A stretch of 32,827 nt of DNA, from the IMG/VR virus record IMGVR_UViG_3300013092_000002, positions 1 to 32,827 of that record; one strand, written 5' to 3'. How positions within the stretch are numbered: position 1 is the first letter of the stretch; each line of letters starts with the position of its first letter. The DNA is from a virus. Made by a program: the position numbers and the translations under genes. Shown here piece after piece: positions 1-32,827 of the stretch. The notes beneath the pieces were generated by a model. The model had not been told where the DNA came from and ran no database searches. It worked only from the letters and a program-made list of their open reading frames with translations.

Positions 1-86
1 CTATAAAGTAGTTAACCCCTTAAATGAATATACCTCTAATATAAAAAGCAAACTTTGTGACATGACCTTCCGAAAGGAGATGCAGC

Positions 87-137
87 ATGAAACACAAATA
101 CAAATGCAAGGGTAAAGACAAAAGGAAGGTCAAGTAA
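87..137 (+). CDS. 16-residue basic microprotein (candidate)
   Basis: ATG at 87 is preceded by a good ribosome site (AAAGGAGA, 73-80) and runs 16 Lys/Arg-rich codons to TAA at 135-137, which directly abuts the connector ATG at 138. The connector has no separate strong ribosome site, so this reading frame may serve mainly to couple translation into it. No family is recognised; it could be a pure leader peptide. Confidence 0.45.
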   Translation: MKHKYKCKGKDKRKVK

Positions 138-1166
138 ATGACCCTATTAGAACTCTTAACCAGTTCATTGCGATCTATTGGGGTTAAAAATCCCGGTGTC
201 ACCTTGACGGCAGAAGAGGTCAATGATGCTAAAGAAATTCTAAATCTATTACTAGATGAATTGAGCGTCGTTGTGGGGATAATCTATGCCGCTACCATAG
301 AGGGACTTACTCTAACTATAGGGGCTGCTTCCCGGACCATTGGGATAGGACAATCGCCCCCAATTGCGCCAACCGCCAATTTATCTGCTACAGCCGGTAT
401 AGTTACATCGGGCAATCATTATGTGAAGTTGACGACTGTAACTGCGATAGGGGAAACTACACTTGGAACTGCGACGGCAGTTGTTAATGCTGATGGTTCC
501 CATAAAATTGATGTCTCGGTTATTCCACCAATTGGTGGAGAAATAATTGGTTATAATGTCTATATGACTAAAGCTGGAGGTACAACTTATTACTTCGTTG
601 CTCTGGTAGCAAGTACTACTTACGCGATAAATGTTGCCGATGTTTCTTTGACAGTGGTGGCTCCGACTACAAATACTACAGGCGGAAACTTCAATACAGT
701 TAGACCGACTCAAATCCTTAATGCTTTTGTCCGGGATTCCGGGGGGACAGATCACGATGTTGCGATCATCGGACCCGGGAAGTACCAGGGGATTTCGACC
801 AAGACTACGGCAGGACGGCCATACTTCCTTCATTTTGTGGGAACTGCTCCTCTTGGCACTATTTATCTTTATCCCGTACCTGATGCCGCTGAAACCCTCT
901 ACCTTGATAGTTTGAAACCATTGACGGAGTTGACTACTTTAACAGCCACTATCGCCTTGCCACCAGGTTACATGGCCATGCTGAAATCTAATTTAGCGGT
1001 TGCCTTGGCCCCGGAATATAATCGAGAACCTTCTAAATTAGTGTTTCAAGAGGCTCACGATACCAAGAAGGCAATTATTGCCATTAATGCCGCCAGTCGG
1101 CATGAACCGGTGAATCTTAGGTACGGGCATAACCCCGGTTATCCCCGCAGTATTCTTGAAGGATAG
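138..1166 (+). CDS. P22 gp4-like head-tail connector / tail accessory factor with an inserted domain
   Basis: The N-terminus (residues 1-72) has the family pattern of a helical start followed by 'TAEEVNDAKEILNLLLDEL'. The C-terminal part (about 182-342) carries the matching second half: 'FNTVRPTQI', 'GRPYFLHF', 'GTIYLYPVPD', 'LPPGYMAMLKSNLAVALAPEY'. In P22 this protein closes the portal after packaging and starts tail assembly. Family members are usually about 160-230 residues. This one is 342 because a beta-rich segment (residues ~74-180) interrupts it between 'IGIG' and 'FNTVRP'. A close copy of that segment lies in the next large gene. It starts immediately after a microprotein stop. Family assignment is from pattern memory, not a search. 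Confidence 0.8.
   Translation: MTLLELLTSSLRSIGVKNPGVTLTAEEVNDAKEILNLLLDELSVVVGIIYAATIEGLTLTIGAASRTIGIGQSPPIAPTANLSATAGIVTSGNHYVKLTTVTAIGETTLGTATAVVNADGSHKIDVSVIPPIGGEIIGYNVYMTKAGGTTYYFVALVASTTYAINVADVSLTVVAPTTNTTGGNFNTVRPTQILNAFVRDSGGTDHDVAIIGPGKYQGISTKTTAGRPYFLHFVGTAPLGTIYLYPVPDAAETLYLDSLKPLTELTTLTATIALPPGYMAMLKSNLAVALAPEYNREPSKLVFQEAHDTKKAIIAINAASRHEPVNLRYGHNPGYPRSILEG
358..674 (+). repeat. Inserted beta-rich domain, copy 1 (within connector)
   Basis: This codes about 103 residues from 'APTANLSATAG' to 'LTVVAPTTN'. By hand alignment it is roughly 70% identical in protein to copy 2 at about 1821-2133, with shared blocks 'GNHYVKLT', 'HKIDVS', 'YMTKAGG', 'TYYFVA' and 'TTYAIN'. It looks like a fibronectin/Ig-like fold, but that is inference. 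Confidence 0.85.
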
Positions 1167-1177
1167 GAGATGAATCT

Positions 1178-1267
1178 TTGACGTTAATATTGCCATTACC
1201 TTATATATTCAAAGCATTCGCCCTTGACGGAACACCTCTATCCGGCGGGAAACTCTATACTCTTTGA
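1178..1267 (+). pseudogene. Remnant of a tailspike N-terminal (head-binding) domain
   Basis: TTG at 1178 follows AGGAGA (1165-1170) and opens 29 codons ending in TGA at 1265-1267. The product contains 'YIFKAFALDGTPLSGGKLYT', which matches the common start of podovirus spikes and fibres. The same pattern appears in this window at the start of the 13428 gene ('FKAWDTNANPLVGGKVHSY'). It stops just before the complete fibre gene, which has its own version of the domain. The best reading is a truncated duplicate; it may still be translated as a leader. Confidence 0.55.
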
Positions 1268-1280
1268 ATTAGGTGATTAA

Positions 1281-3248
1281 GTGAACATACAATTTACTTC
1301 TGGAAAATTCTATGCGACCGACAATAACGGTGCCCCAGCCGTAGGGTATAAGATTTGGGCCTACAAATCTCCCGACACTTCTACACCTGCTGTTAGTTAT
1401 TCAAACCAAGAATGTACAGTAGCTAACAATTGGCCGGTGGTTTTGGATTCTAGGGGTGAAGCATTTATCTATGTCAAGATAGCTACCGATTTTTATTTTA
1501 CTTCCCCCACTGCTGTTGACATTAGTTCTCCTATTTGGGAGTCCAGGAAGGTTGGAGCACAGCCGGTAAGTCCTATTATCGGCTCAGCTACACCAGTCAC
1601 ATTAAATAATAATTATATAGTAACTACGGTCCCGACAGTTACTGCCCTGTATAATAGTTTTCAGTTGGTAATGACCCCAGACCTAAATAACGCATCTACT
1701 TTGGTCTCTACCGTTTTTACCGGCACCGGGATTAACGATCTGACGGCTAGTGGGGCATATCTTGGTAGTACATCTGGTTCTGTTTTTACGTTCAAAATTG
1801 ATTCGGTAGTACACTCTGCTCCTGTTGCTCCGACAGCAGCATTATCCGCTACTGCTGGGCTTGTAACGGCTGGTAATCATTATGTTAAATTGACTGCTGT
1901 AACTGTAGGAGGTGAGACCATACCTGGGGCGGCTTCGGCAGTTGTTGCAGCCGATGGCACACATAAAATTGACGTCTCTGGTATCCCAGCAATAGCCGGT
2001 GATATTACTGGTTACAAGATTTATATGACTAAAGCTGGGGGGTCAACTTATTATTTCGTTGCTACAGTAATAACTACAACCTACGCCATAAACACAGTTG
2101 ATGCAAATTTAACAGTAGTCGCCCCTACTAATGGTGTTGCCGCTGATACGTTTACTTGGAAAAAAGATGGCGGGGCTTGGCATCCTGGTATTGCAATTAC
2201 TGGTGTGGCACAGGCAATAATGGAAGGGTTGGTAGTTATCTCCGCAGTGATTACTGGTCATACCTTTGGAGATATTTGGGCTGTTACGGTTAAGACCCCT
2301 GCTAGAGTTAATCTTGATACTCTTGGTAATCTTTTAGTGTATAAAAATAAAGGTGGAAGTGTTGTAGCCCTTGATGGGAATGATATGTTGGCTGGGTATC
2401 CAGCTCAACTAATTTTGAATGAAGCATTAAACGCCTGGTTATTAACTAATCCTGCAACCCCTATATTCAGTGTCCCAACTATTACAGCTAATCGATACAG
2501 AAAGAATATAACTACTACCTACGCTATGGTGGCGGGGGACGAGGGGTATGAGCTAAGTTGTGTTGGAACATTTACAGTAACCCTGCTAACTCCACCCCAG
2601 TTTTCAGGCAGGTTTTTTTACATCAAAAATGCCGGCACTGGTTTAATCACTTTAGATGCTGGTATATATAATATTTATGGAAATGGGACAAGTACATTTA
2701 CAATAGGCCCAGGCGGTTGTTTCCAACTTCAAAGTAACGGAGTTGATTGGCATATATTAACTTCGTTAGGTTTTCCGATGTTGATAAGTCAACAAGATGT
2801 GTCTGCGGCTACAAGTGCTACATTTACTGCCTTAATACCAGGGGTAAAATATAGATTAATTTACGAATTAACACAAAACACTAGCACTGGGAAAATAGGT
2901 ATAAGGTTTAATGGCGATGCTGGTGCCAATTACCAGTCAATAATAGATGGTGTTAACACCATTGGAACTACCTTTATGAATGCTTCTACAACTCTTATTC
3001 ATACTGCCTATGAGGTTGGTGTTACTTATATTGCAACTGCTACAATAGATTTCACTACTCATTATGGAAACAATAAAATGGTGAAGGTAGCAGGTTCTTC
3101 GGGATACACAGGTATAGGAGCTACATTTTATTTTACAAGGGCAACTATTAGTAGTAGATATACTGGCGCATCTGATTTAACAAGTGTTGCAGTGATTGTA
3201 GATGTAGGTACTTTTACTGGAAGAGTTTGGTTGTATCAGGTTGGATAG
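1281..3248 (+). CDS. Tail fibre / spike-like virion protein, 655 aa
   Basis: The GTG start at 1281 has AGGTGA (1271-1276) upstream. Residues ~1-95 form a head-binding type N-terminal domain ('GKFYATDNNGAPAVGYKIW', 'WPVVLDSRGEAFIYV'). Residues ~140-350 contain a domain seen in many phage fibres ('FTFKID ... DTFTWKKDGGAW ... TGHTFGDIWAV'), split by the nested beta-rich copy 2. Residues ~405-500 resemble a fibre shaft repeat ('GRFFYIKNAGTGLITLDAG', 'QLQSNGVDWHIL'). The last ~150 residues look like a globular beta-sandwich tip. No catalytic motif was seen. Role as an adsorption protein is inferred from the domains and from its place between connector and plug genes. Confidence 0.75.
   Translation: MNIQFTSGKFYATDNNGAPAVGYKIWAYKSPDTSTPAVSYSNQECTVANNWPVVLDSRGEAFIYVKIATDFYFTSPTAVDISSPIWESRKVGAQPVSPIIGSATPVTLNNNYIVTTVPTVTALYNSFQLVMTPDLNNASTLVSTVFTGTGINDLTASGAYLGSTSGSVFTFKIDSVVHSAPVAPTAALSATAGLVTAGNHYVKLTAVTVGGETIPGAASAVVAADGTHKIDVSGIPAIAGDITGYKIYMTKAGGSTYYFVATVITTTYAINTVDANLTVVAPTNGVAADTFTWKKDGGAWHPGIAITGVAQAIMEGLVVISAVITGHTFGDIWAVTVKTPARVNLDTLGNLLVYKNKGGSVVALDGNDMLAGYPAQLILNEALNAWLLTNPATPIFSVPTITANRYRKNITTTYAMVAGDEGYELSCVGTFTVTLLTPPQFSGRFFYIKNAGTGLITLDAGIYNIYGNGTSTFTIGPGGCFQLQSNGVDWHILTSLGFPMLISQQDVSAATSATFTALIPGVKYRLIYELTQNTSTGKIGIRFNGDAGANYQSIIDGVNTIGTTFMNASTTLIHTAYEVGVTYIATATIDFTTHYGNNKMVKVAGSSGYTGIGATFYFTRATISSRYTGASDLTSVAVIVDVGTFTGRVWLYQVG
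1821..2133 (+). repeat. Inserted beta-rich domain, copy 2 (within tail fibre)
   Basis: This codes from 'APTAALSATAG' to 'LTVVAPTNG'. It splits a host domain between 'FTFKIDSVVHS' and 'DTFTWKKDGG', just as copy 1 splits the connector. Nucleotide similarity to copy 1 is clear but not recent; many third positions differ. Confidence 0.85.
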
Positions 3249-3253
3249 AATAA

Positions 3254-3958
3254 ATGGCTAAATTGTCAATATTGATTGATAACCCTAAAAGAAAGGTGGG
3301 TAGACCACCAGGGTTTCATTTAACAGATCAAGAGAAAGCAAGATTATCTGAATTTTGGACAGGGAAGAAGCGACCATACAATAGTGAAAGAATGAAGGGA
3401 CATACGTTTAATAATGGTAGGGAACATAGCGAAGCAACTAAGGAGAAACACAGATTGCAAATGCTCGGCAACACGTATAGGAAAGGAACAAAGTTAACTG
3501 ATGAAGATAAATTAAAAATATCGCAAGCCCTAAAGGGTAGGATAATATCAAAAGAAACAATTATAAAAAGAAGAGAGACTGTAAAGAAAAATGGCCATCA
3601 TCAAGCTGGCAGGCCATTGAAAGAAGAAACGAAAATAAAATTATCAATATCTTTGTCTGGACAGAATAATCCTAATTGGCGTGGTGGAATATCAACAGAA
3701 CCATATTGTATAGAATGGAATTGTATCAAAGAATATGTCAAGGAAAGAGATAACAATGTATGTATGAACCCTTTTTGCCACAAAACACATTTTAAGATAT
3801 ATGTGCATCATATTAATTATACAAAAAATCAATGTGGACCAGATAATCTTATATCATTATGTAATTCATGTAATACAAGGGCTAATTTTAAGAGGGACCG
3901 TTGGCAGCATCTTTATCAATTTATAATGAATAATTTTTATGGATATTCATATGTCTAA
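3254..3958 (+). CDS. Free-standing HNH homing endonuclease with NUMOD repeats
   Basis: The N-terminal ~140 residues carry repeated NUMOD3-type DNA-binding motifs ('ERMKGHTFNNGREHSEATKE', 'GTKLTDEDKLKISQALKGR', 'KLSISLSGQNNPNWRGG'). These lead into a C-terminal HNH nuclease with paired cysteines: 'CMNPFC', 'YVHHIN', 'NLISLCNSC'. Such genes cut cognate alleles and spread by repair. The gene is much more A/T-rich than its neighbours and sits in a tight structural operon, as expected for an intruder. Its 3' end runs over the start of the gp10-like gene. The motifs look complete, so activity is plausible. Confidence 0.9.
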   Translation: MAKLSILIDNPKRKVGRPPGFHLTDQEKARLSEFWTGKKRPYNSERMKGHTFNNGREHSEATKEKHRLQMLGNTYRKGTKLTDEDKLKISQALKGRIISKETIIKRRETVKKNGHHQAGRPLKEETKIKLSISLSGQNNPNWRGGISTEPYCIEWNCIKEYVKERDNNVCMNPFCHKTHFKIYVHHINYTKNQCGPDNLISLCNSCNTRANFKRDRWQHLYQFIMNNFYGYSYV

Positions 3959-5348
3959 GTGGCCACTGGTAACAGACGGCATACATGGAGACGTGCCAAT
4001 CAACTTCTACCCGGCGGCGGATAGTGAAAAGGAGGTTATTCTATTCCCTTCACCTGGATTAAACAAACATTGCACATTGACTGATTGCACCCAATTGCGC
4101 GGGTTACATGCTTGGAACGGTTCTATTTATGCTGTGGCGCAACGTGGGGCAACTACCGTTCTATGGCGGATAGATGAGTCTGGGGGATTCTCAGAGTTAG
4201 GAACGATTACTACAAGTGCCAGTGGGCCGGTTTGGATGAGGAATAATCCGACTCAACTTGGCATCTGCGATGGGGTTAGCCTATATTACTATACTCCTAC
4301 GACCGGATTGTTCCTTCAAAACACTGATCTTGATTTTTCTGGGGCCTCGTCTATGGACTATCAAGATGGTTATGGGATATTCACTAAACCTAATTCGCGC
4401 CAATGGGGGTTTACTGCCCTCAATAATTTTAGTTCTGTAGATGCTGGGGATTTTTATTCTAAGGAAGGTCGACCTGACAACATTATCAGTATCCTAAGCG
4501 ATCACCGGGAGCCTTGGCTGTTAGGAAGCGAATCTTGTGAAGTCTGGCACAACGCTGGTGGAGACAACACGAGCCCTGATACGCCCACATTTGCCCGGTG
4601 CTCAGGGGGATTACTCGAAATGGGTTGTGGGGCAGTCAAGAGTCCGGCCAATTTTGATAATACTCTGGTTTGGTTGTCGGAAAAAGGACAACTGTTAAGG
4701 GCGCAAGGATACAATGCCAGTATTATCAGTACAGATAAATTCGGGCGAGAAATATCTGATTACAATCTGTTTTCTGATGCTATTGCATTTGCCTACACAG
4801 ACTTAGAACATGAATTTTATCAGATAACATTTCCCTCGGCAGACAAGACTTGGGTATATGATGCTAAGACCAAGTTATTTCATAAGAAACAAAGTTGGAA
4901 AAGCGGCGGCGGGTTCGGACGACATCGGGCTAACTGCCATGCCTTTCTGAATAACGTTCATTATGTTGGCGACTATGCCAATGGCAAGGTCTATACCATG
5001 GGTGTTGACCATTTGAATGATGATGGCGAAGAAATACAGAGGATTTTGCACTCAGCTAATTTTCATGGTGGACTTAAACCCATAGTATTTCCGAGTATTC
5101 AGATTGAATTTACACCAGGAGTAGGATTAGTAAGCGGTCTTGACCCCCAGGCTATGCTCCAATACTCATCTGATGGGGGCCAAACATGGTCAAATGAACT
5201 ATGGAGATCGGTTGGCCTCATTGGAAATTATAAGGCAAGGGCTGTATGGAATCGGATGGGGCAGGACTTCCAAAGGATGTACCGCTTAACGGTTACTGAT
5301 CCGGTTGTCTGGCAGGTTTTGGCTGTTCATGGCTGGGGGTTAAAATAA
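3951..5348 (+). CDS. P22 gp10-like packaged-DNA stabilisation / tail protein
   Basis: 465 residues from ATG 3951; an alternative in-frame ATG is at 3939. The protein has a beta-propeller-like series of short repeats. Family landmarks include 'EGRPDNIISILSDHREPWLLG', 'SCEVWHNAG', 'TLVWLSEKGQL' and 'HEFYQITFPSADKTWVYD', then a C-terminal region ending 'RMYRLTVTDPVVWQV'. The P22 homologue joins the gp4 ring below the portal and keeps DNA in. No good ribosome site precedes either start. The upstream endonuclease overlaps the start by 8 bases, so translation may depend on coupling. The family call rests on overall pattern. Confidence 0.75.
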   Translation: MSKWPLVTDGIHGDVPINFYPAADSEKEVILFPSPGLNKHCTLTDCTQLRGLHAWNGSIYAVAQRGATTVLWRIDESGGFSELGTITTSASGPVWMRNNPTQLGICDGVSLYYYTPTTGLFLQNTDLDFSGASSMDYQDGYGIFTKPNSRQWGFTALNNFSSVDAGDFYSKEGRPDNIISILSDHREPWLLGSESCEVWHNAGGDNTSPDTPTFARCSGGLLEMGCGAVKSPANFDNTLVWLSEKGQLLRAQGYNASIISTDKFGREISDYNLFSDAIAFAYTDLEHEFYQITFPSADKTWVYDAKTKLFHKKQSWKSGGGFGRHRANCHAFLNNVHYVGDYANGKVYTMGVDHLNDDGEEIQRILHSANFHGGLKPIVFPSIQIEFTPGVGLVSGLDPQAMLQYSSDGGQTWSNELWRSVGLIGNYKARAVWNRMGQDFQRMYRLTVTDPVVWQVLAVHGWGLK

Positions 5349-5590
5349 TGGCAGGGCAATTTCCACAACTCCCAGAGAGGATTAGGGAAACACTTGATAC
5401 ATATCTGCCCGGGTTTTATCCTTGGATTGTTGATATAACGCGGTTTATCCAGAAAGGGTTTACCACGGCGGGGGATGCTACGTTTTCGACTGTCGGCAAA
5501 GGCCCCATAACCATTACCCCAGATGGCACTAAGAAATATCGGTTAGGGGTGGATAATGCCGGAACTCCGATTGCAACTTTAGTGCCATAG
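5348..5590 (+). CDS. Small virion-operon protein, 80 aa
   Basis: The ATG overlaps the last base of the preceding stop (TAATG), so the gene is translationally coupled. The C-terminal half ('GPITITPDGTKKYRLGVDN') resembles a short beta motif seen in phage tail and fibre proteins. No catalytic residues or membrane segment are visible. A minor tail component is a reasonable guess from position only. Confidence 0.6.
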   Translation: MAGQFPQLPERIRETLDTYLPGFYPWIVDITRFIQKGFTTAGDATFSTVGKGPITITPDGTKKYRLGVDNAGTPIATLVP

Positions 5591-5601
5591 GAGAAGGAAA
5601 C

Positions 5602-5769
5602 ATGCCCGTAAAAATCATTAAAACTGGTAAAGGAAACTTTAGAGTAGCGACACCTGGTGGGGTTAAAGCGAAGTCAACCACTAAAGCCAAGGCTAAAGCC
5701 CAAGAACGATTATTGAACGCGCTTGAACATAATCCTAATTTTACGCCCAGGAAAAAGAAAAAGAAATGA
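5602..5769 (+). CDS. Basic 55-aa protein
   Basis: ATG 5602 has GGAGAAGGAA (5590-5599) upstream. The protein is rich in Lys and Ala ('GGVKAKSTTKAKAKAQERLL') and ends in a run of five lysines. Its TGA overlaps the next ATG (ATGA, 5766-5769). The N-terminal half ('VKIIKTGKGNFRVATPGGV') could be a small beta unit. It may bind nucleic acid, but there is no direct evidence. Confidence 0.6.
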   Translation: MPVKIIKTGKGNFRVATPGGVKAKSTTKAKAKAQERLLNALEHNPNFTPRKKKKK

Positions 5770-6236
5770 CCCAACCAATGAGCGAAAAGACATTCCAGAA
5801 GTTAGCGATGTTTCTTAAAAATGACCTTAATGCCATAAAGTTGTGCATAGATTTAATGTTCCTGGGCCATTTCTGGGATGACTTGATTGATAAAGATGTG
5901 CAGCGCAGCGATGAGGATATAAATCAGGCTTTTATGTTGTCTTTGGGTGAGATTCCCATGAATCCGTTTTATCAGGCTTTTCAGATTCAATTAGCACCAA
6001 TGATGATGAGTGCAAGTCTGCTTTGGCTTAATTCAACTGATTTAGAACGTGGGAATAATGACGAAAAACTTACGGCGTTTTGTATTAGGAACGCTTTACT
6101 TAATTTGATTCATTTCTGCATGTTCTTAGTTGGTGGAGTTGCATGGACAAGAGAACATGGGCCGGAGTTTTGGCGGACTTTTATGCTTACAGAAAATCTT
6201 TATCAGAAGTTTTTGGCGGAGGCGCAAGATGCCTGA
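5766..6236 (+). CDS. Unknown helical protein, 156 aa
   Basis: Start ATG 5766 overlaps the previous stop by four bases; ATG 5778 is an alternative. The protein is predicted mostly helical from composition, with hydrophobic stretches ('AFQIQLAPMMMSASLLWL', 'NALLNLIHFCMFLVGGVAW'). It contains a DDLID (DDxxD-type) motif near residue 38. It lies between the plug gene and the ejection module, and its end overlaps the next start. I do not recognise the family; a membrane-associated virion or assembly factor is possible. Confidence 0.65.
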   Translation: MTQPMSEKTFQKLAMFLKNDLNAIKLCIDLMFLGHFWDDLIDKDVQRSDEDINQAFMLSLGEIPMNPFYQAFQIQLAPMMMSASLLWLNSTDLERGNNDEKLTAFCIRNALLNLIHFCMFLVGGVAWTREHGPEFWRTFMLTENLYQKFLAEAQDA

Positions 6237-7008
6237 CGTAACTGGTGGTGCAATCTCTGGAATTGGTAGTGTTATTGGTGGTGGAGCCAGTCTAATTGGC
6301 AGTTTATTTGGCGGCAGTGGCGGCGACAGCAACGATACCGCCCTCCGAGCCGCCCAGATGCAGGTTGACTCGGCTAACCGTTCTGCTGATTTGCAGATGC
6401 AGATGTATCGCGAGGCGGTGAGCCGTAGTGCTCCTTGGGTTAGGGCCGGAACCTCAGCCGTCAATGAATATGCCGGGTTGCTAAATCTGCCTGGATATGA
6501 CGCTATTGACCGGACAGATTACTTGCGGAGCACCCCAGGGTATCAGTTTCAACTTGGCCAGGGGGTTGAGGCCAGGGACAGGTCGGCAGCCTCAAAAGGG
6601 ATGCTTCTCTCTGGGCCACAACTAAAAGCTGTGACTAAATACGGCCAGGGGTTAGCGGATACTACTTACAACTCTCTTATGGACAGGATTTATGGTCTTT
6701 CTGGGCAGGGGCAGGATGCCGCGGCACTTACCGGGAAGCTAGGGATAGCCACAGGGCAGACTATGGGGAACGCCTACATGCTTGGTGGGCAGGCCCAGGG
6801 TCAAGGGCTTTACAATGCCTACAATGCCAGGGAAAGTGCCTACGGGACCCAGCAGAAGAACCTCATGGGCGGGATAGGGTCGCTGACACGTGGAGCGGAA
6901 AAGTTGGCACCGTTGGTATCGGACTGGTGGAGCGGGGGAGGGTATGACAAAAATCTATTCACGCCGGCAGAAGCAGATTATTACCAAATGACAAATCAGT
7001 ATCAATAA
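6229..7008 (+). CDS. DNA ejection (DNA transfer) protein, P22 gp7 / internal virion type
   Basis: The frame is open further upstream to 6130, but ATG 6229, after GGCGGAGGCGC and inside the end of the previous gene, is the likely start (259 aa). A Gly-rich N-terminus ('GGAISGIGSVIGGGASLIG') resembles the membrane-active start of ejection proteins. The core has family-typical 'PWVRAG', 'PGYQFQLGQG', 'ARDRSAASKGML' and 'TYNSLMDRI'. These proteins leave the virion ahead of the DNA and help build a channel across the envelope. The next two genes complete the module. Confidence 0.7.
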   Translation: MPDVTGGAISGIGSVIGGGASLIGSLFGGSGGDSNDTALRAAQMQVDSANRSADLQMQMYREAVSRSAPWVRAGTSAVNEYAGLLNLPGYDAIDRTDYLRSTPGYQFQLGQGVEARDRSAASKGMLLSGPQLKAVTKYGQGLADTTYNSLMDRIYGLSGQGQDAAALTGKLGIATGQTMGNAYMLGGQAQGQGLYNAYNARESAYGTQQKNLMGGIGSLTRGAEKLAPLVSDWWSGGGYDKNLFTPAEADYYQMTNQYQ

Positions 7009-7036
7009 GCACAATGAAGTATCAAGGGGAAAGATT

Positions 7037-8173
7037 ATGGCAGACTTTCGGCTCCCTGAACTAAAACCGGCGGATGTGGATTATGTCAATGCTTTCGCCA
7101 AGGGGTATGCGGCTCCTGATGTTATGCAGGCTCCGGGGTTAGCCAATACTCTTACCCAAGCGAAGATAACTGAGGAACAGAATAAACTCGCGGCTGGGGC
7201 GGAGTATGCGAAGACCAAAGACCCTAATGCACTTGCTGGGGGTTTCCCGGTAGAAACAGCTAAATTCAATTTGTTACAGCAAGAACAAGCGGGAAAATCT
7301 TTAAAAGCGGCAGGGGAAGCCGGATTTTTGTTGAAAGATGCGTTAAAAGACCCGGCCACATACCGAGGAGCTAGGGACTATTTGATGACAATATCAAAAC
7401 ATGTCGGTCTGTATTTACCAGAAACCTTTGATCCAGTAAAAACCCCCTTAATGATTGATAGTTTGGCAGGCCAATATATAAAAGCCAAGAAACTTGAGGG
7501 AACTAGGACAAGTGGTATGACTATGGCCGAGTTTGCGAGAGATTATCCCACGGAATACAACGCAGCGATGAAGGCGAGGCAGGGGCCTCAAAACCAACAC
7601 GCGGTAATTCCCTTTGGTGGGGGCGATGCTACTCTTTTGCCACCTGGGGTTGTGCCTCACTTACAACCAAATCCTCAAATCACTGTGCCGATAAGTCCGA
7701 CAGGACAACCCGGACCCCCCCTACCTCCAGGGCAAAGAGGGGTGATATTGCCGCAACCTCAAACTGATCCTACTAAGGGAGAACGGGCAGAAGAGGCTCA
7801 AACTTTCAAAATTGAACAAGATACTGCCGAAAAGGTGAAAACCTTTAGTGATCCTAAGAGCACCCCTGAATCCAAGGCACAAGCAGAAGCGGTATTGAGA
7901 TCGCGGGGGTGGACTGATGGGACAATCAATGCTCCTGGAGCGATATTTGGGACATTATGGCCCGGCGAAAAACAAACTTTAGTCCCTCCACCCCCCGTTG
8001 CAAGGCCGACTAGGGCGCAACCGGCGGCGGTGCAACAGGTGGGGCCGGGTCGAAAACCGAGTCAGCAAGACTTGGGAGATTACCAGCGGGCCTTACAAAT
8101 GAATCAAGGCAATCCCGAGAGAATACAGGCTATCAAACAAAAAGCTGTGTCGGCCTGGGGGTATGCACCATAA
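7037..8173 (+). CDS. Putative internal virion / ejection protein, 378 aa
   Basis: ATG 7037 has AAGGGGAAAG upstream. The first ~180 residues are helical and Ala/Lys-rich ('AKITEEQNKLAAGAEYAK'). The second half is a Pro/Gln/Gly-rich linker ('GQPGPPLPPGQRGVILPQPQ'), which suits a flexible ejected protein. It sits between the gp7-like gene and the large internal virion protein, and its TAA overlaps the next ATG by one base. No enzyme motif is visible. Function is inferred from position and composition. Confidence 0.55.
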   Translation: MADFRLPELKPADVDYVNAFAKGYAAPDVMQAPGLANTLTQAKITEEQNKLAAGAEYAKTKDPNALAGGFPVETAKFNLLQQEQAGKSLKAAGEAGFLLKDALKDPATYRGARDYLMTISKHVGLYLPETFDPVKTPLMIDSLAGQYIKAKKLEGTRTSGMTMAEFARDYPTEYNAAMKARQGPQNQHAVIPFGGGDATLLPPGVVPHLQPNPQITVPISPTGQPGPPLPPGQRGVILPQPQTDPTKGERAEEAQTFKIEQDTAEKVKTFSDPKSTPESKAQAEAVLRSRGWTDGTINAPGAIFGTLWPGEKQTLVPPPPVARPTRAQPAAVQQVGPGRKPSQQDLGDYQRALQMNQGNPERIQAIKQKAVSAWGYAP

Positions 8174-11100
8174 TGGGAATTTTTGACGAATATCTTCCTT
8201 ATTCTATTCCGAGGTCGGACAAGGTTTCCCCTGATCTTATGGATAGGTTTGGAGAACTTTCTCAAGACTTCTATGGACAGACAGGAGAACCGCTCAGGGT
8301 TACAGACAGCTTTAGAACCTATGCCGAACAAGCGGCTGCCCATGCTCGGAAACCTACATTGGCTGTGTCCGCAGGTAAATCCAGACACGAAACCGGTGCT
8401 GCCCTGGACATTGACCAGGAGCAGATAGCAAAATATGGGGTAGAGAACTGGAAAGAACTGGTAACAAGACACGGTTTCGCTATGCCTGCTTTGTCAAAAG
8501 GAGAACATTACCACATCGAACTGCCAAGATTTGAGAAGGCCGGTAAGATAGCCGCTACTACCGGGGGCATGTTCGATGAATTCCTGCAAGAATCCCCCGG
8601 CAAACCAGGTGGAATGTTCGATGAGTTTATGGATCAATCTGGACAACAGATCACCAGCGAATTTGCCCCCCAAGACACCGGGATAAGTGATTATTTGAAA
8701 CATAAACCGTTGTCTCCTGATCCTAACACCCGGGGGGATATGGCGGTAGGTGCGGGGAAGAGTTTGATAAAACTTGCTATGGAGACCTTTGGCTTTGGCA
8801 TAGCGGAACCTATTGCCAAGGGAGTTGCTAAAGCTTTAAGTCCAGCCGATAAACGAGCTGAAATAGACAAAACCGCCCAGGAAATGAAAACTAAAATCCT
8901 TGGCGACCTGACTTACACGCCCCAGACCAATTTTGAAAAGGGAGTCAACTTCATTCCAGAAGTAGTGGGGAGTGTTTTGCCCTATATCGCTACGGGGGGA
9001 CTTGCCAGGGCAGCAGGTATCAAAGGCATCCCCGGAGCACTGGCGACTTTCGCCGGGGCTGAACTTCCCAAAGCCTACGGAGAGGGTGGCCTTCCAGCAG
9101 TGGTAAAACAGTTGCCTTGGACAGCAGGTATGGGGTTAGGATTTGGCGGAGTCCACAAGTATATTCCCGGGTTTGTCTCTCAAGGGGCGGCGATCACTGG
9201 TCTGGCCGCGGGGCAATCGGCTCTTCACCAACAGATCGCCAAAGGAGAAGTAGACCCTCTGGAAGTAGCAAAAGCCGCGGGAACAATGGCACTCTTGCAT
9301 GGGACAGGGTTGCCGGGGTATTTGAAGCAAAGGAAATTTGCGAAATCGGTTGCGGAAGCCGATTCAGCATTGGGAATTCCCCCGCCCCCTGAAAATATTT
9401 CTGATCTGACTAATAAATTAGACGCAATAAGGAAACAATACGAAATTGACAAGACCAGTCCAGAACAGAGAAAACCAACCCCGTCCCCTGAAGAAGTGAA
9501 GGTTGAGGTTGAAAGACTTAAAGAAGAATACGCTCAAGGGAATGAAGTTCCCATCATATCTGAGAGTTTACCTCTAAATGTTATTGAGAAACTTAGGAAA
9601 GGCGAGAAATTAAGCCCCAAACAAGATGTCGTGCTCAAAGACAAAATATTTATCGCTCTGGTTGGGATAAGGTCGTATCCCGAATCGGTGGCTTGGGAAC
9701 AATATGGTTTCGTGCCAGTGCAGGATAAGGCACCTTATATTGGTTTACAGACTCCCCGGACTATGGCCACAGGGAATATTCCTGAACCGCCTCCTGGTGG
9801 GGAGATTCTTGGACCCGTACAAGGTCCTGTAATGCCTCCCACTGTGCCTATCATCCCCATTGAAGGGATAGGCACCCTTGCACAGTTCGCGGCCAGCAAA
9901 CCGACCCTCAAGCGGGTGAAGGCGGGTAAGGACGGGTTGCCCCGATATGACTATACGCGCCCCGATGGTGAGGTAGTAACGATTTATACTAATCCGGGTG
10001 AACTCCGGGCGAAGGCTATTGAGAACGCTTATCAATACGAGGTAGATAGGCTGGCGCAACCTCCTCCTATCGCCCCAATCCCTGACGTAAAGCCGGAAGC
10101 CAAGGTTGCGCCGGAAGTGCCGAGAGAGGCGGTTACACCCGCGCCCGAAGTAATCAGGCCGCCGGGGAAAGTTACCCCTACCCCAACCATTGCCGCCCCC
10201 GAGAAAGTCCAGCAGGCGGGGGCTGGTGAGGTCGCCCTGGAAGTGCAGGCGGGGAAAAGTGAAATACTTTTCGACCGTGTGGATAAATTTAGGTCGGCGA
10301 CTTTAGGCAAGGTTCACGATGCAGAATCTAAAACTTCTTATGTTATGAGTGTGCGACCAGATAATTCGGCAGAAGGGTATTCTGTAGTCTTAAAAGGAGA
10401 TAAAGGAAGCCAATCGTTTAGAATGAATTATAGAGGGGATATGCCTCTTGATGCAATGATAAAAGATTTTCAAGATTACCTTGATATTGATAATCCCGGT
10501 AGATTCAAGATTGAATTAGGCGAGGCGAAAGTTAAATCGCAACCAAAAGAAGTAGTAGTAAAACCCCAAGACCCGCCTCAGATTGCCGAATGGAAGGAAC
10601 AATTAGCAAAATATAAGCGCATGAGAACGGGGCCTGCTGAAAAAATGGTTCCTGTCATGGAACGCAGAATAAATGCTGACCCTTCAAAATGGAAGGAAGG
10701 GGATGGTGTCGGATGGAAAGTAGCCGGACAAACGAATCGGGGATTTGCCATTGATACAATAGACCCCGAGAGTAAAATGGCCCTTATAAAGCAGGTGGCC
10801 GATACTGAATTAACCTCTACTGGCGGAGACTACGACAGGATTAAACCTAAATGGGTTCCTCTGGGAGACTTGGTTAGAGATAACAAATACAACCTGAAGT
10901 CCGCCCCCACGCCCCCGAAAGCGGGGGAGGGGAAGGGAGGCGAACTCTACTCCGGCATCCCTGTGCATAAGATCGGGAAGGCCCTCAAAGATGTGTTTGT
11001 CGGTCAAGACCTGCCCGACATAGATACCCTTAAACAGCAAGGCCGAGATTATGTTGCTGAGGGCAAGACATCATCCGAGGCGATCGCCCAACTTAGCAAA

Positions 11101-13362
11101 GATTACCGGCGAACTCCAAAACAGATGTATGAGATTTTGGAAGGCAAGACTCCGGCAGGGAAGGTTCCTGTACCGGCAGGCCAGAAAGAAGAACAGGCAC
11201 CGACCCCGGAGGTGTCCAATCGCATAATCAAACAGCGGATGCTTACTCTTGAGAAACCCGCCTTTGATGAGATATTTACTTCCCGTAAAGAGGCACGGGG
11301 ATATTACGAGCAAGAGGGAATTGACCCAACTAATTATATTATCAAGAAAAATAAAGACAAGAATTTTCAAATCCATGAGAAAGTGCCGCGGGTTCCGCTT
11401 TACGAGGATATGGCGAATATCGCCCGGAACCTCGCAGAAGGAAAAGATTTAGACCGCAAGTTTATGGGGGCCAAGGCAGATACTTACAGCCTTGAACCTT
11501 CTATTGGCACCTTTCAGAGGTTAGAACGTGTGGCTCCCGGTATAACTGAAAAACTCTGGTACAAGGCCAAACAACTTGAAAATCAGGCGTATCAAAGATA
11601 TGAGGATTTTAAAGACCAGTTATCCCCATACACGAAAGGTTTGTCTTGGGGGTCAAGTCGCCGGATAGCGGCATGGGCTACGGCTCAACAAGAGGCTGGT
11701 CCAGAAACATTAAGGTCAATGGGCGTTAAAATGCAACCACTTAATGCCAAAGAACAACTTCTATATGATTTTGGGCGCAAAGTTTATGACGAAACTTTGC
11801 CAGAAATTAATGCCGCCAGGATACTTGCCGGGAAACAACCTATTCCGAAACGAGAAGATTATGCGCCGTTCATGCGGCAATATTTAGACTTGCTGCAATC
11901 CGGGGGCGATCCGATAACGGTAACTGCTGAATATTTTCATCCCACGGCTACGCCTTTCAAGTATGCCAAGGAACGGAAATGGAATATCACCCCATTGCGC
12001 CTTGATTTTGTGAAAGACCTGAAAGACTACATGGGAACGGCTTATAAGCATATAGAGTATTCTCCTTTTGTGTCCACGGTTCGGGAGATGGTTAATAAGA
12101 TTACAATGCCTGATGGAACAGAGGTTTCTCTGAGAGATCAATCTCCCTATACCGCTCAATATCTGACTAAATGGGCGGACAGGATTGCCGGAAAACAGGA
12201 AACCTTTGCAGGTCCATTGATTGATAAGACCCTCATAGGAGTTGCTAATAATATCGGTGTGGCCACTTTATCAGGACTTGGAACATCAGCAATAAAACAA
12301 CCCACGTCTATCCCACTCGGATGGGCTGGGATTGCTCATCAAGTGGGATATACAAAGGCCACCAGATATGTCTTAGCAGCGTTGCAGGATTCGGTTAAAC
12401 CGTCTTTCTGGCGGCAAGCGATGAATGAGAGTAACGTCCTTCCTACCCGGGAAATGGATGTTACATGGAAGGAAAGCATCACTGAGGCGCACTCTCTGGT
12501 GGGCGATTTACTCGGCAAGTTATCTCCGAAACTACAGGGTGCTTCTGAGATAATCACAGGCATCAAGAAGGGACTTGCCAATTTAGGTTACAAACCTCTT
12601 GGGTTCCTTGACATGCACGCTGCGATGGTGACTTGGGGTGCTGCAAAACGTGCTGGATTGGGAATGGGTATGGGCAGAAACGATGCAATTAGATTTGCGG
12701 ATACTCGGGTTATTAGAACCCAAGCATCCGGTTCCCCGATAGATCGTGCGCCGATCCAGGCTAACCCATTAGGGAAGTTCATGTCAGTTTTTCAAACCTT
12801 TGTTATGAACGATTTTGACTTTATTAAAAAAGAAGTTTTAGGGGTTCATGGACCTAAAGATATTTCTTCCAGTGAAGCAGCCAAGAGAATTCTCATGTTT
12901 GCCTCAGCAGGGGCATTGGTAAACATCCTCTATCGGGATGTATTAGGGGGCAATGCTCCCATGCCCGAACCGATTGCGGCAGGATATAAAAAATATATGA
13001 AGACCGGCAACATTGGCGAGACTGCATTAGAAAGTGCCAAAGAGATGACACAGATCGTCCCCCTAATCGGTGGACTACGATACGGCGGGGGTGTCTTAGG
13101 AGCAGGACCACAGTTTGTAAATGATTTATTCAGAACAGTTGCCGGAAAATGGGATGCCCCTTCTCCCCTAAAAACTGCCGGGAAACTATTGGGTATTCCA
13201 GGGACCGAACAGATGAGCAAAATTGCACGAACAAATGAAGGCAAGATGACCCTCATGGAAAACTTTTTCGGTCGGCAATCCGGACAAGAAAAACCCAAAA
13301 AAGACAAGGAAAGAGGCGGCTTCGGCGGCTTCGGTAAAAGTTCGGGATTCGGTAAGTTCTAA
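8173..13362 (+). CDS. Giant internal virion protein (1729 aa) with N-terminal M15 peptidase
   Basis: Residues ~20-118 form an M15 (VanY-type) peptidase domain: H72 and D79 in 'SRHETGAALDID', then E111 and H114 in 'EHYHIEL', giving Zn ligands H72/D79/H114 and catalytic E111. Such a domain at the front of an ejected protein would open peptidoglycan for the DNA channel. The motif G-x-FDE-(Y/F)-(L/M) occurs at residue 2 and twice more near residues 134-152. Long helical and Pro-rich regions follow, and a Gly-rich region that may cross a membrane lies near residues 260-330. The C-terminus ends 'GGFGGFGKSSGFGKF'. Length and position match the T7 gp16 / P22 gp16 role; sequence kinship to these is not claimed. 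Confidence 0.75.
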   Translation: MGIFDEYLPYSIPRSDKVSPDLMDRFGELSQDFYGQTGEPLRVTDSFRTYAEQAAAHARKPTLAVSAGKSRHETGAALDIDQEQIAKYGVENWKELVTRHGFAMPALSKGEHYHIELPRFEKAGKIAATTGGMFDEFLQESPGKPGGMFDEFMDQSGQQITSEFAPQDTGISDYLKHKPLSPDPNTRGDMAVGAGKSLIKLAMETFGFGIAEPIAKGVAKALSPADKRAEIDKTAQEMKTKILGDLTYTPQTNFEKGVNFIPEVVGSVLPYIATGGLARAAGIKGIPGALATFAGAELPKAYGEGGLPAVVKQLPWTAGMGLGFGGVHKYIPGFVSQGAAITGLAAGQSALHQQIAKGEVDPLEVAKAAGTMALLHGTGLPGYLKQRKFAKSVAEADSALGIPPPPENISDLTNKLDAIRKQYEIDKTSPEQRKPTPSPEEVKVEVERLKEEYAQGNEVPIISESLPLNVIEKLRKGEKLSPKQDVVLKDKIFIALVGIRSYPESVAWEQYGFVPVQDKAPYIGLQTPRTMATGNIPEPPPGGEILGPVQGPVMPPTVPIIPIEGIGTLAQFAASKPTLKRVKAGKDGLPRYDYTRPDGEVVTIYTNPGELRAKAIENAYQYEVDRLAQPPPIAPIPDVKPEAKVAPEVPREAVTPAPEVIRPPGKVTPTPTIAAPEKVQQAGAGEVALEVQAGKSEILFDRVDKFRSATLGKVHDAESKTSYVMSVRPDNSAEGYSVVLKGDKGSQSFRMNYRGDMPLDAMIKDFQDYLDIDNPGRFKIELGEAKVKSQPKEVVVKPQDPPQIAEWKEQLAKYKRMRTGPAEKMVPVMERRINADPSKWKEGDGVGWKVAGQTNRGFAIDTIDPESKMALIKQVADTELTSTGGDYDRIKPKWVPLGDLVRDNKYNLKSAPTPPKAGEGKGGELYSGIPVHKIGKALKDVFVGQDLPDIDTLKQQGRDYVAEGKTSSEAIAQLSKDYRRTPKQMYEILEGKTPAGKVPVPAGQKEEQAPTPEVSNRIIKQRMLTLEKPAFDEIFTSRKEARGYYEQEGIDPTNYIIKKNKDKNFQIHEKVPRVPLYEDMANIARNLAEGKDLDRKFMGAKADTYSLEPSIGTFQRLERVAPGITEKLWYKAKQLENQAYQRYEDFKDQLSPYTKGLSWGSSRRIAAWATAQQEAGPETLRSMGVKMQPLNAKEQLLYDFGRKVYDETLPEINAARILAGKQPIPKREDYAPFMRQYLDLLQSGGDPITVTAEYFHPTATPFKYAKERKWNITPLRLDFVKDLKDYMGTAYKHIEYSPFVSTVREMVNKITMPDGTEVSLRDQSPYTAQYLTKWADRIAGKQETFAGPLIDKTLIGVANNIGVATLSGLGTSAIKQPTSIPLGWAGIAHQVGYTKATRYVLAALQDSVKPSFWRQAMNESNVLPTREMDVTWKESITEAHSLVGDLLGKLSPKLQGASEIITGIKKGLANLGYKPLGFLDMHAAMVTWGAAKRAGLGMGMGRNDAIRFADTRVIRTQASGSPIDRAPIQANPLGKFMSVFQTFVMNDFDFIKKEVLGVHGPKDISSSEAAKRILMFASAGALVNILYRDVLGGNAPMPEPIAAGYKKYMKTGNIGETALESAKEMTQIVPLIGGLRYGGGVLGAGPQFVNDLFRTVAGKWDAPSPLKTAGKLLGIPGTEQMSKIARTNEGKMTLMENFFGRQSGQEKPKKDKERGGFGGFGKSSGFGKF

Positions 13363-13374
13363 AGGGGATTGGTT

Positions 13375-13431
13375 ATGGCCAGAACTACGGAACGGGTAAA
13401 TAAACTTCACAAAATGGAGATAGAATTTTGA
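13375..13431 (+). CDS. 18-residue linker ORF before the spike gene
   Basis: ATG 13375 follows AAGGGGATT (13362-13370) and runs 18 codons to a TGA that overlaps the TTG start of the next gene. It likely provides translational coupling rather than a functional peptide. Confidence 0.3.
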   Translation: MARTTERVNKLHKMEIEF

Positions 13432-15887
13432 AAAAACTCTTTACTATTCTGCTTGCTATTATCCTGACCCTTGTCCTCTGCGTTACCGCCGGGGCAACCT
13501 ACGTCAACACCTACCCGAAATTTAAAGCGTGGGACACCAATGCTAATCCCTTGGTAGGCGGCAAGGTTCACAGTTATCAAGTCGGGACCAGCACCAGGAA
13601 GAATACCTATTCTAATGCTGCCTGTACCGTCCCCAATACTAATCCGGTTATCTTGGATAGTCTTGGGGAAGCAAATATCTATATAAGCGGCTCAGTACAT
13701 CTAATTGTCAAGGACAGCAACGATGTAACCCTATTTACCATCGCGGAGGCCGCAGGCGGAATCCTCTGGACATTTAGCCCCTCATCGGCGGGGGTGCTTT
13801 ATAGCTCAGTAGTTTATGGCGGGTCTCAAACCATTTTGCAAGCCGCGATAACTGCCGTAGGGGGGAGCGAAGCCACTCTTTACTTGGCTCCGGCTAACTG
13901 GTTGATAGTAAGTGATATGTCCATACCGGCGAATATCACCCTTAAGCCAGAGCGAGGGGCTATATTAGCCATCACCACCACCAAAACCCTGACCATCAAC
14001 GGCACCCTGGACGCCGGCCTTTACCAAATCTTCTCCTGTATTGGCACCGGCAAGGTGGATTTGTATACAAACAAAGCCATTAAGGAAGTCTACCCGCAAT
14101 GGTGGGGTGCCAAGGCTGATGGAGTTACTGATTATTCCGTTCAGGTGCAGGCGGCAATAACTACCGGGATGCCCGTACGTATTACCGGATACTTTGTCGC
14201 TACAGTCACGATTACTACCGAAGACAGCATTGTAGGAGTGGGGGTCTATACCAGTAGGCTGACCAAAGTATCTGCAACTGGAACTGTGGGTACTCCTCTG
14301 GTGAATCTGAACATAATAGACACGGCTGTTGACTCGTTGCAATTAATCTATGTGAACTACAGCAATTTCCTGAAAATATCGTCTACTGGGTCGGTTATCG
14401 TAACTGACCACGGTGGGGCTATATCACTCACGTCGTGTAACTTCAACAAATTTGATGTATTGGATATTAAAGACTCAAGCGGTAATGGGTTCTTCATGAC
14501 TAAGTCCTGTAATAATGTGATAAATGTTGGTTCTATTGTAGGAGCTGGTGTTGTAGTGCCTAACTCATGCTTCTACTTATATGAGGATAGCCTTAGAAAT
14601 ACCATTAATGTGGGTCATATCTCTGGAACAGCGAATACTGAATATGGCCTGCAACTTCTCCACGAGTGCAACGAGAATAAAATCTCTGTTGGCGTAATTG
14701 AGAACTGCCTACGGGGTACAAGTGCGGAAGGGTGTAATCTATTCGGCTGCGACAATAACGATATTGATATAGGTATCATCAGATACACTGCGATAGGCTC
14801 GCTTGAGTTAAGTGGTGGGTCTAGTCGGAACCGTATCTCTGTAGGACAATGCCTGAACTATGACCAATCAGGAACTGGTGGTATCTCTGGAGTTGGTATC
14901 TTCTCTGAGAAAGGAACATGGGGGCCGAATTGGTCTAACGATGGGTACTCCAGAAATAATACTCTAAACATAGGGTACATTGATGGTTCCTCTGGTGTTC
15001 TTATCCACGTGAACAAGGGTGGCGGAGAAGACTTGATAACCAGAGGCAATAGGATTACCGCTGGGTGTGGATCGTCAGTTGGTGGTTCTGCTACTGTGGC
15101 TATAGCATATTCTCCCGATACCTATATCGACATTGTCTCCCAGAACAATATCCCTGTCGAGGCTGCTATAACTACAAGCCCTGGTACTGTTATCAGAATG
15201 AATGGCAAGATTAAGTATCAAATCCCCCGTGCCAGTATGCTGGATAATCCCAGCTTTGAGACCGATGCTGCTGACTGGGCGGTTGCTGGTGGGTCAGCAG
15301 TCACTCGGCGCACAGACGTTGCTAAATTTGGTGCCGGGTATGGTCGGTGTGTCCCAGGGGTGCAGTTTAAAGGGATAACCTCTACGGCAATCACTATTAA
15401 ACCAAGCACAACCTACAAGATGAACTGTTGGATTAGGGGTAGTAGTGCTACAGTATCAGCAGCCTTTATTGGTAATGTTAGTGGCTTAGCCGCAGTAACT
15501 GGCATGGTCCCTACAGCCACATTTGCCCGATACACAGGATCGTGGACTTCCGGGGCTACGGATACTACTGTGCAGGTTTTCTTCTATACCAATGATGCTG
15601 CACCAGGGGCCACATATTTTGATATAGATGGCATTATGTTTGAGGAGAATACGGTTTACGCCAATTATCCAGAGGAACGGTCAGGGAAGTTTCTTCTCTC
15701 CTCTGGCACAGAAACAAGAGTTTATAACTCAATATTGTTAGCAGGCTCAAGCGTAATCCTACAGGCGAATGGTGCAGCAGGCACGGTACTAACTCCTTAT
15801 ATCTCTAGTCAGTACCAAGGAACTTCTTTTGTCATAACCCATGCAGCAGCAGCAGGAACGGAAGCATTTAGTTACTGGTTTGAATAA
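13428..15887 (+). CDS. Tailspike with Sec signal peptide, beta-helix and CBM-like C-terminus, 819 aa
   Basis: The TTG start at 13428 has GGAGA (13416-13420) upstream. Residues 1-23 form a classical signal peptide (KK, hydrophobic core, AGA cleavage site). It is followed directly by a phage head-binding domain ('YPKFKAWDTNANPLVGGKV', 'NPVILDSLGEANIYI'). About residue 220, 'YPQWWGAKADGVTDYSVQVQ' marks the start of a pectin-lyase-like right-handed beta-helix, the typical polysaccharide-binding or depolymerising spike core. Residues ~604-735 form a jelly-roll carbohydrate-binding-like module ('LDNPSFETDAADWAV ... TYFDIDGIMFEE'). A short C-terminal beta domain follows. The C-terminal ~215 residues recur in the next gene. 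Export signals are not usual on phage spikes. Confidence 0.75.
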   Translation: MKKLFTILLAIILTLVLCVTAGATYVNTYPKFKAWDTNANPLVGGKVHSYQVGTSTRKNTYSNAACTVPNTNPVILDSLGEANIYISGSVHLIVKDSNDVTLFTIAEAAGGILWTFSPSSAGVLYSSVVYGGSQTILQAAITAVGGSEATLYLAPANWLIVSDMSIPANITLKPERGAILAITTTKTLTINGTLDAGLYQIFSCIGTGKVDLYTNKAIKEVYPQWWGAKADGVTDYSVQVQAAITTGMPVRITGYFVATVTITTEDSIVGVGVYTSRLTKVSATGTVGTPLVNLNIIDTAVDSLQLIYVNYSNFLKISSTGSVIVTDHGGAISLTSCNFNKFDVLDIKDSSGNGFFMTKSCNNVINVGSIVGAGVVVPNSCFYLYEDSLRNTINVGHISGTANTEYGLQLLHECNENKISVGVIENCLRGTSAEGCNLFGCDNNDIDIGIIRYTAIGSLELSGGSSRNRISVGQCLNYDQSGTGGISGVGIFSEKGTWGPNWSNDGYSRNNTLNIGYIDGSSGVLIHVNKGGGEDLITRGNRITAGCGSSVGGSATVAIAYSPDTYIDIVSQNNIPVEAAITTSPGTVIRMNGKIKYQIPRASMLDNPSFETDAADWAVAGGSAVTRRTDVAKFGAGYGRCVPGVQFKGITSTAITIKPSTTYKMNCWIRGSSATVSAAFIGNVSGLAAVTGMVPTATFARYTGSWTSGATDTTVQVFFYTNDAAPGATYFDIDGIMFEENTVYANYPEERSGKFLLSSGTETRVYNSILLAGSSVILQANGAAGTVLTPYISSQYQGTSFVITHAAAAGTEAFSYWFE

Positions 15888-15900
15888 AGGAATATCAACC

Positions 15901-15957
15901 ATGAAAATAAAAATCCCTGGATCGGCCTGGAAATTGGCGGATGGAAGTGCGCCGTAA
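15901..15957 (+). CDS. 18-residue ORF (weak)
   Basis: ATG 15901 with AAAGGAA upstream opens 18 codons to TAA. It lies in the 96-base gap between the two receptor-binding genes. Only the ribosome site and compact spacing support it. Confidence 0.25.
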   Translation: MKIKIPGSAWKLADGSAP

Positions 15958-15983
15958 GAGTTTAATAAAACGGAGGATTTACC

Positions 15984-17414
15984 ATGAAACGTATTACTAT
16001 CATCATCTTGGCAATTTGTCTACTGGCTCCGGTTTTTACTTGGGGGCAGGTCACAATCACACCATCTCGTGCTTTCGCACCCTTCCTGAAATTGGGGCAA
16101 ACAACTCCCAGCACTACTACCGACACTCTCTATAACCCTGGTGGAGTGCTAACTTATAATGGCGCTGCGGTTATTCTAAGTGGAGGGACTGCTAGTTCCG
16201 CTACGCTTTGGGGTGCCTATGCCTCTATTACCGGGCCATCTCAAGCCCGAACCTTTACCTTCCCGGATGCTGCTGCGACCCTGCTTTATGATGGCAAGGC
16301 GTCGGGGACCTTCGGCATCGCTTCCAGTGCCACCGGCAGTTTGATTTTTAAAAATATCAGCAATACCAATGCTTTTACACTCCAACCCGGTGCAACTGGC
16401 GCAGCTTTATCGTGGACACTTCCCATTGCCGCTCCTGGAGGAAATAACTATCTGCTCAATGCTCAAACTACGGGGGTCTTAAGTTACACCGATCCGGCCA
16501 TCTTTGCCCTCGTCGGCCAGACGATGAGCATCGGCACGACTGCGGTAGCAATCAACCGGGCAAGTGCTGCCTTGGTGCTGACAGGGATAACATCAATAGA
16601 TGGGACTGCGGCCAAGGTAACTTCTGTAACTACCTCACAGAAGAACGCTTTGGGGGCTGCTGCTACTGGAACACATGTTTACGACTCCACATTAGGAATT
16701 TACCAGATTTTCAATGGTACATCTTGGATGGATGGGAAGGGAGTTACATCAACTCTGGGTATTATGCCGAACCCAAGTCTTGAAGTCAATACCTCTGGTT
16801 GGGTGGCAGATGGAGGCGGTGCTCCTATAGCGAGAGGCGTAGTCAATCCAAAGTTCGGGACCGCATATGTTAGATGCACTCCAGGCTCTCAATGGGGTGG
16901 TGTAGCAGCCCCCTCATTAAACCTAAACATTAATACAAGTTATCTTGTAACTTTCTGGATTCGGGGAACATTAACAGCAGTTACTCCCAATTTTATAACA
17001 GATAATAGTGGCAATCACTATGGTGACACTATCACGCCTACTGGAACATGGACTCAATACACCTTGCCATTTACTACAAATGGAGCAGATGCTTCGGGTC
17101 ACATGAGATGGTATACAAGTGATGCGGTTCCTGGTGCTAACTACTTCGATATTGATGGTGTCCTAATTGAAGTAGACGGCGGTGCTGCATCTACTTATAG
17201 AGATGGTTACTCAGGTTCTATAGTTTTAACCGCTGGTGTAACTACAGTTGTTAATAACCCAGAGATAAAGGCCACCTCTAAGATTTTACTACAGGAAACA
17301 GATGGGGCTGGGCCTCTTTTGGTTCCTTATATTTCTTCTGTAGCTGCTGGAACCTTCACCATCACTCATGCAAATGCTGCTGGAACTGAGGGATATTCGT
17401 ATCTGATAATGTAA
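15984..17414 (+). CDS. Second exported receptor-binding-like protein, 476 aa
   Basis: ATG 15984 has CGGAGGATTTA (15971-15981) upstream. Residues 1-21 look like a Sec signal peptide ('KRITIIILAICLLAPVFTWG'). The middle contains beta-rich fibre-like sequence ('TLWGAYASITGPSQARTFTF') and a 'HVYDSTLGIYQIFNGTSW' segment common in fibre shafts. From about residue 262 it matches the end of the preceding spike: 'MPNPSLEVNTSGW', 'NYFDIDGVLIE', and the terminal 'TFTITHANAAGTEGYSYL'. It lacks the head-binding and beta-helix parts. It may be a partner or decoy of the spike, or an exported surface protein. Confidence 0.65.
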   Translation: MKRITIIILAICLLAPVFTWGQVTITPSRAFAPFLKLGQTTPSTTTDTLYNPGGVLTYNGAAVILSGGTASSATLWGAYASITGPSQARTFTFPDAAATLLYDGKASGTFGIASSATGSLIFKNISNTNAFTLQPGATGAALSWTLPIAAPGGNNYLLNAQTTGVLSYTDPAIFALVGQTMSIGTTAVAINRASAALVLTGITSIDGTAAKVTSVTTSQKNALGAAATGTHVYDSTLGIYQIFNGTSWMDGKGVTSTLGIMPNPSLEVNTSGWVADGGGAPIARGVVNPKFGTAYVRCTPGSQWGGVAAPSLNLNINTSYLVTFWIRGTLTAVTPNFITDNSGNHYGDTITPTGTWTQYTLPFTTNGADASGHMRWYTSDAVPGANYFDIDGVLIEVDGGAASTYRDGYSGSIVLTAGVTTVVNNPEIKATSKILLQETDGAGPLLVPYISSVAAGTFTITHANAAGTEGYSYLIM

Positions 17415-17451
17415 AGTAACCGAGGCCGGGGTCATTGAACGTCGTAAATTA

Positions 17452-17538
17452 GTGCGAACAGAAGACCCTGGGGCGCATTTCTTTAAGCTGGGGTTTAAGG
17501 TGGCGGACATCGAGGCGGTGGCGGCGGTGGATATTTAG
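17452..17538 (+). CDS. Possible short ORF in GC-rich patch
   Basis: The frame is open from just after 17412 to TAG at 17536-17538 and encodes natural-looking sequence ('RTEDPGAHFFKLGFKVADI'). It has no ATG; GTG 17452 is the first usual start. Codon use is GC-rich like the following gene. It may be a fragment of a larger gene whose start is lost. Confidence 0.3.
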   Translation: MRTEDPGAHFFKLGFKVADIEAVAAVDI

Positions 17539-17572
17539 GTTGTGGCGGAGATGAAGTAGAGGGGACTTATGG

Positions 17573-17956
17573 ATGACCCTGCCGAACGAGAAATTGGGAA
17601 CGAAATTAAGGCTGGCCGGGTTCGCCTGCCTGGGGACCGTGGTCCCGGGTCGGCTCGCCTATGTCCTCTCGCAGATCGTGAAGCTGGTGGGGATGAGCAC
17701 CGCCGGGATGGAGGCCAAGATTTGGGCTTACCCCCTGCCAGACGGGAAGGGAGGGGTCGGCGAAACAGCCATGCAACCTTAAACCGAGTCGTTTTTAGTG
17801 CTCGATACCTGGCCCAGCTTATCCCACCGGGGCAAGGCGATTCCGAAGGTCTATGTTATTTTGGCTAGCTGCAAGCCTTTTAGCCTTGACGTTGTTGCGT
17901 CTTATCTGGCGAAGGAAATAGGGCCGGTGGTAAAGCAAGGGTACTTTGAACTTTGA
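17573..17956 (+). pseudogene. GC-rich gene interrupted by an in-frame TAA
   Basis: ATG 17573 (ribosome site GAGGGG, 17557-17562) opens 69 codons ending at TAA 17780-17782. The same frame continues at once with 57 further codons to TGA 17954-17956 ('SFLVLDTWPSLSHRGKAIPK', 'DVVASYLAKEIGPVVKQGY'). The second part has only a GTG (17798) with no ribosome site. The first part has very high third-position GC, unlike the virion genes. The simplest reading is one ~127-codon gene broken by a stop, but two genes or readthrough are possible. A hydrophobic stretch near residue 14 could be membrane-associated. Family unknown. Confidence 0.5.
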
Positions 17957-17980
17957 CTGACACAGGCCAAGGAGGGAGTG

Positions 17981-18385
17981 ATGGCAAATGGTGTGAGTGA
18001 TAATGTTTGGCTTATGCGAGGGCTTGTCATCGCTTCCCTAATTATTATCCTTGGATGTTCCCCAGGAGTGCATGATTCAAGAATCATATTTAAACAAGTC
18101 GCCGATTTAATGAATGTCCAAGTGCCAGAGGCAAAACCTTGGATATTTGTGGTGAATGATGGTTATGCAGTAAGTAATATCGCGGCTCCCTATGTCTGGT
18201 GTCCTAATGCTCAGGATAGGGCGACAATAAAAGGGGTGTTTATTCCGCCTTGTCTGATTTATTTAAGCCGGAAAGATTTAAGCGAAGCGTTATTGGCCCA
18301 TGCGTTTGCACATTTTCTGGGAGCAGATGAGAAAGAAGCTGAGAGGGTGCAGTTATATTTTGATGGTAGAACAGGGGGTAATTAA
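17981..18385 (+). CDS. Lipoprotein with degenerate zincin motif HAFAH
   Basis: ATG 17981 follows AAGGAGGG (17969-17976); a GTG directly before it is also possible. A hydrophobic N-terminus ends in 'IIILGCSPG', a lipobox-like site. Near the C-terminus 'ALLAHAFAHFLGADEKEAER' has the layout of an HExxH metallopeptidase (two His, downstream Glu), but the catalytic Glu is Ala. This would be an inner- or outer-membrane lipoprotein that may still bind zinc without cleaving. The stop overlaps the next ATG (TAATG). It heads the lysis cassette, so a spanin-like or lysis-timing role is possible, but unproved. Confidence 0.65.
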   Translation: MANGVSDNVWLMRGLVIASLIIILGCSPGVHDSRIIFKQVADLMNVQVPEAKPWIFVVNDGYAVSNIAAPYVWCPNAQDRATIKGVFIPPCLIYLSRKDLSEALLAHAFAHFLGADEKEAERVQLYFDGRTGGN

Positions 18386-18666
18386 TGGCTACTGATAGTC
18401 CTAATCCTCGGACATTTTGTCCTGTCCACGAAACAGTTCAGAGAGACATAGAGACTATAAAAAGCAAACAGGACGGGCGACCCTGCCAGGGCCATGACGA
18501 AAGGATAAAGTCTTTGGGAAAGTCTGAGGAACGTATGTCTAGGGATAATAATGACCAGTGGGATGCTATTAACAGTTTAAGAAAAATGGTTTACATGGGG
18601 GCCGGTGCTGCGGGGGTTTTGGCTTTCCTGGGGTCAATAATAGGGGGATATTTGAAAGGGAGATAA
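18385..18666 (+). CDS. Holin-like protein with N-terminal coil and C-terminal TM (XhlA-like layout)
   Basis: 93 residues. The first ~65 are charged and helical with a C/H-containing start ('FCPVHETVQRDIETIKSKQ'). A single hydrophobic segment follows ('MGAGAAGVLAFLGSIIGGYL') with a basic tail. This layout matches XhlA/holin-associated proteins that anchor at the inner membrane and set lysis timing. It overlaps the lipoprotein stop by one base and lies one base before the endolysin gene, which supports a lysis role. Confidence 0.65.
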   Translation: MATDSPNPRTFCPVHETVQRDIETIKSKQDGRPCQGHDERIKSLGKSEERMSRDNNDQWDAINSLRKMVYMGAGAAGVLAFLGSIIGGYLKGR

Positions 18667-18667
18667 A

Positions 18668-19186
18668 ATGAAAACTGGCCAAGAGTTCCCGATTTTTCAG
18701 CGTAATCTTTATGATTTGTTTGGTGAACCGGAAGAAGGTGCTGACTATTTAAGAACCCTCGACTTTGGTGAGTTTTCCTATGCCTTTAGTCATGTAAGAG
18801 ATTATGAGGGGAATGCCTGGCGCCACAAAATTTATGGTCACGTTCTGATGGCTGACCCTCTGCGGAAAGCCTTTGGGTTGATTGTGGCCCGAGGGTTATT
18901 TGACGAACTCAAGACCTTCGACGGCTGTTTTAATATCCGCAGGATGAAGGGCAGCGGTTCCATGTCTATTCATTCTTGGGGATTAGCCGTAGATTTTAAT
19001 GCTGCCGAGAACCCTTATGGTGGGCCAGTGAATTTCTCGGATGACTTCATTCAATGTTTTGCTGACTGTGGTTTTGAGGCCGGGGCACTCTGGCACACCC
19101 CAGATGGGATGCACTTTCAATTACCCTGGACGCAAGATTGGCGAAAATCTGATAATCCATTAAAACCTGTTCTTTTGGAGGTGTAA
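18668..19186 (+). CDS. Endolysin, M15 peptidase (L-alanyl-D-glutamate type)
   Basis: 172 residues forming one M15 domain. H102 and D109 lie in 'SIHSWGLAVDF', D146 and H149 in 'DGMHFQL'. These fit the Zn ligands H102/D109/H149 with D146 as the catalytic acid, the form used by M15C enzymes such as T5 endolysin and CwlK. There is no signal peptide, so it needs a holin for release. It lies between holin-like genes. Its motif details differ from the M15 domain of the virion protein (E111), so the two are distant relatives. Confidence 0.85.
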   Translation: MKTGQEFPIFQRNLYDLFGEPEEGADYLRTLDFGEFSYAFSHVRDYEGNAWRHKIYGHVLMADPLRKAFGLIVARGLFDELKTFDGCFNIRRMKGSGSMSIHSWGLAVDFNAAENPYGGPVNFSDDFIQCFADCGFEAGALWHTPDGMHFQLPWTQDWRKSDNPLKPVLLEV

Positions 19187-19188
19187 AA

Positions 19189-19359
19189 ATGTTCAACAAC
19201 ATCGTAGACCATCCTATCACTTCATGGATAGGTTTGGCTATCCTGGTCATTGGTGCGGCTCTCTTAGCGTTTGGCAAAATCACTTGGGAGCAATTTGTAA
19301 TCTTCTTAACACTAGCAGGGGTTGGCGGGTTGATGAAAGACCCGGCAAAGAAAGAATAA
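19189..19359 (+). CDS. Small two-TM membrane protein, holin candidate, 56 aa
   Basis: ATG 19189 follows GGAGGTG (19178-19183). Two hydrophobic segments ('WIGLAILVIGAALLAFG' and 'FVIFLTLAGVGGL') flank a short acidic turn, with a charged C-terminus 'KDPAKKE'. The size and layout match small class II holins. Direct adjacency to the endolysin supports this. It ends immediately before the next ATG. Confidence 0.7.
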   Translation: MFNNIVDHPITSWIGLAILVIGAALLAFGKITWEQFVIFLTLAGVGGLMKDPAKKE

Positions 19360-19491
19360 ATGGATGAATCAATTCCCTGGCCCGCTACCGCCGCCGCAGC
19401 CGTAGTGATTGGCGGCATGGTTTACCTGGTCTGCTTGTTTATACTGGCGGGGAGAGGGAAGAAATTACAAAATCAAACGGAGGATTTATGA
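19360..19491 (+). CDS. Single-TM microprotein, 43 aa
   Basis: The ATG abuts the previous stop. The protein has an acidic N-terminus, one hydrophobic span ('AAAAVVIGGMVYLVCLFILA') and a basic tail. The TGA overlaps the next ATG (ATGA, 19488-19491). It is either a second holin/antiholin or a spanin-like part of the lysis cassette; the sequence does not decide. Confidence 0.6.
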   Translation: MDESIPWPATAAAAVVIGGMVYLVCLFILAGRGKKLQNQTEDL

Positions 19492-19880
19492 AAAGGCTCG
19501 CAGTTTTGATCATGGCTCTTAGCCTACTGGCCGGGTGCGCTGGTGTCAAGGCGTTCTTTACTCAAACCCAAACCATCGCCTGTGCCCCACCTGCGGAAGT
19601 TATCGCTGTGGCTAAGGCGGCTGCTCCGCTTATCCTGTTAGCGGTTCAAATGACAATCCCAGGTTCGGCGACATGGCTAGCTGGGGTGGATGCGGCTAGT
19701 GCGGTGGATTCTATCCAGAAGGGGATTTGCATTTCGGCTACTCAGCTTTCTAATCTCATCACTTTCCTGGAGTCAAAGAATGTGAAGATGGCTCAGGCGA
19801 AGGCTTCCAAGAAAACTACGAAGGTGGCAAAGGGTCTGGATATCGGGCCGTTGGTGCGGTGGCAGGGAGCGGTGAGATGA
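19488..19880 (+). CDS. Lipoprotein of the lysis cassette, 130 aa
   Basis: ATG 19488 has ACGGAGGATTT upstream. The lipobox is clear ('ALSLLAGCAG', Cys near residue 17). The mature part is Ala-rich and helical, with a Lys-rich stretch near the end ('AQAKASKKTTKVAKG'). It is too long for a typical Rz1 but placed where an outer-membrane spanin would be. A hydrophobic stretch around residues 45-60 may make a second membrane contact. Function unproved. Confidence 0.65.
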   Translation: MKRLAVLIMALSLLAGCAGVKAFFTQTQTIACAPPAEVIAVAKAAAPLILLAVQMTIPGSATWLAGVDAASAVDSIQKGICISATQLSNLITFLESKNVKMAQAKASKKTTKVAKGLDIGPLVRWQGAVR

Positions 19881-20056
19881 AAAGCATGTACACAACCACA
19901 GTCTGCACTCATCCAAAAGGCATCCAACCCTTCTGCCAATGCGGAGCTAATAGATCTTGTCCTATCTGTGGATATGGAAGCGGACAGTATCCTTGTAAGT
20001 GTACACTGGATGCCTACATCAAAAAGTGTGAAGGCCGAATCCTAAGGAATTGTTAA
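19877..20056 (+). CDS. Cys-rich zinc-ribbon-like protein, 59 aa
   Basis: ATG 19877 overlaps the previous TGA (ATGA). The protein holds nine cysteines in 59 residues, including 'CQCG', 'CPICG' and 'YPCKC', which suit one or two metal sites. No signal peptide. It lies just before the papain-like gene. No family is recognised. Confidence 0.6.
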   Translation: MKSMYTTTVCTHPKGIQPFCQCGANRSCPICGYGSGQYPCKCTLDAYIKKCEGRILRNC

Positions 20057-20057
20057 T

Positions 20058-20786
20058 ATGAAACTGGGCAAACTACCGGCTATATTCGACCGGCGCACCT
20101 TAAAATTGAGTTTATACCTGGACGTGCCAAAGTTGCCGCCCTTGCCCCGGGAATCCGACTGGTTCAAGAAGGTAAGCAAGTTTAATATGGCTGGGAATAC
20201 CGAATATGGGGACTGCACAATCGCTGGGGCGGCGCACATGAAACAGACCTGGACTGCAAACGCTGGCCGCCGGGAAATCATCACCTCAGACAAAACAGTC
20301 ATCAAACAGTACCTCAACTTAACCGGGGGGCAGGACACCGGCCTAAATATGCTGGCGGTCTTAAACCACTGGCGTAAAACCGGGTTGTTCGGGGATAAGA
20401 TAGGAGCGTTTGTCAGCGTGAACCCCAGGAAAAATACCCAGATGCAGCATGCCTGCTGGCTGTTTGGGGGCGTGTATTTGGGGTTGCAATTGCCTTTATC
20501 TATAAAGAATCAGGCCATTTGGGATATACCTATCGGTGGACCAATAGGAGATGGTGAACCTGACAGCCTTGGGGGGCATTGTGTAACTTGTGGTGTAGCG
20601 CGCTCCAATGAATATGTTGTTAGCACATGGGGGGAGAAGCAACCAATGACGGTAACATTTGCCTCCTGCTACGCGGACGAAGGATATGCAGTTTTAAGTT
20701 TGGACTGGTTCACCACAGAACACAAAAGTCCAGATGGTTTCGCATATAAAGATCTACTTTCGGACCTTGCCAAGATTACGCAATAG
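20058..20786 (+). CDS. Papain-like cysteine peptidase-fold protein, 242 aa
   Basis: Candidate nucleophile C53 lies in 'NTEYGDCTIAGAAH', candidate histidine H174 in 'SLGGHCVTCGVA', and 'VVSTWGEKQPMT' (W191) follows, in papain order. The usual Asn of 'NSWG' is replaced, so activity is uncertain. I recall the whole-length pattern ('HWRKTGLFG', 'LFGGVYLGLQLPL', 'EGYAVLSLDW') from uncharacterised phage and bacterial proteins. No signal peptide. Its end overlaps the convergent HNH gene by 33 bases. It could process virion or host proteins. Confidence 0.7.
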   Translation: MKLGKLPAIFDRRTLKLSLYLDVPKLPPLPRESDWFKKVSKFNMAGNTEYGDCTIAGAAHMKQTWTANAGRREIITSDKTVIKQYLNLTGGQDTGLNMLAVLNHWRKTGLFGDKIGAFVSVNPRKNTQMQHACWLFGGVYLGLQLPLSIKNQAIWDIPIGGPIGDGEPDSLGGHCVTCGVARSNEYVVSTWGEKQPMTVTFASCYADEGYAVLSLDWFTTEHKSPDGFAYKDLLSDLAKITQ

Positions 20787-21278
20787 ATTACGGTGATAAT
20801 TTACACAAGATTTATGGGCAACCAAATGACACTTTATATATAGGTTCTTCGGATCATCCCACTGTTTGCAATATTGGCATTTTCGCCAAGAGGCATGGCC
20901 GCAAGCCTTTATTGCCCTCATCCTCTGGTGTAATAACATATGATACGCTCTATCTTGGCAAATTACTAAGTGTGTTTTATCGTGATGGTGGACTTCTGCT
21001 TCAAGGGGCAATGCTTTACCAAGAGATTTCTCGGCAATTATTATATGTTCCAGTACTCGATTTTGATTTGATCTCGGATGTCCAGGTACATATAATTTAT
21101 TATAAGTTCCAAACGAGGCTATTTTGCCCCCTTTCCAATTATTATTTTTCTCTGCCTTGGCGTTATGACCATGGATAAAATTGTTAAAGGTATGCGGCCA
21201 ATAACTTTTCTCTTTGGTTTTGCTCCTACAACCACATTGACAAAAACCGTCAGGGATTTTAGAATCTTGGGTAGCCAT
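20754..21278 (-). CDS. HNH homing endonuclease-like protein, possibly lacking part of the HNH core
   Basis: 174 residues; ribosome site AGGAGG lies before ATG 21278. A Cys-rich start ('FCQCGCRSK') leads to the HNH_3-like core 'YVPGHPRSNQNRVLEHIIIA' and 'EAEVHHHDKTHLVICQDRAY', then a zinc-like tail ('CQYCKQWDDP'). In relatives I know, about ten residues with the central Asn (N..PENL) stand between 'VHHxD' and 'LVICQD'. Here they are absent. It is on the opposite strand to the late genes and overlaps the end of the peptidase-like gene, as expected for an inserted selfish gene. Confidence 0.75.
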   Translation of the reverse strand: MATQDSKIPDGFCQCGCRSKTKEKSYWPHTFNNFIHGHNAKAEKNNNWKGGKIASFGTYNKLYVPGHPRSNQNRVLEHIIIAEKSLGKALPLEAEVHHHDKTHLVICQDRAYHMLLHQRMRAIKACGHASWRKCQYCKQWDDPKNLYIKCHLVAHKSCVNYHRNLLRNLGKVRK

Positions 21279-21317
21279 GTGCCGAACCTCCTACAAAGGT
21301 TGGTATGTGGTTAGGGT

Positions 21318-21354
21318 CGGGACGGTGCGCTACACCGCTTCGGCCCGTTTATTT
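21318..21354 (+). terminator. Possible rho-independent terminator
   Basis: CGGTG (21323-21327) pairs with CACCG (21333-21337), and outer CGGG (21318-21321) pairs with CCCG (21344-21347). TTTATTTTA follows. It could end late transcription from the left. The outer stem has an unpaired 3' side, so this is tentative. Confidence 0.35.
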
Positions 21355-21380
21355 TATATCACAATACAGAAGGTAAGTCA

Positions 21381-21434
21381 ATGAGTGACACCCCACATGG
21401 GGGCATAACTCGGATTTGTGGGGTATGGGGCTAA
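21381..21434 (+). CDS. 17-residue leader ORF before the phosphoesterase
   Basis: ATG 21381 (AAGGTAAG upstream) opens 17 codons to TAA 21432-21434, directly abutting the next ATG. It contains the hairpin at 21390-21424, so translation of the leader would melt that hairpin. It may be a coupling leader. Confidence 0.35.
   Translation: MSDTPHGGITRICGVWG
21390..21424 (+). promoter_or_regulatory. Hairpin in front of phosphoesterase start
   Basis: ACCCCACA (21390-21397) and TGTGGGGT (21417-21424) are perfect inverted repeats with a 19-base loop. The 3' arm lies 10 bases before ATG 21435 and would cover its initiation region. Confidence 0.5.
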
Positions 21435-22274
21435 ATGCGGTATCTCTCCCGAAATATAGAATATGAATATAATCAACCGATTCGCCTTGTCCTTTTTTCA
21501 GATACCCACTTGGGTTCCCCGTATTTTGCCCGCCGACATTTCATTAAATTCATTACAGGCGCGATGGATCACCCTAACGCTTGGCTTATAGGTATTGGCG
21601 ACCAGATAGATGCCATCGTTCCTGCTGATGTAAAGCGGTTTCAAATCTCAGCGATTGATAAAAAATATCTTACCAGTGATAACCCCGATGAGGTATTGGA
21701 TGCACAGGCGGCGGATTTTGTTAGCATCATGGAGCCTTTTAAGAACCGGCTTTTGGGCCTCATCGAAGGCAACCATGAGGAATCTATCAGAAAAAGGTAT
21801 GGTATGAACCCCCATAGACGGTTGATATGCGAACCCCTCGGCTGCGAAAATCTTGGCCGATCCTGCCTATATCTCCTGAAATTTCAACAGAAAACAGGTA
21901 ATGGAACAACCCGGACCCGCTCTTTGACCGTTTTTGCTCATCATGGATTTGGCGGAGGTGGACGGACAGAAGGCGGCAGCATTACAAAATACTCCCGGTT
22001 TATGACTTATTATGACGCAGATATTTATGTCACGGCGCACGATCATGATTATTGGGTTAAGAAGATCGCTCGCATCAGTATCACGACTACCGGCAAGATG
22101 CAGCATCGGGATATGGTGCTGGCCAATACGGGTGCCTTTATGAAAACCCTATCCGATACAGATACCCCCTCGTGGGCTGAAACGCGTGGCTTTCCGCCAA
22201 GGATTTTAGGGGGGTTAATCCTTGAATTTTACCCTGATTCTCACGCTTGGGGCGAATTAAAGGTCATCGAGTAG
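21435..22274 (+). CDS. Calcineurin-like metallophosphoesterase, 279 aa
   Basis: All metal-binding motifs are present in order: D23-x-H25 in 'LFSDTHLG', D56 in 'IGIGDQID', N113-H114-E115 in 'EGNHEE', H169/H170 in 'FAHHGFGG', and H202/H204 in 'TAHDHDYW'. This predicts a two-metal phosphatase or nuclease. There is no signal peptide, so it should act in the cytoplasm. Phage homologues are common but their substrates are mostly unknown. Its start abuts a leader ORF with a hairpin. Its end overlaps the convergent early gene by 34 bases. Confidence 0.88.
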   Translation: MRYLSRNIEYEYNQPIRLVLFSDTHLGSPYFARRHFIKFITGAMDHPNAWLIGIGDQIDAIVPADVKRFQISAIDKKYLTSDNPDEVLDAQAADFVSIMEPFKNRLLGLIEGNHEESIRKRYGMNPHRRLICEPLGCENLGRSCLYLLKFQQKTGNGTTRTRSLTVFAHHGFGGGGRTEGGSITKYSRFMTYYDADIYVTAHDHDYWVKKIARISITTTGKMQHRDMVLANTGAFMKTLSDTDTPSWAETRGFPPRILGGLILEFYPDSHAWGELKVIE

Positions 22275-22507
22275 CCCTTCACAGCCTTGAGTGTGGCAAA
22301 GTGTTTGAGTTTCTTTAGCTCCTCAATAATACAATTTACAGTGTGACTGTTTTTGCTCTCGCCCGATATTATTACAATCTGACCGCAGAATATACAGAAT
22401 CTTTGCGGTTTATTGGGGATTTTGCGGGTTAGGTCTAACGACAGTAACCTTCCCGCTACTGCCACCGTTCTTAATATAAAGTCAGCCACTTCCCGGTCAA
22501 TGTTCAT
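22241..22507 (-). CDS. Small Cys-containing early protein, 88 aa
   Basis: ATG 22507 overlaps the stop of the gene upstream (TAATG). 'RFCIFCGQIV' plus 'NSHTVNC' could form one zinc site. The N-terminus is helical. It is the last gene of the leftward operon, and its 3' end overlaps the phosphoesterase gene by 34 bases with no clear terminator. Confidence 0.6.
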   Translation of the reverse strand: MNIDREVADFILRTVAVAGRLLSLDLTRKIPNKPQRFCIFCGQIVIISGESKNSHTVNCIIEELKKLKHFATLKAVKGYSMTFNSPQA

Positions 22508-22689
22508 TATCTACCTTCCTGTGGTAATGGTTTCCATGCAGCCTCTATCATAACCGCGCATCTCTGACAATAAAGCCTGTGTGGACCATAACCCGATTTC
22601 ATTTTACACCTGCGTTTTCCCTGGGAATAAGGGTCAGCCATAAATTCTTTGATGCAACGGTCCTTGTCTGGTAGGTCAATATCCATCAT
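22507..22689 (-). CDS. Small Cys-containing early protein, 60 aa
   Basis: The open frame extends upstream to 22749, but AAGGGAGA lies just before the double ATG at 22689, which I take as the start. 'RRCKMKSGYGPHRLYCQRC' gives a C-x14-C-x2-C zinc-like pattern. The stop overlaps the next ATG. Function unknown. Confidence 0.65.
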   Translation of the reverse strand: MMDIDLPDKDRCIKEFMADPYSQGKRRCKMKSGYGPHRLYCQRCAVMIEAAWKPLPQEGR

Positions 22690-22726
22690 TTCTCCCTTCA
22701 ACACTCCCTTAGTTATTGCTACATTA

Positions 22727-22876
22727 TTATTTAAATACCGCCGTGACATACCAAACTATAGACAAAAGGGCTATAGCGATACTACTCAGCACATTGGGTT
22801 TTGTTGTCGGAATTATTGAAGGCAGAAAATATAAGATCAAGACCGAACCAACAAACACTAATAAATGGAGTTTCAT
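22727..22876 (-). CDS. Two-TM membrane microprotein, 49 aa
   Basis: The ribosome site GGGGGAG precedes ATG 22876, which overlaps the upstream TGA (ATGA). Two hydrophobic spans ('LLVFVGSVLILYFLPSIIP' and 'SSIAIALLSIVWYVTAVF') are joined by a short polar turn. It is likely an inner-membrane protein. It is too short for usual gene callers, and a longer reading frame on the other strand could mask it. Confidence 0.65.
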   Translation of the reverse strand: MKLHLLVFVGSVLILYFLPSIIPTTKPNVLSSIAIALLSIVWYVTAVFK

Positions 22877-23310
22877 TTTGTCTCCCCCTTCAACACCCTC
22901 AGTTTGGGGATGAGGACTTGGGCCTTAATAGTCATACAACTCCGTGAATGATTATAGCGTTCAGGATGACCATCCATTGAGCCACCACAAGCAGCGCAAC
23001 TAAGCCCTGTTCCACAACCATAAGAATCATGACCTGATCGAGTTCGCAGTCTACTTGCGTCCTCCAGCACTTCCAACGCCTCCCCTATCCCTGCCTTCAT
23101 CTCAACTATATCCTCCCATGCTCCGTCTCGCTGGATTGTTATAGCGTCCAATTTTTCGGTGAGTTGGGAGATTTCGGCTTCGTAGCAGGGCGCTCCACGA
23201 TAAACCACATCTTCGTAGTCTATGCCAGTTCTACAGAAAAAATAAGACTTCCACCCCCGACTCTCCAAATCCAACTCAGCCCCACAGAACGGGCAAACTT
23301 CGTCGGTCAT
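22873..23310 (-). CDS. Two-zinc-ribbon early protein with central coil, 145 aa
   Basis: AGGAGA precedes ATG 23310. It begins with 'EVCPFCGAELDL', has a further Cys pair around residues 26 and 42, a helical middle ('AEISQLTEKLDAITIQRDG') and a second ribbon ('GLSCAACGGSMDGH' with 'SRSCMT'). The layout resembles small phage restriction-alleviation or regulatory zinc proteins, but the function is not known. Confidence 0.7.
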   Translation of the reverse strand: MTDEVCPFCGAELDLESRGWKSYFFCRTGIDYEDVVYRGAPCYEAEISQLTEKLDAITIQRDGAWEDIVEMKAGIGEALEVLEDASRLRTRSGHDSYGCGTGLSCAACGGSMDGHPERYNHSRSCMTIKAQVLIPKLRVLKGETK

Positions 23311-23343
23311 TTTGGTTCTCCTGTCGCCTTTGCTACTAGTTCT

Positions 23344-23559
23344 TTATTTGCGATTTTTTATTTTCTTTAACCTAAACCACTCTTTAGTGTCTTTATTGTA
23401 CAATACTCCACAGACCGGACATATAGACAGGATTATTTCTCCCATATAAGTCCCATCGGGACTTTTACAGCAGGATGGTTGACTTAACCTATACACTATA
23501 TTAGTAAAAATTTGGCCCAAAGCATCCCCATAAGGATCACTGTATCTACTGGACATCAT
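23344..23559 (-). CDS. Small zinc-ribbon-like protein, 71 aa
   Basis: The double ATG at 23559 is preceded by a G-rich GGGGAGGGG ribosome region. 'SCCKSPDGTY' and 'SICPVCGVLYN' supply four cysteines for one metal site. The C-terminus is basic. Function unknown. Confidence 0.6.
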   Translation of the reverse strand: MMSSRYSDPYGDALGQIFTNIVYRLSQPSCCKSPDGTYMGEIILSICPVCGVLYNKDTKEWFRLKKIKNRK

Positions 23560-23623
23560 TCCCCCCCCTCCCCATCAACCTCGCAGACCAGTCTTGGAGT
23601 TCTTGTAGTTCAGTGTCGGTCAT
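23546..23623 (-). CDS. 25-residue microprotein
   Basis: GGGAGG lies six bases before ATG 23623. The product begins 'MTDTELQELQDWSARLMG', an amphipathic helix. Its ATG overlaps the upstream TGA and its end overlaps the next start, so it fits the tight operon pattern. Confidence 0.5.
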   Translation of the reverse strand: MTDTELQELQDWSARLMGRGGNDVQ

Positions 23624-23790
23624 GGCTTTTCCTCCCTTTCTATCACAGCATCCCAGCACTCCTCTGAACAAACCCAGCCATTGCCAGTCAATTCGCAGCC
23701 GCCGTGGTGTTCCTTATACTTGCATGTAAGTTCGCAGGTGTAAACAAGTTTTCCGCAAATCACGCAGGGTTCAGTGGGGCAAACAGTCAT
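23620..23790 (-). CDS. Cys-rich zinc-finger microprotein, 56 aa
   Basis: AAGGAGAAACC precedes ATG 23790. Eight cysteines occur in 56 residues, with 'PCVICGKLVYTCELTC' and 'GWVCSEECWDAV', enough for two metal sites. The TGA overlaps the next ATG. Confidence 0.65.
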   Translation of the reverse strand: MTVCPTEPCVICGKLVYTCELTCKYKEHHGGCELTGNGWVCSEECWDAVIEREEKP

Positions 23791-23816
23791 GGTTTCTCCT
23801 TGTCCAGGGCGGGATT

Positions 23817-24296
23817 TCAGAAACCTCTCCCATTCTCCTTCGATGACAGCAGGATTGCTCTAAGGCGTTTCCACGCAGGCCAGAATTCATTGGGCCAGTC
23901 GGGGTGCCTCGTTTCCACATCAAGCTCTAAAATAATTTCCAAATCCTCCCGCTGCACCAGTACCATCTCCGGGTTAGTAGGTTGAGGACAGACATGTTCA
24001 GTCGGCACACCCGCACCGGCAAGGCAGGCTAAAGGGTTGTCTGCGGAGTTGGCTGAATCGAAGAATCTTCGGGTTTCCCTTTCTACGTCTTTGGAACATG
24101 ATAGTAGACCGTTAGCTGAAATATAAAGCCATGTCCTCAGTAGCTCTGCTACTTTCACCAGCACCTTATCCTTCTCGGCTAGTTGGGTTTTGAGGGCGCA
24201 AACCGGGCAGCGGAAATTAACCTCTTCCTCGCCATTATTGACAGAGTAATTATTTCCGCACGACAGACAACCAATCTCACATTTTTGCTCGTCCAT
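23817..24296 (-). CDS. Zinc-ribbon early protein, 159 aa
   Basis: Start at ATG 24296 (a GTG three bases upstream is also possible), after GGAGGAGAAG. The N-terminal ribbon has 'IGCLSCGNNYS' and 'FRCPVCALK'. A helical middle and an acidic C-terminal half follow ('REDLEIILELDVETRHPDW'). Not recognised. Its start overlaps the preceding stop (TGATG). Confidence 0.65.
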   Translation of the reverse strand: MDEQKCEIGCLSCGNNYSVNNGEEEVNFRCPVCALKTQLAEKDKVLVKVAELLRTWLYISANGLLSCSKDVERETRRFFDSANSADNPLACLAGAGVPTEHVCPQPTNPEMVLVQREDLEIILELDVETRHPDWPNEFWPAWKRLRAILLSSKENGRGF

Positions 24297-24415
24297 CACT
24301 TCTCCTCCATAGCTTTACTGCAATATGGACAACCAGAAAATGAATTGCTGCCTATCATTTCAGCAACATATAATTTCCAGCACTTAGCGCATCTTATGAA
24401 TAATTCAAGCGTCAT
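24296..24415 (-). CDS. Zinc-ribbon microprotein, 39 aa
   Basis: GGAGAGGAA precedes ATG 24415. 'IRCAKCWKLY' and 'GCPYCSKA' form a single minimal four-Cys ribbon. The TGA overlaps the next start codon, and the ATG overlaps the previous stop. Confidence 0.65.
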   Translation of the reverse strand: MTLELFIRCAKCWKLYVAEMIGSNSFSGCPYCSKAMEEK

Positions 24416-24474
24416 TTCCTCTCCATTATCGCCTGCCTCTTGGCTTCGGCGAAGGTCCGGGGTAGGGTGGTCAT
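24412..24474 (-). CDS. 20-residue microprotein
   Basis: ATG 24474 opens 20 codons ('TLPRTFAEAKRQAIMERK'), with AGGG nine bases upstream and a stop overlapping the next ATG. The peptide is basic and helical. Evidence is context and overlap only. Confidence 0.4.
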   Translation of the reverse strand: MTTLPRTFAEAKRQAIMERK

Positions 24475-24484
24475 GGGTTATTCC

Positions 24485-24625
24485 CTATTTATTCGCAAAC
24501 CAAAGAATAGCGTCTACGATTCCCACAAGGACACAGACAAATCCCCCAATTCGGATACCTTGTTTATAAAGCAGGAATCCCACGGCAAGATAAAGTGGTC
24601 CAGATGGGGGGTCTATATAATTCAT
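24485..24625 (-). CDS. Two-TM membrane microprotein, 46 aa
   Basis: The open frame runs upstream to 24727, but GGAGGAGAAG lies just before ATG 24625, and the extra N-terminal residues are an Arg/Gly-rich shadow of the next gene. The product has hydrophobic spans 'LYLAVGFLLYKQG' and 'GGFVCVLVGIVDAILWF'. It is an inner-membrane protein of unknown role. Confidence 0.6.
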   Translation of the reverse strand: MNYIDPPSGPLYLAVGFLLYKQGIRIGGFVCVLVGIVDAILWFANK

Positions 24626-24627
24626 TC

Positions 24628-24921
24628 TTACTTCTCCTCCGCGCTCAACCTTCTCTCCAACTCCGCCAGGATCAAAGCGCCGGCCCGCACCAGGTCGCTG
24701 ATGGGGTCTTTGGGTTTGACTTTCCATCCATAAGTTTTTTCCAGAACCTCCGTTACCAGATAAAATTCTCTACACCTCACCTTGGATATACTCCCAAGCG
24801 CATAAGCCGCCGCCAGCAAAGCCAGCTGGCCCTCGGTGTGCTTATCGTCGTGCTCCGGGGTGTAGCCTTCCTCGGTCTGTTGGCGGAGGCGTTCGTTGAT
24901 TACTAATTGCAAAGCGGTCAT
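24628..24921 (-). CDS. Conserved phage protein, 97 aa
   Basis: AAGGAGACGAT precedes ATG 24921, which overlaps the upstream TGA. The pattern 'INERLRQQTEEGYTPEHDD', 'LALLAAAYAL' and 'DPISDLVRAGALILAELERR' is one I know from many phages and prophages, always uncharacterised. It is helical, with a conserved EHDDxH segment that could bind a metal or a nucleotide. Confidence 0.75.
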   Translation of the reverse strand: MTALQLVINERLRQQTEEGYTPEHDDKHTEGQLALLAAAYALGSISKVRCREFYLVTEVLEKTYGWKVKPKDPISDLVRAGALILAELERRLSAEEK

Positions 24922-25064
24922 ATCGTCTCCTTAGGCTTAAATGCCCCACAAGCCTCATGCGTAGGACCGTAATAATCGCCTTGAGATAATTGACATTCCC
25001 CTTTCCGACGATTATCTTTGGTAACTTGGAACCAATGGCGGCATTCTTGGCACTTTTTCATCAT
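24918..25064 (-). CDS. Zinc-binding-like microprotein, 48 aa
   Basis: A double ATG at 25064/25061 follows GGGGAGGGG. 'KKCQECRHWF', 'KGECQLS' and 'HEACGAF' give four cysteines plus two histidines. It overlaps its neighbours on both sides by four bases. Confidence 0.6.
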   Translation of the reverse strand: MMKKCQECRHWFQVTKDNRRKGECQLSQGDYYGPTHEACGAFKPKETI

Positions 25065-25309
25065 CCCCTCCCCGCCAAAACCACTGCCTTCTCCGCAGCC
25101 GCCAGAGCATCAGCCTTGTCGCCGTAGATGTGAAATTGATGATAGTCGCCACACATGCAAGGCCCAAAGTATCCAGGTTCGCAACCAACACCGGGTTCGT
25201 CGCATACCATCAGATCATCCAATGTACAGCCACAATCAGGTTCACCATAAAGCCCATCGTACCCGTTCTTCTCCAGGTATTCCTTGATGATTTCTTTAAT
25301 GGTTGGCAT
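25061..25309 (-). CDS. Conserved small Cys-rich phage protein, 82 aa
   Basis: AAGGAGGAAAC precedes ATG 25309. The start 'TIKEIIKEYLEKNGYDGLYG' followed by 'CGCTLDDLMVC' and 'CEPGYFGPCMC' matches a family I recall from many phages, function unknown. Seven cysteines suggest metal binding. Confidence 0.75.
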   Translation of the reverse strand: MPTIKEIIKEYLEKNGYDGLYGEPDCGCTLDDLMVCDEPGVGCEPGYFGPCMCGDYHQFHIYGDKADALAAAEKAVVLAGRG

Positions 25310-25355
25310 TGTTTCCTCCTTGTTAGAGTTTTTGCGACCCCAAGCTAACCCACTT

Positions 25356-25384
25356 CCCCCCGAACGGGCCGATTAGCCGGGGGG
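25356..25384. repeat. GC-rich hairpin between early genes
   Basis: CCCCCCG (25356-25362) and CGGGGGG (25378-25384) are perfect inverted repeats around a 15-base loop and cover the stop of the upstream minus-strand gene. No T-run follows on either strand, so it is not a standard terminator. It may stabilise mRNA ends. Confidence 0.45.
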
Positions 25385-25672
25385 TGGCGAGTTATTAAAT
25401 AAAAATCGGTTAGCTTTAAGAGAAAACCATCGACCCACAATAGGGCCAATTATCCAAGGTTTGCTATTGATTTTCGCTTTCGATAATTCCATCATGCCTA
25501 AACCAATTGCATGTGAGTAGCTATCGTGTTTCAAAATATTACAGACATCACCCTCAAGCCACAGTTCATACTTCCCTTTCCTTAAGATTGTGAATTGCCC
25601 GTCCACAGATACAGCTTGGAGTTTTTCCCAACCACAACTTTGAGCTATTTTGATAAGTTCTATCAATTCCAT
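25373..25672 (-). CDS. Unknown early protein, 99 aa
   Basis: ATG 25672 is chosen because GGAGG lies directly upstream; a TTG at 25684 is in frame but on the wrong side of that site. The sequence mixes a short N-terminal helix with beta-like stretches ('QFTILRKGKYELWLEGDV', 'PWIIGPIVGRWFSL'). No motif recognised. Confidence 0.6.
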   Translation of the reverse strand: MELIELIKIAQSCGWEKLQAVSVDGQFTILRKGKYELWLEGDVCNILKHDSYSHAIGLGMMELSKAKINSKPWIIGPIVGRWFSLKANRFLFNNSPPPG

Positions 25673-25740
25673 TTGTTCCTCCAAAAAGCTGCCCGGCCCC
25701 GGAGAAAGGGGGGCGGGAAGTTAAAAGTTTACCCCACTTC

Positions 25741-25881
25741 TCACCCTGGGGCACGAGTCCTGAGTGCAATTACGCGCCAGCCGGATGAAACGGCACGGGC
25801 CCGAGCGCGCTTGCCTTTCGGATTGCACTTGTCGATCCAGGGGACCGGAAGGAGGCGGACCCGTTCTGCGATGTTAGGCAT
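25741..25881 (-). CDS. Basic 46-aa protein
   Basis: GAGGAG precedes ATG 25881, which overlaps the stop of the Cas4-like gene (TAATG). The product is Arg-rich ('KGKRARARAVSSGWRVIALR'). It may bind nucleic acid and is probably co-expressed with the recombination pair. The 68 bases downstream of its stop hold a GC-rich stretch but no clear gene. Confidence 0.5.
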   Translation of the reverse strand: MPNIAERVRLLPVPWIDKCNPKGKRARARAVSSGWRVIALRTRAPG

Positions 25882-27020
25882 TAATTCTCCTCGGCTATCA
25901 TGTCGGCCAGCATTGAGAGTTCTGTTGATCCCCAATCCTTCGCCTTTTTCCCAAACCGGACCTCAATTTTAGCTAACGGCCAGCCTTTTGCTGCCAACTT
26001 GGTCAGGGCTTCGCCCACATCCGGCCCCTGGCTCTCTGTGGCTTCGCTGGGCGGGATTTCTCCCTCTGCCTCGTGGGTAGGTGCCAGTTCGGAAGCCATA
26101 GCATCCTGCGGCGTCTCAGGGGGTTTCCTGATAATCCTGGAACGCCAATGTTTAGAATCCTTCTTTTCAACCCATTTGCCTGTAATTTCCCATGCGCCGA
26201 TAAGCACACAAGGACGTTCTTTGAATGCAATTTTTACAGTCTCATCAATTTCTTTGTATTCCTTGGCGGAAGCCGCAAGACTTTCCCGCTTATCCAGCAT
26301 GGCCTCAAGTTCTTCATCATCCAACAATTCAATACCGGGGCCAAAATCGCGGCCAGGATAACAGATATGCAAATACCCGCATTGACCGCAGACTCCATCT
26401 TCCCACTTTATAGGGTCTGGCAGGGTGTTTTGCTCAACATGGGTATTAATTCGTCCGCACTTTTGTAAAATCTCATCAATCAATCCCTGATCCTTGGGGA
26501 TAATGATTTGCTTGAGTTGTCCGCTCACCTTATTTTTTAAGAGCATGATTCCATAAGGCTCATCATGCAGGAAAAGATAAGTGGTCAACTGATAGGGATA
26601 AGACCGCAAATAGGCTTGTTTGGCCCTGAGAAAATCCTGCCAATTATTGATCTTTTCCCAGGTGAAGGGGGCCATGCTTTTAATTTCCAAGGGGGGACGT
26701 TGACCATCTATCGGGAGTTTCCCGTCAATATGGCCAGAGAGTTTATATCTCTCATCAAAGAACGGGGTCTGCTGCTCTTCAACATAAAGCCCAGCTTCCC
26801 TTAAATCATCCATTACCGCCCGTTCATAGAGGTTGCCCAGGTCAAAAACCCGTTGCAAGCCCACATCGTGCATCTTCTTATCTTGCCAGCGAGTTCGGCA
26901 ATAAACAAGATAGCGGTCACAGGGATGGCCAATAGATGAGGCTCGGTTGACGTGCTGCGGGTAATTCTTGATCTTTAATTCCTTAGCATCATCAACAAGT
27001 TTTGGGATATTCAGGTTCAT
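25881..27020 (-). CDS. Cas4/RecB-like PD-(D/E)XK exonuclease with Fe-S cysteines, 379 aa
   Basis: Start taken as ATG 27020, four bases after the upstream stop. Nuclease motifs are E66 ('LYERAV'), D99 ('SGHIDG'), E112-x-K114 ('LEIKS') and a QxxxY-like element (Q144, Y148). Four cysteines (C34, and C211/C214/C220 in 'CGQCGYLHIC') sit on either side of the nuclease core, as in the 4Fe-4S cluster of Cas4 and AddB. It should resect DNA ends. The C-terminal ~100 residues are an acidic linker and a small helical domain. The gene directly upstream encodes a candidate annealing protein, so this is a phage recombination module; no cas genes are nearby. Confidence 0.8.
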   Translation of the reverse strand: MNLNIPKLVDDAKELKIKNYPQHVNRASSIGHPCDRYLVYCRTRWQDKKMHDVGLQRVFDLGNLYERAVMDDLREAGLYVEEQQTPFFDERYKLSGHIDGKLPIDGQRPPLEIKSMAPFTWEKINNWQDFLRAKQAYLRSYPYQLTTYLFLHDEPYGIMLLKNKVSGQLKQIIIPKDQGLIDEILQKCGRINTHVEQNTLPDPIKWEDGVCGQCGYLHICYPGRDFGPGIELLDDEELEAMLDKRESLAASAKEYKEIDETVKIAFKERPCVLIGAWEITGKWVEKKDSKHWRSRIIRKPPETPQDAMASELAPTHEAEGEIPPSEATESQGPDVGEALTKLAAKGWPLAKIEVRFGKKAKDWGSTELSMLADMIAEEN

Positions 27021-27024
27021 AGGA

Positions 27025-27810
27025 TTAAACTTTGATCGCCTCAATCCAGGCCAAGGCGTCATTCATTTTGCCTTTGGGGAGAAGTTTAAATTCGTCTACC
27101 TTAAATTCCACCTTGAAGTCCTCTTTGATGATTTCCATAGAGGCTCCGGCATCACACTTATTTTTAGCCTTGGCATAGAGAAGTTTGCCCTGGGCTTCGG
27201 AAATAAAGTCAGTGGCTCCCTTGCCTGTGTAATCAACTCTAGTTGCTTCGCCCTTTTTGATTTGGGATTGGGCAAGGTATTCCCATGTGAGTTTTTTAAG
27301 CCCCAGGAGATTTTGAACCGCATTGTTGAACGCATTAGTGTAAGACTTCTTTTTGATATTTCCCTCATCCACTTCTTCTATCGGTTTGAGAGTATTGATC
27401 TTTTTCCCTTCAACCCATTCCGAAATGCTAGCGAAAAATTTGTCTCGGGAAGAACAGGTGCCGATAAATCCCCGTTCAATCCCCAGGACATTGCACTTGG
27501 CTACAAGGTGGCAGGTGTAGAAATACCATTCACCCTTGAGGTCGTGGCGGACCTCCCGAGTAAACGCCGGGGGTGAAATAGAAATGCCGAAGGGGGCAGC
27601 GATTTTACTCGCGCCCGAGACAAGCAAGTAGGGGGTGCCGTTCTGATCGCACCAGTCAGCAGAATCAGTGTATTTAATGGCAATTCCAACCAGTTTTTTA
27701 TAGGCGTCCAGTTGCTTTTCAAGGCGTTGGATATTAACTAGGGGGTCGAATCCCGATTCCGGTTGGACCACTAATTCGCCAGCAGTTACAAATTCAGGTT
27801 CCATTTCCAT
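27025..27810 (-). CDS. Candidate single-strand annealing protein (Rad52/Mgm101-like), 261 aa
   Basis: AAAAGGAGACG precedes ATG 27810. I recall the pattern 'DQNGTPYLLVSGASKIAAPF ... KKKSYTNAFNNAVQNLLGL' from phage proteins encoded next to exonucleases. The helix with 'YTNAFNNAVQNLLGLKKLTW' resembles the 'TDALKRxxxxLG' helix of Rad52/Mgm101-type annealases. It would coat resected single strands and pair them with a homologue. Adjacency to the Cas4-like nuclease is the main support; the fold call is inference. Confidence 0.6.
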   Translation of the reverse strand: MEMEPEFVTAGELVVQPESGFDPLVNIQRLEKQLDAYKKLVGIAIKYTDSADWCDQNGTPYLLVSGASKIAAPFGISISPPAFTREVRHDLKGEWYFYTCHLVAKCNVLGIERGFIGTCSSRDKFFASISEWVEGKKINTLKPIEEVDEGNIKKKSYTNAFNNAVQNLLGLKKLTWEYLAQSQIKKGEATRVDYTGKGATDFISEAQGKLLYAKAKNKCDAGASMEIIKEDFKVEFKVDEFKLLPKGKMNDALAWIEAIKV

Positions 27811-27834
27811 AACGTCTCCTTTTGATTAAAAACA

Positions 27835-28032
27835 TCAACCGTTCCTCATTCTCGCCAAGCTCTGGGTAAGGTCCATTGAAGCGCGGCGGGCGGCGGCGTT
27901 AGCGGAGCCGTAATCATCGCCCCGCATACTAAATGTACCGTCCGCCATTTTGCGACATTCAAGCGCAAATTTGGCCTTTTCCAAAAAACGCTTTGCCTCC
28001 CCAATAGCTGCTTGTAGTGTCTCAGTATTCAT
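27835..28032 (-). CDS. Small helical early protein, 65 aa
   Basis: Start ATG 28032 follows GGGAGATAACGG; the frame upstream of it is a shadow of the neighbouring gene. The N-terminal helix 'ETLQAAIGEAKRFLEKAKFA' and the basic C-terminus are visible. Family unknown. It lies just upstream of the annealing-protein gene. Confidence 0.55.
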   Translation of the reverse strand: MNTETLQAAIGEAKRFLEKAKFALECRKMADGTFSMRGDDYGSANAAARRASMDLTQSLARMRNG

Positions 28033-28036
28033 ACCG

Positions 28037-28162
28037 TTATCTCCCAAAAACAATCTTATCAACTGACGGCGCACAGCAGATCAACACCGCCACCGCTATC
28101 GCAAATAGCAGCATCGGGGTGATTGACCAGAATGTTTCCCAAAAATCCGAGTTTGTTTTCAT
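28037..28162 (-). CDS. Single-TM microprotein, 41 aa
   Basis: ATG 28162 overlaps the upstream TGA (ATGA). One hydrophobic span ('MLLFAIAVAVLICCAPS') follows a short polar, Trp-containing start ('SDFWETFWS'). The stop TAA lies within the next ribosome site. Probably an inner-membrane peptide of unknown role. Confidence 0.6.
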   Translation of the reverse strand: MKTNSDFWETFWSITPMLLFAIAVAVLICCAPSVDKIVFGR

Positions 28163-28350
28163 CAGTACCTCGCCTCATGCTCTTTGAAGCACCGCCGGCA
28201 CAGGGGGATGCGCTCATCATCGTAGGCGCCGTACTTAACCCAATCCTCCCTGCCACAGTGGTGGCACTCTGCGATGCGCCCGTCCCGGATGGCTTTGTCA
28301 ATGAGGTTATCAACTCGGGCGTCTTCTCGTCTGCTTTCGTCGTCACCCAT
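28162..28350 (-). CDS. Zinc-finger early protein, 62 aa
   Basis: GGAGGACTAAA precedes ATG 28350; an upstream extension of the frame lacks a ribosome site. A helical, charged start is followed by 'IAECHHCGREDW' and 'PLCRRCFKEHE', a standard four-Cys site, somewhat like TraR/DksA-type small phage proteins but without clear proof. Confidence 0.65.
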   Translation of the reverse strand: MGDDESRREDARVDNLIDKAIRDGRIAECHHCGREDWVKYGAYDDERIPLCRRCFKEHEARY

Positions 28351-28351
28351 T

Positions 28352-28639
28352 TTAGTCCTCCGCAACCCAAGATAAATCAACCGCCGACCAGTCCTCAATG
28401 TCGTCGCCGTCTTCTACCATCTGTCGGATCAGTTGCCGCCACTGCCAGGGGGTGAAAGTGATTTTGCCCTTGATTCTGGAAGCCTTGCCGTCCTTATGGA
28501 CCCGAAGGCTATACCCGGAAACCTCGATTGAATCTTCGGCAGCCACGTCAATATGAGGACAGGCGTTGACGCTGTGGTAATATTCTAGGTGCTCGTCCTC
28601 ATCGAAGTCTTTAAATTGCTTGAGTGGGGCAGTGCTCAT
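28352..28639 (-). CDS. Unknown early protein, 95 aa
   Basis: GGAGGAGAAT precedes ATG 28639. Acidic ends flank a beta-like centre ('SIEVSGYSLRVHKDG', 'GKITFTPWQWRQLIRQM'). Acidic charge and small size recall DNA-mimic inhibitors, but this is only an impression. Confidence 0.6.
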   Translation of the reverse strand: MSTAPLKQFKDFDEDEHLEYYHSVNACPHIDVAAEDSIEVSGYSLRVHKDGKASRIKGKITFTPWQWRQLIRQMVEDGDDIEDWSAVDLSWVAED

Positions 28640-28684
28640 CTTTATTCTCCTCCGGCAAACTGGATTTTAGGAAGTGGGGCATGG

Positions 28685-28963
28685 TTATGATTCCTGTGTT
28701 GTCCATGACGAATCAAATTCCGCCCGATGTTGTTCATAAACAGCAAAACAAGCAGTATATCCTTCCCCAAAGACCCCCTCATACTCTTTGCGAAAATCTC
28801 CGTTAAGAATAAGGAATTTCCCGTCTTTACAGAGAGCTGTTTCTCCTCTATCTGTATCGCTTTCAAACATCTTTGTTCCAGCCCACGGACACGGGTTAAA
28901 ACTGATGTAAAAATCACCTCCATCGAGTATCATGTTATGCCGGAGTGTTTTCCATTTAGTCAT
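28685..28963 (-). CDS. Unknown early protein, 92 aa
   Basis: GGAGGAAGGAA precedes ATG 28963; the open frame extends upstream through the 28976-29000 hairpin but without a start signal. Natural composition ('DGGDFYISFNPCPWAG', 'GETALCKDGKFLILNGDF') supports this frame over the competing minus-strand frame at 28642-28923. It is the first gene downstream of the structured array. Function unknown. Confidence 0.6.
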   Translation of the reverse strand: MTKWKTLRHNMILDGGDFYISFNPCPWAGTKMFESDTDRGETALCKDGKFLILNGDFRKEYEGVFGEGYTACFAVYEQHRAEFDSSWTTQES

Positions 28964-29054
28964 TTCCTTCCTCCTTCGGGGCGGCTGGCACACCGCCCCG
29001 GTCTCGTTTGATAGGCAGCCCACAATCACGAAGGGATGCCGGTGGTTGGTTGAA

Positions 29055-29180
29055 AAATTCCTTGCGCCTGGGCCGGATTACGATTAACGGATACTCACAT
29101 TAATGGACGCCGACTTTTGCCGTACAGTTTAAAACCACAAGAACTCCCGGTGCTGCCACACCGCCAAGCGCAAGGAAATC
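29055..29180. ncRNA. Structured unit 1 of 5
   Basis: The closing stem pairs 29058-29071 with 29164-29177 (13 of 14 positions). An inner left hairpin is CCG 29073-29075 / CGG 29088-29090. The inner right hairpin is CGGTG 29148-29152 / CACCG 29159-29163, touching the closing stem directly. Variable stem core: TTGCGC with GCGCAA. The strand of transcription is not known. Confidence 0.6.
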
Positions 29181-29183
29181 GTT

Positions 29184-29290
29184 AAAAACTTCCCTGACAT
29201 GGGGCCAGATTCCCATCCCTGACTCCCTCGAAGATTATGGACCTTGCTCTCAAACCCCGGCGGTGCACACGCCGCCCATGTCAGGAAATC
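29184..29290. ncRNA. Structured unit 2 of 5
   Basis: The closing stem pairs CTGACATGGG (29194-29203) with CCCATGTCAG (29275-29284), ten perfect pairs, extendable with one bulge. Left hairpin CAG 29206-29208 / CTG 29219-29221. Right hairpin CGGCG 29258-29262 / CGCCG 29270-29274, directly touching the closing stem. Confidence 0.6.
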
Positions 29291-29382
29291 GTATGCGCTT
29301 TGGGGCAGCCCGGTAGGGCGTCCGGCCAGCTCGCAAGCTGTGGCTCCAAACCCTGTGCCGCTACCCCTCAGCGCAAGGGGTA
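29291..29382. ncRNA. Structured unit 3 of 5 (divergent)
   Basis: TGCGCT (29294-29299) pairs with AGCGCA (29370-29375) and GGGG (29302-29305) with CCCC (29364-29367), with a two-base mismatch between. Left hairpin GCCC 29308-29311 / GGGC 29316-29319. An inner hairpin CAGCT/AGCTG (29327-29340) is further from the right arm than in other units. A competing hairpin TACCCCT/AGGGGTA (29362-29382) would exclude the closing stem. Confidence 0.45.
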
Positions 29383-29387
29383 AAAGT

Positions 29388-29541
29388 GAATTCCTGGACC
29401 TGGGGCCGGATTCCCCACCCGGCTCTCATACTCACGCAAGGAATAGGTAAGTAGCGATGACCTTTGCCAGTGGGCAGTCAAAATGTCGCCCCTATTCAGT
29501 CGCTCACCCGACGCTGCCACGCCGCCCAGGTCCAGGAAATC
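29388..29541. ncRNA. Structured unit 4 of 5
   Basis: The closing stem is 14 perfect pairs: TTCCTGGACCTGGG (29391-29404) with CCCAGGTCCAGGAA (29525-29538). Left hairpin GCCGG 29405-29409 / CCGGC 29419-29423. Right hairpin CGACG 29509-29513 / CGCCG 29520-29524 with one mismatch. A central hairpin has AATAGG (29442-29447) / CCTATT (29491-29496) enclosing TGAC and TGCC paired with GGCA and GTCA (29458-29480). Confidence 0.65.
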
Positions 29542-29680
29542 ATTGACAGGGGCCGGTCTTTAACCGGCATTGGGATACGTTGCCCAATCCTTTCCAGGGG
29601 CCACTCAGATCGGCGAGCCGGGTCACGGCTGCATCTTTGGGCCACCCCCTCCCGGTTCCGCCGGGCCGCCCTGTCGAAAT
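29541..29680. ncRNA. Structured unit 5 of 5
   Basis: The closing stem pairs GACAGGG (29545-29551) with CCCTGTC (29669-29675), plus one T-G and one T-A pair outward. Left hairpin GCCGG 29552-29556 / CCGGC 29564-29568. Right hairpin CCCGG 29651-29655 / CCGGG 29661-29665. A middle hairpin is ATTGGG/CCCAAT (29569-29588). Confidence 0.55.
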
Positions 29681-29825
29681 CGTTTGTCAAAGAGCCGATT
29701 GATGCCCCCTGGCCCTTCCCCTAGTCTCCTTTGGGCTACAGGTGCTTAGAGGGGCTCCCGGGCCGCCCCGTCCGGCTTCGTTGGTGGTGGTAGGCCAGCC
29801 GGAAGAGGGTGGGGTTGATGCAAAC

Positions 29826-30059
29826 TTATTCAACCCGCCAGACCCGGAAACCGCCGTCTGAAAGTTTGCGGGTAGTAAGGCGATAGCCATAGCGTTTAGC
29901 CTGGGGCACAACAAATTGGGTCACTGATTTACGACCCCGCACGTCCTCATTGGGAATCAGAAAAGAATCTCCAATCTCCATTTCCTGAATGGGATAAATC
30001 TTTGGCGGACCGGGCCTGCGACCTTTAGGTATGGGCACATCCCTTTCGATTTCGTACAT
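29826..30059 (-). CDS. Conserved small phage protein, 77 aa
   Basis: AAAGGGAGGCG precedes ATG 30059. The order 'YEIERDVPIPKGRR', 'YPIQEMEIGDSFLIP' and 'YGYRLTTRKLSDGGFRVWRV' is a pattern I know from many phages (an uncharacterised, possibly nucleic-acid-binding beta-alpha protein). It is the last gene before the structured array. Confidence 0.75.
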   Translation of the reverse strand: MYEIERDVPIPKGRRPGPPKIYPIQEMEIGDSFLIPNEDVRGRKSVTQFVVPQAKRYGYRLTTRKLSDGGFRVWRVE

Positions 30060-30074
30060 TTTCGCCTCCCTTTT

Positions 30075-30365
30075 TCATACCAAACTCACGCTCATAATGA
30101 CGAAGCCTGCTTGTACAGGACTACCGAACGGAGAACCAAAGGCGATGTCCTCAGCCTCCATGATATAATCCACCCGGACCAGATTCTCCCGGCCGGTGTA
30201 GCCGCGCTGCTTGTCAACAGAAGGGCCAGGAATCCACTCCTTCAACAGCAGTTCGTCCCCCACCTTGAAGTCCCGGTTGTTCCGCCGGAGTTGAAATTTC
30301 ATCCGGCCATTGCGGACTTGCTCGAAGTATTCCGGCCAAATCTTTAGTTCATGGATCGTTTTCAT
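30075..30365 (-). CDS. ASCH / DUF3850-like RNA-binding-fold protein, 96 aa
   Basis: CAGGAGGCGGC precedes ATG 30365. 'HELKIWPEYFEQVRNGRMKF', 'LRRNNRDFKVGDELLLKEW' and 'YTGRENLVRVDYI' follow the PUA/ASCH-like beta-barrel pattern used for binding RNA. It is common in phage early regions. Its partner is unknown. It acts in the cytoplasm. Confidence 0.8.
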   Translation of the reverse strand: MKTIHELKIWPEYFEQVRNGRMKFQLRRNNRDFKVGDELLLKEWIPGPSVDKQRGYTGRENLVRVDYIMEAEDIAFGSPFGSPVQAGFVIMSVSLV

Positions 30366-30379
30366 GCCGCCTCCTGGGG

Positions 30380-31180
30380 TTAATGGGGTTGATTTCCCGC
30401 TTTAACGGCGTTCTTTTTTCTTGCAGCCTCTTCTGCCAGAAACCACACGTTTGTCCTTTCGCGGCTTTGGCGGTTATAGATGCTATCAAGCATCTCGCCA
30501 TAACCCTGAACAGATGCTTGCTTTTCCATAAAGTGAACGAAGGTTTTTATTTTCCCCTTCAAGACCTCCGAGGCAAATCCTTCTGCCCAAGCCAACTTCG
30601 AGACAGCACGAACAAATAAGGTATTGTGCCAATAGGGATAGCCGCTTTCCCGACATTGATTAATGATCGCAGCGACAACCCTTGCATGACTGAGATTGCC
30701 AAGTCTATAAGTCCCTCCTTTAAAACGGACATTCCAATTGTTAGAACCAGCACTATCACCGGCCAACATGGAGATACAAGCCCCAAGATTGATGCCGGTT
30801 TTATCGTGGTATTCCTTTACCATAATATAAGCTGGCTTCCCGAGTCTCACATAACCCTCCAGGTAATGCTGTATACTCCACAGGGTTATCGTTGGTCCGT
30901 CTTCGGCTGGGGTCATAACCATTGTCGGTTTAACTTCGACATATTTCACAGAGATGCCGAGTTTACGGGCCGCATAAAACCTATTATGGCCATCAATGAT
31001 TTCAAAAAGAGGGATTACATTCCCGATATTGTTCTCAATTCTTACCACTTCCATCGGCTTGGGGTCACGCCACCCATACTTCTTCATTGATGCTTCCATG
31101 TTCTTTGTATTTATTACGTTTCGGTTAAATTTCGATGGTGCAAATAATTTGTAGTTGGTCGTTTCACAAATTCTGGCCAT
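30380..31180 (-). CDS. ParB-like nuclease-domain protein, 266 aa
   Basis: GGAGGCATAAC precedes ATG 31180. Near residues 10-90 there is a ParB N-terminal-type fold with 'FEIIDGHNRFYAARKLG' (D63, G64, H65, R67), the CTP-binding box 2 region in ParB/Srx proteins. The rest is helical and matches no known HTH that I recognise. The gene starts right after a second DNA-binding-like gene. Phage ParB-like proteins can act in regulation, partition or nicking; the role here is open. Confidence 0.75.
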   Translation of the reverse strand: MARICETTNYKLFAPSKFNRNVINTKNMEASMKKYGWRDPKPMEVVRIENNIGNVIPLFEIIDGHNRFYAARKLGISVKYVEVKPTMVMTPAEDGPTITLWSIQHYLEGYVRLGKPAYIMVKEYHDKTGINLGACISMLAGDSAGSNNWNVRFKGGTYRLGNLSHARVVAAIINQCRESGYPYWHNTLFVRAVSKLAWAEGFASEVLKGKIKTFVHFMEKQASVQGYGEMLDSIYNRQSRERTNVWFLAEEAARKKNAVKAGNQPH

Positions 31181-31181
31181 G

Positions 31182-31802
31182 TTATGCCTCCATAAGTGTT
31201 AGTTTTTCGTTTATCCATTTTTTGACCCAAAGCAGGGCTTCTTTCTGTTTTGGGTCATCGTCCCTAATCCTTTCAAGTTGGCTCCTGGCTATGTTTGCGA
31301 AGTACATCGCATCGGATTCGGGGTGAGGGTCTTGCTTTTTCAGGGGTGCCGGTGGGGCAGGTCCGACTAACTCGTCAACCAATGCCTTGACCTGCTCATG
31401 GGTGGGAACCTTGCCAGCCGGGGCGTTTTCCACAGCTTCCTTCCATACCTCTCGCTGCTGGTCAGGTTCAAGAGCGGCAAGAGGGCGGGTTTGATATTCG
31501 GAAGTAGGTTGGATTTCACAAGGGGCGCATAAGGCACCAATTGGTGTCAAATTGACCGCCACTTGGGAGCCGGTTATCAGTCTGTTCGCATGAGTTTTGC
31601 TCATTCCCCACTTCTCATTGCAGTAATCCTTGAAGGTTTTGAAGTCTTCTCGGTAGAGCCTCTTGTCCCGGATCGTTACCAGAGCCTTACCGACAGCTAT
31701 GAATGACCCCATCTCTCGGGTGATGACCCCTTCAAGGGTTTCAAGCTCCGCTTTTTCGATTTTGGTAAGCTGAGTCGTGAGATTATCTTCTTGGTGGCCC
31801 AT
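31182..31802 (-). CDS. Plasmid/phage DNA-binding-like protein, 206 aa
   Basis: ATG 31802 follows GGAGGCG (31813-31819) and is the first gene of the leftward operon, about 40 bases after the predicted start of transcription. 'EDFKTFKDYCNEKWGMSKTH' followed by 'ANRLITGSQVAVNL' is a helix-turn-helix-like pattern I know from phage and plasmid proteins often found beside ParB. 'RPLAALEPDQQREVWKEAVE' is also characteristic. It may regulate the operon together with the ParB-like protein. Confidence 0.75.
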   Translation of the reverse strand: MGHQEDNLTTQLTKIEKAELETLEGVITREMGSFIAVGKALVTIRDKRLYREDFKTFKDYCNEKWGMSKTHANRLITGSQVAVNLTPIGALCAPCEIQPTSEYQTRPLAALEPDQQREVWKEAVENAPAGKVPTHEQVKALVDELVGPAPPAPLKKQDPHPESDAMYFANIARSQLERIRDDDPKQKEALLWVKKWINEKLTLMEA

Positions 31803-31848
31803 TGTGATGATCGCCTCCTGGGGTGGTTCGGTTGATGATGTTAAGGAG

Positions 31849-31877
31849 AGGATAAATCAGAAATAAATTGCTGTCAA
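31849..31877 (-). promoter_or_regulatory. Leftward early promoter (sigma-70 type)
   Basis: Reading leftward, a perfect TTGACA (complement of 31872-31877), a 17-base spacer and TATCCT (complement of 31849-31854) stand about 40 bases before the first gene at 31802. An AAGCAAAA motif overlaps the -35 box, and similar motifs recur in the region, suggesting repressor control. Confidence 0.75.
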
Positions 31878-31979
31878 GCAAAATCTTGAGGTTTAGAGCA
31901 AATAATTTTAGGAGGGGATTAATCTAATTCTTTCAAGAGGTTCTTAATGATGCGGAGGGTTTTTGTGGCTTTGGGTTCG

Positions 31980-32213
31980 TCAATCGGCTGGGGGAAAATT
32001 TGGGGTGGGGCCACCAATGAGGACAAAAAGTAGTCGGTAAAAGGTTTTCCAATCCAAAGATTTCTCGTTTTTGAGTTTTGTGATCGCACCCGGATCAATC
32101 CCGGCTTCCCTGGCGATATGTAAAGGGGTGCGCGTTCCTATCTGTTTAAGGATTTCTGCCTTCAATCCTTCCAAATGCCGCTCAATTTCATCGTTTCGGA
32201 TAATTTTTGTCAT
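31980..32213 (-). CDS. HTH regulator (Cro/CI type), 77 aa, possibly frameshifted at its end
   Basis: Start ATG 32213, though the frame is open to 32234. The helix-turn-helix is 'TPLHIAREAGIDPGAITKLK'. After 'LDWKTFYRLL' the frame ends in 'GGPTPNFPPAD'. The +1 frame from that point continues with natural sequence to 31919. The gene is divergent from the repressor gene at 32264, with 50 bases between start codons. That is the layout of a lysogeny switch. Confidence 0.75.
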   Translation of the reverse strand: MTKIIRNDEIERHLEGLKAEILKQIGTRTPLHIAREAGIDPGAITKLKNEKSLDWKTFYRLLFVLIGGPTPNFPPAD

Positions 32214-32240
32214 AAGCAAAATTCTTGTTGACAAGCAAAG
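32214..32240. promoter_or_regulatory. Repeated AAGCAAA motifs and palindrome: candidate operators
   Basis: AAGCAAAATT (32214-32223) and AAGCAAAG (32233-32240) flank the palindrome CTTGT-TG-ACAAG, which covers the -35 box of the rightward promoter. Related copies are AAGCAAAA at 31876-31883 and AGCAAAT at 31897-31903, near the leftward promoter. Confidence 0.5.
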
Positions 32241-32255
32241 TTTTTTATGTATCTT
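32228..32255 (+). promoter_or_regulatory. Rightward repressor promoter
   Basis: TTGACA (32228-32233), a 16-base spacer and TATCTT (32250-32255) lie so close to ATG 32264 that the transcript would begin at or next to the start codon. Confidence 0.65.
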
Positions 32256-32263
32256 ATGGGCTT

Positions 32264-32461
32264 ATGAAGCTAAACGAATATTTAAAACAGATCGGTCAGA
32301 GGCCGTCAGTTTGGGCGGTGAATCACAACATTTCCCCTTCCATAATTTCCCGGCTCTTGCGGGGCAAGACAAAACCAGCCCTGGGGACTGCCCGGAAAAT
32401 CATTGATGCCACCAACGGACTAGTGAGTATATCGGATATTTGCGGTGATGCAAATTCCTAA
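32264..32461 (+). CDS. HTH repressor, 65 aa, likely leaderless mRNA
   Basis: ATG 32264 is chosen over the upstream open frame (32225), since that part overlaps the promoter. The protein is a single XRE-type domain: 'LNEYLKQIGQRPSVWAVNHN', 'ISPSIISRLLRGKTKPALGT', 'ARKIIDATNGLVSISDICGD'. There is no C-terminal cleavage or oligomerisation domain. It has no ribosome site, which fits leaderless translation as for lambda cI from PRM. A terminator follows at 32524. It may be the cro- or cI-equivalent. Confidence 0.8.
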   Translation: MKLNEYLKQIGQRPSVWAVNHNISPSIISRLLRGKTKPALGTARKIIDATNGLVSISDICGDANS

Positions 32462-32523
32462 ATCATCCCGGAAACGGATCATGCCTAAGAGTTTCGCCTC
32501 ATCTCTCAACTATGTAAACCAAA

Positions 32524-32562
32524 AAGGAAATTCGCTATCCCTGCGGGTTTCCTTATTTTTTT
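32524..32562 (+). terminator. Rho-independent terminator after the repressor
   Basis: AAGGAAA (32524-32530) pairs with TTTCCTT (32548-32554), with an inner CCC/GGG pair around a TGC loop, followed by A and seven T. It lies 62 bases after the repressor stop. The 62-base gap holds no gene. Confidence 0.75.
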
Positions 32563-32571
32563 AGTCTGAAC

Positions 32572-32641
32572 TTCGGCAATTCTAGGGGCTTTTTGCCATA
32601 AAAATTTTAGCCTTTGGCAAATCTGACAGGGGGTTTGGCAA
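32572..32641. promoter_or_regulatory. TTyGGCAA repeats before the last gene
   Basis: TTCGGCAA (32572-32579) and TTTGGCAA (32613-32620, 32634-32641) are direct repeats. An inverted copy (TTTGCCA 32592-32598) forms a 7-bp hairpin with 32615-32621. The last copy runs into the start codon, so binding would block expression: probable autoregulation. Confidence 0.45.
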
Positions 32642-32827
32642 TGACCAATGATTTTATTGAAGATTTTCTCTCAGACCTCTGCAAAGACCTTAATTATGCA
32701 GTGGACATTGAGGATTTAGCCAGGGCCACAAAACTCAACCCCAACACTATTTCCTGTTTTGGATACCGCAGTAAAGCTCAGTTACCTAGTTCTAAACAGC
32801 TTTTGCAAATGCTTTCTGAGGTATTTC
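32641..32827 (+). CDS. Partial HTH-like protein, cut by the window end
   Basis: ATG 32641 follows AGGGGG (32628-32633). 62 codons are open to the edge. 'DIEDLARATKLNPNTISCFG' looks like a helix-turn-helix, followed by 'SSKQLLQMLSEVF'. It is in the same direction as the repressor but beyond its terminator, so it needs its own promoter. A regulator of the rightward operon is likely. Confidence 0.65.
   Translation, partial: MTNDFIEDFLSDLCKDLNYAVDIEDLARATKLNPNTISCFGYRSKAQLPSSKQLLQMLSEVF

Follow-up and report, generated by a model that had tools for sequence, protein, structure and literature searches.

Four of five tandem units (units 1, 2, 4 and 5) in an intergenic array of a viral DNA are members of a real, widespread RNA family. 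The window, which is the whole stretch of DNA analyzed, covered 32,827 nucleotides of the IMG/VR record IMGVR_UViG_3300013092_000002. Its early genes run on the minus strand, and the array lies in a gap of ~770 nt between two of its ORFs (Table 1). A covariance model was built from 20 homologous copies, because a MAFFT alignment of the five window units alone misaligned them. Unit 4 was part of the training set; units 1 and 2 were left out of it. The initial annotation had treated all five units as one family. This holds for units 4, 2 and 1 and, marginally, for unit 5. Unit 3 scored 4.4 bits with the family model, which is the noise level, and its membership is unproven. As had been noted, its pairing is looser, with only TGCGCT/AGCGCA and an inner stem, and its fold z-score was −2.3 on the minus strand and 0.0 on the plus strand.

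The long inverted-repeat arms described earlier do exist, at 29058-29071/29164-29177 in unit 1 and at the P1 positions of Table 1 in units 2, 4 and 5. They far exceed chance: 29000-29830 contains five exact 11-mer inverted pairs with loops of 50-170 nt, where 1000 dinucleotide shuffles averaged 0.03, and every 11-mer inverted pair of the whole window fell in this interval. Small hairpins abutting both arms were recovered in units 1, 2, 4 and 5. On the minus strand, P2 corresponds to the reported 3' hairpin and P4 to the 5' one. The shared outer context was also present but needed correction: (C/T)GATTTC(C) precedes the 5' arm and is the main sequence common to the window copies, and GGCCC is the 3' strand of P4. 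Separately, a GC-rich hairpin (GGGGCGGTGTGCCAGCCGCCCC, 28976-29001) lies just 5' of the SD of the next ORF. It looks like what is left of a family P1/P2, or like the stem of a terminator, and it matched in a plus-strand terminator scan.

Table 1. Coordinates of the array units, their helices and the flanking features in the window
Feature	Position	Strand	Remarks
Unit 4	29389..29542	-	Canonical member; cmsearch 81.7 bits; recovered again with filters off
Unit 4 P1 arms	29525-29542 / 29387-29404	-	Inverted repeat
Unit 4 P2 hairpin	29509-29524	-	Loop UGGCAG at 29514-29519
Unit 4 pseudoknot partner	29473-29477	-	CUGCC
Unit 4 P4 hairpin	29405-29423	-	GCCGGGUGGGGAAUCCGGC
Unit 2	29187..29288	-	41.4 bits, E 1.4e-5 over 772 kb
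Unit 2 P1	29275-29288 / 29190-29203	-	
Unit 2 P2	29258-29274	-	
Unit 2 P4	29204-29223	-	GUCAGG..UCUGGC
Unit 1	29053..29178	-	33.3 bits, E 6e-4 over 772 kb
Unit 1 P1	29164-29178 / 29058-29071	-	
Unit 1 P2	29148-29163	-	CGGUGU-GGCA-GCACCG
Unit 1 P4	29072-29114	-	Long loop
Unit 5	29543..29679	-	Divergent; 13.9 bits with filters off (E 0.06 in 7.8 kb), register correct
Unit 5 P1	29669-29677 / 29543-29551	-	Descriptor scan
Unit 5 P2		-	CCCGG..CCGGG; descriptor scan
Unit 5 P4		-	GCCGGU..ACCGGC; descriptor scan
Unit 3	29292..29381	-	Stable rod-like fold, UGCGCU/AGCGCA
GC-rich stretch upstream of unit 5	29690..29825	-	Contains GGGGCGGCCCGGGAG; shares direct repeat D4 with unit 5; may be a sixth copy in decay, not shown, judged from sequence only
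ORF upstream of array	29826..30059	-	Co-directional, DUF7303-like, 77 aa
ORF downstream of array	28685..29029	-	Co-directional; start probably ATG at 28963, SD AGGAGGAAGG

Homologues in other phages

Scanning IMG/VR with the P2 motif GGCGGYGTGGCAGCRYCGG gave 27 stretches. In about half of them a second motif, GCCGGGTGGGGAATCCGGCCC or similar, followed 60-150 nt on together with a flanking complementary arm, neither of which had formed part of the query. The reciprocal scan with the P4 motif gave 32 stretches, and a third pattern gave three further contigs, two with the same element. A first DNA pattern spanning P1 and P2 produced chance matches only. The covariance-model search, proposed earlier as a check on other phages, matched 46 copies (E ≤ 0.05), units 1 and 2 of the window among them, in 37 sources, most of which are IMG/VR phage contigs. 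Matches in bacterial MAGs were confined to three contigs of two MAGs, one of Gemmatimonadales (L100) and one of Pseudodesulfovibrio (L103 and L107). Several records were near-duplicates (G001/G035, G015/G036 and G017/G026), so the sources represent about thirty independent lineages. The fecal phage MT835541 and several bacterial pattern matches were weak and were rejected.

Protein queries with the ParB-like and Cas4 proteins of the window found no close relatives in IMG/VR, and the gp10-like query found one short contig. The gp10-like stabilisation protein resembles P22-like podovirus proteins (33-39% identity). The window also carries a Cas4-domain exonuclease (25881-27810, minus strand) with an adjacent unannotated protein. 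The same pair is present in the Manatee Spring podovirus MW202801 at 36-46% identity and is probably a recombination module. In this distant relative, a 2.2-kb unannotated gap (10516-12722 of L015) held no family member according to the model.

Fold, covariation and strand

On the minus strand, each unit is ordered as a variable P1, the P2 hairpin, a variable middle, the P4 hairpin and P1'. The P2 consensus is CGGCG-UGGCAG-CGYCG and that of P4 is GCCGGG-UGGGGAA-UCCGGC; the family motifs are GGCGG..UGGCAG.. and ..GGGGAAUCYGGCCC. Conserved unpaired nucleotides are the GGGU after P2 and the UGGGGAA loop. P1 arms measure 8-19 bp, and the structured domain spans 60-170 nt.

Covarying stems and a candidate new RNA family had been inferred from the window alone. 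Both inferences are borne out by homologues in dozens of phage contigs, by significant compensatory changes and by the absence of an Rfam family. In P1, six of the eight modelled pairs carried changes on both sides, each pair in 9-28 sequences. With all helices taken together, 98.4% of cells were paired, compared with 81% in shuffles. Both-side changes numbered 136, compared with 33 in shuffles, and 0/500 shuffles reached the observed value on any of these measures, P1 included. When the partner columns were slid by 1-3, pairing dropped to 29-49%. The 46-sequence alignment was itself fitted to the structure; a structure-free MAFFT alignment showed the same covariation. The P1 covariation is not a retrieval artefact, because P1 was never in any successful search pattern. 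The conservation of P2 and P4 is partly such an artefact.

Pairing between the P2 loop and part of the variable middle (UGGCAG/CUGCCA) forms a pseudoknot. Loop and partner variants were UAGCAG/CUGCUA (L024), UGUCAG/CUGACA (L050), CGGCAG/CUGCCG (L044, L060 and L064), UGGCGA/UCGCCG (L063), UGGUGU/ACACCG (L065), UGGCAU/AUGCCA (L052) and UGGUAG/CUACCA (L034). Complementarity of the P2 loops to their own middles was 5.20, versus 4.64 ± 0.08 for swapped middles (permutation p = 5e-5). Within the window, the pseudoknot is clear only in unit 4 (GGCAG/CUGCC) and is absent in unit 2. That the partner always lies in a hairpin loop was unsupported overall (p = 0.9); it does so in L029, L058, L064 and L056.

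The data support the minus strand, which is co-directional with the early operon, as the functional one. Non-Watson–Crick exceptions were mostly G-U on the element strand (P4, 38/39 sequences; P2, 15; P1, few) and would read A-C on the opposite strand. This asymmetry across the family fixes the strand as minus. The slight preference for minus-strand transcription expressed in the initial annotation is thus supported by the operon direction, by the G-U over A-C exceptions in 46 sequences and by the fold energies of units 1-4. Folding of both strands, also suggested there, gave lower energies on the minus than on the plus strand for unit 1 (−47.9 vs −34.8 kcal/mol), unit 2 (−42.9 vs −34.9 kcal/mol), unit 3 (−45.3 vs −39.1 kcal/mol) and unit 4 (−76.3 vs −65.5), and about equal energies for unit 5.

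Comparison with known elements

No Rfam 15 family matched the element above its gathering threshold, in agreement with the earlier statement that no named family of this form was known. The best sub-threshold match, DUF2815 RNA (RF03084), reached 20 of 41 bits, largely on the A-rich SD region, and was rejected. The blastn search of the window region against INPHARED found nothing. Homologue queries gave only short chance matches in INPHARED, mostly coding, and none in PLSDB plasmids at blastn sensitivity. A literature search limited to open licences found no description of the motif or of such a phage RNA family. We regard the element as new at the level of the RNA family; what it does may still prove to be of a familiar type. 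The likeness to a tRNA cloverleaf is topological only, consisting of a closing stem and an arm abutting its 3' strand. Neither the window nor any of 12 homologous loci gave an ARAGORN tRNA call, P1 is 8-19 bp, the P4 loop is UGGGGAA and the middle is unlike an anticodon arm.

ESAS and PeSL are nearest in role, and HK022 put in possible action; none matches in sequence or fold. PeSLs are described as promoter-terminator stem-loop cassettes of T4-type phages and were reported to mediate gene shuffling (Arbiol 2010; Comeau 2014, via PMC4503421). They share with our element a phage-internal, repeated intergenic stem-loop arrangement (PMC4503421), and the new element differs in being a ~100-nt pseudoknotted multibranch RNA, without a visible promoter, that is conserved across unrelated phages. 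Cassette shuffling of the PeSL type at repeated stems is seen in two natural cases in the family. As to the promoter and terminator trait, a scan of the window found no sigma70-like promoter inside the array, and a U-tract was present only in a minority of copies. The ESAS of cluster K mycobacteriophages comprise 17-bp inverted repeats with a 4-13 bp spacer and the 13-mer SAS motif, and their function is unknown (PMC3203893). Like our element, they have a genome-specific inverted-repeat consensus immediately upstream of gene starts (PMC3203893). The new element is instead a structured domain of 60-170 nt with internal motifs conserved between phages; its arms are 8-19 bp, its spacer is far longer, and no common SAS-like motif was seen.

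Genomic context and cassette borders

The elements sit between genes, mostly co-directional early or DNA-metabolism genes. The downstream gene was on the same strand in 38/42 cases (90%) and the upstream gene in 31/43; the background for adjacent genes was already 1662/2177 (76%). The upstream stop codon often lies 2-20 nt before P1, and an SD and start codon often follow 15-35 nt after P1'. Larger neighbors named by PHROG were SSB, UvsX, a Cas4-domain exonuclease, SbcC and integrase. When a shared trans-acting phage protein was sought, no protein cluster occurred in more than 6 of the 37 records, so there is no obvious dedicated protein partner, within the limits that the records are fragments and the gene calls simple. 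U-tracts after P1' (at least four T in eight) were only modestly enriched (26% vs 8%), and terminator activity is therefore unproven.

P1 arms were far more alike within a phage than between phages (identity 0.79 vs 0.38, p = 2e-4). The corresponding values for the middle, 0.42 and 0.39, did not differ significantly (p = 0.12). One phage, G018, has seven copies with CATGGCGG..CCGCCATG in 3.2 kb, two of which are 70 nt long and nearly identical. G018 and G015 are close relatives with blocks of 97-100% identity. In one gap, G015 has a single element, and G018 has an element, a 53-aa ORF and a short element followed by the element of G015; the extra ~400 nt are flanked by two CATGGCGG arms. Between L051 and L052, the element and SD are conserved (81%), unrelated ORFs of 83 and 76 aa follow, and synteny then resumes. 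Small, exchangeable virus genes appear to be delimited by family elements. Beside the family elements of G015, at ~9640-9830 of L047, lies another element of ~200 nt. Its terminal inverted repeat (GGGTTATTGAAATTTGAAAGCCACCAAA) is near-perfect over 28 bp, and it looks like a small non-autonomous transposable element.

Proposed function and alternatives

We tentatively read the array, at a little under even confidence, as tandem members of a group of unrecognised, structured, co-transcribed intergenic RNAs of tailed phages that serve as operon punctuation in cis and as cassette boundaries. The cis role is inferred without transcript, processing or expression data, and its exact biochemistry is not shown. 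The element would fold while emerging, separating the message of one gene from the next. The fold may shield the following ribosome-binding site and the mRNA end, and perhaps acts on RNA polymerase or a host RNase. The biochemical step could be a put-like effect on RNA polymerase, the processing of RNA or the insulation of translation. Separation of the messages would free expression of the following gene from dependence on its upstream neighbour, so that any small ORF inserted behind an element could be expressed. The P1 arms, repeated within a phage, could offer short homologies for recombination by the phage machinery, so that element-plus-ORF cassettes might be gained, lost or swapped there. 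No dedicated phage protein would appear to be needed. The five-fold array without intervening ORFs means that the arrangement is not simply one element per gene. The strong conservation of P1 within phages suggests a sequence-specific partner, which punctuation alone does not require.

A more general proposal, which we regard as rather doubtful, is a new class of autonomous phage RNA that needs no phage protein to work on universally conserved host machinery (RNA polymerase, ribosome or RNase). Small genes would thereby become plug-in cassettes, and with its phage-specific P1 arms the RNA would be a regulator and a recombination border at once. Should the element indeed work on host RNA polymerase or ribosomes with no protein involved, it would represent a portable RNA regulator. 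The family itself brings in a strongly covarying, pseudoknotted RNA that occurs in many unrelated, uncultured phages and was not found in Rfam, INPHARED or PLSDB searches. It also offers a molecular signature, open to testing, for where small early-gene cassettes begin and end; few parts of phage genomes evolve faster or are less well understood than these cassettes.

The elements could also be processive antitermination RNAs. On emerging, the fold would bind the host RNA polymerase and suppress both pausing and termination through long early operons, with the copies renewing the effect. HK022 put is a cis-acting structured RNA of early phage leaders that acts on RNA polymerase without a phage protein (PMC9378689). 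The likeness is hypothesised and lies in a cis-acting, structured early-transcript RNA that needs no phage protein. The position in early and DNA-metabolism operons, the cis orientation, the compact conserved fold and the lack of a shared phage protein fit this explanation. We nevertheless consider it unlikely. Copies occur in many gene gaps throughout operons and not only in leaders, where put lies, and no sequence or fold homology to put has been shown. In addition, hosts appear diverse, tandem arrays look redundant, and phage-specific P1 arms are unnecessary for polymerase binding.

Rather less probable is a mainly DNA-level role, in which the P1 arms would act as the terminal inverted repeats, or as att-like sites, of a MITE- or attC-like element and the fold would serve as a signal for transposition or in single-stranded DNA. 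The phage-specific arms common to the copies of one phage, the cassette gain and loss with gene swapping at borders, and the near-identical 70-nt copies of G018 are all consistent with it. Yet G-U pairs are common on one strand only, as expected for RNA, conservation across phages is internal (P2/P4) and not at the ends, orientation mostly follows the operon, and no recombinase is shared. Integron attC sites have conserved R boxes at their ends and an integron integrase. Our element resembles them in its paired outer arms, variable interior and place beside small gene cassettes, but its P1 ends are unrelated between phages, no integrase is common to the 37 records, and its G-U pairs are of the RNA type. 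A recombination-site function, named in the initial annotation as a possible refutation, is not excluded as a second role, because element borders coincide with gene-cassette exchange.

Cutting of the polycistronic message at every element, with the element either a self-cleaving ribozyme or the substrate of a dedicated RNase, would fit the conserved nucleotides outside the stems (GGGU and UGGGGAA), the pseudoknot and the intergenic position. It seems improbable, as no Rfam ribozyme matched the element above threshold and we identified no invariant unpaired site that would show where cleavage occurs. Trans-acting small RNAs or decoys excised from the operon would suit the tandem array, the several copies of G018 and the likeness of P1-closed units to processed RNAs; most copies are single, embedded between genes beside an SD and co-directional with the downstream gene, which makes this quite improbable. 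Chance inverted repeats or decayed coding sequence, for which only the GC-richness of the region speaks, are already refuted by the covariation in homologues, along with the shuffles, the homologues themselves and the lack of a conserved ORF.

Two further features were observed on contigs that carry elements. The phage contig L043 also has a group I intron (235-490, minus strand) and a Twister-sister ribozyme (7867-7964, plus strand), both identified by Rfam. In L127 (G008), long irregular arrays of CTGCCGTGCC-type words lie at ~9100-9460 and 11050-11350, a few kb from the elements.
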